From the NCBI GenBank assembly GCA_943736015.1, contig OX031073.1:23277210-23341209 (forward strand): a stretch of 64,000 nucleotides of DNA, given 5' to 3'. Shown one piece after another: positions 1 to 64,000 of this stretch; positions within the stretch are counted from its first letter, which is position 1; every line of letters starts with the position of its first letter. The notes beneath the pieces are model-generated. The model saw only the letters and a program-made list of their open reading frames with translations. It made no database searches and had not been told where the DNA came from. Position numbers and translations under genes: made by a program. This DNA is from Tridacna crocea (Eukaryota > Mollusca > Bivalvia > Cardiida > Cardiidae).

Positions 1-70
1 TATGTTCAATTTGTCTTCTGCAATTACTTTTTATTTGATCAAGCCTAAAATGTTGTCGTTTGGTAATGAG
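1..70 (+). mobile_element. Family A, right-end fragment
   Basis: Only the right quarter is present (TCTTCTGCAATTAC ... GTTTGGTAATGAG); the copy is cut by the window edge. Confidence 0.6.
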
Positions 71-104
71 TCCAGCCACTTTGAAATTGTCATCTGCTAA
101 TGCT

Positions 105-333
105 TTAACTCTTTACCTCACAATTCCAACTTTAACGACCCTGAGAAAGAAAGCTTTTGAAAACATTGTTGGAAAAGAAGAAAATGCTGGTAACCAGCAT
201 TTTCTTCTTTTCCCACAATGTTTTTTATTCCTTCTGAAAAAAAGCTTCAATTTTCAAGTCTGGTTTATTTTGTTGTCTGCAAATGCTTTCAATTTGGACT
301 TGTCTAAAATTTTGTTGTTTGGTAAAGAGTTAA
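105..333 (+). mobile_element. Family A MITE, complete
   Basis: TTAA at both ends (105-108, 330-333). The palindrome at about 155-226 has matched A changes on both arms (AAGAAGAAAATGC / GCATTTTCTTCTT), a compensatory pair. Confidence 0.85.
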
Positions 334-634
334 ATTTGGATAGGTCTAAAATTTTGCTGTCTGGTAATGGGTTGAAAACTGTCTGGGAAAATGCTGGTTA
401 TCAGTTCCATAATATTTTTTGTCCTTTTAATTGGACAATTCCAATAGGTTGATCTACTTACAAGTTTGTTGTACAGGATGACAAGTTGAAGACTAAAAAT
501 GTTGAAAATTGCTTGAAGACCACAAGTAAGGTGTGGCTGAAATGAGTTGGTTTGTCTTCGACTGTGTAGAGAGAAACTTGGAGGGAAAAGGAGAAAATGT
601 TTCTTGTTAAAATTTTGTCCTTTTCCCACAGTGT
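334..634 (+). mobile_element. Degraded family A remnants
   Basis: GGTCTAAAATTTTGCTG right-end fragment near 340-375, then a decayed hairpin at about 570-634 (GGGAAAAGGAGAAAATG ... TTTTCCCACAGTGTTT). The stretch between has no recognisable gene. Confidence 0.5.
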
Positions 635-863
635 TTAACTCTTTACCACACAATCCCGACTTTTAACGACCCTGAGAAAGAAGGCTTTTGAAAACATTGT
701 GGGAAAAGGAGAAAATGCTGGTAACCAGCATTTTCTCCTTTTCCCACAATGTTTTCTACTCTTCTAACGTCAAGCTTCAATTTTCGAGTCACATTTATTT
801 TGTTTTCTGCAAATGCTTTCAACTTGGACAAGTCTTAAATTTTGCTGTTTGGTAAAGAGTTAA
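635..863 (+). mobile_element. Family A MITE, complete
   Basis: Intact TTAA ends and a perfect-arm palindrome at about 691-754; a good reference copy. Confidence 0.9.
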
Positions 864-1084
864 ATGAAAAGCTTGACCTATTTGGGTTTGTTTAGATACT
901 GGATTGTTCAGTTAAGGGATAAGTTGGGTGAGATTTTGGGTCTATTGTTATATTAGGAGCTTGTAGAGTTAAGTACTAAATAATGTTTGAATAAGGATAA
1001 GATATGCTGTGCCTTCAGAGTTTAGGAGTTGCTGCTTTGATGGTAATGTTTTTTTTTATTCAGTAACACCTCTAATTTTTCACT

Positions 1085-1393
1085 TTAACCCATTACCACA
1101 CAATCCCTACTAAATTTTGACGACCCTGAGAAAGAGGCCTATAGAAAACATTGTGGGGAAAGGAGAAAATGTGATCCACACAATCCCTCCTTTTGATGAC
1201 CCTGAGAAAGAAAGCTTTAGAAAACATCGTGGGAAAAGGAGAAAATGCTGGTAACCAGCATTTTCTCCTTTTCCCACAATGTTTTCTACCCTTCACAAAA
1301 GAAATTTCAAATTTTCAGTTACTTTTATTTTGTTTTCTGCAAATGCTTCGGATTTGGACAAACCTAAAATTTTGTGGTTTTGATAATGAGTTA
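1085..1393 (+). mobile_element. Family A MITE with duplicated left part
   Basis: A left segment (1085-1172) stops inside the palindrome and is followed by a second left segment (CACACAATCCCTCC) and the full right part. The right TTAA has become TTAG. Confidence 0.8.
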
Positions 1394-1549
1394 GAAACAC
1401 ATGTGTCACACACAGATGAGACAAGAGGCGCTGTGTCAAAATTAATACAGTTCCTGATATGGTATGGTGACGCAACTACTGTGCTGGATTATGTACATTA
1501 TGACTTGCGATTTGGCTGGTCAAATTTAAATGTTATGCTATAATTTTCA

Positions 1550-2154
1550 TCTGCTATGTATGAATACAAAAAGCAAATATTGATGAGTAACATCAATTGT
1601 GCCACTAATCAGTCGTTTCTAAAATAAGGCACATTACAGCATTTCAAATAGACCAAAGTAAATTTATGTAGAACTCGTTGAGAAAAGAACTAAGAAGTCC
1701 CAGACAATCTGTAGAATGCATCTTAAAACTTAAGAAAGAAAAAACCAATATGAATTGAGCCACAGTCATAGCCGTTCTTCGGTGAAATTTAACATAGCTT
1801 CATTTGGAGCTGTGTGCAAAAGTAGTTGTGGAGCTATGTTCAAAATCAGTAGTCATTCGGCAACCAACACAAGAATATAGTATTATAACTAGTTTCTAAA
1901 TTACCGATTTGATATTAAAAACTGTATAAAATTATCAAAGTGGATATGAAATTACAAAATTTAGTATAAAATGACCAAAATAAAAAGTAAAAGTAGGTAC
2001 AAAATGACTTGGGTATGAAATCACCTAGTTACAAAATGACTGGATCCAGAGTAAACAAAATGGCTGCCTCCATAGGTACTTTCCCAAACCGTATGAAAAT
2101 ATAGTGCCGCAGCTCATGTGGCACCACAATAAATATATCATGTAGTAAGCAAAT
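1550..2154. other. Intron or intergenic, no recognised feature
   Basis: AT-rich; 1920-2045 is a loose repeat of the words TACAAAATGAC / TATGAAATTAC. No open frame or repeat family seen. Confidence 0.5.
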
Positions 2155-2387
2155 TTAACCCATTACCAAACGGCAATATTTTGGACTGGTCCAAATTGAA
2201 AGCATTTGCAAACGACAAATTAAAAGTGACTGAAAATTTGAAATTTGTTTTGTGAAGAGAAGAAAACATTGTGGGAAAAGGAGAAAATGCTGGTTACCAG
2301 CATTTTCTCCTTTTCCCAAAATGTTTTCTAATTAAAGGCTTCTTTTTCAGGGGCGTCAAAAGTAGGGATTGTGTGGTAATGGGTTAA
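2155..2387 (-). mobile_element. Family A MITE, complete
   Basis: TTAA at both ends. The left TIR is of the ACCAAACGGCAA type and the centre reads GGTTACC, consistent with minus orientation. Confidence 0.88.
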
Positions 2388-2408
2388 GATAAATTAGTAT
2401 TTGAACCT

Positions 2409-2625
2409 TTAACTCGTTACCAAACCACAAAATTTCAGGTTTCTCTGAATTGAAAGCATTTTGCAGACCACAAAATAAAAGTGACAGAAAATTTGAAATT
2501 TGTTTTGTAAAGGGTACAAAAAATTGTGGGAAAAGGAGAAAATGCAGTTACCAGCATTTTCTCCTTTTCCCACAATGTTTTCTAAAGGGTTCTTTCTTAG
2601 AGTAAGGATTGTCTTGTAATGGGTA
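2409..2625 (-). mobile_element. Family A MITE, right TTAA lost
   Basis: Left TTAACTCGTTACC is intact. One base is missing at the centre (ATGCAGTTACC); the end decayed to GGGTAGAG. Confidence 0.8.
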
Positions 2626-2749
2626 GAGAAGGTTATGGAAGGTTATCCTGCAAATCTAGAGGTTTGACAGCTATTAAAATTCTTTAAATTGTTATTTGTC
2701 ACTGATAGTCTGTACATGCAAAGGGATTATTAAAAGTATTTCTTTGCAC

Positions 2750-2905
2750 CCTGTGTAGATCAATATCAGCCTGCTCAAAATGTGATGCTGATCTTGATCT
2801 ACACTGTCCACTTTCCACTGAAAGAAAGCTTCAAGTTGAAATTAATTTGGTTGTATTCTTAGTGTGAATTTGTCTGGCAAGTTTATTTGGCACTCTAAGG
2901 GTTAT
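2750..2905 (+). mobile_element. Family B hairpin, degenerate
   Basis: GTGTAGATCAATATCAGCC and GATCTTGATCTACACTGTCC form the hairpin; the tail GGCACTCTAAGGGTTA is the family B right end. Confidence 0.65.
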
Positions 2906-3188
2906 GCTTCCAATAAAATGTAACACTTATAGCAAGTCTCTATAATATTATCATCTAGTATGTATTGAGGTCTACGACCCAACCCATAACTCTTGTATTA
3001 ATACTCAGAAGCTGCGGAAAATGACCAAATAGCCTTTACAAAATGTGGATGTTACACCATATTTACAGATGAGTTGGTCAGTCATATTAATAAACAGAGG
3101 CTGCCAGATAAGCCAAAAAACCTATACAAAAACAAAAAAAAATGTTGATTATACACAATATTTAGGAATGACTTAGGGGTCGTAATCC

Positions 3189-3385
3189 TTAACCCCTTTC
3201 CTGACACTGTAAAGCAGATAGTAAAAATCGAAATTTTGCCATTTCACAGCTATTTTTAGGAGAAAGATATGTTTTTTATCTGATTTTGAAGATTGAAGAT
3301 CAGACTGTATGTTCTGTGCAGTCTGATCTTTATCTACTCTGTCTGCAAAAGGTCGTTGAGTCCCCCTGAGCAGCCTAAGGGTTGA
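3189..3385 (+). mobile_element. Family B MITE
   Basis: Starts TTAACCCCTTTCCTGAC and ends AGCCTAAGGGTTGA, with an AGATCAGACTG / CAGTCTGATCT hairpin in the middle. It shows that family B is also TTAA-bounded. Confidence 0.78.
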
Positions 3386-3844
3386 GTCTCTAAATTGTCC
3401 TTAGTATGTATTAATTCAATGTTATAGTTATACCAAAGGGTCGAAACTTTTTGAAGTTCGATATCTGTTTATGGGAGGAGATATCAAAACAATGTCATCA
3501 GCCAATCATAACTGAGATAGCTCCTGTAGGGCTTTTTTTACCTCCAGGATTAAAGATCAAGAAGTTTATTATGGGTAATTAAATTATTTCAATTTATATC
3601 TGAATGCTTGAATTAGCAGGTGATAGGTTCATGGTTTTAATTACAATAATTAACTGACTCAGTCCTAAAATGGGCTTTCCTCAGGGAACGTGTCTGCCCT
3701 TCAAAGCTTTTCTAATTAGAGGTGCATTTTTATGATCTCCGTAGGGCATCAGAAATCGGAGATTCTGTGAAGTCAGTCATAAAATGTAACTGGTGCATTA
3801 TGTTGTGAAATAGCATCCCTCCCACCTAGCTATGGCTTCTTTGT

Positions 3845-4055
3845 TACTGCTTTACTTCACATATCCGAGTTTATTCGACCTTGAGGAAGAAGACTTTTGA
3901 AAACATTGTGGAAAAAGGAGAAAATGGTGGTAAACAGCTGTTTCTCCTTCTCCCAAAATATTTTCTTCAGTTACAAAAACAGATTCTGCCTATTGAGTCA
4001 CCTTTATTTGGTTGTCTGTAAAGCTAATTCTTTGGATTTTAGACTTGGTAGAGTT
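3845..4055 (+). mobile_element. Family A MITE, old and diverged
   Basis: Both ends are mutated; the palindrome is imperfect (GGTGGTAAACAGCTG). Confidence 0.65.
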
Positions 4056-4314
4056 GAAATCTGTCGGTGGGACAGCCTGAATGACTTTGTTATAATAGTG
4101 GAAAAATATGGGTTCCTTTTCTATAATTTTTTTTCCGAATCCTGGAACTTCCTCAGTGTCAATAAACATTGAGTAATTTCAATGAGTTTTGAACGGGCTT
4201 TCACTACAGTCCTTGCCTGCCCAGATAGAGTAGATCAAGATTATAGTGCATGAATTAATTACTGGTGCATTATTTGTTAAAATTACATCCCTTCCACCTC
4301 ACTATGCTTCTTTG

Positions 4315-4540
4315 TTAACCCATAACCACACAATCCCTACTTTTGACGACCCTGAGAAGGAAGCCTTTAGAAAACATTGTGGGAAAAGGAGAAAATGCTG
4401 GTAACCAGCATTTTCTCCTTTTCCCTCAATGTTTTCTACCCTTCACAAAACAAATTTCAAATTTTAGTCACTTATTTTGTTGTCTGCAAATGCTTTCCAT
4501 TTGGACCAGTGTAAAATTTTGTCGATTGGTAAAGAGTTTT
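4315..4540 (+). mobile_element. Family A MITE
   Basis: Left TTAA intact; the right end reads GAGTTTTCCC, running into the next copy. Confidence 0.85.
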
Positions 4541-4765
4541 CCCTTTATAAAAAAGTCCTTAGTTTTTACAACCCTGAGAATTTAGAAGCCTTTTGACAAC
4601 ATTGAGAGAAAAGGAGAAAATGCTGGTCCAGCATTTTCTACTTTTCTCACAATGTTTTCTAACCTGCTCTAATTAATTTCAATTTTATAGTTACATTTAT
4701 TTTTTCGTCTGCAAGTGATTTCAGTTTGGACTGGTCGTAAATTTTGTTGTGTGGTAAAGGGTTAA
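4541..4765 (+). mobile_element. Family A MITE, tandem with previous copy
   Basis: Begins CCCTTTATAA directly against the previous copy. The palindrome has lost central bases (GCTGGTCCAGC). The right TTAA is shared with the next element. Confidence 0.8.
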
Positions 4766-4945
4766 TCCTTTTCCTGCTGAATAAGTGGGTGAAACTTTCA
4801 AGTCATTGATAAAAAACTCTAATTTTGGGATAGATAAGTCAGGCAGTGTTGATCCAAGATCAGACTGCACTTTCTATGCAGCCTGATCTTGATTGACATT
4901 GTTCCCAAAAGGTCTTTGAGTCGCCCATAGCATCCAAAGGGTTAA
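4762..4945 (+). mobile_element. Family B MITE in a TTAA chain
   Basis: TTAATCCTTTTCCTGC to GCATCCAAAGGGTTAA with a CAGACTGCA / TGCAGCCTG hairpin. It shares its left TTAA with one A copy and its right TTAA with another. Confidence 0.8.
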
Positions 4946-5178
4946 CCCATTACCAGTCACAATACCTGCTTTTGACGCCCCTGAGATAGAAGCCTTTAGA
5001 AAACATTGTGGGAAAAGGAGAAAGTGCTGGTAACCAGCATTTTCTCCTTTTTCTACAAATGTTTTCTACTCTTCACAAAACAAATTTCAAATTGTCAATC
5101 ACTCTTATTTTGTCGTCTGCAAATACTTTGGATTTGGACAAACCTTATAAAATTTTGTCGATTTGGACAATGAGTTAA
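4942..5178 (+). mobile_element. Family A MITE in a TTAA chain
   Basis: Both TTAA are present; the right arm has an extra A (TTTTTCTACAAATG). The C1 exon lies 150 bp downstream. Confidence 0.85.
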
Positions 5179-5330
5179 AGTCTGTTTATGCCACTGCCAA
5201 TGATTTTCTCATAGTGGGAAAAATATAGATTCTTTTTACCACAATATTTTCCAGGGCAATTCATTAGGGTCTAGAAAATGAGAGATGGTTTACTTTCAAC
5301 ACGTTCACGTCACTTCTTATATAATTTCAG

Positions 5331-5480
5331 GTAGAGGAGCCCAAAAGAATCCGTCACAAGTTTCGTTTTTACCAGTTCCAGCAGCCCCGCGTGTGTTACT
5401 ATTGTAAACAACAGATATGGCACCTCGGCTCAGCATGCACAGTTTGTCGTTATATTTGTCACAGAAAGTGTGAGCTTCAG
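5331..5480 (+). CDS. Internal exon encoding a short (tensin-like) C1 zinc-finger domain
   Basis: The exon is preceded by a good acceptor (ATAATTTCAG) and followed by a consensus donor (GTGAGT). It is 50 codons long and phase 0 at both ends. Translation gives His-X12-Cys-X2-Cys-X10-Cys-X2-Cys-X4-His-X2-Cys, starting at the His of RHKFRF and ending CHRKCELQ; the last zinc-binding Cys of a C1 domain would lie in the next exon. The X10 spacer is shorter than the 13-14 residues of protein kinase C-type C1 domains and equals the spacer I know from tensin-2 (C1-TEN), so a tensin-family adaptor at focal adhesions is the best guess; diacylglycerol binding is not implied. Codon use is richer in C/G than the surrounding intron. 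No PTP, C2, SH2 or PTB exon was recognised in the window, so the gene name is not assigned. Confidence 0.8.
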
Positions 5481-5648
5481 GTGAGTCTGATTTCAAAATT
5501 GTTTTTGCTTAATATGTCCTTAACTCCTTCCATATCATAGACCTGTCCACTGCCATATTTTGGATTATGGCTGAAGTCTCTCTTGATCTTTGAGTGAAAC
5601 TGTATTCTTAGCCATGGAGAACATGCAATTTATTAATTCATTAACCCA

Positions 5649-6002
5649 TTAACCCTTTACTCCATAAGGCATTTCTATGGTATCTCTGATTGACCCTAAA
5701 TAAGAGCAAGGATGAAGCAGTTTTTATATGTATATGACACCTTTTGATAGGATAGAAAACATTGTGACAAAAGGTGAAATTGCTCGTCTAGAGCAATTTC
5801 ACCTTTTGCCACAATGTTTTCCAAAGGCTCCTACAAGCAATGCGTAGAAGTGAGTATCTATGGCACCTTTTGATAGCATAGAAAACATTGTGACAAAAGG
5901 TGAAATTGCTCTAGACGAGCAGTTTCACCTTTTGCCAGAATGATTTCCAAAGGCTCCTACAAGCAATGCGTAGAAATGAGTATCTATGGAGTAAAGGGTT
6001 AA
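5649..6002 (+). mobile_element. Family C MITE with duplicated hairpin
   Basis: TTAACCCTTTACTCC to GGAGTAAAGGGTTAA. A segment of about 120 bp holding the hairpin is present twice (about 5740-5860 and 5867-5995). The hairpin centres are opposite: GCTCGTCTAGAGC, then GCTCTAGACGAGC. Confidence 0.85.
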
Positions 6003-6196
6003 CAAAGAATCCCTGGTGTTTACAATCCTGAGATAAAAGCCTTTTGAAAATATTGGTAACCAGCATTTTCTCCTTTTTCCCACATTTTCTACCCTGTTCG
6101 AAACAAATTTCAATGGTCGAGTTACCTCTAGTTTGTCATCTGCAGGTGCTTTCAATTTGGACCAGTCTAAAGTTTTCTTGTTTGGTCAAGGGTTTA
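5999..6196 (+). mobile_element. Family A MITE lacking the left palindrome arm
   Basis: Shares TTAA with the preceding C element. The arm between GAAAATATT and GGTAACCAGC is deleted. A stray minus-type TIR (TTAACTCTTTAGCAAAC) follows at 6205-6225. Confidence 0.78.
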
Positions 6197-6279
6197 TGAA
6201 AGAATTAACTCTTTAGCAAACAACAAAGATGATATGTATCCGAATTTAATGCAATAGCTGAAAACACTTTGAATGTTGC

Positions 6280-6469
6280 TTAACCCTTTACCACACAATC
6301 CCAACTTTTAACGCCTTTAGGAGCCTTTAGAAAACATTGTGGGAAAAGGAGAAAATGCTGGTAACCCTTCACAAAACAAATTTCAAATTTTCAGTCACAT
6401 TTATTTTGTCGTCGGCAAATGCTTTCGATTTGGACAAGCCTAAAATATTGTTGTTTGGTAATGAGTTAA
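6280..6469 (+). mobile_element. Family A MITE lacking the right palindrome arm
   Basis: The left arm runs to GCTGGTAACC and jumps to CTTCACAAAAC; the deletion starts exactly at the centre. Both TTAA remain. Confidence 0.85.
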
Positions 6470-6785
6470 ACCATATAGTTTCCCTTTGAATGTGCAAAAA
6501 ACACCGAGAAGAAAATGCTGTCTATCAACTTTTCTCCTTTTCCCACAATGTTTTCAAAGGTCTCCTCAAGGTTATTCAATAAGCTAGAGATTTTGTGATG
6601 AAGATTTAAAGATTTACCAGACAGTTCCACGTTTTGACGACCCTGAAAAGGAGGGCATAAAAGTTGAAAGCATAGTATGAAATGAAGAAAATGCATGTAA
6701 CCAACATTTTATCCCTTTCCAAATTATAATGTAACTGCTTTCTATTTGGACCGGTGTAAATTTTGTTTTTTTGGCAAAGAGTTCA
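6466..6785 (+). mobile_element. Degraded family A remnants
   Basis: Half hairpin at about 6510-6565 and a second decayed copy at 6615-6785 ending TTTTTGGCAAAGAG. Confidence 0.55.
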
Positions 6786-7006
6786 TATGTCCATCTGACA
6801 GTTCTGAAACCAGATCACCCGGTTTTACATTTCCACTGAGGATAGATGACAATATGGAACTGTTGCAGGTTCCGTCTTTGATTATATTTAAAAGGGAGAT
6901 TACTCCTCAGTGCCTGTGTGATAACTGACATAGTTTTGTCCTCATTGTATGCGCCTTTCCATCCTTGCTGCCTTGCAGCAAGTTTGTGTTACAGCTAAGT
7001 TTGACT

Positions 7007-7246
7007 TTAACTCATTACCACACAATCCCTACTTTTGAAGACTCTGAGAAAAGAGCCTGTAGAAAACATTGTGGGAAAAGGAGAAAATGCTGGTAACCAG
7101 CATTTTCTCTTTTTCCCACATTGTTTTCTACTCTATCAAGAACAAATTATGTCATTTTAGCGATCTTTAATTTGTCGTCTGCAAATGCTTTCAATTTGCT
7201 TTCAATTTGGACCAGTCTAAAATTTTGTCGTTTGGTAAAGGGTTAA
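7007..7246 (+). mobile_element. Family A MITE, complete
   Basis: TTAA ends intact; contains a 12-bp tandem duplication (GCTTTCAATTT) near 7188-7210. Confidence 0.87.
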
Positions 7247-7468
7247 CCCATTACAACACAATCCCTACTTTTGACAACCCCAAGAAAGAAGCCTTTGGAA
7301 ATATTATGGGAAAGGAAGAAAATGCTGGTAACCAGCATTTCCTCCTCTTCCTACAATGTTTTCTACCCTTCACAAAACAAATTCCAAATTTCAGTCCCTT
7401 CTATGTTGTCTACTGCAAATGCTTTCAATTTGGACAAACCTAAAATTTTGTTGTTTGGTAATGAGTAA
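7243..7468 (+). mobile_element. Family A MITE sharing TTAA with previous
   Basis: Head-to-tail with the 7007 copy. Arms diverged (GGGAAAGGAAG / CCTCCTCTTCC). Confidence 0.83.
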
Positions 7469-7500
7469 AACATATTTATTTTACATTGATTGAGAAACAA

Positions 7501-7568
7501 GTATTTTGTAGTCTGCAAATGCTTTGAATTTGGATTAGTCCAAAAATTTGTTGGTTGGAAATGAGTTT
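7501..7568 (+). mobile_element. Family A right-end fragment
   Basis: GTAGTCTGCAAATGCTTTG to TTGGAAATGAG only. Confidence 0.6.
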
Positions 7569-7678
7569 AGTAATGTTCTGTTTTGCGCAAGTCTTCTGTA
7601 GAACAAAATCTAATGCAGTTATAAAGTGCCATCTTGGATTAGCCTGCGCGGACTGTGCTTGCTGATTTGAGACAACAG

Positions 7679-7907
7679 TTAACTCTTTACCACACAACAA
7701 AATTTTAGACTGGTTCAAATTGAAAGCATTTGCAGACGATAAAATAAAGGTGACTGAAAAATTGAAATTTGTTCTGGGAAGGGTAGAAAACATTGTGGGA
7801 AAAGGAGAAAATGCTGGTTACCAGCATTTTCTCCTTTTCCTACAGTGTTTTCAAAAGGCTTCTTTCTCAGGGTCGTCAAAAGTAGGGATTGTGTGGTAAT
7901 GGGTTAA
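7679..7907 (-). mobile_element. Family A MITE, complete (229 bp)
   Basis: TTAA at 7679-7682 and 7904-7907; a useful type copy for the length of the family. Confidence 0.9.
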
Positions 7908-8193
7908 CTATATTATATGTTCAAATGCCCCTTTTCAGGCGTTTCAGGCCATATCATTTGTGTGCGTGTGTGGGGGGGGGGGGATAAAATCTCACTCATT
8001 CCTCCATACAAAGTTTAGGACCAGTCTCAAGTTACATTGATTTATAGGTGCCAACTGAACAGAAAAAAAGATAAAACAGTAGTTACATTTCCTGATTTTA
8101 ATTGTGCTTTTAGTACTGTTGGGTGTTTGCCCGATGAAATTTTTAATTGACTGGAACATCATTATTATCAAATGGCATGAAACTTCCTACCCT

Positions 8194-8433
8194 TTCAACC
8201 CTGTGCCAAACAAGGCTGTAATTTAAGGACTAATAGGGAGAAGGCCTTTGAAAACATTGTGGGAAAAGGAGAAAATGCTGGTAACCAGCATTTGCTCCTT
8301 TTCCCACAAAAGTTTTCTACCCTATCAAAACCAAAATTTCACCGTTTGAGCCATTTTAGCCATTTAAAATTGTCATCTGCAAATGCTTTTGATTTGTATA
8401 GGTCTAAAATTTTGCTGTTTGGTAACGGGTTAA
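8194..8433 (+). mobile_element. Family A MITE, GGGAGAAGGCC subfamily
   Basis: The left end mutated to TTCAACCCTG; internal sequence AGGACTAATAGGGAGAAGG differs from the main subfamily. Right TTAA shared with the next copy. Confidence 0.8.
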
Positions 8434-8515
8434 CCTTGTACCAAACAATGCTGTATTTTAGGACCAGTAGGGAGAAGGCCTTTAAAAACATTGTGGGAAA
8501 AGGAGTAAATGCTAT
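8430..8515 (+). mobile_element. Family A copy truncated by repeat R
   Basis: Same subfamily as its left neighbour. It stops in the left arm (GGAGTAAATGCTA), where repeat R begins. Confidence 0.75.
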
Positions 8516-9515
8516 TTTATACCCCCGCAAACGAAGTTTGTGGGGGTATACTGAAATCAGCCTGTCGGTCGGTGGGTCGGTCTGTCCACAAAATCTTGAC
8601 CTACAGTTTCAGTCCAATTCGCTTGATACTTGGCAGAAGTGTTCATTAGGAGCTGCAGATGTGCAAGACCCAAATTTTGTGAAAATTCCATCAAGAATTA
8701 CTGAGTTATTGCCCCTGATTTGACTTGAAAACGCTTGTCCGGACAACTTCTCCTACATTTTCTGTCTGATTCACTTTAAACTTGGCAGAAGTGTTCATTA
8801 GGAGTTGTAGATATGCAAGATGCAACTTTCGTGAAAATTCTATGAAGCATTATTGAGTTATTGCCCCTGATTCACATTTAAAATGCTTGTCTGGACAACT
8901 CCTCCTACAATTTCAGTCCGATTCGCTTTATACTTGGCAGAAGTGTCCATTTAGAGTTGTAGATGTGCAAGACGCAAATTTTGTGAAAATTCCATAAAGA
9001 ATTACTGAGTTATTGCCCCTGCTTTGACTTAAAAATGCTTGTCCGGACAACTCCTCCTACATTTTCTGTCTGATTCACTTTAAACTTGGCAGAAGTAATT
9101 TTTAGTTCATTAGGAGTTATAGATGTGCAAGACGCAACTTTCGTGAAAATTCTATGAAGCATTATTGAGTTATTGCCCCTGATTCACATTTAAAATGCTT
9201 GTCTGGACAACTCCTCCTACAATTTCAGTCCGATTCGCTTTATACTTGGCAGAAGTGTCCATTTGGAGTTGTAGATGTGCAAGACGCAAATTTTGTGAAA
9301 ATTCCATCAAGAATTACTGAGTTATTGCCCCTGCTTTGACTTAAAAATGCTTGTCCGGACAACTCCTCCTACATTTTCTGTCTGATTCACTTTAAACTTT
9401 GCAGAAGTGTTCATTAGGAGCGGTTGATGTGCAAGACGCAACTTTCGTGAAAATTCTATGAAGAATTAATGAGTTATTGCCCCTGTGACATGAAATATGG
9501 GGGACGGGGGTATTT
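8516..9515 (+). repeat. Repeat R, about six ~152-bp tandem units
   Basis: Begins with an inverted ACCCCCGCAAACG / TGTGGGGGTAT motif and ends GACGGGGGTATTTATCG. In between, units of about 152 bp (TTGTCCGGACAACTCCTCC ... GAGTTATTGCCCCTG) alternate in two forms, giving a higher-order period near 304 bp. The 'GGGGGTAT' bracketed layout is, to my knowledge, common in molluscs. Confidence 0.8.
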
Positions 9516-9614
9516 ATCGCCTTCAGTGATAGTTATTCTAGTTTTGGCTGCAATTATGTATTCAATATGTAAAAGTAAAACTTTTCCTCATCTTGTAAAG
9601 CATAATATTTACAC

Positions 9615-9800
9615 AGAGCTCTAAATAACGGGAGTGATGGTATTCTAAATCCATTATTTTTCTTCCAAACCCTATGGTGTGGGTACTCATTAGAATTGTC
9701 TTAATGAGACAATTCTAATGAGTACCCACAACACAGGGTTTGGTGGAGAATAATTTATATTTTTAATCTTGAAATCAAAATTGCTCCCTCTGGCTGAACT
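9615..9800. mobile_element. Family D hairpin element
   Basis: AGAGCTCTAAATAACGGGAG and CTCCCTCTGGCTGAACT are the ends. The central inverted repeat is GTGGGTACTCATTAGAATTG with its complement around TCTTAATGAGA. Confidence 0.75.
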
Positions 9801-10170
9801 GTGAGTATAATATTAAATTTTGAGGACTCAAGTATCACCTAATTGTAGCAGGAAATGTTTTTTCATGCTTATAGGATATAGAGAAATTGCAGTGAAAATA
9901 TTTGCCGATATTGCACTGGTACCACCAGTGGAAATACCGACTTTCATGTACTTGCTGCCTAGGTAAATTGCACGTGCCTCAGAACTAGATGGTAATATGA
10001 CATCATTTACCTTACATTTCTCGCACTTGACGTAATACGTATTGTAATGCGTTGCTATGCAGGAGGGGTACGCCTCGGGGAATAACAGAAAAGAACTGTA
10101 CTTGAATTAGATAAAGCTCCTCCCAGAAAGGGTTACAAGCATGAAATAATTAGACATTTGTTTTTTCTCG
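9801..10170. other. No recognised feature
   Basis: Unique-looking AT-rich sequence; no exon with paired splice signals was seen. Confidence 0.5.
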
Positions 10171-10291
10171 GTGAAAGATCAAAATTTATTTCATGGAGTG
10201 AACACCATCAATCATTTTCATGAGTGGCACAGCCATGAGTGAAAATATTACCGATGGTGTTCACTCGATGAAATAAATTTCGATCTTTCAC
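10171..10291. repeat. Inverted repeat of about 120 bp
   Basis: GTGAAAGATCAAAATTTATT at the left and AATAAATTTCGATCTTTCAC at the right pair, with the pairing continuing through GTGAACACCAT / ATGGTGTTCAC. Confidence 0.75.
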
Positions 10292-10482
10292 AAATAAACC
10301 CCACAAATATCCTCTATATATTTCATTCATCACTATCAAAGAATGCAAAAAATGGCACAGAAGTCTATCATTAAGGATGTTTGTTGGCATGGAAAAGTGG
10401 TGTAAAGATAAATGAGTCGAATTTATCATTTTCTCACATTTCTGTTATATTTTTGAACCTCCTGTAACATTCTATACCTTAA

Positions 10483-10864
10483 TTAACCCTTTGCCACACA
10501 AAGCGGACTTTTAATGACCCTGTGCCTTTTGAAAACATTGTGGGAAAAGGAGAAAATGCTGGTAACCAGCACTTTCTCCTTTTCCCTCGATGATTTTCTG
10601 TTCTGTCAAGGACAAGTATCATTATACCCCAGCAAAAACAAATGTTTCTGGGGTTATACTGGAATCAGCCTGTCTGTCTGTGTGTCTGTCAGTGTGTGTC
10701 TGTCAATGTGTCTATCTTTGTACAAAATACTGTCTAAGCGCTGGCGGCGGTATAAAGTCACAATGACAGCTCTAGTTTGAGCTACCTTTGATTTGTTGTC
10801 TGCAAAATTAATGCTTTGACTTTGGACATGTCACAGATTTGATTGTCTTGTAACTTAGAGTTAA
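10483..10864 (+). mobile_element. Family A MITE split by an R-like insertion
   Basis: TTAA ends at 10483 and 10861. The right arm region is interrupted at about 10619-10777 by ATTATACCCCAGC ... CTGTCTGTCTGTG sequence related to repeat R. Confidence 0.78.
10619..10777 (+). repeat. R-like insertion with GTCT microsatellite
   Basis: ACCCCAGCAAAAACAAATG / TGTTTCTGGGGTTAT hairpin start, then CTGTCTGTCTGTGTGTCTG repeats. Confidence 0.65.
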
Positions 10865-10873
10865 CCCATAATA

Positions 10874-11021
10874 GGTTGATTTTCGCCTCTCACCTCTGCT
10901 GAGGCATGTGTGAAAAGTAGTCAGTGGCTTTGGAAAGAAAGTTATGTTAATACTGGTATGAGAAAGCCAGGAAACACATGACTGCCACGATATGACGTTA
11001 GCTATTAAAGTGGTGTTAAAA
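10874..11021 (+). repeat. S2 SINE, internally deleted
   Basis: GGTTGATTTTCGCC, then the S2 body (CACCTCTGCTGAGGCATG to ATTAAAGTGGTGTTAAA); the tRNA head is missing. Confidence 0.7.
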
Positions 11022-11069
11022 AGGTTGAATTGTTTTTGCGTGCGATTATGTAACAAATTAATATGAGAG

Positions 11070-11125
11070 TGCACAAAATGTGTGGTCTGATCTTGGATCT
11101 ACAAGGTCTATATTGTCTTCTACTT
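11070..11125 (+). mobile_element. Family B half-hairpin fragment
   Basis: TGGTCTGATCTTGGATCTAC without the opposite arm. Confidence 0.5.
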
Positions 11126-11199
11126 CTTGACATATTCTGGCCCAAAAAAAGGCAGCTTTGAAATGGCAATATTACAGATATTTTTATAAGATTATGTTT

Positions 11200-11429
11200 T
11201 TAACCCTTTACCAAACAATCCCTGGTTTTTACGACCCAGAGAAAGAGGCCTTTTGAAAACATTGTGGGAAAAGGAGAAAATGCTGGTAACCCGCATTTTC
11301 TCCTTTTCCCCCAATGTTTTTCTATCCTTCTCAAATCAAATTTCAAATTTTTATTTACATTTAACTTGTCGTCTGCAAATGCTTTCAATTTGGACCAGTC
11401 TGTAAATTTGTCGTGTGGTAAAGAGTTAA
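11200..11429 (+). mobile_element. Family A MITE, complete
   Basis: Intact TTAA ends; centre GGTAACCCGC has one mismatch in the right arm. Confidence 0.87.
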
Positions 11430-11439
11430 GGCCCTTGTT

Positions 11440-11648
11440 TTAACTCTTTAGCAAACAACAAAATTTCAGGCTGGTCCAATTTTTAGGGATTTGCAGATGA
11501 CTAAATGAACATTGCTTAAAAAAAAGAGATTTATTTTGGGAAGGGTAGAAAACATTGTGGGAAAAAGGAGAAAATGCTGGTTACAAAGTTTTCAAAAGGT
11601 TTCCTTCCCAGGGGTTTTAAAAGTCGGGGTTATGTGGTAAAGAGTTAG
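11440..11648 (-). mobile_element. Family A MITE lacking the right palindrome arm
   Basis: The left arm reaches the centre (GCTGGTTAC) and jumps to AAAGTTTTCAAAAGG. Right TTAA is now TTAG. Confidence 0.8.
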
Positions 11649-11741
11649 CAAATTTCAAATTTTCAGTCACTTTTATTTTGTCGTCTGTAAAAGGTTTCAA
11701 ATTGGACAAGCCTAAAATATTGTCACTTGGTAATGTGTTAA
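11649..11741 (+). mobile_element. Family A right-half fragment
   Basis: CAAATTTCAAATTTTCAGTC to GGTAATGTGTTAA; shares the last TTAA with the next copy. Confidence 0.72.
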
Positions 11742-11967
11742 CTTTTTACTCGACAACAAAATTTTTACATTGGTCCAAATTGAAAGCATTTGCAGACGAC
11801 AAAATAAATGTGAGTGAAAAATGGAAACTTATTGTAGGAAGGGCAGAAAACATTGTGGGAAAAGGAGAAAATGCTGGTTACCAGCATTTTCTCCTTTTTC
11901 CACAATGTTTTCAGAAGGCTTGTCCCTCAGGGTTGTTAAAAGTCCCGATTGTGTGGTAAAGAGTTTA
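11738..11967 (-). mobile_element. Family A MITE
   Basis: Left TTAACTTTTTACTCGAC diverged; full palindrome with GGTTACC; right end TTTA. Confidence 0.83.
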
Positions 11968-12214
11968 GAAGGATGAGAATTTAAAAAGTAGACCTAGGTA
12001 ATTGCCAGGTAATTGTGCAAGACTATAGTAAGAAAAAAGGAGGAACGATGATGAGTTTCTCAGGTGATTGTACTGTAAATTAGTCCCACCCCCTTCCCCA
12101 ACTTTTTTTCCTGGAGTGTTCTAGTTCAAACAGGTGAAAATTGATGGCACTTAGGATTGATTTGCAGCTTCCTGCTGGGAATTGAAAGCTTTGAAATGTT
12201 TCAGGGTAACCTAG

Positions 12215-12290
12215 CATTTCAGCTCTTTACCACATACCCAAATTATATACTCCTCCAAATTTGAAGCTGTTGCAGATGACAGAATAACCG
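12215..12290 (-). mobile_element. Family A left-end fragment
   Basis: CTCTTTACCACATACCC ... GTTGCAGATGACAGAATAA only. Confidence 0.55.
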
Positions 12291-12493
12291 TTTACCAAAT
12301 ATTCACTGGCTTTTACCACCCAGAGATGGAAGCTTTTTGAAACCATTGTGGTTACCAGCATTTTCTCCTTTTCCCACAATGGTTTATACTATTCCCGGAA
12401 CAAATTTCAATTTTTGTTTTGAATCTACTTTGTCATCTGCAAAGGCTTTCAATTTGGACCAGTCTAAAATTTTCTCGTGTGGTAAAGAGTTAT
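12289..12493 (+). mobile_element. Family A MITE, left arm partly deleted
   Basis: ACCATTGTGGTTACCAGC fuses the outer arm to the centre; the right part is intact to GGTAAAGAGTTA. Confidence 0.75.
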
Positions 12494-12544
12494 CATGTTG
12501 GTCAGTCAACAAAGCCTGACTCTGGAAGGGAGTTACACTCTGGA

Positions 12545-12604
12545 AGGGAGTTACCACCATTTTCTCCTTTTCTTCTTTTGTGTTTTCAAAAGACCTCTGC
12601 AAAG
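12545..12604 (-). mobile_element. Family A tail cut by S1 SINE
   Basis: ACCATTTTCTCCTTTTC to CAAAAGACCTCTGC, followed directly by the SINE. Confidence 0.55.
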
Positions 12605-12758
12605 CCCCAGTAGCTCAGTTGGTAGCAAACAGGACTTGAGAACATGAGGTGACAGGTTCGATTCCTGACTTGGCCAATTTCTTTCAATAGATCGATGGCA
12701 GTCAGTATTGACAGGATTAATTTGTCTCTTACTACTTGCTGTAATGATCAGTTGATGG
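12605..12758 (+). repeat. S1 SINE with tRNA-like head
   Basis: The first 73 bases look like a tRNA gene: A box TAGCTCAGTTGGTAG and B box GGTTCGATTCC, ending TTGGCCA. The anticodon stem does not fold cleanly and an unrelated tail follows (GATCGATGGCAGTCAG), so this is a SINE rather than a tRNA gene. Confidence 0.65.
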
Positions 12759-12786
12759 TTAACCAATTACCACACAATCCAGCCTT

Positions 12787-13015
12787 TTAACTCTTTACCA
12801 CACGAGAAACTTTTAGACTGATCCAAATTGAAAGCATTTGCAGACGATAAAATAAAGGTGACTGAAAAATTGAAATTTGTTCTGGGAAGGATAGAAAACA
12901 CTGTGGGAAAAGGAGAAAATGCTGGTTACCAGCATTTTCTCCTTTTCCCACAGTGTTTTCAAAAGGCTTCTTTCTCAGGGTTGTCAAAAGTAGGGATTGT
13001 GTGGTAATGGGTTAA
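12787..13015 (-). mobile_element. Family A MITE, complete
   Basis: Nearly identical to the 7679 copy over its inner part. A short A left TIR (12759-12790) abuts it. Arms carry matched CACTGTGG / CCACAGTG changes. Confidence 0.9.
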
Positions 13016-13204
13016 TGACCCTTAGAAAGAAGACTTTTGAAAACTTGTTTGAAAAGGAGAAAATGCTGGTAAACCAGCATTTTCTCTTTTTCCCACAATG
13101 TTTTCTACTATTTAAAAGAAAATTTGCACCATTTGAGCCGCACTGACATTGTCGTCTGCAAATGCTTTCAATTTAAACCAGTCTAAAATGTTGTCGTTTG
13201 GGAA
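13012..13204 (+). mobile_element. Family A MITE without left TIR
   Basis: Starts at the TTAA shared with its neighbour but at the internal TGACCCTTAG; the right end is cut at GGGAAAGC by SINE-like sequence. Confidence 0.75.
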
Positions 13205-13350
13205 AGCATCCAGTGGCTTGGAAAGAAATTGTTTAGAGTATTGTAAGAGGAACTCCAGGAAAGTATGGATGGATGCACTGGCTGCTGCAGTATAACTGAA
13301 ATAATGTTGAAAATGGTGTTGAACAACATACAACCAATCAATCAATAAGG
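13205..13350 (+). repeat. SINE 3' part, distant S2 relative
   Basis: CAGTGGCTTGGAAAGAAATTG ... TGGTGTTGAACAACATAC then CAACCAATCAATCAAT, the same tail style as S2 but diverged. Confidence 0.6.
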
Positions 13351-13429
13351 CTTCCTTCATGCAGGTAATTTACCCTAATCCAGCTGAATAACTGAAATTA
13401 AATTTTTAATTCGATATCAATTCCACATA

Positions 13430-13580
13430 TATTGTTGTGTCAAAGATACGTTTCGGGGAATAATATCTGATTATAGTACAGTGTAGATCCAAGATCTGAC
13501 TGCATGTTATGTGCAGTCTGATCTTGATCTACACTGTCTGCTTAAAGTCAGTGAGTTGTGCTTAGCAGTCAAAGGGTTAA
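13430..13580 (+). mobile_element. Family B MITE
   Basis: CTGACTGCATGTTATGTGCAGTC-type hairpin; right end GCAGTCAAAGGGTTAA; the left end is unclear. Confidence 0.75.
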
Positions 13581-13603
13581 AACTCATGATTGTGTGGTAA
13601 AGG

Positions 13604-13837
13604 GTTAACTCTTTACCAAACTACAAAATTCTAAACCTGCCAAATTGAAAGCAATAAATTATTGCAGACAACAAAATATTATGTGTCAAACATTAAAGCT
13701 TGAATTTAGAAGAGTAGAAAACATTGTGGGAAAAGGAGAAAATGCTGGTTACCAGCATTTTCTCCTTTTTCCACAATGTTTTCAAAAGGCTTCTTCCGGA
13801 GGGTTGTTAAAAGTCAGGATTGTGTGGTAAAGGGTTA
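13604..13837 (-). mobile_element. Family A MITE, complete
   Basis: TTAA ends intact. A stray right-end piece (TCATGATTGTGTGG) precedes it at 13583. Confidence 0.88.
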
Positions 13838-14143
13838 AAATCAGCCTAACTTTCTCCTGATAATGTTTATCAATTAATAAAATAATCAGTTTTGTGGCTA
13901 ATGCTGTCTCAATGTCTCTAATTAGTTCAATTTATGGGTTGAACCAACGATTTGGCAACTTTAGGAGCCATGAATCATCTCCGGAACATGAGATCATAAA
14001 TTCAAGACAGATAACTGGTGCATTTGACTGCTGATAAAGGGAGATAACCTACTGATAAGGCAGTTCTTCTGGTTTAGGCGTAATTAGCATGATGAATTAT
14101 AGTCTTGTCTGTGTGGAAGATTTATTTGTAGGTTCAGAGTCAC

Positions 14144-14373
14144 TTAACCCAATACCGCACAATCCCTATGTTTTGACGCTTGTGGAAAAGAAGCCTTTTG
14201 AAAACATTGTGGGAAAAGGAGAAAATGCTGGTAACCAGCATTTTCTCCTTTTCCCACAATGTTTTCTACCCTTCATACCTCTAATTTTAAATTTTCAGTC
14301 AGTTTCATTTTGTCGTCTGCAAATGCTTTGGATTTGAACAAGCCTGAAATATTGTTGTTTGGTAATGAGTTAA
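14144..14373 (+). mobile_element. Family A MITE, complete
   Basis: TTAACCCAATACCGC to GGTAATGAGTTAA; perfect palindrome arms. Confidence 0.88.
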
Positions 14374-14590
14374 CTGTTTACTAAACAACTATTTTAGGCT
14401 TGTCCAAATCGAAAGCATTTGCAGGCGACAAAATAAATGTGACGGAAAATTTGAAAATTGTTCTGTGAAGGGTAGAAAACATTATGGGAAAAGGAGAAAA
14501 TGCTGGTTATTTGCATTTTCTACTTTTCCCACAATGTTTTGAAAAGGCTTCTTTTGTAAGGGTCGTTAAAAGTCATATTGTGTGGTAATA
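14370..14590 (-). mobile_element. Family A MITE, tail-to-tail with previous
   Basis: Shares TTAA with the + copy, so the two make a large inverted pair. Centre decayed to GGTTATTTGC; right TTAA lost. Confidence 0.82.
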
Positions 14591-14748
14591 ATTTGCCTAA
14601 TGATAAAATTTTGTACTCAACCAAGTTGATGGCATGTGCAGATGGCAAAATTTAAAATGCAACTCAGATAATGCTTTCTGTTTCCCATAGGGCTGAAAAC
14701 TTTGTGGTAAAAGGAGAAAATGCTGGTTACCAGCATTTTTAGCTCACC
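14591..14748 (-). mobile_element. Family A copy truncated by repeat E
   Basis: Left part with GTACTCAACCAAGTTGATGG and left arm through GGTTACCAGCATT, then AGCTCACCTGAGC of repeat E. Confidence 0.7.
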
Positions 14749-15563
14749 TGAGCACAAAGTTCTCAAGGGGAGCTTTTAGGGTCACTGGCTGTCCGTCGTC
14801 CGTCATGCGTCGTCAACAATTCTTTAAACATCAACTCCTCCTAAACCGCTGGGCCATTTTGGACCAAACTTGGCAAGAATGTTCTTTTGGAGGTCCTCTT
14901 CAAAAATTGTTCACAGAATTTGATTCCAGCAAAAACTCTGGTTGCCATGGCAACTAAATGGAATTTTTGAGCAAATTCTTTAAAAATCTTCTCCTCTGAA
15001 ACCACTGATCGGATTTTGAAATTATTTCACATAATTATGTTCCTTGGGTGACCCTTTTCAAAAATTGTTCGTGAAATTTTGATCCGTCAAAAACTGTGGC
15101 TCTGGTGAATGGGGGCTACTTGCGCTATACAGAAATCAAGGAATTCTTTAAAAATCTTCTCCTCTGAAACCGCTGGTCAGATTTTGAGATTATTTCACAG
15201 ATATGTTCCTTGGGTGACCCTTTTCAAAAATTGTTCGTGAAATTTTGATCCGTCGAAAATTGTGGCTCTGGTGAATGGGGGCTACTTGCACTATAGGGAA
15301 ATGAAAGAATTCTTTAAAAATCTTCTCCTCTGAAACCGCTGGTTGGATTTTGAAAATATTTCACAGATATGTTCCTTGGGTGACCCTTTTCAAAAAATGT
15401 TCGCGAAATTTTGATCCGTCAAAAAATGTGGCTCTGGTGAATGGGGGCTACTTGCACTATACAGAAATGAAGGAATTCTTAAAAAATCTTCTTCTCTGAA
15501 ACGGCTGGTCAGATTTTGAAATAATTTCACAGAGTTGTTCCTTGGGTGACCCTTTTCAAAAAT
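14749..15563 (+). repeat. Repeat E with ~166-bp tandem units
   Basis: Opens AGCTCACCTGAGCACAAAG, followed by CCGTCGTCCGTCATGCG. Units beginning AATTCTTTAAAAATC recur at 14974, 15142, 15308 and 15474, giving a period near 166 bp. Likely an old non-LTR-like or satellite-forming repeat widespread in molluscs. Confidence 0.8.
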
Positions 15564-15680
15564 TTTAAGCTAGTCCAAATTCAAAGCATTACCAGCATTG
15601 TCCCCTTTTCCCACTAAGTTTTCAAAAACTCTCTTTCTTTATGATTGTCAAAGCTAGGGCTTTTGTGATAAAAATTTAGC
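15564..15680 (-). mobile_element. Family A fragment
   Basis: TTTTAAGCTAGTCCAAATTC joined to the right arm CCAGCATTGTCCCC and a decayed right end. Confidence 0.6.
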
Positions 15681-15784
15681 CCCCTTTTGCTAGGGTGCCA
15701 GTCTTCTATACTTGTTCCTATTGTGCAATGATTAGAGAAAAGATCACACGCAAATGAATGAAGGAATGGTAAGGAACATTCATA

Positions 15785-15960
15785 TTATCCCTTTAGCTGC
15801 CAAAGGCGACTCACTGACTTTTTGTGGACAGTGCAGATCAAGATCAGACTGCACAGAAAGTGCAGTCTGATCTTGGATCTACACTGACCTATAAGGAGAT
15901 ATTTTTTCTAGTATAATTTTTCGAAACAACAAAAACTTTGGTTTTTATCAACTGCCTTAA
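15785..15960 (-). mobile_element. Family B MITE
   Basis: TTATCCCTTTAGCTGCC start; CAGACTGCACAGAAAGTGCAGTC-type hairpin; the right end shares TTAA with an A copy. Confidence 0.78.
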
Positions 15961-16187
15961 CTGTTTACCACACAATCCCAACTTTTAACAACCCTGAGAA
16001 AGATTAGCCTGTAGAAAACATTGTAGGAAAAGGAGAGAATGCTGGTAACCAGCATTTTCTCCTTTCTCACAATGTTTTCTATCCTTCCTAACACAAATTT
16101 TGATTTTTCAGTCATATTTATTTCTTTGTCTGCAAAATACTTTCCATTTTGACCAGTTTATAATTTTGTTGTTTGGTAAAGAGTTAA
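15957..16187 (+). mobile_element. Family A MITE, complete
   Basis: Middle member of a B-A-A chain with shared TTAA at both ends. Confidence 0.87.
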
Positions 16188-16413
16188 CCCTTTCCCAAAC
16201 AATCCCTGGTTTTTACATGTTTGGAATAGTAGCCTTTTGAAAACATTGAGGGAAAAGGAGAAAGTGCTGATAACCAGCATTTTCTCCTTTTCCCACAATG
16301 TTTTCTATCCTATGAGAGACAGAAATCATCTTTTCAGCAAGAGTTGAATTGTCGTCTGCAAATGCTTTCAATTTGGTGTAGTCCAAAAGTTTATCGTTTA
16401 GGAAAGGGTAAAA
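16184..16413 (+). mobile_element. Family A MITE
   Basis: TTAACCCTTTCCCAAAC start; the right end decayed to GGAAAGGGTAAAA. Confidence 0.83.
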
Positions 16414-16590
16414 GTTTCATTTCATGTCTTTAGCAGGATAAGGATTTATTAGAGCAATAGACACAAGCTCATATCTATATTGATGTAAATTTTTTGTACA
16501 TATTATATGTGAAAACTTGTACCAGATGTTTTTAGGGGATAATTATTTATGATAACAGGGTTATACCTTCATCACAGATGTATAATATTG

Positions 16591-16819
16591 TTTACTCATT
16601 ACCAAACCACAGAATTTTCAGTTTGTCCAAATGGAAAGCATTTGCAGACGACAAAAGAAAAGTGACTGAAAATTTGAAATTTATTTTGTGAAGGGTAGAA
16701 AACATTGTGGAAAAAGGAGAAAATGCTGGTTACCAGCATTTTCTCCTTTTCCCACAATGTTTTCTAAAGGCTTCTTTCTTATGGGCATCAAAAGTAGGGA
16801 TTGTGTCGTAAAGGGTTAA
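16591..16819 (-). mobile_element. Family A MITE
   Basis: Left TTTACTCATTACC; right GTAAAGGGTTAA shared with the B element that follows. Confidence 0.86.
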
Positions 16820-16990
16820 CTCTTTGGCTGCTGATTCTCGCTCAAGGACCTTTAGCGAGCAGTATAGATCTAGATCAGACTGCACAGAACATGTAGTCTG
16901 ATCTTGGATCTACACTGTCTGATAAGAACATATTTTACCCCTCCTCAAATACTTTTGAAAACAGTGTTTTGGTTTTTAGTATCGACTTGA
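16816..16990 (-). mobile_element. Family B MITE
   Basis: TTAACTCTTTGGCTGCTG start; hairpin CAGACTGCACAGAACATG / GTAGTCTGATC. The right end is not defined. Confidence 0.72.
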
Positions 16991-17201
16991 ATGTGTCATC
17001 AAAATTACTTAGCATGTGTAGGGTTCTTTGATGTACCCTAGGCACTGTGGATTATTTTTGGAGGAAAAAGAAGCCAAATTAAGTTTGTATGATTCTGAAC
17101 CTGTTATTGAAAAATCCCAATGGTTTAACGAATCTGTGGAAGACAGGTTTCTGATAAAGCTTCATTGAAGAGAGAAAAAAATTAAATTTTTAACCAGTGT
17201 T

Positions 17202-17430
17202 TTAACTCTTTACCAAACAACAAAATTGTAGACTTGTCCAAATTAAAAGCACCTGTAGACGAAAAAATAAGCGTAACTCAAAAATTCACATTTGTTTGCA
17301 GGAGGGTAGAAAACAGTGTGGGAAAATGAGAAAATGCTGGTTACCAGCATTTTCTCATTTTCCCACAATGTTTTCAAATGGCTTATATTTCAAGGTCATA
17401 AAAACCAGGAATTGTTTGGTAAAGGGTTAA
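17202..17430 (-). mobile_element. Family A MITE, complete
   Basis: Both arms carry the same change (GGGAAAATGAGAAAATGC / GCATTTTCTCATTTTCCC), keeping pairing. Confidence 0.88.
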
Positions 17431-17477
17431 GTAACCTTTTCAAAGATAGAAGATTCATCATTTTATCCAAATCTAAC

Positions 17478-17659
17478 AGAACTGCAGATAGAAGGAGTGA
17501 TTTTGATTTCATAATTGAAAATATTAATTGTTCTCCACATGTTATGGGTATACTCTGTAATCGTCTCATCGAGACAAATCTAATGAGTACCCACAACATA
17601 GGGTTTGGAGGAGAAATAATGGATTTAGAATACCATCACTCCCTCTTACCTGGAGCTCT
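17478..17659. mobile_element. Family D hairpin element
   Basis: AGATAGAAGGAGTGAT to CTTACCTGGAGCTCT. The centre is AATCGTCTCATCGAGAC; the left arm is decayed. Confidence 0.7.
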
Positions 17660-17666
17660 AGATGAG

Positions 17667-17730
17667 CTGTCAACTGCAAAAGCTATCAATTGCAAGAATT
17701 CGAAAATTTTATCATCTAGGATAGGATTAA
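17667..17730 (+). mobile_element. Family A right-end fragment
   Basis: CAACTGCAAAAGCTATCAATTG to TCTAGGATAGG; old. Confidence 0.45.
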
Positions 17731-17841
17731 AACATGCAATGTTGAGTGTCATTCTGTATTTTAATCTTCGGTAAGGAAAAATACCAAGTCTTATCTTGAT
17801 TCACAATCTTCCAAATGATGATGTTGAAATGCTGTTAGCCA

Positions 17842-18070
17842 TTAACCCATTACCACACAATCCCTACTGTTGACGACTCTGAGAAAGAAGCCTTTAGAAA
17901 ACAATGTGGGAAAAGGAGAAAATGCTGGAAACCAGCATTTTCTCCTTTTCCCACAATGTTTTCTACGCTTCACAAAACAAATTTCAAATTTTCAATCTTC
18001 TTTATTTTGTTGTCTGCAAAAGCTTTCGATTAGAACATACTTACAATTTTGTCATTTGGTAATGCGTTAA
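17842..18070 (+). mobile_element. Family A MITE, complete
   Basis: TTAACCCATTACCAC to TGGTAATGCGTTAA; centre GGAAACC. Confidence 0.88.
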
Positions 18071-18089
18071 AGTATTTTCACAACTATAC

Positions 18090-18170
18090 TTGTTTTTGTG
18101 GCGAGTGTGGGTCAAGATCAGGTTGCGCAAAACATGCAGCCTGATCTTTTATCTGCACAGTGCGCTTTTA
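18090..18170 (+). mobile_element. Family B hairpin
   Basis: GGTCAAGATCAGGTTGCGC / GCAGCCTGATCTTTTATC; outer ends unclear. Confidence 0.65.
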
Positions 18171-18326
18171 TGAAGCACAGTAGACAAGAACAACCATAAC
18201 ATTGCTATTATTTAGGTTGTATTCCCAGGATGAAAGTGTCAGAGATTTTTTTTTTGCGCATAGAGATTAATATGAAGTCTGTTCTTTACTTCACAATGTA
18301 TCCAAAAGGTATTGTAATTTGTTAAT

Positions 18327-18554
18327 TTAAGCCCTTTCCCAAACAATCCATAGTTTTTACAATCCTGAAAAAGAAACCATATGAAAACATTGTGGGAAAA
18401 GGAGAAAATGCTGGTAACCAGCATTTTCTCCTTTTCCCACATTGTTTTCTACCCTCCTTGAACAAATTTTAATTTTTGACTCAAATTCATTTAGTCGTCT
18501 GCAAAATGCTTTCAATTCGGACTAATCTAAAATTTTGTCTTTGGTAAAGAGGTT
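18327..18554 (+). mobile_element. Family A MITE
   Basis: TTAAGCCCTTTCCC start (one-base change after TTAA); right end GGTAAAGAGG. Confidence 0.84.
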
Positions 18555-18823
18555 TTCCTATGCTGTTCAGTAGTAGGTTGAAGGTCCTAATGCAGGCTTC
18601 ATAATGAAAGTGTTTATCATTTGTAATGACTAGAGTAATGAAAGCTCATCCCAGATTCTCCTTGAAGTATATTCTGTAACTCTTTGAGTTCTGAATAAAT
18701 GAAAAACACATTTTTTTTCCATGAAAAAATGACCAGAACATTACAGTTTTACAGTGTCTTGCCTTGGAATCTGTGTAACAAAACAGCAAACTTGTAGATT
18801 CTGATTATACTTAATTTTCTTTG

Positions 18824-18890
18824 CTGCCTGATCTTGATCTATGAGTTCGTCAAAAGTAACTCGGTTATTCTTGGCAATCGAAGGGTTGGT
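18824..18890 (+). mobile_element. Family B right-half fragment
   Basis: GCCTGATCTTGATCTATGAG through GGCAATCGAAGGGTTGG. Confidence 0.5.
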
Positions 18891-19258
18891 TCATCTACTA
18901 TGGGCTCAGTATGGGCACCAGGAATTACAAAACAGACAGAGCAATACATTTTTTGTGCACTAACTGTTACTGGTGTTTTGTGATTTGACATTTTATTTGA
19001 ATCATGCAGTTTTGGCTTTCGTCCCAATTGGGCTGAAACTGAAATTCGAAAATTGGATTATAAATTTCATGGAAAAACTGTGTTTTTTCTTCCTGTCAGT
19101 TTTTTGCATTGTTTAGCATTCTGGGAAAATGTTCGAATGTGTTGAAATACGATTCTAGATTTTTTACCTGTTTATGAAATCTGTGTAGGTCATGATGTAG
19201 ATGAGCATTTTCTGTTTAATTTAACAGTGTTTGGGTGGGATCACAGAGCATTTTCTGT

Positions 19259-19612
19259 TTAACTGTTTACCAAACGGCAGAAATTTGGACTGGTCCAATC
19301 CTAAAGCATTTGCAGATGACAAAATAAATGTGAATTGAAATTGGAAATTCAATTCGGTAAGGGTAGAAAACTTTGTAGGAAAAGGAGAAAATACTGGTAA
19401 CCAGCAACATTTCAGACTTGTTCCAAATGAAGGCATTTGCAGACGACAAATCAAACATGACTCAAAAATTAAAATTTGTTTTGGGAAGGGTAGAAAACAT
19501 TGTTTGAAAAGGAGAAAATGCTGGTAACCAGCATTTCTCCTTTTCCTACAATGTTTTCCTAAAACTTCTTTCTGAGGATCATTAAAGTCGGGATTGTGTG
19601 ATAAAGGGTTAA
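19259..19612 (-). mobile_element. Family A MITE with duplicated left half
   Basis: The TTTGCAGACGACAAA..left-arm segment is present twice (about 19280-19405 and 19408-19530). The inner hairpin centre reads GGTAACC, opposite to its flanks. Confidence 0.78.
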
Positions 19613-19689
19613 AACTTAGACCTTTCCAGCCACAAACTAGATGTGTCTGACATGATAAAACTTGCCTAATTTGAAAGGTTAAAATCTAT

Positions 19690-19784
19690 CAGTTTCCAGC
19701 ATTTTCTCCTTTCCTCACAATGTTTTCAGAAGGCTTTTACTTCAGGGTTATTAAAAAGCTGATTTTGTGTTAAAGAGTTATAGA
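19690..19784 (-). mobile_element. Family A right-half fragment
   Basis: CCAGCATTTTCTCC to GTGTTAAAGAGTTA. Confidence 0.6.
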
Positions 19785-19995
19785 ATAAATCAGAATAAAT
19801 CGGTATAATCAATCAGCCAATCACATTCAGAAGAAATTCTGGGCTGGACATTAGCTGAAGTAATGTAGGTTATCGACCCATAAATTATAAAGCTGCCAGG
19901 TTTTATTATCTGTGATACAGAAGCTGATAAAACTCATTCATGAAAATCTTGACCACTCCGGTTCTTCTTGGAACCTCTTTAAACAGCCATCTCTC

Positions 19996-20218
19996 TTAAC
20001 CCTTTACCAAACAATCCCTATGACCCTGATAAAGAAGCCTTTTGAAAACATTGTGGGAAAAAGAGAAAATGCTGGTAACCAGCATTTTCTCCTTTTCCCA
20101 CAATGTTTTTCTAGCTTTCTTAAAACAAATTTCAATTTTTGAGTTAGATTTTTTTTTTCCTCTTCAAGTGCTTTCAATTCAGACCAGTCCAAAATTTTGT
20201 TGTTTGGTAAATAGTTAA
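19996..20218 (+). mobile_element. Family A MITE, complete
   Basis: TTAACCCTTTACCAAAC to GGTAAATAGTTAA; right TTAA shared with a B fragment (20215-20290). Confidence 0.86.
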
Positions 20219-20290
20219 CCCTTTGGGTTTTAACTAAGCTCAAGGAACTTTTGCAGATAATGTATAAAAAGATCTGACTGCACAGACTGC
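20215..20290 (+). mobile_element. Family B left fragment
   Basis: TTAACCCTTTGGGTTTTAAC ... GATCTGACTGCACAGAC. Confidence 0.55.
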
Positions 20291-20524
20291 TCTGTAGGGG
20301 CACCTAATGGAGTGTGTCTGGACAGAAAAGATCAAGATAAAATTTCACAGAAGGTGCATTATCTTGTCATATCTTGAATATTCAAGGTCTGCTGTACTGT
20401 TAATATTCTCTATAATAGTAGGCTTGGATTTTTTATCGTCCATTCTTACATGACTATAAACACAGTGCAAGGAAAGCGTGGTAAAATCTGTGTTATTCTA
20501 CATAGAGTGATGTCTCCAATACCG

Positions 20525-20750
20525 CTTGTAAAGTGCCGTCTCAATTCAGCCAACATAGGTTCATTAGAGACGGCACTGTATGACTAAATTAGATTTTGTG
20601 ATACAGTAGATTTGCGCAAAACGGCATTCAGACATTTGGGTAAAGTGCCGTCTCGATTCAGCCTGCACAATCTGCATAGGTTAATCAGAAATGGGACTGT
20701 ATGACTATAATTATTACATTTTGTGATACAATAGATGTGCGCAAAACAGA
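20525..20750 (+). repeat. Tandem pair of AAAGTGCCGTCTC repeats
   Basis: Two units of about 110 bp (from 20530 and 20640) each begin TAAAGTGCCGTCTC and end GATTTGCGCAAAAC / GATGTGCGCAAAAC. The first half holds a GCCGTCTC / GAGACGGC inverted pair. A lone relative lies at 7623-7675. Confidence 0.7.
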
Positions 20751-20839
20751 CAATTAAATAAAAACAGAAGAAAATGTCCTCGTAGATAAGCCAGCGAGGA
20801 TTGTGCAGGCTGATCCAAGATGACACTTTAAGCAAATTT

Positions 20840-22050
20840 TCGAATGCCAATTTTCTTGTGATGCAAGCCATATAGAGTGACGTCATTCTGCATAAAGTAA
20901 GTAGGTTATTCAATGGAATACAATTTACATCTGCATTTTTACTCAAACAAGTATCAAATTGTTTTTCCTTTCATCAAGAGTTGGTCATGTTAGAATCAAA
21001 ATAACCTTCTTTCCTTTGTGGTTTATCATTCAATAAACCATGTTGTGAGTTATGAGGTGTAATAAATATCTATGAGGACTGAAATATAAACCATGTTGTG
21101 AGTTATGAGCTGCAATGGATAAACCATGGGGGCTATTGCCCTCATTGATTATTTATTGTGCCTCATACCTCACAATGTGGTGTATCAAACATTCTAACGT
21201 GACACATGAAATTGGCACTATAAACACAGTGCAACGAAAAGGTAGTAAAACCTGCGTTATTCCATGTAGAGTGACATCATTCCATGTAGAGTGACATCAT
21301 TATGTATAAATTAATTTACTAGGTAATTCAACTAAGTGTAATCTGCATCTGTGTTTTCATTCTAGGTATTTTCTTGTTTTCCTTTGATTAAGAGTTTGTT
21401 ATGTTAGAATCAAAATAATCTTCTTTCTGTTGTGGTTTATCATTCAATAAACCATGTGAATTATAAGGCACAATGAATAAAGCACTCGGGCTATCACCCT
21501 CATAGATTAGTTATTGTGCCTCATAATTCACAACTGTGGTTTATTGAACAATAAACCATGATAGAAAGAAGATTATTTGTTAATTCTTACATGACACATG
21601 CTGTATTAACACAGTGCAACGAGTATGGTAAAATATGTGCATTCTATGTAGAGTGAAGTCCATCTGCATAAAGTAAATAAGTTATTCAACGGAATGCAAG
21701 GCTGCATTTTTACTCTAAAGTACAAACTTGTTTACCTCTTATTAAGATGTTGGAACGGAAACAATCTTCTTTCTATTGTGGTTTATCATTCAGTAAACCA
21801 TGTTGTGAGTTATGAGGCACAATTAATAACCACTTGTGCTCTCATCCTTGTGGATTATATATTGTGCCTCATAACTCACAACTGGTATATTGAACAATAA
21901 TAGGCCACAATAGAAAAAGTGTAATATATTATATAACTGAAAATGTCCATTATTTGTTTATTTATTTATTTATTTATCTATTTATTATCAAGCACTACAA
22001 TGTTGGTAAATGAAGGAAAATTAAGATAAATCTTCTTTCTATTGTGGTTT
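20840..22050 (+). repeat. Family F composite, three tandem spacer-hairpin units
   Basis: Each unit is a spacer (CACAGTGCAACGA ... AGAGTGACATCAT ... TCCTTTGATTAAGAG) plus a hairpin built from GTGGTTTATCATTCAATAAA and GAGTTATGAGGCACAAT with their complements. Hairpins start near 21010, 21421 and 21769; a fourth start at 22030 is cut by an A MITE. Confidence 0.75.
21954..21989 (+). repeat. TTTA microsatellite
   Basis: About eight TTTA units with one TCTA. Confidence 0.85.
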
Positions 22051-22051
22051 A

Positions 22052-22286
22052 TTCAACCCTTTACCACACAGTCCCGAGTTTTAACAATTCTGAAGAAGAC
22101 AGCTTTTAAAAACATTGTGGGGAAAGAAGAAAATGCTGGCAACCAGCATTTTCTTCTTTTCCCAAAATGTTTTCTACCCTTCCAAAATTTTACAGTCACA
22201 TTTATTTTACAGTCACATTTATTTTGTCATCTGCAAATGCTTTCAATTTGGACAAGTCTATAAATTTGTTGTTTCGTAAAGATTAA
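22052..22286 (+). mobile_element. Family A MITE inserted in family F
   Basis: The left end is TTCAACCCTTTACC within GTGGTTTATTCA of family F; right TTAA intact. Contains a 17-bp duplication (TTTACAGTCACATTTAT). Confidence 0.85.
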
Positions 22287-22444
22287 GAAAGAATCGAAAG
22301 AGCTAGTCAAAATGCAGAAAAAAGATATTCATATCAATAAAATTTTATCAAGGTCAACATGCATGCACAGCAGAAGCTGACATTGGTCAATGCTGTTTGC
22401 ATATTCATCAAACCACTTTTTATACACTCGAAGGGTTGTATTAT

Positions 22445-22600
22445 ATTATGGCCCGGTTGTCTGTCCCGGTGACGGTCTGTCAACAATTTTTTGTGCCTGC
22501 AACTCATCGTACAGTTTCCTTCGGAACAAGTTCAAACTTACCACAATGAATCTCTATGATGTGTAGTTGTGCATTTGACTTTTAGAATTTAGATATCTGC
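22445..22600 (+). repeat. R/E-type repeat fragment
   Basis: CCGGTTGTCTGTCCCGGTGACGG and AACTCATCGTACAGTTTCC resemble the openings of repeats E and R. Confidence 0.5.
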
Positions 22601-22613
22601 AGGCTTTCTACAT

Positions 22614-22839
22614 TTTACCTCTTTACCACACAGTGACGACTTTTAATGATCCTAGGGAAGAAGCCTTTTGAAAACATCGTGGGAAAAGGAGAAAATGCTG
22701 GTAACCAGCATTTTCTCCTCAAAGTTTTCTACTCTATCAACAAAAAAAAAAAGCGTCGTTTGAGCTACTATGAAATTATCCTCTGCAAATGCTTTCAATT
22801 TGAATAGGTGTAAAATTCTCACGAGTTGTAAAGGGTTAA
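22614..22839 (+). mobile_element. Family A MITE
   Basis: Left TTTACCTCTTTACC; the right arm is shortened (TTTTCTCCTCAAAG); right TTAA intact. Confidence 0.8.
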
Positions 22840-23417
22840 CCCATTTCACTTACAAGCCCCTCTATATTCACCACTTTGTGAAGCTCTTTTTCAAAGAGTA
22901 TGACTTGTGCATATTTATACAGCATGTTAGAGGCTGAGATGAAATGCAAACTGCAAGGGTTGGGGCAATAATATCACTACTGAAAAATTGTTATTGGTTA
23001 ATTAGTGGCAATTAGGGTATACTGATTGATTGACAAGCATGAAACGCTTTGCTTATGGCCTTGGAAGTACTCTGTACTCATAATCATAATTATCTGCTGG
23101 TTTTCCTTTGAGGTATCTCCCCTGTGTAGTGTAGCTTATTTTTTTGCAGCAGATTTAAACTTTGAAAACAATGTAGCAACAGCTGTAATTTTCTCATTTT
23201 GAGCAATTTCTGTTATCTGCCTTATTTTTATTTGTTTTCAAGTAATTTGCATAATCCCTATTGTAAAGGTTGTATTAACCTCTAGGCTGCAGAAATTGCA
23301 TTGTAGAAAATGTGCTGTTCGGGATGAATTACCGAAGCCGTTTTGTAAAATATTATGTCCATGAAAGATTTCCTAGATAGGTAGTGGGTCATAACAGCCT
23401 GTTCCAAGACGACCTTC
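22840..23417. other. No recognised feature
   Basis: No repeat family or splice-bounded open frame recognised. Confidence 0.45.
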
Positions 23418-23610
23418 AGAGCTCCAAATAAGAGGGGGTGATCCAGGTATTCTAAAGTCATTTTTTCTCTTCGAAACCCTATATTGTGGGTACTCATTAG
23501 AATCGTCTCGATGAGACGATTCTAATAGGTACCCACAACATAAGGTTTAGTTAAGAATAATTCATTTTCTAAAACTTGAAATCAAAATCACTCGCTCTGT
23601 CTGGAGCTCT
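23418..23610. mobile_element. Family D hairpin element (best copy)
   Basis: AGAGCTCCA ... TGGAGCTCT ends pair. The central palindrome GAATCGTCTCGATGAGACGATTC is perfect. Confidence 0.8.
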
Positions 23611-24290
23611 TGCTCTTGTCCTACAATCAGCCCCCTAAATCACCAAGTCTTCGACCACAGTTAATTTGCAAGGAATTTTGTCAAAATGCATTTTATACTT
23701 GTTCTCACCTATTTTTTCAAAAATGAAACTAACTTCTAATGAAGCATAATCAAGAAATTGTCCTCTGACTTGCAAACAGCTCAATTGAGTCTTGGACATG
23801 AATGAAGTTTATCGTTGTTATGTGAGCTATATGCTTTGTAATGGTTCCAAAATTTTCCCACCTCTTTTTGAAAAATTCCACCTATATATCAGAAGGAGAG
23901 GAACCCCCCTCCCCCTCATTTTCAGTTTCTACAATAGACACTGCTATCAGAGAGAAAGGAAGGTCATAAGTAGTTATTACGTATTGTGTAATGTCTAATC
24001 AGGTAATAGACTAATGAATTCCCATAGAATGTGAGGTATGAGCACTTTCATTAGTTCCTGGCCACTTTGTTTTTTATGAGTGATTTATTCCTTTCACTGT
24101 GGATATGGTCTGCTGTTAGTCTGCAATATATAACTTTAGAAAATTGTATGTTGAATGGACAAAATTGCTTATTGGTCATTATTATAAGACCTTCATGATA
24201 TTTTCATCATTTAATGTCCCCATGTAGCTTCCAGTCAGTTATGGATCATTCTATTCTGTCAATTCTTTTTGTTAGATTTCTGTGATATAT
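23611..24290. other. No recognised feature
   Basis: A 68-codon open frame at 23792-23998 has no recognisable domain or splice context. Confidence 0.45.
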
Positions 24291-24456
24291 ATGAACTTTT
24301 TGCCAGACAACAAAATTTCAGGCTTTCCGAGGTTTAAAAACATTTGCAGACAACAAATTAATTAAATATATCTAATATGATTGAAGTTTGTATCCTAAAG
24401 GGTAGACCAGCATTTTCTCCTTTTTCCACAATGTTTTCAAAACCTTCTACCATTAA
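24291..24456 (-). mobile_element. Family A MITE lacking left arm
   Basis: GGGTAGACCAGCATTTTC joins the flank to the right arm; right TTAA shared with next. Confidence 0.75.
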
Positions 24457-24681
24457 CCCATTACCACACAATCCCTACCTTTGACGCCCCTGAGTAAGAA
24501 GGCTTTAGAAAACATTGTAGGAAAAGGAGAAAATGCTGGTAACCACCATTTTCTCCTTTTCCCACTATGTTTTCTACCCTTCACAAAACAAATTTCAAAT
24601 TTTCAGTTACTTGTATTTTGTCGTCTGCAAATGCTTTTGATTTGGACAAACCTAAAATTTTATCGTTTGGTAATGAGTTAA
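24453..24681 (+). mobile_element. Family A MITE, complete
   Basis: Middle of a chain of three sharing TTAA at 24453 and 24678. Confidence 0.88.
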
Positions 24682-24907
24682 CTCTTTACCACACGAGAAA
24701 ATTTTAGACTCAGGTCCGAATTGAAAGCATTTGCAGACGACAAAATAAAGGTGACTAAAAAATAGAAATTTGTTCTGGGTAGGGTAGAAAACACTGTGGA
24801 AAAAGGAAAAAATGCTGGTCACCAGCATTTTCTCCTTTTCCCATAGTGTTTTCAAATGGCTTCTTTCTCAGGGGTGTCAAAAGTCGGGATTGTGTGGTAA
24901 AGGGTTA
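24678..24907 (-). mobile_element. Family A MITE, complete
   Basis: TTAACTCTTTACCACACGAG to GGTAAAGGGTTAA; opposite orientation to its neighbour. Centre GGTCACC. Confidence 0.87.
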
Positions 24908-25176
24908 AAAAACAGGATTGTTTGGTGACAGGTTACAGACAAAGATTTACAATGAAGTAAGAGATGATGTAACATGACTTCTGGTTCCTAACTTTCCAGT
25001 CAATTAACTGTAACAGGCAGCCAGACTGTATCTGACATTTTTTCTTTACATATTTTTTTTTTGTGACTCAACTGGCACTTTTTTTATAGCCTACTTAAAA
25101 TTCCAAGAATAAACCATTCTAGTAGACTAGGCTAATTGGTGTTAAAGAAATCCATGGTTTGAAGGAACTAGAAATT

Positions 25177-25396
25177 AGTAGTGGTGTCTGTGGTTGTTAG
25201 GTAGAGCGTCGGCCTCGTAACAAAAAGGTCCGGAGTTCGATCCCCAGGAGCGGGTGTCAACTTTGGGATATTTCATTGGCCCACACATTCGGCACGGATA
25301 CTGGTGTAGTTCCCAGGAAGCAGAATCAAGAGAGATTAGTATAAGTTGTAAGAACTTGTTTCTCAATGGATGTAAAATAAATATGTTTAACTAAAG
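25177..25396 (+). repeat. S3 SINE with target duplication
   Basis: tRNA-like head with A box TGTTAGGTAGAGCG and B box GAGTTCGATCC; the body ends GTAAAATAAATATG. CTAGAAATT flanks it at 25168-25176 and 25397-25405. Confidence 0.78.
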
Positions 25397-25450
25397 CTAG
25401 AAATTTAAGTAAAACAAGAAGATACTGGTCTATATCTAGCAATCGTGTAT

Positions 25451-25679
25451 TTCAACCCATTACCACACAATCCCTACTTTTGACGCCCATGAGAAAGAAG
25501 CTTTTAGAAAACATTGTGGGAAAAGAAGAAAATGCTGGTAACCAGCATTTTCTCCTTTTCCCACAGTGTTTTCTCCCCATCTAGAACAAATTTCAATTTT
25601 TTAGTCGCCTTTATTTTGTCATCTGCAAATGCTGTCAATTTGGACCAGTCTAAAATTTTCTCGTGTGGTAATGGGTTAA
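25451..25679 (+). mobile_element. Family A MITE, complete
   Basis: TTCAACCCATTACC to GGTAATGGGTTAA. Confidence 0.87.
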
Positions 25680-25737
25680 TGACTACAAAGAACTCACCTG
25701 GGGCTTTTAAAAACAATTAGTGGATACAGAGGAACTT

Positions 25738-25868
25738 ACTGGTAGCCCCACATTGTTTTCTACAATTTAATGGACAAAAACTATTGTTTGAGTCGGATTG
25801 GCTGTAAGCCATTTAATCATCAGCATTCAATTATGGCAAGTTAAACATTTTGTCTGGTAAAGAGATAG
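25738..25868 (+). mobile_element. Family A right-half remnant
   Basis: CCCCACATTGTTTTCTAC to TGTCTGGTAAAGAG; strongly diverged. Confidence 0.5.
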
Positions 25869-26302
25869 ATCTGGGCATATTTTGATGATTTCAATAATCT
25901 TCTTCATAAGGGTCATTTTACCGTTTTCCACATGATAAAAGTCTTAGTCTAGTTGACTATATTGAAACCATTTGCAGAAGATACCTAAAAGATCCGGTTA
26001 GAGCCGAAATATCAAAGTAGGTGTCATAATAGATCTAAGTTTATTTCATACCATTTGAAAGTATGAAAAATATTGTGGAGATGACAGCATTATTGTGTGG
26101 TCAGGCCATAATTCTGAGTTGCTGACAGAAAAAAGAATTTTAGAATCAGGCAAAAAGTAAACAAGAAACACATCTACCTGGCAGGTTTTAACCCAGTTTT
26201 GAGATTAATTTCTCTGTGAGCGACTAACAATGGACTGACCATACAATCATCTTCACAATAATTTCAATACTTTTGAATGATATGGTATGAATTCAAATGC
26301 AT
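25869..26302. other. No recognised feature
   Basis: Traces of A-like words near 25920-25990 (CATTTGCAGAAGATACC) but no alignable copy. Confidence 0.4.
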
Positions 26303-26484
26303 TTAACCCTTTACCCCATAAATTTTGCATCTCTAATTGACCCTAAATAACGGCAAGGATAAAGCCATTTCTTATGTGTATATGACACCTTTCATGACGA
26401 GCAATTTCACCTTTTGCCACAATGTTTTCCAAAGGCTCCTACAAGCAATGCATAGAAATGAGTATCTATGGAGTAAAGGGTCAA
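26303..26484 (+). mobile_element. Family C MITE lacking left hairpin arm
   Basis: TTAACCCTTTACCCC start; CACCTTTCATGACGAGC marks the deletion at the centre; ends GGAGTAAAGGGTCAA. Confidence 0.78.
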
Positions 26485-26565
26485 ACACCAGCTTTGTTTA
26501 CTTTTGGGCTTTATTGTTACTTTAAATGTGGTTCAAATGATGGAATTTGTCTCTAAAAATGGAAG

Positions 26566-26654
26566 AAAGCATTTTCTCCTTTTTCCCACAAGGTTTTCAA
26601 AAGGTCTTCTTTCTGCAGGTCCTTAAAACTCGGTATCATATGGATAAGGGTTAA
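26566..26654 (-). mobile_element. Family A right-half fragment
   Basis: GCATTTTCTCCTTTTTCCC to GGATAAGGGTTAA. Confidence 0.65.
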
Positions 26655-26867
26655 ATGCAGGATTGCATGGTTAAAGGTTAATGTAGGATGGTCTGTTTTG
26701 TCAACTTTTGTCAATATTTTAATCAAACATAGGCAAGGAGAGAAACAATGCTTTTAAGAAGTAATGAATGTCAGAATGGAATTGTATATCTATTATGGTG
26801 AAATGGCATGTGACATTTCTGGCATTTTGATTCCTTTTACTTTTCAGGACAAAATTTTAGACTTGTC

Positions 26868-27020
26868 CATGACAAAAGCATTTTAGATGAGAAAGTATAA
26901 TTATGTGGCTCAAAAAATGAAAATTTGTCCATGGATGGGCAGAATAATAGGAAAAGGAGAAAATCCTAGATGGCAAATATTTTCATCTTATCCCTCAATG
27001 TTACTAAAAGCTCTGATGTT
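26868..27020 (-). mobile_element. Family A MITE, very old
   Basis: GGACAAAATTTTAGACTTGTCC retained but the palindrome is largely lost (AAAATCCTAGATGGC). Confidence 0.5.
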
Positions 27021-27680
27021 CAAATATGAAAGTACAATTGTAATGAGGTTAAGGGGTATTAGGTAAGGATCCTGTGTGGATCAGTGGATCAGACCTCATT
27101 GGATCACAGCCTGTTTTGCTGGGTGTATGGGATTGCCCATAGGCAAGTTACGTGGAGCTGAAGGCTTGATACACTTAGTGCTGGTCAAATTTTGGATAGA
27201 TGTGAATAAATGTGCTTTTGTTGTAACGTGAAAAATCTTCAAAAATGGCTCCTGGCTGTAGTGACTGTGGCCCTCATCTGCTTTTGTGTTGCATCATGTG
27301 CATAGCATCTTGCAAAAACTTTGACATTTCCTACTATCTCTGTTATTATTGAAGACATTTACCTCTTGCTGGAACAAGGTGTTAACTATCAGAATGGGAA
27401 CCCATACGGCAGACAACCATTGACTGATACTTTTGTCACTGTTATGCCCCTTTTTCAATTTAAAATTTTCAATGAAAATCAAGCAACTTCAGCCAAGCTG
27501 TGGCACCCAAATAGGTACTCTTGTTTTTACTCTGGCAAGTAAAGATAAAAATTTAGAATGCATAAATTTTTGCAGACTGATTTTAATCTAACTTAATGCA
27601 AAAACAAGACTGTGTTATAATAGCTGTGGAATGCTCTCTGTTGGTTAAAGATTTGGGTATGAGCAGAAGTCTGTTTAATG
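27021..27680. other. No recognised feature
   Basis: A 73-codon open frame at 27321-27542 shows no known domain and no convincing splice sites. Confidence 0.45.
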
Positions 27681-27920
27681 TTAACCCATAACTATTTACA
27701 GCCCGACAAAATTTTAGACTTAAGTCCAAATTGAAAGCATCTGTAGACAACAATATGAATGTGAGTTAAATATTAAGATTTGTTCAGGGAAGGGTTAGAA
27801 ATCATTGTGGTAAAAGGAGAAAATGCTGGTTACCAGCATTTTCTCCTTTTTCCCACAATGTTTTCAAAAGGCGTTATTCCCAAGGTCGTTAAAAGTCGGG
27901 ATTGTGTGGCGAAGGGTTAA
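27681..27920 (-). mobile_element. Family A MITE
   Basis: TTAACCCATAACTATTTACAG start has extra bases; right GTGGCGAAGGGTTAA shared with a B copy. Confidence 0.83.
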
Positions 27921-28084
27921 CCCATGAAATTACAGTTACTGCAATGATACTACCAAGTGAAATGTATGGATCCAAATTTTGTTTTCCTGGGGTAGACCAT
28001 CGTGGCATGTTCTGTGCAGTCTGATCTTGATTTCTGCTGTCTACTACGGTCTTTGAGTTACATTAAGCGGGATAGGGAGGTTAA
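27917..28084 (+). mobile_element. Family B MITE, degenerate hairpin
   Basis: TTAA at both ends; only the right hairpin arm is well kept (TGTGCAGTCTGATCTTGAT). Confidence 0.6.
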
Positions 28085-28465
28085 AAAAAAGATCACTTAT
28101 CAAGATATTTACACTTCTTGATTGGAGTTCCCAGTTCAAAGTTGGGGATCTACTTTGATATAGTGTACAAGTTTTTTTGCACTGATTTGAAAGCATTAAA
28201 ACAGAGGTTTCCTATAAACAAATTTCACAAATTAGATTTTTGCAGCTCCGCTTCTGGTTTACATCTTTTTATAGATAATCTAGCAGATAAATTGGCTGTT
28301 TCAGCATAATATGAACCAGATCACATTTTTCATCCCTCTAATCTATCAGTGGTGACCATTGATGTATTTTGCTGAGAGTGTAAGGCAGGATCATCTTGCA
28401 CATGCATACAGTTTGATCTTGGTCTACAATCTGCTCTGAGTGCTTTATCAGCACTATGGGCAGTA
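28085..28465. other. Mostly unassigned; B fragment at 28395-28440
   Basis: CAGTTTGATCTTGGTCTAC is a family B half hairpin; the rest is unassigned. Confidence 0.45.
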
Positions 28466-29027
28466 CATCTTTGCAAGCCAAGGCTGATGATCCACTACGC
28501 TACCTTACCCTTGGCGGATCGAGCATGATTTCGTTGTTTCCCCCATACGCATTTTCAGTGGTTGCAGCTAGCTCTAACTGCACGAAATCAAATCACTTGT
28601 AGCATTTCATCTTTGATAAAAATAGAACATTGAGGTTGTGACCTTTCGGATAAAGATAGAACGTGTAAACATAAATTCATCCATGGATGTGTGCAGGATC
28701 TGCAATGATTTATTACCGAAAAAGACATAGACGAACAATATTTACAGAAAGTTTCAGTGTGACCAATCAATTATCAGAGGTTTTAGGCTATATCCCAGCA
28801 CCTGACCATGGAATATGTCAAAGTATGTTTGTGTTCATTGCTTCATGTTGAATTATTGTATTCATAAGCGGTCTGTAAAAGGATATTTCATTGGCTATAA
28901 GAGATATGATGTAAAGGGCGATAATAAGCAGCATCCAATAGGGAGCGTATCGCGGAAATTTTGAAATCAGGCTCGATCAGTTAAGATAAGATCCACGTAG
29001 TGATCGTAACCTTGCCTTGCGAAGATG
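28466..29027 (+). mobile_element. Family M (Mutator-like) MITE, long form
   Basis: Ends CATCTTTGCAAGCCAAGG / CCTTGCCTTGCGAAGATG. 562 bp, about 150 bp longer than the other copies. Flanks TGGGCAGTA and TGGGCTGCG match at six of nine positions, an old 9-bp duplication. Confidence 0.78.
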
Positions 29028-29131
29028 TGGGCTGCGATAAAGCCAATGCCAATAAACTTAAAGGGCTAAAGCATCTAGAGGTAAACTGTGGATGTGAAAA
29101 TGCATTTACCAGCACATTTAAATCATACTAT

Positions 29132-29225
29132 TTAACCCTTCACCAAACAATCCCTGGTTATTACAACCCTGAGAAAGAAACCTTTGGAAAACATTGTGGG
29201 AAAAGGAGAAACTGCTGGTAACCAG
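29132..29225 (+). mobile_element. Family A left-half fragment
   Basis: TTAACCCTTCACCAAAC to GCTGGTAACCAG, then unrelated sequence; breaks at the palindrome centre. Confidence 0.72.
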
Positions 29226-29264
29226 AATGCTTTATCAAGAAAATGTAAATGGTTTAGTCCTGGA

Positions 29265-29665
29265 GAATATAAGAAATTATCTTATTTCTGTCGTGGTTTA
29301 TCATTCATTAAACCACAGTTCTGAGTAATGAGGCACAATGAATAAATCATGAGGGTGATAGCCCGAGTGGTTTATTCATTGCTGGTCATAACTCACAACA
29401 TGGTTTATTGAATGACAAACTATGATAGAAAGAAGATTATTTCGGTTCTAATTTGACTTACCTTTAATGAAAGGAAAACAAGTTCATACTAAGAGTAACT
29501 TTAATGAGGATGCAGATTATATTCCACCGAATAACTTACTTAATAAAAGAATGGCGTCACTCTTCATGGAATGATGTCATTTTATATAAAGTAATCTAGA
29601 TTTTACCATCTTTGGTGGCACTGTATTTACAGTGTCGAATTCATGTGTCACGTTAGAATCTAAAA
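29265..29665 (-). repeat. Family F unit, inverted
   Basis: Same hairpin plus spacer as at 20840-22050 but in reverse orientation, ending GTGTCACGTTAGAATC. Confidence 0.72.
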
Positions 29666-29932
29666 TAGATACCAGCAAGTGATTTGTGGTAATACAATAG
29701 GGAGTCTTCAAAGAAACAAAACTTGTGCTATACAGTGTCAACTTGACCTTTTCGGCTTATGTAAGATGAATGACGACTCATGCAATGTGGTTTGGTGTAA
29801 TAACTCAAGTAATTGGCTCAGAGAGGAAACTGGCGTTTTGAATAATATAGGACATTATAATGTAATTGGAGAAATACAAGAGATATGGAACACATTTGGG
29901 CACTTGACATTTATGTATATACAGGCCTTGTC

Positions 29933-30075
29933 CCTTACCCAAGAGGTCCCTAGTTTGTTACAAGCCATGAGGAAGGGGCCTTTTGAAAACATTGTGGGAA
30001 AAGGAGAAAATGCTGGTTAACCTGCATTTTCTCCTTTTCCCACAATGTTTTGAAGCCTGCCAGAAAACAATGACT
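29933..30075 (+). mobile_element. Family A remnant
   Basis: Palindrome kept (centre GGTTAACCTGC); the outer parts are unrecognisable. Confidence 0.55.
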
Positions 30076-30626
30076 CCGCTTCAATCTACCTAAAGATTTG
30101 ATGAAAGTATTGACATTTAGTCTTGCATGGTTGTGTCTCCTAGACCGGAGTTTACCTCTTACCTTATATTCTTAGACTACGTGACAATCTGGAGATCTTG
30201 ACCCTTTAGGACACAAAATGTTAGATGAAATTGATAACAGAAAGAAATGAAAACAGTTTGGCAAATGGAGGATTTACCCATTCAGAGCAATCATTCCATG
30301 TACCACAATTTTAGTTTTCAAAGGCTTTCTGAGAAGACTTTTTGACAAAATAGCTTTGTAAAAGAAGTCAAGCCAGCGCCTTTGCAGCTAGTGTAGGAAC
30401 CATTGCAAGTGCCTTTGCAGCTATCATAGTTGATTAAGATTAAACTGCTGAAAGCATGTTGTCTGGTCTTTGATCTATATTGTTGGCACTGCTGGAAGGC
30501 ATCACACAAGAGCAATTTTGAGATTGCAGTTGTTTGGATCTTATTTCTAGACTAATATTAGTATGTTTGTTCAGAGTTCATGCAGCATGCTAAGGATAAA
30601 CCCTTTACCAGATAATCATGAGTGAC

Positions 30627-30843
30627 TTAACCCTTTCCCAAACGAAAACAATTTAGACTCCGGTCTTGCAGATGACCAAATAGACATGACTCAGAAACTG
30701 AACCTTGACTTTAGAAGAGTAGAAAACATTGTGGGAAAAGGAGAAAATGCTGGTAACCAGCATTTTCTCCTTTTCCCACAATGTTTTCAAAAGGCTTCTA
30801 TCTTGGGGTCGTTAAAACCAGGGATTGTTTGGGAAAGGGTTAA
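30627..30843 (-). mobile_element. Family A MITE with flipped centre
   Basis: Flanks are minus type but the centre reads GGTAACC. TTAA ends intact; nine bases of the left flank are missing. Confidence 0.85.
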
Positions 30844-31048
30844 GGACCCTTCAAGAAAGGAGGCTATTTAAAACATTGTCGGAAAAGACAAAAATACTGG
30901 TGACCAGCATTTGCTCTGTTTTCCTGAAATAATTTAAGCACTCTTTCCTAAACATTTTATCACTCGAACCACATTTAGTACTTTGTTTGCAAAATAATTT
31001 CTTTTCTTTATAAGGTGTCTAGAAGTTTGTGGATGGGTAAAGTGTGAT
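30840..31048 (+). mobile_element. Family A remnant
   Basis: Shares TTAA with the previous copy. TTAAGGACCCTTC lacks the TIR; diverged throughout. Confidence 0.6.
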
Positions 31049-31572
31049 TACAGCGAATGATACATAATGCATCACAAGGTTATGAATGGTGATTTCGGCA
31101 ATTGTTTTTGCTTGTGGATACAAATGAGCACAAATGTCTGAATTAGTCATAGAGTTTAAAGGATAATTTTTAGTGTTTTTTTTTTAGAGTGAGAGAAAGC
31201 GAAAATGCAGTCATGACGTTGTCTGGAAACAGGAAATAATAAAAGTGGTACAGTGATTTGTCAGTTGATAAAAGAATTGAGATTTTTTTTGTGGGGATTG
31301 TTGTAGAATTTGAGTTTTTGTAGGGATTATTTTAACCTTTGAGTTTCTTTCAGGATAATTTTAGAATTTGAGTTTTTGCATGGGTTACTGTAGAATTTGA
31401 GATTTTTGTTGGGATTATTTCAGAAATTTTACAACAGGTAGGGATCTGAACCCTTATAAAAGCAACGAAATAAAATAAAAAATGCAATTTTGCGATTGTT
31501 TCTGCTTGAACTTTGTAAATATTGGTTCTGTTTTTAGATTTGTTTATTATAAGGCAAGGTGCAGTTTGTTTC
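31049..31572. other. No gene; loose ~50-bp repeats of GAATTTGAGTTTTTG
   Basis: Between 31270 and 31425 the phrase TAGAATTTGAGTTTTTG ... GGGATTAT recurs three to four times. Confidence 0.5.
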
Positions 31573-31700
31573 TTAACCCTTTTGGCGCCATAAGTGGAAA
31601 CAGTGACTTTTGCAGATTGTATAGATCAAGATCAGACTGCAGAAAATGTGCAGTCTGATCTTTAACCCATACTGTTTGCTTCTTTAGTCAAGCATGTACA
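31573..31700 (-). mobile_element. Family B MITE
   Basis: TTAACCCTTTTGGCGCC start; hairpin CAGACTGCAGAAAATGTGCAGTC-type; right end unclear. Confidence 0.72.
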
Positions 31701-31785
31701 GAGAAAATCTTTGTCAGTTTCAGTGGACTGTATTTAGAGGAGTTGAAAGAGGTCCAGTTTATTTATTTGGCAGTGGAAGATTTAA

Positions 31786-32022
31786 TTAACCCTTTACTCC
31801 ATAGATACTCATTTCTATGCATGGCTTGTACGAGCCTTTGGAAAACATTGTGGCAAAAGGTGAAAATGCTCATGATGAGCAATTTCACCTTTTGCCACAA
31901 TGTTTTCTACACTATCAAAAGGTGTCATATACACATAAGAAATGGCGAAACGGCTTCATCATTGCTGTTATTTAGGATCAATTAGAGATAACACAGAAAT
32001 GCCTTATGGGGTAAAGGGTTAA
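31786..32022 (-). mobile_element. Family C MITE, complete
   Basis: TTAACCCTTTACTCC to GGGGTAAAGGGTTAA, reverse of the 41478 copy. Hairpin AATGCTCATGATGAGCAATT has one mismatch. Confidence 0.85.
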
Positions 32023-32059
32023 ATACTTAACGTTCCTTGTTATAGAAAAAAAAACATGG

Positions 32060-32288
32060 TTAACTCTTTACCAAACAACAAGATTACAGACTAATCCAAA
32101 TTGAGAGCATTTGCAGATGACAAAATTAATGTGACTAAAAAAATTGAAATTTGGTTTTGGTAAGGGTGGAAAACACTGTGGGAAAAGGAGGAAATGCTGG
32201 TTACCAGCATTTTATCCTTTTCCCGCAATGTTTTCAAAGGCTGTCTCTCTCGGGGGTTGAAATTCGGGATTGTGTGGTATAGAGTTAA
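32060..32288 (-). mobile_element. Family A MITE, complete
   Basis: TTAACTCTTTACCAAAC to GGTATAGAGTTAA. Confidence 0.87.
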
Positions 32289-32570
32289 TGAAAATATATC
32301 ACAAAATGTTTTTTTTGCAACAGTAAAAATTAAATGCATAATTTGCTGGTAATTAACTAAGCCTTAGCCTTACAGCTCTTCTAAACCCTCTGATTGCATT
32401 CAAATGCAAATGCGTCTGAATATTTCATTTAATTGAAAAAATACCTTACTTAATGTTTTATATAAATTTGATTTTATGATTTGATTTAATTTAGGTAATT
32501 ATTTAATTATCTGAATGGAAATTGTTTTGCTGGTGAAAAATATCTTAGACGACTTATGTACAGATAATGT

Positions 32571-32982
32571 CATCTTTGTGAGCCAAAGTTACGATCGCTA
32601 CATGGATGTTATCTTGGCTTATTGAGCCCGATTTAGAGATTCCTGTGATGCGCCCTCTATTGGATGCTGGTTATTACCCCCCTTTACTTTATATTTCTGA
32701 AAGCCAATGAAATATCGTTTTACAAACTGCTTACGAATACATTTATTCAACATGAAGTGATAAGCAGACATCCACGTGGGTTTCCATGTTTACCTTCTAT
32801 TCGAAAGGTCGCAACCTTATTCCATTTTTATCAAAGATGAAATTCTACTAGCAATTTCATTTATGGCATTTAAAGCTGGCTGCATCCAATGAAAAAGCGT
32901 ATCGGGGGGAATGGAAAAATCAAGCTCGATCCGCCAAGGGTAGAGTAGTGTAGTGAATCGTCAGCCTTGGCTTGCGAAGATG
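32571..32982 (-). mobile_element. Family M MITE with perfect 9-bp target duplication
   Basis: 412 bp between AGATAATGT (32562-32570) and AGATAATGT (32983-32991). Ends CATCTTTGTGAGCCAAAG and CCTTGGCTTGCGAAGATG. Reverse to the other three copies. No coding capacity. Confidence 0.85.
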
Positions 32983-33109
32983 AGATAATGTATTCTGTGG
33001 ATTTTTTTTTTTCTTTTAACAATAGCATATAAGTGCAACTCTTTGCTTGTATAGGGGCTCTTGGCATAATGGGGATATAAGTAATTAGCAATTATTATTG
33101 GATAGTGTC

Positions 33110-33345
33110 TTAGCACTTTACCAAACAATCCCTGGTTTTACAACCCTGAGATAGAAGCCTTTTGAAAACTTTGTAGGAAAGGAGAAAATGCTGGTAAACA
33201 GCATTTTCTCCTTTTCCCACAATGTTTTCTACCCCCTGGAAATAAATTTCAATTTTTGAGTTACATTTATTTCGTGGTCTGCAAAAGTGTGCAAGTGCTT
33301 TCAATTTAAACCAGTCTAAAATTCTGTTGTTTGGTAAGGAGTTAA
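33110..33345 (+). mobile_element. Family A MITE
   Basis: Left TTAG, right TTAA; a short duplication of GTGCAAGTGC near 33287. Confidence 0.83.
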
Positions 33346-33564
33346 GCTGTTTTCATTATTAATCCAGTCATATCATAGGGACAGGTCATAAATTCATTTA
33401 TGTCATTGGTTTGCTAGTCATTAGGCAAGGGCTCTGAAGTGTTATTATAGTAACCATGAAAAATGCAGTGCTATAATTAGGATTCAAACCTGAGGGTTTC
33501 GGATTACGAATTCCCACTTTAGATCACAGAGCCAGATAGGACTCTTGAAAGCAGTCAGACCAGA

Positions 33565-33759
33565 GTTGACTCATTACCAAACAACAAAATTTTAGACTTG
33601 TTATCCTGGAATCATTTGCAGATGACAAAGTGATTGTCACTCAAAAATTGGAAAATTGACTTTTTTGGTTACCAGCATTTTCTCCTTTTCCCACGATGTT
33701 TTTTAAAGCTATCTTACTCAGGGGTCATTCAAAGTCGAGATTGTGTGGTAAATAGTTAA
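33565..33759 (-). mobile_element. Family A MITE lacking left arm
   Basis: TTTTTTGGTTACCAGC joins the flank to the centre. TTGA left, TTAA right. Confidence 0.78.
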
Positions 33760-33828
33760 TCGTTATGTAGTGCTAAATAATTGAAACAGAACTTTTACAC
33801 CTGGATAATAAAGCCCAAATGTTGCTAT

Positions 33829-34057
33829 TTAACTCTTTCCCAAACAACAAAATTTTAGACAGGTCCAATTTGAAAGCATTTGCAGACAACAAAATAAACA
33901 AAACTCAAAAAGTAAAATTTGTTTCCAGCAGAGTAGAAAACATTGTGGGAAAAGGAGAAAATGCTGGTTACCAGCATTTTCTCCTTTTCCCACATTGTTT
34001 TCAAAAGGCATTTTTCTCAGGGTCGTAAAAAGTCGGGATTGTGTGGTAAAGAGTTAA
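33829..34057 (-). mobile_element. Family A MITE, complete (229 bp)
   Basis: TTAA both ends; right TTAA shared with a B copy. Confidence 0.9.
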
Positions 34058-34203
34058 AAGGTATTTATGGGGAAAGGATAATTATCTCCATAATTATACA
34101 ACAATGTAAATCCAAAATCAGTCTGCACATTCCTAGCAGTCTGATATTGATCTACAGAGTCCACAAAAAGTCCTCAAGTGGTTCTCAGTAGACTAAGAGT
34201 TAA
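34054..34203 (+). mobile_element. Family B MITE in a TTAA chain
   Basis: 150 bp between shared TTAA sites; hairpin CAGTCTGCACATTCCTAGC / GCAGTCTGATATTGATC. Confidence 0.75.
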
Positions 34204-34420
34204 GCTTTCACCAAACAGTCTACTGGTAGTTTTTAGCTACCATGAGTTAGAGGCTTTTTTGAAAACATTGTGTTAAAAGGAAACGAAATTTTGGTAACCA
34301 GCATTGTTTTCCTTTTCTGTCAATGTGTTCAACCTATGCGAACTGTGGCCTGCCATTTATGTTTTCAATATAAAATGTGTTTAAATTTTACCATCTGTTG
34401 ATTCTGAGAAATGATATGAT
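34200..34420 (+). mobile_element. Family A MITE, old
   Basis: TTAAGCTTTCACC start; decayed palindrome around GGTAACCAGC. Confidence 0.6.
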
Positions 34421-34707
34421 TTTGTACTAAACCAAGTTGAAAGCAGTTGTAGATGACAACTTGAATGAAGCTCATACAGTCACACAGATTCCTGTCTTTT
34501 TTAGGTTAGAAAACATTGTGGGAAAAAGGAGAAAATGCTGGTTACCAGCATTTTCTCCTTTTCCCTGCTGTGTTTACTAAAGCCTTTACTTTGAAATAGG
34601 AGAAAGTGCTGGTAACCAGCATTTTTCTCCTTTTTTCCACAATGCTTTCAAAAGCCTTTATTTCCTCTGGGTGGTTAAATCTTGTGAATTTTGTGGTAAA
34701 AGGTTAA
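34421..34707 (-). mobile_element. Family A MITE with two hairpins
   Basis: One hairpin with GGTTACC (about 34510-34575) and a second with GGTAACC (about 34595-34650). Ends GTGGTAAAAGGTTAA, 300 bp before the large exon. Confidence 0.72.
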
Positions 34708-35002
34708 CGAGTTGGTGATCAGTTCCTTAAGCATTTGTAGCTTATCGCATACTAACTAGGTACATTGAGATACAGTAGTAGGTACATAGAATTTTACCTG
34801 AAGTATTAAACCTTAATTCTGTGATCCATTCTTACAGAAATCATGGGGATGTAAATATTTCAACAAGTTTAGAAATTATGTACTTCCTTCCTTGAAATTT
34901 CTCTCCCTTATTCAAGGTTTACCTGAGTTCACACCTGCTATTGGCCACCACTGTATTTCTTCTGAGTGTTATTTGGCTTGGCGCCTGTTTGAAATTGAAT
35001 AG

Positions 35003-37576
35003 GAAGTTTTCTTTTACCGGCATGCTCTGTATTCTCTGTGGAGAACATTGTCTGTTATCACTTGCTTGTTGTATTTCGTTGCTGCAATCATGCTAAAATT
35101 TGCCACTAAAAAGCCACCTAGATTAAAACAGTCAACAATAAATGAAAGTGAAGGCCAATTATACAGTGGTGAAGGTGAAGGTCGTTTTGTTGGAAATATT
35201 TCAAAATATGGAGATTTATCAAGTGTAGAGGATTCAGTGGATAGTGGGATTAATCAAAGTGTGGATTTTTTAGGTTTTAAACCAAATGTGGATTATGATG
35301 GATTACATGAAAATAAGGAGAATGTTAGTTACCCTGGATACCATTCTAGACCTGTACAATCTCCAATAAAAGAAAAGTGGAAGGCATTTAATGTGAAGTA
35401 TGGAAAAATTGGTGTTGAGAAAGAGATACAAATTCCATTAGAAGTCCCACCCCGAGAGGTTGGAATGTCTAGGAATGGACATGTCTATGAAGGTCAGAGG
35501 TCACACTATAATCCAGGCTATCATGACAACTCAATGACAACAAGACCTGAATCAAATCTGAATCTATACAAGTTCCCAGTATCTAGTGAGTCTAGGGTTT
35601 ATCCAAGAGGGAGTGGTTACCAGTTTTTATCTCCAGACACTCAAGGTCAGATGTCAAGGTCACCTCAACCAGCTCAGAGTTACAGTTCACAAAGACAACA
35701 TTCTTACATGCCAGACAGTATTTCTAGTCACAATGTTAATGTAGATAACTATGGCATTTATGGACAACCATACAGTTTAGATTCTACTGCAAGTCTGTCC
35801 CTTGACTCTGTAAGCACAATTGGTGACCCATCATCCAAAAGTCCATCAGAATATTTGGATTATGATATGTTGATGGAGGACATGCAACCACCAGTAAGGA
35901 GAGGGATAGATAATAAACCACCCACAGTGCCTCATAAACACAGACATGTACATGTAGGGAGAGGGACACATGGGCTCTGTGAGGGCTCAAGTTCACCAAC
36001 ACGCCCAGGATCCACAGAAAGTCACATGATATCATCACTAAGGAAGAGCCCTGGTTATAAAAGTGGGCATCATGTTAGGTGGGGTCCAGGGGTTGTCAAT
36101 AGTGGACAAAAGGAGCCAGAGATACCAGCAGCTCTGCAGACTTCCTCCCCAAGTAAGAAAACTAAGAAGAAAACTTCACTGAGAACATTATTGAATTTAC
36201 CAAAGTTTCCTGTAAGAGATGAAGACTTACCAGACCATGGAAGTGACCTTGATCAAAGGTCAGAAAGTCAAACTCATGCCATAAGCAAACAGAAAAAGAC
36301 TCGAAAACAAACATCTAGTGCTGCAACCAGACCCATGCCAGCCACAGAACTAGCCTGTTTACAGTACAAGAAGGAATTTTCTGCTCCAAAAACTGTTAAT
36401 TTGTCAAATGTCCCATCAACTCTGACGAAAAATGTGCCAAAATTAAACATTACTCGGGCTCATCAGTTTCAGTCTATTTTCTCTTTACCAATCTCAACCC
36501 AGAGTTTCCCATTGCATCATGGGAAACCAGCACAAACCACAGCTATCACACAACCCATCATGCATGTTGGTAAACAAGAATCCCCTCATAAGGGTCAGAT
36601 AAATTCGGTGCGCCCTTTCAGTGTCAATGGACAGACAGATGAAATTCAAGATTATGATAACTGCAGTGAAACGCAGCCACAAATATCAAAACTCATTAGT
36701 GTCAGACAGGGTACCTTGAATGAAACTGGTGTTTTTTCTCCGTCTTCAGTTACAGCCGGCTCTCAATTTAATGTGACAAACTCGCAAAAAGTGCATATTT
36801 TGAATGGATTACAAACGACCAGCCAAAATATCCCTGTCACGTTTGACACATTTGTTACATGGGGGAGACCATCTGAGAAAAATGTTACATTTGATACTTT
36901 TGTTACACTTGGCCGACCATATGCAACCAGCACTCCTGTCCCAAATGGAAGCTATCAAGGATCTGTGCAATATTTAGGTAATACCAGCATTAATCAAGGT
37001 TCCGGAAGTAATTTGTATTACACAACTAGTGCAGCTACTTGTGGAGGACAGATTCCTTTGATTACGCAACCGTTTATGTCAACTAATGTAGTAGGGAGCA
37101 AAACAAAAAGTACAAGTGTTTTAAGACCAACTTCAGTACCAATTGTTTCACATATTGTTCACAAGGACACTAGAGTGCCTTTATTAAGAGACCAAAGGCT
37201 GGAGCAAGGAATGTTGGGTAGGGGTCATGTGAGGTCATCAGGACCTTATGAAATGGATAACAGGAATTATGGGAAGTTGTCATCTCCTCCGTCAACTTTC
37301 ATCACTTGGACTCAAGGCTCTGTTGTACATCCGGATAATGCAAATGTACGTACTTGGCAGTCACATGATCAGATGACATCACATGACACTATAGGTTTCC
37401 ATGGCAACCAGTCAGCTTTTAAGGATAGGGGTACTTACCATGAGCGGGAGAGTCAGGATTATGATGATGACGTCTTCATGAATCTGATGTCCAGTCTTTC
37501 TAGTCCAAGTTCCATGCAGACAGGTCAAGTGAGGCGTAAACTGGACTTTGAAGGAGTTTCTAGGAAACCAGAAACG
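35003..37576 (+). CDS. Very large exon encoding a disordered Ser/Thr/Pro/Gln-rich protein segment
   Basis: One frame is open from just after a TAG at 35000-35002 to a stop at 37610-37612, but a strong donor (ACG|GTATGT) at 37576/37577 on a codon boundary indicates the exon ends there and the last residues before the stop are intronic. The 5' end is unsure: AATAG at 34998-35002 could be an acceptor giving phase 0, or translation could begin at the ATG at 35090 (A at -3), making this an alternative first exon. From that ATG the exon encodes about 829 residues. The first 30 residues before/around the ATG are hydrophobic; the rest is low in hydrophobics with basic Lys-rich patches (KKTKKKTS), many SP/TP sites and a 12-residue duplication, VTFDTFVTWGRP and VTFDTFVTLGRP, about 16 residues apart. 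No folded domain was recognised. It could be the linker region of the same gene as the C1 exon 30 kb upstream; that is inference. Confidence 0.75.
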
Positions 37577-37582
37577 GTATGT
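37577..37582 (+). promoter_or_regulatory. 5' splice site of the large exon
   Basis: GTATGT directly follows codon ACG in frame; the open frame closes 30 bp later, as expected for intron sequence read through. Confidence 0.75.
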
Positions 37583-37768
37583 CATATTAGCTTGGATCCT
37601 CTTACTTTCTAGATCTACTCTCTATCTTCCAAAAGTTTCACTTTTCTGATGACTATCAAATACAATTGAAAATGTTTTTTTTTTTCACTATTGCAAAAAA
37701 GGCCCAGATACTAAATTAGGAATAATTTAACCAGAATATTAGAGGGCAGCTCTCTCAGAAAAAATGGT

Positions 37769-37999
37769 TTAACCCTTTACCACACAATGATGACTTTTAA
37801 CACCCCTAAAAGAGAAGGATTTTGAAAACATTGTGGTAAAAAGATAAAATGCTGGTTACCAGCATTTTCTCCTTTTCCCACAATATTTTAAAACCCATCA
37901 AAGAAAACTCTTTTCATACAGGCCACATTGAAACTGTCATCAGCAATAATGCTTTCATGTCGAAGAGGTCTAAAATCTTGTCCTGTGGTAAAGGGTTAA
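37769..37999 (+). mobile_element. Family A MITE with flipped centre
   Basis: Plus-type flanks but centre GGTTACC. TTAA both ends; GACTTTTAACACCCC subfamily. Confidence 0.86.
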
Positions 38000-38167
38000 A
38001 ATACCTTGGTGGCACCTCAACTGGTAGCAGTGATTTCTCAGTAATACATCACAAAAACGTGAAGAGGGCAGATACAGGATTAGACTGCATGCTCTGTACA
38101 GTTTGATCTTGGTCTACAGTGTCTGCAAATTCCACCCTTATAGTTTGGCTTGGCAGATTAAGGGTAT
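37996..38167 (+). mobile_element. Family B MITE, degenerate
   Basis: TTAA shared at the left; CTGCATGCTCTGTACAGTTTG hairpin; ends GCAGATTAAGGGTA. Confidence 0.6.
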
Positions 38168-38336
38168 ATACTTTAAGTCTACATGATGCAATGAGAGATT
38201 AACATGGATGCAAATCTCCAGGTGATATTATGCAATTAAAACATGTTTTTTATGGTGGGAAAAAAACTATGAGTGATGTATGTCTCATCAGATTTTTATG
38301 GTGCCATAGTAATTAGGACTTTTACCCTTGGAAGAT

Positions 38337-38549
38337 TTAGTCTTTACCACACAATCTCAACTTTTAACGACCCTGAGAAAAGGGCATTTTAAAAACATTG
38401 TAGGAAAAGGAGAAAATGCTGGTAACCAGTATTTTCTCCTTTTCCCACAATGTTTTCTACCCTGCTAGAAACAAATACGTTTATTTTGTGGTCTGTAAGT
38501 GGTTTCAATCTGGACCAGTCTAACATTTTGTCGTTTGGTAAAGAGTTAA
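38337..38549 (+). mobile_element. Family A MITE
   Basis: TTAGTCTTTACCACAC to GGTAAAGAGTTAA; short deletion after the right arm. Confidence 0.82.
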
Positions 38550-38727
38550 GTTGGTCCAAATTCAAAGCATTTGCAGATGATAAAATTAATGAAAACTTGC
38601 TCATATGATGGAATTTGTCTTTCAAAGGGCAGAGAGCATTGTTCGAAAAAAAGAAAAAGTTTGTATTTTTTCCACATTGCTTTTAATCAGTTTTACTGAG
38701 ATCCTTAGGGCTCTTCAAAAATAGCGT
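38546..38727 (-). mobile_element. Family A remnant
   Basis: TTAAGTTGGTCCAAATTC lacks the TIR; the palindrome is eroded to GAAAAAAAGAAAAAG. Confidence 0.5.
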
Positions 38728-38739
38728 ACCAGCCTTAAG

Positions 38740-38990
38740 TGCCCGGCTGGCTCAGTGGTGAGCGTGTCGGACTCATGACCTGGTGGTTGTGAGTTCTATA
38801 CCCAGTTGAGGCAAACTTTCTTTCCGGCGTATCTTCGCCTGTCACCTCTGCTGAAGCATATGAGAATAGTAATCGGTGGCTTTGGAAAGAAAGTACTGTT
38901 AGTACTGGTATGAGAAAGCCAGGAAGCACACCATGATATGACCTTAGCTGTTAAAGTGGTGTCAAACCCCAATACAACCAACCAACAACC
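38740..38990 (+). repeat. S2 SINE
   Basis: tRNA-like head CCCGGCTGGCTCAGTGGTGA (A box) and GTGAGTTCTATACCC (B box); the body ends GGTGTCAAACCCCAATAC then CAACCAACCAACAACC. AAAAATAGC occurs on both sides. Confidence 0.8.
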
Positions 38991-39079
38991 AAAAATAGCA
39001 TTGTATTGTAAACATTTAACCTGTATGCTGCTTCAAAGTTAAAATAAAACTTTAAATTTGATATTATAGGCCCAAACTC

Positions 39080-39233
39080 TGCTATATCAAAGGTATTTTT
39101 GTGGGGAAAAAAATCTCTTTATTGGAAAGTGTAGATCCAAGCTCAGAGAGAGTCTGCATGTTCTGTGCAGTCTGATCTTGATCTACACTGTCTACAAAAG
39201 GTCTGTAGTTACACTCAATAACCTAAGGGTTAA
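39080..39233 (+). mobile_element. Family B MITE
   Basis: GTGTAGATCCAAGCTCAGAG / CAGTCTGATCTTGATCTACAC; ends CCTAAGGGTTAA. Confidence 0.72.
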
Positions 39234-39472
39234 AAGTATGGCAATGAACTGATGGCACTGACTCCTGTTTCCGCCCCATAGGTTGTTATTTGTCCTGGTG
39301 GCCCTGGTCTGTGTACAGACTTCAAAGATTTGTTGATGAAATCTTGAAAGTTTGTAGTATAATAAAGATGCCAGCATGGGCTTATCAAACATCTAAGTTC
39401 AGTAACAGGGTCAGTGATGGAGTGAGCAGACTGGGCTGGTAACTTTTGGTTGAATGAGACTCAAAGGTCCAG

Positions 39473-39697
39473 TTAACCCTTTCCCAAACACCAAATTTTG
39501 GACTCTTCCAAACCAAAAGAGTTTGCAGACGACAGTTTTAGATTTGGAGAAAATGCCTGAAAGTTCTCAAAAAGGGTCAAAAGCACTGTGGGAAAAGGAG
39601 AAATTGCTCATTACGAGCAATTTCTCCTTTTCCCACAGTGTTTTCAAAAGACTTACTGCAGACATGTAAAAACCAGGGCTTGTTTGGGAAAGGGTTA
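39473..39697 (-). mobile_element. Family A MITE with a family C-type hairpin centre
   Basis: Arms are A-type (GTGGGAAAAGGAGAAA) but the tip is AATTGCTCATTACGAGCAATT as in family C. TTAA both ends. Confidence 0.87.
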
Positions 39698-39921
39698 ACC
39701 CTTTACCAAATGACAATTTTAGACTGGTCCAAATTGAAAGCACTTGCAGACGACAAAGTAAATGTAACTCAAAAATTGAAGTTTGCTTCCAACATGGGAG
39801 AAAATATTGTGGAAGAAGGAGAAAATGCTGGTTACCAGCATTTTCTCTTTTTCCCACAATATTTTCAAAAGGCTACTATTTCAGGCTCGTAAAAACCAGA
39901 GATTGTTTGGTAAAGGGTTAA
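39694..39921 (-). mobile_element. Family A MITE, complete
   Basis: Shares TTAA with the hybrid copy; AATATTGTGG / CCACAATATT changes match on both arms. Confidence 0.86.
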
Positions 39922-39956
39922 GTAGGGTAATTAAGATGTCACACCTTTGCTGCATG

Positions 39957-40070
39957 ATCCTAACTTTTGGCAAACCTCGGAAAGAAGGCTTTTGAAAACA
40001 TTGTGGAAAAAGGAGAGAGTGTTGGTTACCAGCATTTTCTCCTTTTCCATGATGTTTTCTATCCTTTTAA
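39957..40070 (+). mobile_element. Family A left half, flipped centre
   Basis: Plus-type left flank with GGTTACC centre; the right half is replaced by the next copy's TTAA. Confidence 0.7.
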
Positions 40071-40295
40071 CTCTTTACCCTACAATCCTGACTTTTAACG
40101 ACCCTGAGAAAGAAGGCTTTTGAAAACATTGTGGGAAAAGGAGAAAATGCTGGTAAACAGCATTTTCTTCATTTCCCACAATGTTTTCTGTCCTTTCCAA
40201 ACCAAATTTCAATTTTTCAGTCACATTTGTCTTGTCATCTGCAAATGCTTTCACTTAGGACTGGTCTGAAATTTTCTCATGTGGTAAAGAGTTAA
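40067..40295 (+). mobile_element. Family A MITE, complete
   Basis: TTAACTCTTTACCC to GGTAAAGAGTTAA. Confidence 0.87.
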
Positions 40296-40412
40296 AGACC
40301 GATTATTTGATTTGAGCCACATTTAGTTTTTCATCTGCAAATGCTTTTAAATGTTTTCAAGAAACTTTTTCCTCAGGTTGTTAAAACAAGGCTCTGTTTG
40401 CTAAAGAGTTAA
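40292..40412. mobile_element. Family A rearranged fragment
   Basis: A right-half piece (+) is fused to a right-half piece (-), without the palindrome, between two TTAA. Confidence 0.6.
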
Positions 40413-40566
40413 CAAACTGAGTGTGAATCCAAGATAAGACTGCACAGAATATGCATTCTGATTCAAAGTTTAAAACATCCCAACCCTTCAGCTATACCAA
40501 ATTAGTCATCTGCAAATGCTATCAATGCTGGCGAATTGAAAGTTTGTTGATCTGGTGAGGAGTTGC
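40409..40566 (+). mobile_element. Family B and A fragments
   Basis: AATCCAAGATAAGACTGCAC (B) at 40425-40475, then an A right end (GTCATCTGCAAATGCTATC) at 40497-40566. Confidence 0.5.
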
Positions 40567-41229
40567 GGGGCGACTGTTTATACTTCAAAATGTGCACAAT
40601 TTTCAACCAGTGGACAATATAGCGGGATGCTTAGGTGGTCTTATAGATACAGACCAGTGAATTGTGACATTTATAAATGAAATTGTAAGACTATCTTTTG
40701 AATAATGATGGTCATTGTATACCACATTTTACCTTGTTAATGCCCCTAATAGTGGCACCCCTCACAATATTACTTACTCCAGAGGCCTCCATATAACCCC
40801 AATCCACAGTCCGGACCTAACCCGAAATTTGGCAACTGGATTGACAAACTTCCAAAGGCAAGATTAATTCACTGGAACTTTTCAAATGCAGACTGATGAA
40901 ATTTATGACCGATCTGTTGTAAATAAACTTTTTGGTGCTGCTTTGACATAAATCCCTACTTTCTTCTGTGCAGCATTGACATAAATCCCTACTTTCTTCA
41001 ATGTCATTAATACATCTGAATAAACATACGCATCCAATAACATCAATTTTGTCAACTTCAGGGTACTGTAACTTAAAGGTTGCCCTTCAGATCTTGGGAC
41101 GAAAATTTTACAAAAATGCAAAAAGATCATTATTATACTCCCAAAGCCTTTTAATTTTCATTCATAAAACCCCAGTAGTCGAAAACCATTTGACAACACG
41201 AGTAAATAGAGATTTACTGCGGCCCAGGT
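40567..41229. other. No recognised gene; 32-bp tandem duplication
   Basis: TTGACATAAATCCCTACTTT occurs at about 40944 and 40976. A 46-codon open stretch at 40755-40895 has no donor and is not called. Confidence 0.5.
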
Positions 41230-41855
41230 TGACACCAACGGGAGACACGTTCTATTTTTAGACGATCAATTCGCTCATTTACATACAGGAATACACAGAC
41301 GAAGTTTCAAACATAGCATCTGAAGAAGACATTGTGGAAAATAATTATTACATGTTTGTTATGTAATGGAATTTAAGCGTTATGAGTCAGTCACGTGCCA
41401 GTCACTTGACATTCCCACAATGCTTTATTGATTTTTGGTGCGAAATCTAAAAATACCTTAAGAGGCTACGTAGCCTTTTAACCCTTTACCCCATAAGGTA
41501 ATTCTATGGTATCTCTTATTGACCTTAAATAACAGCAAGGATGAAGCTGTTTCTTATGTGTATATGACACCTTTTGACAGCATAGAAAACATTGTGGCAA
41601 AAGGTGAAATTGCTCGTGACGAGCAATTTCACCTTTCGCCACAATGTTTTCCAAAGGTTCCTACAAGCAATGCGTAGAAATGAGTATCTGTGGAGTATAG
41701 GGTTAAGGGAACACCATCAAAAAAAATTTTTTTTTGTAATTTTATGAATCTTAATTATTGATGATTTGTATTATTTTTTCATATGAATTTCAGTGATACG
41801 TATATTTTTTAATTTGGTGAGATGTAAAAATTCTAAATACCCACCTTTAAAAAAA
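41230..41855. repeat. Repeat G, copy carrying a family C insertion
   Basis: Matches 53268-53660 from GACACCAACGGGAGACACG to CTAAATACCCAC, apart from the C MITE at 41478-41706. Confidence 0.85.
41478..41706 (+). mobile_element. Family C MITE, complete, with known empty site
   Basis: TTAACCCTTTACCCC to GGAGTATAGGGTTAA, 229 bp with both TTAA. The paralogous repeat has a single TTAA at 53512-53515. Confidence 0.92.
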
Positions 41856-42262
41856 GAATTAAGAATATGAAGTATTGAATACTAATGCCCCATTATAGTT
41901 GTAATGCTCTTTCATGTTCAAATGAATCATGACCAGCAGGAAGATTGATGTTCTTCATTAGTTCAGTGGGTCTTTCAAATGGTGATCATTTTGCACATGG
42001 CACTAACTAGAACCTGGATCTACATGCCCCATATCTTTATGTGACTGCATGCACTGAAATTTCCGGAAATTTGCTTAGAAATAAGAGGGCCCTGTTAGTA
42101 TTTAGTACAGTGCCATGGTGCCTTAATTAGGAGAAATACGGTACATAAATTAGTTATGAATATAAATGAAGCAGTCATTAATATACATGAATACAAGGCA
42201 TGACAGAGAAAGTGGGCTTGTACGTAGGACTGATGAGTTCATATTTGCCAAGGTGAAAGTGG
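41856..42262. other. No recognised feature
   Basis: No repeat family or splice-bounded frame seen. Confidence 0.45.
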
Positions 42263-42345
42263 CATTAACTCTGTACCAGAAGATTAAATTTTTTACTTTT
42301 TCATTTTTGATGCATTTGCAGACAACTAAATTTACTTCAATATCT
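42263..42345 (-). mobile_element. Family A left fragment
   Basis: TTAACTCTGTACCAGAAG to TTTGCAGACAACTAAAT. Confidence 0.5.
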
Positions 42346-42359
42346 TCCTTTTAGATTTG

Positions 42360-42580
42360 TGTGCTTGGTTGTGAGTAAGAGCATAGGCTTCGTAATCATA
42401 AGGTACTTTGTTGATTGATAACCAGGAGCCAGGTGTCAAGTTTCGGACAGTTCACTAGCTCACAAATTTGCCATGAGTATACTGGTGTAGATTCGATAAA
42501 ACGGAATTGAGAAGGATTGGGAAAATATGCAAGACCTTGTTTCAGTTGATGTAAAATTAATACGATTGAATTAAATGTAG
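42360..42580 (+). repeat. S3 SINE, diverged
   Basis: TTGGTTGTGAGTAAGAGC head and GAGCCAGGTGTCAAGTTTC body line up with S3. Confidence 0.65.
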
Positions 42581-42720
42581 CTTTTAAAGGTGATTTGGTT
42601 TGTCAATGAGGAAAGATGAAAAGGCTGGAAATCACAGAATTTTTATAAGCTCTTTCCCCCCGACTTGTTAAATGTTATTTGTGTGACAAAGGGCATATTT
42701 CTTGGAAGCAAGGAAATACC

Positions 42721-42945
42721 TTAACTTTTTACCAAACAATCATGGGTTTTCACGACTCTTGAGAAAGAAGCCTTTTGAAGACCTTGTTGGAAAAGGAGAA
42801 AATGCTGGTAACCAGCATTTTCTCCTTTTCCCACAAGGTTTTCCACCCTTCTTAAACCAGATTTCAATTTTTGAGTCACATTTTTTTAGTTTTCTGCAAA
42901 TGCTTTAAACTTGGACCTGTCAAATTTTGTCATTTGGTAGAGTTT
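42721..42945 (+). mobile_element. Family A MITE
   Basis: TTAACTTTTTACC to CATTTGGTAGAGTTTA. Both arms carry matched CTTGTTGG / CCACAAGG-type change. Confidence 0.83.
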
Positions 42946-42971
42946 ACTAAGATGAGTTGAAAAAAGCATCT

Positions 42972-43162
42972 GGGTCTGTATTCACCAAACATTCTTTAGA
43001 AAGTTCTTTGTTTTATTCTTCAAGATTTTCTATACTTGTTATAAGTAACACAATATCTGAATGCTGGTTTAGCCAATCAGATGTTGTGTTACTTACAAAT
43101 TTAGAAAATTCTGGAGAATAAGACTGAGAATATTGTTAAGAATGGTTGGTGAATACCGGACC
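42972..43162. mobile_element. Family H hairpin element
   Basis: GGTCTGTATTCACCAAACATT at the left pairs with GGTTGGTGAATACCGGACC at the right; pairing continues inward (GTAACACAA / TTGTGTTAC). Confidence 0.75.
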
Positions 43163-43679
43163 CTGATCATTTTAGTATTAAAGTCCATTTCTATCAGTGT
43201 CGGAGCTTTTTTTCTGGATTTACAATTGCACTAATCACCATGAACTGTTTTATCACTTAAACACCTTTTGTTCATCAATATTTTGTTAATGCTATTTTTG
43301 GCTGCATTTTGGTTTCCGGATTCTATTTTTATGTGGGGAAATTTTATATATCTGTTCAGGAGAATTGTTAGGCTAATACTTTCAGGATGGGGAAGTATGA
43401 CGTTTGTAAACAATGAATGGTGAAACAAGGAAAATATTTTGCATATTATATACTACTGTATACTATTGACTAGCAGGCCATTTTAAGCTTAGGTGTTTTT
43501 TTTTTTTACAGAGAATAGGATATTTTCATTAAAAAATTAACAGTAACCAAGCCTTGGAACCAGCCTTTGCACAAGTCTTGGCACTAGAGGTACCAGTCTT
43601 GGTACCATTGGTAGTACCAAACTTGGTATCCACATGCAGTGTTTAATCAGTGCTAAAATTGCATTGTCCTATAATACTT
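43163..43679. other. No recognised feature; poly-T and GGTACC-rich stretch
   Basis: T-tract at about 43497-43512; 43575-43625 repeats GTCTTGGCAC / GTCTTGGTACC. Confidence 0.45.
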
Positions 43680-43731
43680 ACTCTGCCAGACAGCAAAATG
43701 TTAGACTTGGCTGAATGCAAAGCATTGTTGC
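43680..43731 (-). mobile_element. Family A left fragment
   Basis: CAGACAGCAAAATGTTAGAC only. Confidence 0.5.
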
Positions 43732-43959
43732 TTAACTCTTTACCACACAATCCTGACTTTTAACGACCCTGAGAGAGAAACCTTTTGAAAACATTGCGGG
43801 AAAAAGAGAAAATGCTGCTAACCAGCATTTTCTTCTTTTCCACAATATTTTCTATCCTCTTAAAGTCAGAAATCATCATGTTAACACAATTTAATTTGTT
43901 GTCTGCAGATGCTTTGAATTTGGTCCAGGCCAACAAATTGTTGATTGGTAAAGAGTTAA
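43732..43959 (+). mobile_element. Family A MITE, complete
   Basis: TTAACTCTTTACCAC to GGTAAAGAGTTAA; shares the right TTAA. Confidence 0.86.
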
Positions 43960-44092
43960 TTCGCAGTCCCAACTTTTAATAACATTTAGAAGAAAAGTCT
44001 TTGAAAACATTGTGGGAATAGAAACAAAAGCTTGTAACCAGCGTTTTGTTTTTTTCCCACAAAATTACCCCTGTTAAATTAAATTTCAAGTA
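43956..44092 (+). mobile_element. Family A MITE truncated at right
   Basis: TTAATTCGCAGTCCC start; decayed arms (GGGAATAGAAACAAAAGC); ends near ATTTCAAG. Confidence 0.65.
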
Positions 44093-44370
44093 AGAACATT
44101 ATAATGTACTGAAGAAAATGTTTCTGTTCACAATTGTTATCAAATAATCAGTCCATCTCCTCATGTGTATGTTTCTTCCTTTCTCCATAATTTCTTTTCT
44201 TCCTGAATCATATTTCATGTTTTTACTGGGACAAGATATTGCCCTTTCATTTCATTTTTGTTGCTGAAAGAAAAAACAATTGTGGTATTGGTGTAGAGAT
44301 TCAAGGGGAAATTTAGTTTTTAGGATCAATCTTTTCCTTATTCCATAACACTTTATAATATCCATGTACT

Positions 44371-44558
44371 TAGCCTTTTACCAAAAGACAAGATTTTTAA
44401 AGACTGGTGCAAATTGAAAGCCGCCCCCTGCTTGCAGAGGACAAAATTAAAGGCAACTTAAAATCAGGAATTTGTTTCAAACAGGGTACAAACATTTGTT
44501 GGAAAAGGCTCTTATCTCAGGAGTCGTAAAAACCTGGGATTGTGTGGTAAAGGATTAA
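44371..44558 (-). mobile_element. Family A MITE lacking the palindrome
   Basis: ACATTTGTTGGAAAAGGC fuses the outer left arm to the right flank; ends GGTAAAGGATTAA. Confidence 0.7.
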
Positions 44559-44874
44559 AAGACTTTACTGACATAGAAAAACACAATTTTTTTTATAAAG
44601 AATTACAATCTGTACTTAATAAATTCTTCAAATGCTTGATCTTGGGAAAAAGTTTTTTGGAAAACAAGGAATAAGGAATTAATGAACAATGAAAATTTCT
44701 CTAGCCAGTTTTTCCTGGATTTGACTGCTAATAGCACTCAAATATTGAAAGCAGGAAAAAGGCACAATGGGTGTTGTCCTTCTAGGAAAACATGAATAAC
44801 ATAGCATATATAGTTCAAAGAGAATGGGTATTTTCCCTTTTAAAAATGCTTGTATATTGGTCCAGTTCTGTGGT
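44559..44874. other. No recognised feature
   Basis: AT-rich; no element or frame recognised. Confidence 0.45.
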
Positions 44875-45105
44875 TTGGTTTACCACAAAACCATGGCTTT
44901 TAATGACCATGAGATAGGAAGCTTTTGAAAACATTGTGGAAAAAAGAGAAAATGCTTGTAACCAGCATTTTTTCCTTTTTCCCACAATGTTTTCAAACCT
45001 TCACAAAACAAATTTCAACTTTTCAGTCACATTTATGTTCTTGTCTGCAAAATGCTTTCTATTTGGACCAGTCTAAAGATTTGTAGTTTGGTAAAGAGGA
45101 AAGAG
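44875..45105 (+). mobile_element. Family A MITE, both ends eroded
   Basis: GGTTTACCACAAAACC to GGTAAAGAGGAAA; palindrome with GTAACCAGC centre. Confidence 0.75.
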
Positions 45106-45274
45106 GTAATTGTTCTGGGTTGAAAAAGATGTATCCAGGTGTGTTATGTATTGACTATACTGTTTTCATCAATCCTGATCAGGTTTCATTGCATGATACT
45201 TAATGATGAACATTATATTCTTTTCCTTGACCCAGTCAGGATCCCAAGTTTATCATCTTTCAGTTTCTTTTCAA

Positions 45275-45460
45275 CCTTTAACCATACAACAAAATTTTAG
45301 ACTTGTCCAAACTGAAAGCATTAATTTTGCAGATGTCAAATGCAGCTCAAATGATCTGATGCATCTTTAAGAGTTTAGATTACAGTGTAGGAAATGGAGA
45401 AAAAGCTGATCTCCTTTTCCCACATATTGTCTGTAAAACTTGGGATTGTGGGGTATAGAC
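45275..45460 (-). mobile_element. Family A MITE, degraded
   Basis: AACCTTTAACCATACAAC start; the hairpin shrank to AAAAAGCTGATCTCC. Confidence 0.6.
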
Positions 45461-45512
45461 AAGGTAGAACCAAGGCTATAATATATCATACATGATTTAT
45501 ATGGCTTGACTG

Positions 45513-45637
45513 ATGAGATTTGGAAAACATTATGGGAAAAGGAGAAAATGCTGGTCACCAGCATTTTCTCCTTTTCCTGCAATGTTTTCAAAATGCCTAC
45601 TCATCAAGGTTGTTGAAATTTGGGATTAACCAGTGCT
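45513..45637 (-). mobile_element. Family A right part
   Basis: Full palindrome (centre GGTCACC) plus right flank; no left TIR. Confidence 0.68.
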
Positions 45638-45764
45638 GTGGTGTATGAATGTATGGGATTGATTGGTTGATTGAATGGTGATTTATGCTTCTATCAACAT
45701 TATTTCAGTCATGCAATGGCAACTGCTCACATATTCATGTATTTCCTGGATTTCACTTGTAATA

Positions 45765-45893
45765 GGTTTGGGCTCTGAAGTGTCTTGCCCAAAGACACTC
45801 CCACCAAAGGCCCAGTGAATTCAGTGAGGCTCGAACAGAGGGCCTCCAGGTCAGGACTCCTATACTTTACCATTGAGCAACGGAGCACCATAA
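45765..45893 (-). repeat. tRNA-derived SINE, minus strand
   Basis: On the minus strand: A box TTGCTCAATGGTAAAG and B box TGTTCGAGCC, followed by GGGAGTGTCTTTGGGCAAG, a tail typical of molluscan SINEs. Confidence 0.65.
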
Positions 45894-46676
45894 GAATACT
45901 GAGGAACTGTTTTTACCATTATGTTCTTCCATCACTTTCTAATAGCTCCAGTTTTTGGTTTGAAAATTATTGGCAACATTCCTGATAGGAAAAAAGAAGT
46001 TTCTTTCATGATAAACTCATCATAGTTAGAAATGAGTTTATCAAAGAATAATTTTTCTGGAAAATTAGTATGTTGTTCATGTTATCATGGGTGATTGCAA
46101 GTGTATGATCCTAAATAAGTAAATTTTCTGTGTGTTTGAATTTGAAATAGTATCTTTCTTTTTATGCCAAAATCATCCTTGTTGAGCCAGTTTCGATTCA
46201 TACTGTAATTGACCCTGGGTTATTTGGCTTTTTTCTCGTTCTCATGGATTATTCATGAAGCATTTTGATTGGTGATCTCAGTTTTTCTTTGAGAAAATTA
46301 AAACTATTTTTATCACAAATATGCCATCATTTCTATTTTTAGTAACTGACAAAATGAAATTGCCCTCCCTACAAGAGAGAATGAATATGTTATCTATCTT
46401 TCGATTGGCTATTATGATACTTTCCAACCCTATGAATATTCATAAAAAACGACGATTTGCTAGTCAATTTTCCGAGGGGTAATGCATGGAGAGTAACGTA
46501 ATGCTTAAACCTGGGTTCTGAGGATCGATGGCCAAAATTGACTTTGGCATACTCTCGTGCTGCTAAAATAATCCAAAGATTTCCAGCCAATAGTGAAAAA
46601 ACAAGAATTATTTACGATATAAAAATTTTGCTTTGTCAAAGTTATCTGGCTGTTTGGAAATTATAGATCAAAGATC
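45894..46676. other. No recognised feature
   Basis: No repeat or supported exon; 66-codon frame at 46390-46590 (-) has no domain. Confidence 0.45.
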
Positions 46677-46756
46677 AGGGACCATATTCACCAACCATTG
46701 TTAAAAACGTTCTTTGTCTTATTCTTTAAGAATTTTTAATTATGAAAGTAACATAT
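46677..46756. mobile_element. Family H left half
   Basis: GGGACCATATTCACCAACC to AAGAATTTTTAATTATG; joined to a family F fragment. Confidence 0.6.
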
Positions 46757-46850
46757 CTATTGCCCTCGTGGATTATTTATTGTGCCTCATAACTCACAAC
46801 TGTGGTTTATTGAACGATATACTATGATAGAAAGAAGATTATTTCTTAAA
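46757..46850 (+). repeat. Family F half hairpin
   Basis: GCCCTCGTGGATTATTTATTG to AGAAAGAAGATTATT. Confidence 0.7.
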
Positions 46851-46927
46851 TGAACCTCAGGTCCTGCTAAATAACTAATATGAAATTCTAGATTAATTTT
46901 GATCGTAAAGACCAAAATATTGGTATT

Positions 46928-47156
46928 TTAACTCTATACCTAAGGACAAAATTTTTGACTGGTCCAAATTGAAAGCATTTGCAAACGACAATTAGACATG
47001 ACACAAAAATTAAAATTTGTTTTGGGAAGGCTAGAAAACATTGTAGTAAAAAGGAGAAAATGCTGGATTCCTGCATTTTCTCCTTTTCCTACAATGTTTT
47101 CAAAAGGCTTCTCTCTGAGGGCTGTTAAAAGTCAGGATTGTGTGGTAAAGAGTTAA
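46928..47156 (-). mobile_element. Family A MITE
   Basis: TTAACTCTATACCTAAG to GGTAAAGAGTTAA; centre changed to GGATTCC, which keeps near symmetry. Confidence 0.85.
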
Positions 47157-47158
47157 AG

Positions 47159-47293
47159 TTAAGCTTTGGGGAATAATATCTCCTTATTGGACCATTTAGA
47201 TCTAAGATCAGACTGCATATTCTGTGCTGTCAGATTTTGATCTACATTATTCACAAAGGATCTGCGAGTCCCGCTTAGCAGCCTGAAGGTTAA
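47159..47293 (+). mobile_element. Family B MITE, short
   Basis: 135 bp from TTAAGCTTTGGGG to GCCTGAAGGTTAA; hairpin CAGACTGCATATTCTGTGC-type. Confidence 0.78.
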
Positions 47294-47517
47294 CGCTTTA
47301 CCTCACGACAATTTTTTTACCTGTTCAAATTGAAAGCAGTCTTGCAGATGACATTGTTTCATTGTGGCTTAGTAATGTGATTTTTGTTTAATAAGATAGA
47401 AAATATTGTGGGAAAAGGAGAAAATGCTGGTTACCAGCATTTTCTCCTTTCCCCACAATGTTTTCAAAAGGCTTCTTCAGGGTCGTTAAATGTTGGCATT
47501 GTTTGGTAAAGGGTTAA
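47290..47517 (-). mobile_element. Family A MITE, complete
   Basis: Shares TTAA with B at left; ends GGTAAAGGGTTAA. Confidence 0.86.
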
Positions 47518-47723
47518 GCCTCTGCTCTTGCCTGCCTTTTAAGAAAGAAGATAGAAAAGAGGTGTAATTAAAACTATGTAATTTTGATGAAAGTACAGAA
47601 CCTCCTCTCCTTTTGTGGTTGACTGGTGAATTTGTAAACTTGAGATTAGGTTTGGAATGCATAGTATAAACATTTATTCTGGCAAAGAGGGAAAATTCTT
47701 CCAGATGCATTGTCTTGGTTTTA

Positions 47724-48134
47724 CATCTTCGCAAGCCAAGGCTGACTATTCACTATGCTACTCTACCCTTGGTGGATCGAGCTTGATTTTTACATTCCAC
47801 TGATACACTTTTTCATTGGATGCAGCCAGCTCTAACTGCAACGAATGAAATCGCTCGTAGCATTTCATCTTTGATAAAAATAGAATAAGGTTGCTACCTT
47901 TCGAAAAGAAGGTAAACATGTGGATGTGAAGGAAATCCATGTGGATGTCTGCTTATGGCTTCATCATGTTCATATGTATTTGTAAGCGGTTTGTAAAACG
48001 ATATTTCATTGGCTTTCAGAAATATATTGTAAAGGGGGCATCCAATAGAGGGTGCATTGCAGGAATCTCGAAATTTGGCTCAATCAGCCAAGGTAAGATC
48101 CACATAGTGATTGTCACCTTGACTCGCGAAGATG
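47724..48134 (+). mobile_element. Family M MITE
   Basis: 411 bp; CATCTTCGCAAGCCAAGG to CTTGACTCGCGAAGATG. Flanks TTGGTTTTA and TGGGTTTAA agree at seven of nine positions. Confidence 0.8.
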
Positions 48135-48218
48135 TGGGTTTAAGGTTTTTTTAACAAGATTCCTCTAAACTTGTGGGTAGTTTGATGTGCTTTTTTTGGC
48201 ATGGCAGATGATTAACCC

Positions 48219-48450
48219 TCAACCCTTTCCCAAACGACAAACTTTTGGACTAGACCAAATTAAAAGCATTTGCAGACCACAATTCAACTCTTGCTGAAAA
48301 GGTAATTTTTGTCTATGATTGGGTAGAAAACATTGTGGGAAAAGGAGAAAATGCTGGTTACCAGCATTTGTAACCAGCATTTTCTCCTTTTCCCACAATG
48401 TTTTCAAAAGGCTACTATTCCAGACCCGTAAAAACCAGGGAAAAGGTTAA
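48219..48450 (-). mobile_element. Family A MITE with enlarged centre
   Basis: Centre GGTTACCAGCATTTGTAACC repeats the inner arm, making a longer palindrome. Ends GAAAAGGTTAA. Confidence 0.83.
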
Positions 48451-48530
48451 GCTTCTTAGTGCAACTCACTGACCTTTTGCAGACAATGTAGATCGAGATC
48501 AGACTGTACAGAATGTGCAGTCTCGTTATG
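48447..48530 (-). mobile_element. Family B MITE, truncated
   Basis: TTAAGCTTCTTAGTGC to TGTGCAGTCTCG. Confidence 0.65.
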
Positions 48531-48542
48531 GATTATTACGGG

Positions 48543-49045
48543 AGACCACTCCTTCATCCATAGCTTTGTCCAGATTTAAATACAATACATGACAAGTCAA
48601 TCATTGAGATCTCTTTTTAGCTTGGTGGTTAACTCATTACCAAACGACAAGATTTTAGGTTTGTCCAAATCGAAAGCATTTGCAGACGACAAAATAAAAG
48701 TGACTGAAAATTTGAAATTTATTTTGTGAAGGGTAGAAAACATTGTAGGAAAAGAAGAAAATACTGGTTACCAGCATTTTCTCCTTTTCCCACAATATTT
48801 TCTACAGACTTCTTTATCAGGGGCGTCAAAAGTAGGGATTGTGTGGTAATGGGTTAAGGTATTGGCCTTTCGTTCGGGCCTTCTGGGTTTCGAATCCTGC
48901 CCGATCCCTGTATTTCTGGCATACATGTTGTTTATTTGTTCCTTTGTTACAGACTTTGTTCGTAAGATGGGGGCTCATCCAGGATTGGCTATTGAGCCAT
49001 CAATCCCCTTTGTTGTCCAAAATCAGACTTCCTGCCTAATAAGAT
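48543..49045 (+). repeat. S4 SINE-like repeat split by a family A MITE
   Basis: Aligns to 49295-49520. Head TTTTTAGCTTGGTGGTTAAG (A box once joined) and GGGTTTCGAATCCTGCCCG (B box), tail TTTGTTACAGACTTTGTTCG. Confidence 0.7.
48629..48857 (-). mobile_element. Family A MITE inside a SINE A box
   Basis: TTAA at both ends; removing one TTAA and the insert restores GGTGGTTAAGGTATTGG, matching GGTTATGGTATTGG in the other S4 copy. Confidence 0.9.
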
Positions 49046-49070
49046 TTTGAGTCATCAATAAATGATGACT

Positions 49071-49299
49071 TTAACTCTTTACCAAACGACCAATTTTTAG
49101 ACTGGTCCAAATTGAAAGCATTTGCAGACAACAAAATAGACCTGACTGAAAAATTGTAATTTGTTTTGGGAAAGGTAGAAAACATTGTGGGAAAAGGAGA
49201 AAATGCTGGTTACCAGCATTTTGTCCTTTTCCTACACTCTTTTCAGAAGGGTTCTTTTTCAAGGTCATTAAAAGTCGGGATTGTGTGGTAAAGAGTTAC
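49071..49299 (-). mobile_element. Family A MITE
   Basis: TTAACTCTTTACCAAAC to GGTAAAGAGTTAC. Confidence 0.88.
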
Positions 49300-49520
49300 A
49301 GGAGACCAAACCTTGATGCATAGCTTTGTCCCAATTTAAATACAATATCTGTCTCTTTGGCTCAATGGTTATGGTATTGGTCTTTTAAATCCTCGATGAA
49401 CATTGTTATTTGTCCCTTCAAGGGTTTGAATCCCGCCAGATGCGGTTTGTATTTGAGCTATGCATTTATTTGTTTCTTTGTTACTGACTTTGTTCGTAAA
49501 AGGATCTACAGCATCTGGGT
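49300..49520 (+). repeat. S4 SINE-like repeat, uninterrupted
   Basis: A box TTTGGCTCAATGGTTATGG, B box GGGTTTGAATCCCGCC, same tail as the copy at 48543. Confidence 0.7.
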
Positions 49521-49600
49521 AAGGAGATACATTTTAGAAGTAAATTTGAAATAGCATCGTTCAGATTTTTACTTTTGGCTTTAAAATTTTATTCAATTTA

Positions 49601-49881
49601 TTAATCTCTACCAAACAATTCCTGGTTTTTTAAGGACCTTAAGATAGAAGCCTTTTGAAAACTGTGTGGGAAAAGTAGAAAATGCTGATAACCAGCATTT
49701 TTCTCCTATTCCCACAATGTTTTCTACCCTTCCGGAAACATATTTCAATTTTTTAGTTACTTTTCTTTTGTCCTGTGCAAGCGCTTTCAACTTGGACCAG
49801 CCATTTAAGTTGTTGGCTGCAAATGCTTTGAATTTCGTCATGTCCAAAATTTTGCTGTGTGGTAGAGAACTAATGAGTTAA
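49601..49881 (+). mobile_element. Family A MITE with repeated right end
   Basis: TTAATCTCTACCAAAC start; the CAAGCGCTTTCAAC / CAAATGCTTTGAAT segment is doubled before GGTAGAGAAC. Confidence 0.78.
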
Positions 49882-50189
49882 AGACTGCATGTCGTGAAGT
49901 CAGATAAAAACTATGCTAAATGGTGATTGGCAGTAGTTAGTCAGTGGCGCAGCATATCTTAAACTGTGGCATCTGTTTTCATGACGGGTCAGCTGCCATT
50001 TTACATTTAGACAAAAATAACATGGACATATCTGACCGTTCTGACCTAGAAACATACCTACAACTTGTTCTACTGATAAGCCATGCCTTCTTTCCCCACC
50101 TGTGTAATTAGGCAACTTCTTTTAGTTGAATTTGCTTTTTCCATTACCATTGAGGATATTTCTTGGTATTATAAATACTGGAATCTTAT
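49882..50189. other. No recognised feature
   Basis: No repeat or supported exon. Confidence 0.45.
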
Positions 50190-50427
50190 CAAAGGACAAA
50201 ATTTTGGCCTTGTAGAAATTGAAAGCAAGTTAAGAAAACAAACTGATCAGTGTTGCTCAGAACATGAGATCTGCCTTTCAAAAAGTAGGAAAAATGTGGG
50301 AAATGCTGAATTGAAAACTCAGGGTAAAATCCCTGTTAACGAATTATTATAGCTCCTTTTCCCATTATGTTTTCAAAAGCTTTCTCTTACATGGGTGTTG
50401 AAAGTCGTCATTGTGTGATAAAGGGTT
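50190..50427 (-). mobile_element. Family A MITE, degraded
   Basis: AAAGGACAAAATTTTGGCC start; ends GATAAAGGGTTCA; the palindrome has been replaced by unrelated sequence. Confidence 0.6.
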
Positions 50428-50435
50428 CATAGTTT

Positions 50436-50695
50436 TCTGTATCTGAAGAAGACAACTTTTGAAATGATCATGGGGAAAAAGTACTCACAACCAGCTTTTT
50501 CTACTTCTTCCACAATTTTTGGCCTGTTAAAGATAAATTTCTTTACATGATGATAAGTTTCCTCTTTTCCCCACAATGTTTCCTATTCTTTTGAGGTTAA
50601 GTTATCCAATCATTTGGCACCATATTCAAAGTTTGTCTGCAAAATGCTTTCAAATTATAAACAAGACTGAAACTTTATTCTTTGGCATTTAAGGG
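50436..50695 (+). mobile_element. Family A remnant
   Basis: TGAAGAAGACAACTTTTG to TTTGGCATTTAAGG; scattered matches. Confidence 0.5.
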
Positions 50696-50703
50696 TAATG
50701 AAC

Positions 50704-50932
50704 TTAACCCTTTACCAAACAATGCCTGGCTTTTATGACCCTGAGATAGAAGCCTTTGGAAAACATTGTGGGAAAAGGAGAAAATGCTGTTAACCAGCAT
50801 TTTCTCCTTTTTCAACAATGTTTTCTACTCTACTGGAAACAAGTTTCAATTTTTGAGTTGGGTTTATTTTGTCATCTTCAAGTTCTTTCATTTTGGACCA
50901 GTTTAAAATTTTGTCATTTGGTAAAGAGTTAA
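50704..50932 (+). mobile_element. Family A MITE, complete (229 bp)
   Basis: TTAACCCTTTACC to GGTAAAGAGTTAA. Confidence 0.88.
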
Positions 50933-51234
50933 TTTGATAATTTTTTTTTTGTCAAAAATGTTTTTAATTTGAGTCAGAGGCTGTATGTGTTGTAAAGAGC
51001 TAATGTGATAGCTCAAAACTCCACGATGCCAAACACATCAAATCTGCCAAGCATTTTATAGCCTATTTATATATTGAAAAGCAATTTATTTTTAGAAACA
51101 ACAAAGTTATTATCGGAAGCATTCTCGTATGTTTTTATTTCCACATGTGCAACATTAGTTTGAAAGGTATTTCAGGTATTTAAGAGTTAATTAAATCCAG
51201 TGAGTAATGGTGCTCCTTTGGTGTTCATTCGGTA
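50933..51234. other. No recognised feature
   Basis: AT-rich; T-tract at 50940-50951. Confidence 0.45.
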
Positions 51235-51453
51235 TTAATCCTTTTCTGCACAATCCCAGTTTTAACTACTGGAAGGTAAAAAGGCTTTTGAAAGCAATTG
51301 GTTTGAAAAGGAGAAAATGCTGGAAACAGCATTTTCTTCTTTTCCAACCATGTTTTCTATGCTTTCCAAGACAAATTTCAGCAATGTATTAACATTTGCC
51401 ATCTGAAAACCTTTTATTTTAGAGGAGTTTAAAATTTTGTGGTTTGGTAATAT
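51235..51453 (+). mobile_element. Family A MITE, diverged
   Basis: TTAATCCTTTTCTGCAC start; centre GGAAACAGC; right end lost. Confidence 0.75.
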
Positions 51454-51651
51454 CCTAATGTTTTTGAAATAACTTCTTTACTGGATAGATCCTGTGGTGT
51501 AGAAGAATAATGGAAAGATGGTGGTAAAATGAAAGAATGCTGGTAATCAGCTTTGATAGCATATTGTTGACCTCATTGGAGGAGTCATAACTTTTAACCA
51601 GACTTGACTTATCATTTTGGAAAGGTCTCACTGCCCAATATTGATTAACTT

Positions 51652-51870
51652 GGTGGTCTCCATGGTCATGAGGTAGAGCGTTGGCCTCACAACCTAAAGG
51701 TCCTGAGTTCGGTACTCGGGAGGGGGTGTCAACTTTGGGACTTTTCATTGGCCCACACATTCGGAGCGAGTACTGGTGTAGTTCCCAGGAAGCAGAATAG
51801 AGAGAGATAAGTACAAGTTGTAAGAACTTGTTTCTCAATCAATGATAAATAAATATGTTTTAAACTACCT
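51652..51870 (+). repeat. S3 SINE
   Basis: A box TGAGGTAGAGCGTTGGCC and B box GAGTTCGGTAC; body and tail match the 25177 copy closely. Confidence 0.77.
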
Positions 51871-51895
51871 GTGGCTCAAATCATTCAATCTGTGT

Positions 51896-52124
51896 TTAAC
51901 CCTTTACCACACAATGACGAGTTTTAACACCCCTGAGAAAGAAGCCATTTGAAAACATTGTGGGAAAAGGAGAAAATGCTGGTAACCAGCATTTTCTCCT
52001 TTTCCCACATTGTTTTCTACCTTATTAAAGAACAGTTACACCATTTGACCAGCATTGAAATATGTGTCTGCAGTTGCTTTCAATTTTGACAAGGCTAATA
52101 TTTTGTTGTGTGGTAAAGGGTTAA
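51896..52124 (+). mobile_element. Family A MITE, complete
   Basis: GACGAGTTTTAACACCCC subfamily; TTAA both ends. Confidence 0.87.
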
Positions 52125-52248
52125 GGGATCATAGAAAAAACATTGGCAGGAAAGGAGAAAATGCTGTTAATGCTTATTTCTCAACAATATTTTCAAAACC
52201 CTTTTTGACGATGGGGGTCTTTAGGACACAGAATTGTTTGGTAAACCA
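52121..52248 (+). mobile_element. Family A remnant
   Basis: Starts at the shared TTAA; the hairpin decayed to ATGCTGTTAATGC. Confidence 0.55.
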
Positions 52249-52252
52249 TTTT

Positions 52253-52461
52253 TTTCTTTACCAAACAACATTTTTTTTTTTTTACCAGTTCAAATTGGAA
52301 GCTTTTGCAAACCACAATTAAACGGAGGCTTTAATGATAAACTTTTTCTATGAATAGATTGTTGGAAATAGAGAAAATCCTGGTTAGCCTCCTTTTCCTA
52401 CAATATTTTTCAAAAGTTTACTTTTTCAGAGTCAAAAAATCTCAGTGTGGTTAAAAGTTAA
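52253..52461 (-). mobile_element. Family A MITE, diverged
   Basis: TTCTTTACCAAACAAC start, TTAA end; arms partly deleted. Confidence 0.65.
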
Positions 52462-52616
52462 GCTGACATATCCCATCAATTTCTTCTAAAAGCATTGCTT
52501 ATCTAGTCACAATCATGTTTTAGTAAAAGAAAGCATCTGTAGATATAGATCAGAGTTCTTAAATTGTGGAAAGATACTAGAGTTTTCACAGCCTGTTTGA
52601 TGATTTAATGATTCAT

Positions 52617-52844
52617 TTAACCCTTTACCAAACAATCCCTGGTTTTTACGACTCTGAGATTGAAGCCTTTTGAAAACATTGTAGGAAAAGGAGAAAATGC
52701 TGGTAACCGGCATTTTCTCCTTTTCCCACAATGTTTTCTATCCTGCTGAAACCAATTTTGGTTTGTGAGTTATGTGTATTTTGTTGTCTGCAAATGCTTT
52801 CGATTTGGACAAGCCTAAAATATTGTCGTTTGGTAATGAGTTAA
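52617..52844 (+). mobile_element. Family A MITE, complete
   Basis: TTAACCCTTTACCAAAC to GGTAATGAGTTAA; centre GGTAACCGGC. Confidence 0.87.
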
Positions 52845-53267
52845 TGAAGTAGGGAAGCAAAGTACTCCTGAGAACTCATGCTTCATGGTTACAAATCTGA
52901 ACTTCTTTTGCACATTTCAAATTCATAATTATATTTTTATGTAATGAAAGACAACAAAATTCTTATTTGTTCAAAAGCAAGTTAAACCAATAGCATTAGT
53001 TTTGAAGCTGGCTAACCAACTGGAAGCCAAACTGATCAAGCTGGTCTTTGAAAGGGTAGAGAACATTTTGGGAAAAGGAGAATTATTTCTGATAAATAAT
53101 AGGTGGAAGACAACAAATCCTGTCACGATGACTATCATCACTTCTCCTAAAGAAATCAGCCAAGCAATCAAACCATCAGCTTCCTGTTCTCAAGTCCCAT
53201 TTGCTAAGACTGAGGTGTCAGGGCTCAGTTCAGGTTGCTAAGTTGCAAATCAGCTTGGCTTAGAGAT

Positions 53268-53660
53268 GACACCAACGGGAGACACGTTCTATTTTTAGAT
53301 GATCAATTCTCTCATTTACATACAGGAATAGACAGACGAAGTTTCAAACATAGTGTCAGAAGAAGACATTATGGAAAATAATTATTATATGTTTGTTACG
53401 CAATGGAATTTAAGCGTTATTAGTCACGTGCCAGTCACTTAACATTCCCACAATGCTTTAATTTTTTTTTTGCGCGAAATCTAAAAATACCTTAAGAGGC
53501 TACGTAGCCTTTTAAGGGAACACCATCAGAAAAAATTTTTTTGGTTATTTTATGAGTCTTAATTATTGATGATTTGTATTATTTTTTCATAAAAATTTCA
53601 GTGATATATATTTTTTCTAATTTGGTGAGATGTAAAAATTCTAAATACCCACTTTTAAAA
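53268..53660. repeat. Repeat G, empty copy
   Basis: No terminal repeats recognised. Single TTAA at 53512-53515 where the other copy carries a C MITE. Confidence 0.85.
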
Positions 53661-53871
53661 GCAAAAATGATCACCTACTATGAATAAGCCAGGAAAATGT
53701 GTGCTTTTTCAATAGAGAGAGTTGTTAAATTAGTTTTATTGAATCTACATCTCTCATCCTAAAAGTTACACAAGAATTCTCTGTGTCATTCTGCCCAATG
53801 AGACACTTAGAGCAGTTGACGTCAAATCAGAGCCACAAAAATTAGACTTCAAAATAGCTTTGAGGAAATTC

Positions 53872-53997
53872 TATGGAGCCCAGTAGGTGTCATGCTCTAC
53901 ACATTTTTCATTTTGAGAAAACGAAATCCTAAATTGTTCGAACGAAATACTGTTGGAAATAAAAAGCTGTAGAGCATGACACCTACGGGGCTCCATA
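53872..53997. mobile_element. 126-bp element with 30-bp terminal inverted repeats
   Basis: TATGGAGCCCAGTAGGTGTC ... and its complement ending GGGGCTCCATA, one mismatch in 30. Confidence 0.75.
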
Positions 53998-54002
53998 GTA
54001 TG

Positions 54003-54191
54003 CAAAATTTTATGCGTGTTCAAATATAAAGCATTTGCGTCATGACAAATATGAGTAAAAAAATGACAATTGGTTTTCAGAAGTAGAGAAAACAGTGGTA
54101 ACAAGCATTTTCTCTTTACCCACATTGTTTTCGCAATCTTTCTTCTTCAGAGTTGCCACAACTCAACATTGTTTGGTGAAGACCGGTTAAC
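54003..54191 (-). mobile_element. Family A remnant
   Basis: GCAAAATTTTATGCGTG to GGTGAAGACCGGTTAA; hairpin reduced to GTGGTAACAAGC. Confidence 0.55.
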
Positions 54192-55315
54192 ATCTTTCAT
54201 GCTGTTTCTTGGCTTTTTTATTTCTATTTGAGAGAAAATCATGCGGTTATCATTATTATTATACACAGTAACTGATATTTGAGATCATTGTGGTTAACCA
54301 CCAGCATTTTTTTTGTGGTTCACCATTTTGTATCTATAGTCAGACTCTTTGGAAAGCTTTTCTGCTATTACTATTATCACTTCCACTGCTAAATTGCAGA
54401 ACAGAACAGAATTTTATTGCTATAAGTAGTTAAATCAAAGCATTGAGAACGCTGAAGTGGTATTTGCCAAGGAAATCCATCGAGTGGAATTAATAGTTTG
54501 AAAGAAACAGAGACATATTGTTCAAATATTGGCTTAAAAGTCAACCCACTAAGTAAATGAATACCTTTTTGGTTGAAGGGACTCTTTGACAAAGCTTGGT
54601 TTATTTAGTACTCTTGACAAAGCTTGGTTTATTTTTGTATAAGTGGTCTCCTTTTGATCATTAGAAGGAAGCAGGAGTAACGTCCCTTGACAGTAGTATG
54701 CATAATGAATAGAGAGAAAAATCCTGTTGATATATCGAACAAAATTAAGTTTGTTCCTGAAAACTATAATTTTGAAATATCTCTGCTTTTACATTTAATC
54801 TCCAACATTACAATCAAATATCTGTATTTATAAATATTCATGAGCAATCAAATGAGTAGGATAAACATGCCATGGAACGAATTGGTTTTGGAACGAAAAA
54901 GCCCAGGGTCAGTAGGAGTAGGCAAATTTGTATCATTGTGCCAATAATAGGCTATGAGCGAGAGAGGCTATTTTCAATCAAAAATAAGTATCTCAACGAC
55001 CGAAGGCCTCTCCAATGTATTTTAATATGCCATTTCAAATTACATATCTGAGTGCCACCGTAAAACTCATTTGCCTGAGAAAAAATGAGTTTAACTGGGT
55101 TTATTTCCTTCGGCTTTGCACAAAATAAGATACATGGTTATCAAAATTCAATCTTGAACTCATAGTGGTATTTTCTTCGACAAATACCACAAAAACTACT
55201 TTAAACAAACATAATTGAAAAATGAATAAATAAACAAGCTTCACTTTTTCAACCCCCCCCGTATACGCTTCCACTTTAAAGATGAAAAACCACTTTGGTC
55301 ATAATGTAAAATAAT
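54192..55315. other. No recognised gene; short tandem duplication
   Basis: CTTGACAAAGCTTGGTTTAT occurs twice at about 54587-54634. C-tract at 55254. Confidence 0.5.
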
Positions 55316-55390
55316 GTAGTGGACAGTGTAGATCAAAGATCAGACTGCATGTTCCATGCAGTCTGATCTTGATCTACACTGTCCACAAAC
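55316..55390. mobile_element. Family B hairpin, near perfect
   Basis: GTGGACAGTGTAGATCAAAG to its complement, with GCATGTTCCATGC at the centre. Outer ends not found. Confidence 0.75.
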
Positions 55391-55860
55391 ATTTTATATG
55401 TGTCATCTAAAATGAGGAAGTAAATAAAATTCTTATCCCTGTTGACAGCTATAGAGAACTGTGGACAAAATTAATGAGCAGCTTGTAGGAAGGAATACGA
55501 CACCTCACTCATCCATAAATGGTAAAGATTGTGTGCAGCTGATCTTGGGAGCCTTTGTCTTTTGATAGGAGAGTTAGCGGCTGTAGATCTTAAATATATG
55601 CTCTTTAATTTGAATACTGGTGTTATGTTTGATGGCAAGATTTTACATGGAAGAAGCCACATACTGTTAAATTCAGCTATACAGCTGGTTCACTGTTCCT
55701 TAGCAATTTTGTTGTCCTCGACTATATTTTTTTTGCTTCCATTGACTGATTTCAAAAATATTTCATACACTTGTGCATCTGGATCAGAAGACGCACAGAG
55801 CAGAGGTTTCAGATGCCAGGCTTTAAGGTCAAGTTCATAGAAAGGTGGGGTGGGGGTGGG
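55391..55860. other. Unassigned; open frames on both strands without domains
   Basis: Open frames at 55529-55840 (+) and 55471-55662 (-) show no recognised domain. G-rich run at 55843-55862. Confidence 0.45.
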
Positions 55861-56585
55861 GGGTCAAAGGTGACATGTTCTTGATAGCCTACTACCATCT
55901 TCGCAAGCCAAAGCTGATGATTCACTACACTACTCTACCCTTGGCAGATTGAGCTTGATTTTTACATTCCCCTGATACGCTTTTTTATTAGATGCAGCCA
56001 GCTGTAACTGCAACGAATGAAATCGCTCGTAGCATATCGTCTTTGATAAAAATAGAACAAGGTCGCTACCTTTCGTATAGTAGGTAAAAATGGAAACCCA
56101 CGTGGATGTCTGCTTATCTCTTCATGTGTATTCGTAAGTGGTTTGTAAGCGGTGTGTAAAACGATATTTCATTAGCTTTTAGAAATATGATGTAAAGGGG
56201 GGTAATAACAAGCATCCAATAGAGGGCGCATCGCAGAAATCTCAAGATCGGGCTCATTCAGCCAAGGTAAAATCCATGTAGTGATCGTAACCTTGGCTCG
56301 CGAAGATGGCCTACTGCAGGCTTGAATTATTGTGCTTTGCAAAGCTCTTGTTTGTAGTAGGTAGATATCCGTCACCCACAATGTTTTCAATATAGCTATA
56401 GCTATTGACTGCAGGTGCATACATTGTTGTTTTTTTTTGGTATGAATGTTTGTAAAAGTCAAAGGTGACATGTTCTCTATAGCCTCCTACAGGCATGAAT
56501 TGCTCTTGTTGGTGGTAGATAGGTATCCATCACCCACAATGTTTTCAACAGTTATCAGTTGCAGGTGCATACACTGTCTTTTTTG
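55861..56585. repeat. Tandem duplication, first unit split by family M
   Basis: GTCAAAGGTGACATGTTC ... TCACCCACAATGTTTTC ... CAGGTGCATACA occurs twice. The first unit contains the M element; the second is uninterrupted (from about 56458). Confidence 0.8.
55896..56308 (+). mobile_element. Family M MITE with paralogous empty site
   Basis: 413 bp flanked by GCCTACTAC and GCCTACTGC (8 of 9 match). The empty counterpart is GCCTCCTAC at 56482-56490. Confidence 0.87.
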
Positions 56586-56590
56586 TGTAT

Positions 56591-56710
56591 AATCCCCCCA
56601 AATAAACGAGACTTACCTGTAAGTTGATGTTTGGTTGGGATTCTATGTAGTCATATAACAACTGGAGGGATCAAATGAGATGTGCACGCAGCCCAGCCGA
56701 GACTTTCAGT
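56591..56710 (-). repeat. DIRS 3' inverted terminal repeat with outer extension
   Basis: Outer 87 bp pair with the internal complementary region; bases 56671-56710 match the 5' ITR perfectly in inverse orientation. Confidence 0.9.
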
Positions 56711-56815
56711 ATTCAAAGCGTCAGGGAATTTCTTATTGAACTGAACTAATTATGGACTAGGAAGTTTGAACATGTCACACATACTCTGTGGGAGGGATTA
56801 CCATGAAAGGGTGGG

Positions 56816-56937
56816 CATTTGATCCCTCCAGTTGTTATATGACTACATAGAATCCCAACCAAACATCAACTTACAGGTAAGTCTCGTTTATTTGGGGGGA
56901 TTCTATTACGTCATACAACTTCCGGTCTCAAATGAGA
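56816..56937 (-). repeat. DIRS internal complementary region (ICR)
   Basis: Composite of inverse copies of the left (87 bp) and right (38 bp) element ends meeting at ATT, 56900-56902. In DIRS models this acts as template for joining the ends into a circle. Confidence 0.9.
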
Positions 56938-56997
56938 CTTCAAAGCAGTCAATAAGAAATTACAAGAACTGTGCAGGAAAGGAATTACTCGCATACC

Positions 56998-58254
56998 TTA
57001 CTGTAAAGAAGTGCTCTCATTTAGAACATTTGAATCATATGTGTCATCCATTATTGGTTTATTATAGAATATTGCAAATGTTTGTTCTGAGCTCCAACCA
57101 GCTACTCTCATAATTTCTTGAGCTGGAACCCCAGCTGATTTAGCTCTAGATGATGAAGCACCTCTAATACTATGGGAACTGAACTTATGCACATCTATTC
57201 CTGAATTGAACATGACTTGTTTCAACCATCTGCTTATAGTACTAGATGTGACGAATCTATAAGGTTTGATGTAACTGATGAAAAGTCTTTTCTCAGTTTT
57301 ACGTAATGGTTCAGTCTTCTTTATATACACTTGTAATGTAGTATAAACACAAAGTCTCCTATCTGGAGTATACTTTTTAAGTTTTAACACTGGATTAACT
57401 CTACCCCTCCTGGACTGCTTTAGCAAATCACAGTACTTAAGAACATAGGAATCTGAATCTTTCCTGAGATCAGATAAAGTTATTAAACTTAGTGAATGTG
57501 AACGACTTGCCTGAGTCAAAGCTATTAACATAGCTAATTTATACGATAACAGTTTTAAAGACAAAGTTTCTGTTGGTGACAACTGTTGTAGGTAAGACAA
57601 CACCATAGAAACATCCCAAGTTTCACTATATTTGCATTTTGGAGGACACAAATTATGAATTCCTGTCATGTATCTAATAACTAACGGATGAGATCCAGCA
57701 GAGAAGTTGTCAAACGTAACACACATGGAAGACAGGGCACTACGTGCTGTATTCAAAGTGTCATATCTACAACCAGATTCATACAGTGTAGTAAGGAACT
57801 CAATAACATAGCCTACAGATACTTGAAATGGACTAACTTCCCTTTGATGACAGAATGCCACCCATTTGTTGATGTAGGAGGAATATTGCTTTCTGGTAGA
57901 CTTTCTCCATGACGCCATAATGATATCGGTAGACTTTTTCGAAATTCCTCTGCTTTCAAAGGATCTCCTGACAAACGACATGCCATCAACTGTAGTTTGT
58001 TGGTGAGTGGATGAACTTTGTCTGTCTGAATGATAGATAAGGTGCCTGGTTTGACTTTTATCACAATTGGAATGTCTATCAGTAGATCCAGAACAGCCGG
58101 ATACCAATTCTGTGTTACCCACAAAGGTGTCACCAAAATCAACTCTGCTTTGTCTTCCCTCAATTTCTGTACAGTTTGTCCTATCAAACTGAAAGGAGGA
58201 AAGGCATAGATAAGTGTATATGAAGACCAGTTTACAGAAAAGGCATTTACACAT
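56998..58254 (-). CDS. DIRS tyrosine recombinase
   Basis: 418 codons from the first start-like codon at 58254; internal ATGs at 57981 (MSFVRR) and 57918 (MASWRK) are better candidates, the latter just ahead of the usual SAM-like N-terminal domain (WRKSTRKQY...W..FC). Catalytic residues are visible, numbered from 58254: Arg 251 (TQASRSHSL), His 361 and Arg 364 (HSIRG), Trp 387 (GWSS) and nucleophile Tyr 397 (FAIFYNKP). The order R...HxxR...W...Y is that of DIRS/Crypton recombinases. The enzyme joins the circular DNA copy to the target without target duplication. The frame overlaps the RT ORF by up to 442 bp in another frame; how it is started is not evident. Confidence 0.93.
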   Translation of the reverse strand: MCKCLFCKLVFIYTYLCLSSFQFDRTNCTEIEGRQSRVDFGDTFVGNTELVSGCSGSTDRHSNCDKSQTRHLIYHSDRQSSSTHQQTTVDGMSFVRRSFESRGISKKSTDIIMASWRKSTRKQYSSYINKWVAFCHQREVSPFQVSVGYVIEFLTTLYESGCRYDTLNTARSALSSMCVTFDNFSAGSHPLVIRYMTGIHNLCPPKCKYSETWDVSMVLSYLQQLSPTETLSLKLLSYKLAMLIALTQASRSHSLSLITLSDLRKDSDSYVLKYCDLLKQSRRGRVNPVLKLKKYTPDRRLCVYTTLQVYIKKTEPLRKTEKRLFISYIKPYRFVTSSTISRWLKQVMFNSGIDVHKFSSHSIRGASSSRAKSAGVPAQEIMRVAGWSSEQTFAIFYNKPIMDDTYDSNVLNESTSLQ

Positions 58255-59887
58255 TCAGCCTCTGGATCTGGCTTCCATGAAACAAACCGATTAACTTGTT
58301 TGTTAAGCCTGGAAGCAAACATGTCTATCTCAGGCAAACCAAACAATCGGACCAATTCCTCGAACACTGATTTATTAAGGTACCATTCAACATTTTCATT
58401 GAAATTTCTGGACTCATAGTCAGCAGTATTTTCAGAACCAGGAATGTGTACGGCAGAGAGCCAAATATGTCTTTCTGCACACCAAAACCATATCTCTCTA
58501 ACAATGGTATTACAAGTGTCTGACTTAATACCTCCCATATTATTTACATACGATACTGCACAGGTATTATCACACTGAACTTGAACATGCAGGTTCTTAA
58601 AGCCTAAACAAAATGACTTGACTGCATGGCAAATAGCCAAGCTTTCTAAAACATTAATGTGGAACTCAATCTCTGTATTATTCCAACGGCCTCCTATTGT
58701 AGCCCCATTACAAACAGCACCCCAGCCTTCCAGACTAGCGTCCGTGCTTATAATGAGACCAGGATTGCCATGTGAAATATCTCTTTTCTGGATATGCAAA
58801 TTATCAATCCACCATTCTAAATCAGTTTTCATTTCTGTAGAAATTGGCATTACACTATCATACTGTCCTTTGTTAATCTTAAGTGCCTCAATCTTCCCTT
58901 TTTCTAGAGATCTGTAGTACAAAGGACCAAGTTCAACAGCTGAAAATGATGAAACCATCAAACCAACAACTCTTGCTACATACTGAATTTTTGCTTTATC
59001 CATTTTAAGCAACATTTTGCATTCATAGACAAGATTTTTCACTTTGCTTTCTGGCAACGTAACAATCATTTTCACTGAATCAATATCATTCCCTAGAAAT
59101 GTGATTTTTGTGCAAGGAATGAGAACAGACTTATCTGGGTGAATCATGAACCCAACTTTTTCCATCAATTGAACAGTGTCTTCTACATTTTGTTTGCAAT
59201 CGAAATTAGTATCACCCATGAGAATCGAGTCATCTATGTAGCCAGAGTTAATATGACCCATATTACGCAGAGACGCGTAAACTGGTTTCATCAATTTCGT
59301 AAATATCCGCGGAGCACAAGAGATCCCATTAGGCAAACAAACATACTGGTAGATAGTACCCAAATGCTCAAATCTAAGTTTAATTTGATGTTCTTCAGCT
59401 ATAGGTACTGAATAATAAGCATGTCTAAGATCTACAGATGCAAAAAATGTATTTGGTTTGACAAGTTTTAAAGCAGCTTCAAATGTGTCCATTTTAAAAT
59501 GGTGATAAACAATACTTTTGTTCAATTCTTTTAAATTTAAGATCATTCTGTATTCACCATTCTTTTTCCTCAATAAGAAAATTGGAGAAATAAATTCATC
59601 AGGGTGGTGATCAACTTCAATAATGATTTTCATTTGAATCATTTTTTGAATTTCCTGATCAACAATTTTACTTTCTTCTTCATTGAAATTATTCTGAAAA
59701 CATCTGTGATTAACAGGGTTAACCCCAGAAAAGAACTCAATATGTAAATGTTGTACACAATCCAAAATATTGTGATCAGATGTAATATTTCTCCAATTTT
59801 CAATGAAGTTCTTTATTCTACCAGCAGTGAATGCATTACTCACCGAAACATCTACTTCTTGTACCCCGCTTTCGGGTTTTTTGCCAT
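57813..59887 (-). CDS. DIRS reverse transcriptase - RNase H - methyltransferase-like polyprotein
   Basis: The frame is open from the frameshift site; the first conventional start-like codon is a GTG at 59843, from which 676 residues follow. Counting from that GTG: RT fingers/palm with FASVDL (catalytic Asp 138), LPNGISCAP (170-178) and the YIDD active-site box (202-205); RNase H with Asp 368 (STDAS), Glu 400, Asp 425 (CDN) and the HIPGSENTAD box ending at Asp 475; then a region with IDMFASR (about 506-512) and AFPPF (547-551) that matches the adenine-methyltransferase-like domain typical of DIRS1-type elements. All catalytic residues of RT and RNase H are present and there is no internal stop. 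The last 442 bp overlap the recombinase frame. Its product copies element RNA into circular DNA; it is likely made as a gag-pol fusion. Confidence 0.93.
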
Positions 59888-61003
59888 GGTAGTGGGAGTC
59901 TCAGATGGTCTGGAATAATTACCACGACCCCGACCTCTTGAAGAACCACGTCTTCCACCTCTTCGTCGATAAAAACCTCTGCCCTGGGTTTGCTGATTAC
60001 GACCTATGTCTTTGCCAAGTTTACTCAAATCTTGAATATCACGGACATTCTTATTGATATCATCTCCATACAAGTTATCAGTATAGGGCAAAGATGATGA
60101 AGTCAGTGGGTAGAAACGTGGATCCAAATCAGATCTATGACATTCTTTGCGTTTGTTGTTAATTAGTTTGTATGACTGACCAAGTAAGGCTAAAGCATTT
60201 GTACACCATTCCATAGACTGAGAATCTAATGCTTCATTCTCCTTGTCAAGAAGCTTGGCCAAATTAACAGAAGCCTTCACAAGAACATTTTGCAAAGTCT
60301 GGAACTTAACATCTTCTGTTTGGGTTTGAGGCTTTAAGAGTCGCCAAATACAAGAGTTAACTTTTGTTTTTACCAGCGCTTCACAATTTTGTGGTCTGTG
60401 AATGTCTTTCATCATTTCTGTCAAAGTTTCCTCTGGAATGCCATTCCTAAAAGAACTATTAATGAATGCAGCGAGATTATCATTGATCTCATGGTCACAT
60501 TTCTCTGCTATCTGATATTTATCACATAAGTCTTTAAATTTATCATTCTCAAGACAAGACTTCTTCTGTGGAGGCTCTGACGATACAGAATCATCCTCAT
60601 ACTGAGTGTTGGTATAGCTATATTCATCATGCTCCGAGTACTGATAAGAACTATACGGTGGCTCATTTTCTTGGTTCTCATAAGTTTCGCACTCATAGAG
60701 TTCATCAACCCTCTTGGCCAGTGTTTCAAGCTTAGACCCCTGTTTATTGAATTTATTATTCAGTTCTTTTAAAATAAGCAAAACTTCACTGTTAATATTT
60801 CCGGGTGGTACCGGTACAGCGACCTTCGTCGAAGAGGCCCCCGGTGCTTTTGTTTGCTTACGTGACTCTGTAGAGCCAGAAACAGACGAGGAATCAAGTT
60901 TACTTGTCGGCTGGCTTTGTTTTTCGCCGAGCTTTCCAACGTCCTTCATATTGCTTGCTGTCGAAGAGACAACTTTCTTGGCTTGCACTTCGGCATCCGC
61001 CAT
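59852..61003 (-). CDS. DIRS ORF1, gag-like RNA-binding protein
   Basis: The 383-residue frame starts at the ATG at 61003 (A at -3, G at +4, encoding MADAEVQ); the frame is open further upstream to 61084 without another ATG. It has a Ser/Thr/Lys-rich N-terminus, a Leu-rich likely coiled coil at about residues 70-103, an acidic Tyr/Glu-rich stretch at about 104-145, a helical middle region, and an Arg/Gly-rich tail (about 341-365, RRRGGRRG, SRGRGRG) in place of zinc knuckles. This is the usual place and make-up of the DIRS capsid-like protein, which packages element RNA. The stop TAG is at 59854-59852. Eight codons before it lies the slippery heptamer at 59882-59876, so a fraction of product is probably extended into the RT frame. 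Confidence 0.8.
   Translation of the reverse strand: MADAEVQAKKVVSSTASNMKDVGKLGEKQSQPTSKLDSSSVSGSTESRKQTKAPGASSTKVAVPVPPGNINSEVLLILKELNNKFNKQGSKLETLAKRVDELYECETYENQENEPPYSSYQYSEHDEYSYTNTQYEDDSVSSEPPQKKSCLENDKFKDLCDKYQIAEKCDHEINDNLAAFINSSFRNGIPEETLTEMMKDIHRPQNCEALVKTKVNSCIWRLLKPQTQTEDVKFQTLQNVLVKASVNLAKLLDKENEALDSQSMEWCTNALALLGQSYKLINNKRKECHRSDLDPRFYPLTSSSLPYTDNLYGDDINKNVRDIQDLSKLGKDIGRNQQTQGRGFYRRRGGRRGSSRGRGRGNYSRPSETPTTMAKNPKAGYKK
59876..59882 (-). promoter_or_regulatory. Putative -1 ribosomal frameshift site A AAA AAC
   Basis: In the gag frame the codons are GCA AAA AAC, the canonical X XXY YYZ slippery heptamer. The -1 frame is open from here straight into the RT ORF, which has no ATG before its RT domain. 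A CCGAAA/TTTCGG stem can form immediately downstream (0 nt spacer, 21-nt loop), although such spacing is shorter than typical. Confidence 0.7.
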
Positions 61004-61245
61004 ATTGGAAACACCACGTGTTTGAATCTCAAAACCAGAAAAGTTAGAAGTTGTTTCAGCGAAACAACAAATAAATGACTGCAAAAATTACAGATATACT
61101 GTAAAAAGAAATAAATTCGATTTGGCATAACCAAAAACCGAACGAGAAAAAGACAGACAACTACGTTATCTGAAGTACGCTTCGAGATTAAATATTCTCG
61201 GCTCCTATGCGAACCACGTCCGCACAGTACGGAAAACAATAGCGC

Positions 61246-61313
61246 ACTGAAAGTCTCGGCTGGGCTGCGTGCACATCTCATTTGAGACCGGAAGTTGTAT
61301 GACGTAATAGAAT
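61246..61313 (-). repeat. DIRS 5' inverted terminal repeat
   Basis: The inner 40 bp match the 3' ITR and the outer 38 bp match the ICR. It presumably carries the promoter, about 240 bp upstream of the gag ATG. Confidence 0.9.
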
Positions 61314-61420
61314 TGTTTGTTAAACTCTAAACAAATAAATATTGAATCTTCCCTTTGATCTCGGCAGCAAAAGACAATGTTATCATCACATGTAAATTTT
61401 TTTTCCCTCATACATCAGAC

Positions 61421-61610
61421 TCTTAACCACCCTATTGCAGGTTTTTAATGGCACTTAAGGTAGAAAACGTTTTGCTTAACATTGCAGAAATTAAGAAGAA
61501 AATAATGGTATCCTTCAATGTTTTCTGTCTTTTTTTACAGCAAATATGTAATTCAAACCACATTTAATTTGTCAGCAAATACTTTCTAGTTAAATATGTC
61601 CAAAAAAAAA
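61421..61610 (+). mobile_element. Family A remnant
   Basis: TTAACCACCCTATTGC to TTTGTCAGCAAATACTTTC; hairpin lost. Confidence 0.5.
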
Positions 61611-61640
61611 ACTTCTTAGGACTGAATTGTTTTCTATTGT

Positions 61641-61848
61641 TTAACTGTTAACAACACAATTCCAATATTTGGCAATCCTATGAATAAAGGCTTTCAAAAA
61701 CATTGTTAGAAAAGGAAAAAAAATGATGGTTTTCTTTTTCCCTCATTGTTTTCTATCCTGTTAAAGAAAATCTCAACTATTTGAGCAACATTTGCTTTCT
61801 GCAAATGTTTTCAGTATAGAAGGATCTAACATTTTCTTCTCTGTTAAC
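61641..61848 (+). mobile_element. Family A MITE, diverged
   Basis: TTAACTGTTAACAACAC start, TTAA end shared; centre reduced. Confidence 0.68.
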
Positions 61849-62041
61849 CCTTTACCACACAATCCCAGTTTAACACCCCTGTAAAAGAAGCCTTTTTGAA
61901 AACATTGTGGGAAAAGGAGAAAATGCTAGTAACCAGCATTTTCTCCTTTTCCCAAAATGTTTTCTTCCCTTCCTGAAACAAATTTTCAATTCTTTAGTCA
62001 CATTAATTTATTTTGTCGTCTTTTGTTTGGTAAAGAGTTAA
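61845..62041 (+). mobile_element. Family A MITE with right-side deletion
   Basis: TTTTGTCGTCTTTTGTTTGG marks a deletion of about 30 bp; TTAA both ends. Confidence 0.82.
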
Positions 62042-62207
62042 AGGGGAACTCTTTTCCTATTGACAAAATTGATAGCAGACAAAATATTGTGACTGAAAAA
62101 TTGAAATTTTTATTGAAAGGGGTAACAAGCATTGAGGGGAAAGCAGAAAATGCTGTTTACCAGTGTTACCAATGTTTTATATAGGCTTCCTTCACAGGGT
62201 CGTTTAA
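62038..62207 (-). mobile_element. Family A MITE, truncated at right
   Basis: Chain member; ends CAGGGTCGTTTAA within the right flank. Confidence 0.65.
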
Positions 62208-62414
62208 CTCTTTACCACACTAGAAAATTTTAGACTGGTCCAAATTGAAAGCATTTGCACAAGACAAAATAAAACTGACTGAAAATTTTAAATTCGTGTT
62301 GTGAAGGGTAGAAAACATTGTGGGAAAAGGAGAAAATGCTGGTTACCAGCATTTTCTCCTTTTCCCACAATGTTTTCTAAAGGCTTAAGTAGGGATTGTG
62401 TGGTAATGGGTTAA
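62204..62414 (-). mobile_element. Family A MITE
   Basis: TTAACTCTTTACCACAC to GGTAATGGGTTAA; a second right end (GGATTGTGTGGTAAAGG) follows to 62440. Confidence 0.85.
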
Positions 62415-62657
62415 AGTCAGGATTGTGTGGTAAAGGATAAATACCGATTTTGATGTTGTTTACAAAAGCTGGCTTTTATAAGTGTAATTGATTAGAGAGT
62501 GAAAACTTGTTTTTGGAAGGGGACCAAAACTAATCTTATGGTTGAAAGGCAGTGAAATTTTACAGAACTCTGCCAAAATGTGTTCTTGGAATCTGTAATA
62601 ATTCTGTTTTGCAGGTATGAGAGATTATAATTTTAGCCATGCTATGTAAAAAGAGGC

Positions 62658-63217
62658 TCAACTCTTTTACCAAATGCAAAATTTTATCCTAGTCTAAGTT
62701 GAAAGCATTTGCAGACGACAAACTAAATGTAAATTAAAAATAAAAATTCCATTTGGAAAGGGTAGAAAACATTGTGGGAAAAGGAGAAAATGCTGGTAAC
62801 CAGCATTTTCTCCTTTTCCCACAATGTTTTCCACCCTACACAGCCCGCCTGGGTGGCTCAGTGGTGAGCGTGTCGGACTCATGACCTGGTGGTTGTGAGT
62901 TTGATACCCGGTTGAGGCGAACTTTCTTTCCGGCGTATTTTTGCCTCTCACCTCTGCTGAAGCATGTGGGAAAAGTAGTCGGTGGCTTTGGAAAGAAAGT
63001 AGTGTAAGTACCGGTGTGAGAAAGCCAGGAAACACATGTGTGTCACCGACCGCCATGATATGACCTTAGCTGTTAAAGTGGCGTTAAACCCCAATACAAC
63101 CAACCAACCAACCACCCTACACAAAACAAATTTCAAAATTTCTGTCACTTTTATTTTGTCGTCTGCAAATGCTTTCAATTTGGACAAGCCTAAAATTTTG
63201 TCGTTTGGTAGATTTAA
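62658..63217. mobile_element. Fully palindromic family A derivative carrying a SINE
   Basis: Both halves are right-end type: CAAAATTTTATCCTAGTC at the left, GCCTAAAATTTTGTCG at the right. So the whole element, not just its centre, is an inverted repeat. The S2 SINE (62843-63111) sits in the right half. Confidence 0.82.
62843..63111 (+). repeat. S2 SINE with 12-bp target duplication
   Basis: GGGTGGCTCAGTGGTGAGCG (A box), GAGTTTGATACCC (B box), tail CAACCAACCAACC. CCACCCTACACA flanks it at 62831-62842 and 63112-63123. Length 269 bp. Confidence 0.88.
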
Positions 63218-63477
63218 ATGCAGGGCCTGAATGTCAGGCTACGTAGGTACAATGCAATTGCTGGGTTGCATTAAGCCCCCTTTTGCCAGGGCATGGCTTA
63301 CTTGTTTTCTCAATGTTAGAATAGATGCAGGAAGCTTACACTCGAAAGTAGAGCTTTTAATAATAAAAGGGGAATATTGATATTTTAAATGCATCTCAGA
63401 ACTTCTGATGGGAATTTTAATTGTGGAATCATGATGTGTTAACCCATTAGCAGACAATTAAAATTTGGCTGGTCTGT

Positions 63478-63712
63478 ATAAACCCTTTATCACATGAGAA
63501 AATTTTAGACCGGTCCAAACTGAAAGCGTTTGTGGAGGACAAAATAAATGTGAATCAAAAATAGAAATTTTATTTGGAAAGGGTAGTAAACATTGTGGGA
63601 AAAAGGAGAAAAATGCTGGTTACCAGCATTTTCTTCTTTTTACCCAACGATGTTTTCAAAAGCTTTCTTTCTCAGGGTCGTTAAAAGTTGTGATTGTGTG
63701 GTAAAGGGTTAA
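63478..63712 (-). mobile_element. Family A MITE
   Basis: AAACCCTTTATCACATG to GGTAAAGGGTTAA; a short A left-end piece precedes it at 63439. Confidence 0.83.
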
Positions 63713-64000
63713 CCAACACAGATAAGCCATGCTCCGTGGCAAGGGGCTTTGATGCATTTGCAATAAAGTATTGACTGAGATAAGAATGGGCAGTCTACGC
63801 AGGCTCAGGTCTGTGTCATACTTCTTGTTTTTGGTAAATTTCATGCATGTCAAAGGACCAATCTACTTCATGATTCATTTGCTTGTTTGACAAAATGGTC
63901 ATTATGGATCCATAGTAGCTTGCTAAGATGTATTGCATAGATAGATTATTAGTTGTACAGTCAGGTGGCAGGGGACTTGGAAACCTGACCATACAATAAA

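Follow-up and report, generated by a model that had tools for sequence, protein, structure and literature searches.

A DIRS1-like retrotransposon of Tridacna crocea with a predicted −1 frameshift and a predicted intron linking gag to the tyrosine recombinase

A complete DIRS1-like element, assigned to family A, was identified on the minus strand (56591–61313, 4723 nt) of the window, that is, the whole 64,000-nucleotide stretch of Tridacna crocea DNA that was analysed. This is probably (roughly 0.75) a recently active DIRS1-like retrotransposon whose proteins would be made from one message by a −1 frameshift and optional splicing, as the reading phases and splice-site motifs suggest. We give about even chances to a more general scheme for DIRS elements of this host, in which one −1 frameshift site would yield two alternative proteins through alternative splicing and the ICR would be inherited as the master copy for both ends; an ICR swap, as families A and B may have undergone, would then convert both termini at once. 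If this is true, the three open reading frames usually drawn would be one frameshifted, alternatively spliced gene, at least in T. crocea. Ideas on the expression of RT and the tyrosine recombinase (YR) in DIRS elements, and on the upkeep of the ends by the ICR, rest largely on models. Since many divergent and often intact families are present in this genome, RNA reads could test the frameshift, intron and ICR hypotheses precisely and at low cost. Of more interest than the element itself are the expression scheme predicted for it and the ICR pattern, both directly testable.

Structure of the element and encoded proteins

On the plus strand, AAT stands at both ends of the element. Its left terminus (61276–61313) is the reverse complement of the left ICR (56900–56937) at 38 of 38 positions, and its right terminus (56591–56677) is the reverse complement of the right ICR (56816–56902) at 87 of 87 positions. 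The AAT at 56900–56902, the circular junction, is common to both ICR halves. The left (61246–61285) and right (56671–56710) copies of the conserved inverted terminal repeat (ITR) match at 40 of 40 positions. A complete ITR/ICR architecture with perfect end repeats of 87, 40 and 38 bp had been proposed by the sequence-only reading, and the exact coordinates confirmed it. Inverted ends with two ICRs overlapping on a 3-bp junction are a DIRS1-like feature. Split direct repeats, as in PAT/Ngaro-type termini, were not found; the termini are inverted and no long direct repeat links the ends. A search of Rfam over 56500–61400 gave zero matches at the gathering score. The right extension, delimited by eye, covers about 49 nt (approximately 56591–56639). 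It also looked by eye like a strong palindrome; this candidate was rejected, with fewer than 10 of 300 shuffles scoring as high in just 3 of 20 families.

Three frames, gag, RT-RNaseH-methyltransferase and YR, are all open on the minus strand, as the same reading had stated. The gag frame (59852–61003, minus strand) encodes 383 aa with an RG-rich C-terminus, and nothing in Pfam matched it at cut-off. The RT-RNaseH-methyltransferase frame (57813–59900, minus strand) lies −1 relative to gag. The YR frame, open from 58254 to 56998, is −1 to RT and overlaps it by about 440 nt. RVT_1 (E 2.8e-20) and Phage_integrase (E 4.4e-7) were matched above the Pfam cut-offs. Matches to the Dam methyltransferase (E 7.7e-6; 26.1 bits, cut-off 28.1) and RT_RNaseH (E 0.026) both fell below their curated cut-offs; together with the RT match they share one frame in the expected order. 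The catalytic residues were kept, as had been claimed: the RT motif is YIDD, and R229, K257, H339, R342, W365 and Y375 of YR (numbered along predicted exon 2), which we take to be the active-site residues, are invariant in all eight aligned sequences. The YR profile also matched the C-terminal part of Cre (E 1.3e-4).

Copies, age and target site

Copies were searched for in the host genome (1.05 Gb, 31 contigs), and all counts are lower bounds. Family A has at least four full-length copies including that of the window, with different flanks at unrelated sites, and partial copies (L005–L007) are also present. Four full-length copies with common ends at unrelated sites are far beyond chance. The search for near-identical copies that the sequence-only reading had called for thus gave at least three more, and the absence of any other copy sharing these ends, which would have told against that reading, does not apply. 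Relative to the window copy, 11, 21 and 53 of the 4723 positions are changed in these three (0.23%, 0.44% and 1.1%). All frames are open in three of the four full-length copies, and L002 has a stop in RT. In the most-changed copy, silent and replacing changes numbered 12 and 3 in gag, 8 and 8 in the RT-only part, and 5 and 6 in the YR-only part; three further changes in the RT/YR overlap are silent in RT and not in YR.

Recent movement, also proposed earlier, is supported better by this low divergence between copies than by the perfect ICR-to-end identity that had been offered as its indicator. All four full-length copies have perfect ICR-to-end repeats. Since L004, with 53 differences, shows 0 mismatches in 87 and 0 in 38, and the copy with 11 differences is likewise perfect, ICR-to-end identity is a weak clock and perfect identity was ruled out as a measure of age.

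An RT search of the genome, in which 66 of 2049 first-look candidates were scored, gave identities between 37% and 100%; this genome therefore holds many diverse DIRS-type elements. Beyond the host genome, the viral_contigs and genome_contigs searches gave no confirmed relatives, and the plasmids search gave one weak RT match in Wolbachia (24% of the query aligned, at 25.5% identity).

Ends were mapped for 28 loci, of which L029, L031 and L032 were set aside before counting. AAT was present at both ends in 24 of the 25 scored loci, the exception being L018. In these 24 loci, whose flanks are unrelated, the bases preceding AAT favour TAT, with A at −2 in 21 and T at −1 in 20. When an empty site of the window copy was looked for in the host genome, the joined flanks matched just their own two sides.

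A predicted −1 frameshift in the gag/RT overlap

The RT frame, −1 relative to gag, begins before the gag frame has ended, and their overlap carries a slippery heptamer, A_AAA_AAC, in gag phase (59876–59882, minus strand). Ten families were counted in which the gag frame reaches the RT frame; L033, L035 and L041, with no gag frame in reach, were left out. A heptamer of the type X_XXY_YYZ was found in gag phase inside the overlap in all ten. The heptamers were AAAAAAC in families A–E and L038, CCCAAAC in L034, L038, L040 and L043, TTTTTTA followed by an 8-bp GC-rich stem in L036, and AAATTTC in L040. The rest of gag contained 19 phased heptamers in 3967 codons, a rate at which the 251 overlap codons would be expected to hold about 1.2. 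A phased heptamer in a gag/pol overlap with pol in −1 is the layout of frameshifting retroelements, and slippage at this site is predicted from it. Ribosomes on the element RNA would make Gag, and a fraction would slip −1 at A_AAA_AAC; on unspliced RNA, these would continue into RT-RNaseH-methyltransferase to give Gag-RT.

A predicted intron linking gag to YR

A 1655-nt intron (58189–59843, minus strand) is predicted between the end of gag and YR, with the donor TCG/GTGAGT at 59843 and the acceptor CCTTTCCTCCTTTCAG ending at 58189, both in phase 0. Predicted exon 2 (56998–58188, minus strand) would encode a tyrosine recombinase of 396 aa. On RNA from which 59843–58189 had been removed, slipped ribosomes would continue in phase into YR to give Gag-YR.

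Splice sites were compared at 12 loci, taken as 11 families. A GTRAGY donor and an acceptor, both in phase 0, were present in 9 of the 11. The donor is in phase 0 of the RT frame, 2–20 nt past the gag stop where that stop was resolved. Besides the window family, donors were AAG/GTGAGT in B, GAG/GTGAGT in C, AAG/GTGAGC in D, ACT/GTAAGT in L033 (gag stop not resolved), GAG/GTAAGC in L034, ACA/GTAAGT in L036 and L037, AAT/GTAAGT in L038 and CAG/GTAAGC in L043. Family E has a weaker donor, CAA/GTATGT, and the decayed L040 has none. Within family C, the GAGGTGAGT donor is absent from L021 and L023, and in L019 the GAGGTGAGT donor is out of phase with the open frame of that copy. The acceptor is pyrimidine-rich, in phase 0 of the YR frame and at or near the start of that frame. 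It coincides with the methyltransferase FPPF motif or its counterpart in A–D, L033 and L036, and is about 100–150 nt further on in L034, L038 and L043. The nine predicted introns measure 1652–1787 nt, and the frame is kept in all nine joins.

The nine families were chosen for having the motif, so they should be judged against the rate elsewhere and against the two of the 11 families that do not have it. Elsewhere in the nine predicted introns (about 15 kb), GTRAGY occurs twice and strong acceptors five times. The donor encodes Val-Ser as GTR-AGY, which these introns use for only one of their 25 further Val-Ser pairs; the Val-Ser itself may partly reflect protein constraint. In synonymous RT shuffles, donor and acceptor appeared together in 0.7–6.7% per family; since the families are related, these probabilities cannot simply be multiplied. 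No more than 0.03% of the shuffles left the YR frame open beyond the acceptor in the 8 informative rows of 9, the L036 copy being uninformative owing to an early RT stop. The acceptor cut-off in this test was 12 of 15 pyrimidines, and the L043 acceptor, with 11 of 15, would be missed by it. In the host genome, intron-less genomic copies were not found for families A, B and L043; this is expected if just unspliced RNA is copied, yet it lends no support to splicing.

Expression of YR without splicing was weighed against this scheme. The element could be an ordinary DIRS1-like element in which YR is translated from its own start, by reinitiation or at an internal ATG, and in which the splice-like sites are coding by-products. 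Such a start would suit the window copy, whose YR frame opens with an ATG (58254), as well as A, B and L033, in which an in-frame ATG lies ahead of the YR core-binding part. The papers searched, in the parts available, also describe separate or overlapping ORFs and leave splicing unmentioned. However, in 6 of 10 rows (D, L034, L036, L037, L038 and L043) the core-binding motif has already begun before the first post-acceptor ATG, which in L036 and L037 is not reached until residue 329 of 394, and the YR frame of L043 closes exactly at the acceptor. The codons held at the donor, found at only 1 of 25 Val-Ser pairs elsewhere, also argue against coding by-products, and we regard a separate YR start as unlikely. 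For RT, the first ATG after the donor in L038 lies past YxDD.

YR could also be reached by a second frameshift within the RT/YR overlap, given that its frame is −1 to RT and that phased heptamers occur in this overlap in C, D, L033, L034 and L038. The positions of these heptamers differ and none is shared, and a phased one is absent from A, B, L037 and L043, which makes this route very improbable. Judged by the ATG positions and the unshared heptamers, a separate start and a second frameshift each leave YR unexplained in some families, and splicing, the preferred reading, would account for it in nine.

Comparison with known DIRS elements

The content of RT, RNase H, methyltransferase and YR and the ITR/ICR architecture are those of DIRS1-like elements as described in the available part of PMC3266345, in agreement with the DIRS-like identity first proposed from the sequence. 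The DIRS1-like elements described there agree with the present one in ends, junction and repeat layout, and those closest to it in sizes are four of the five from molluscs. These four, AcaDIRS1 and AcaDIRS2 of Aplysia californica and LgDIRS1 and LgDIRS3 of Lottia gigantea, have ATT at start and end and an AAT junction, as here (PMC3266345, Table 3). Likened by tabulated sizes, they have a right extension of 48–49 (about 49 here), a conserved ITR of 31–36 (40 here), an ICR of 39–45 plus 86–88 (38 plus 87 here) and a length of 4680–5808 (4723 here) (PMC3266345). Because the ends and repeat sizes match those of published mollusc DIRS1-like elements, the present element adds an ordinary member to a kind already known. 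Under that paper's own threshold the four are listed without long ORF overlap, whereas YR and RT overlap here, and frameshift or splice signals, predicted here, are unmentioned for them in the available part of PMC3266345.

DIRS-1 of Dictyostelium discoideum likewise has gag, YR, RT-RNaseH-methyltransferase, inverted ends and an ICR, but differs in having TTA ends, a TAA junction and a conserved ITR of 304 bp, and is listed with long ORF overlap (PMC3266345, as available). Its ITRs are described as promoters in both directions in the part of PMC4482531 at hand. PAT-like and Ngaro elements have RT, RNase H and a tyrosine recombinase in common with the element, whereas PAT has split direct repeats and Ngaro has no methyltransferase, in contrast to the inverted ends, ICR and Dam-like domain found here (PMC3266345, as available). 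A term search of the available text of PMC3266345 found neither "splic" nor "intron", and "frameshift" was used for mutations alone. The literature searched, in the parts available, held no account of splicing or frameshifting as an expression mechanism of DIRS elements; one may be in print in other core DIRS papers or in Repbase notes.

Conservation of the ICR and ends between families

In the published model, the element RNA would be reverse transcribed, the ICR would restore both ends and join them into a circle at the AAT junction, and YR would recombine the circle into a genomic AAT without target duplication. Family A was compared with five representatives (B, C, D and two copies of E). 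The four ICR-matched pieces showed 76–100% nucleotide identity to A, compared with 43–60% for the YR-only part, 31–66% for RT (the 31% belonging to a copy with deletions) and 44–48% for gag. Between families, the genes have thus diverged more than the ICR and the ends. Just inward of the ICR-matched pieces, the ITR parts of different families are only 43–58% alike, and the ITR copies within one element are near-perfect partners, not only in the window copy but also in L034 (109/109), L038 (113/114) and L040 (120/121). These identities indicate that the ICR-matched ends are held by sequence and the inner ITR mainly by pairing, a pattern that restoration of the ends from the ICR would be expected to leave. 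In 19 of 24 further loci scanned, a right-ICR/right-end hairpin of 68–94 nt, perfect or nearly so, was present; it was not found in L039, L042, L046, L047 and L056, several of which are decayed or cut short.

The ICRs of A and B differ at 3 of 122 positions, compared with 15 between A and each of C, D and E and 17 between B and each of these, with gaps besides. RT amino-acid identity is similar among these pairs (A–B 58%, A–C 60%, A–D 57%, A–E 53% and B–C 61%). The ICR of one family may have been taken over by the other, for example by template switching, with both ends rewritten afterwards; tight functional constraint alone would be the other explanation, and we hold the two in balance. Takeover would fit the similar RT identities, and the 33 nt adjoining the 87-nt right end are just 48% alike in A and B. 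Against it, all families keep the ICR-matched pieces, and since every family is 76–100% identical to A there, constraint is real. The tree tests were borderline: in the RT tree, built from families of the host genome only, B joined C (91/93, not starred) and holding A and B together gave p 0.0445, and in the ICR tree holding B with C gave p 0.058. Chimeric copies were not seen. The A–B pattern is therefore suggestive of ICR exchange between families and is not proof of it.

A splice-donor-like motif was also noted near the ends. GGTAAG (coding sense) occurs in the right extension of most families; 24 of 29 loci have its complement, CTTACC, in the ICR block, the exceptions being L033, L034, L038, L040 and L043. 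In the window copy, donor-motif scoring placed such a site, CAGGTAAGT, in the right extension (56619–56611, minus strand), the sole donor scoring at least 8 of 9 positions in the whole element.

Repeats of the DIRS1-like element and related loci

The ICR, the internal repeat that matches both ends of a DIRS element, differed at only 3 of 122 positions between locus L010 (family B) and the window element (family A), whereas the RT identity between the two was only 58%. Because of this disparity, exchange of the ICR between families A and B is possible.

The right extension of the window element contained a splice-donor-like sequence, CAGGTAAGT (56611–56619, minus strand), and 24 of 29 loci carried GGTAAG within the ICR block. 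One copy of a short direct repeat, AAACGAGACTT, was located in the right end of the element (56604–56614) and the other, AAATGAGACTT, at the outer edge of the left ICR (56930–56940). This repeat was found in several DIRS families and might have a role in strand transfer.

In the RT search, the L042/L043 group of DIRS loci and its relatives elsewhere in the genome scored 37% identity. The group had numerous near-identical genomic copies, with junction halves at ten places, and apparently underwent a recent burst of copies.

Other features of the window

A Ser/Pro-rich open frame of 869 residues, counted stop to stop, was located at 35003–37612 on the plus strand; a Pfam search at a threshold of 0.01 returned no match for it. 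The 29-base motif AACATTGTGGGAAAAGGAGAAAATGCTGG is a dispersed palindromic repeat, very dense in the window: 112 copies with at most three mismatches were found between positions 162 and 62828, with 0 matches expected in shuffled sequence. The copies were mainly paired head-to-head, giving near-perfect hairpins; example sites of the repeat are 693–753, 14203–14263, and 62314–62374.
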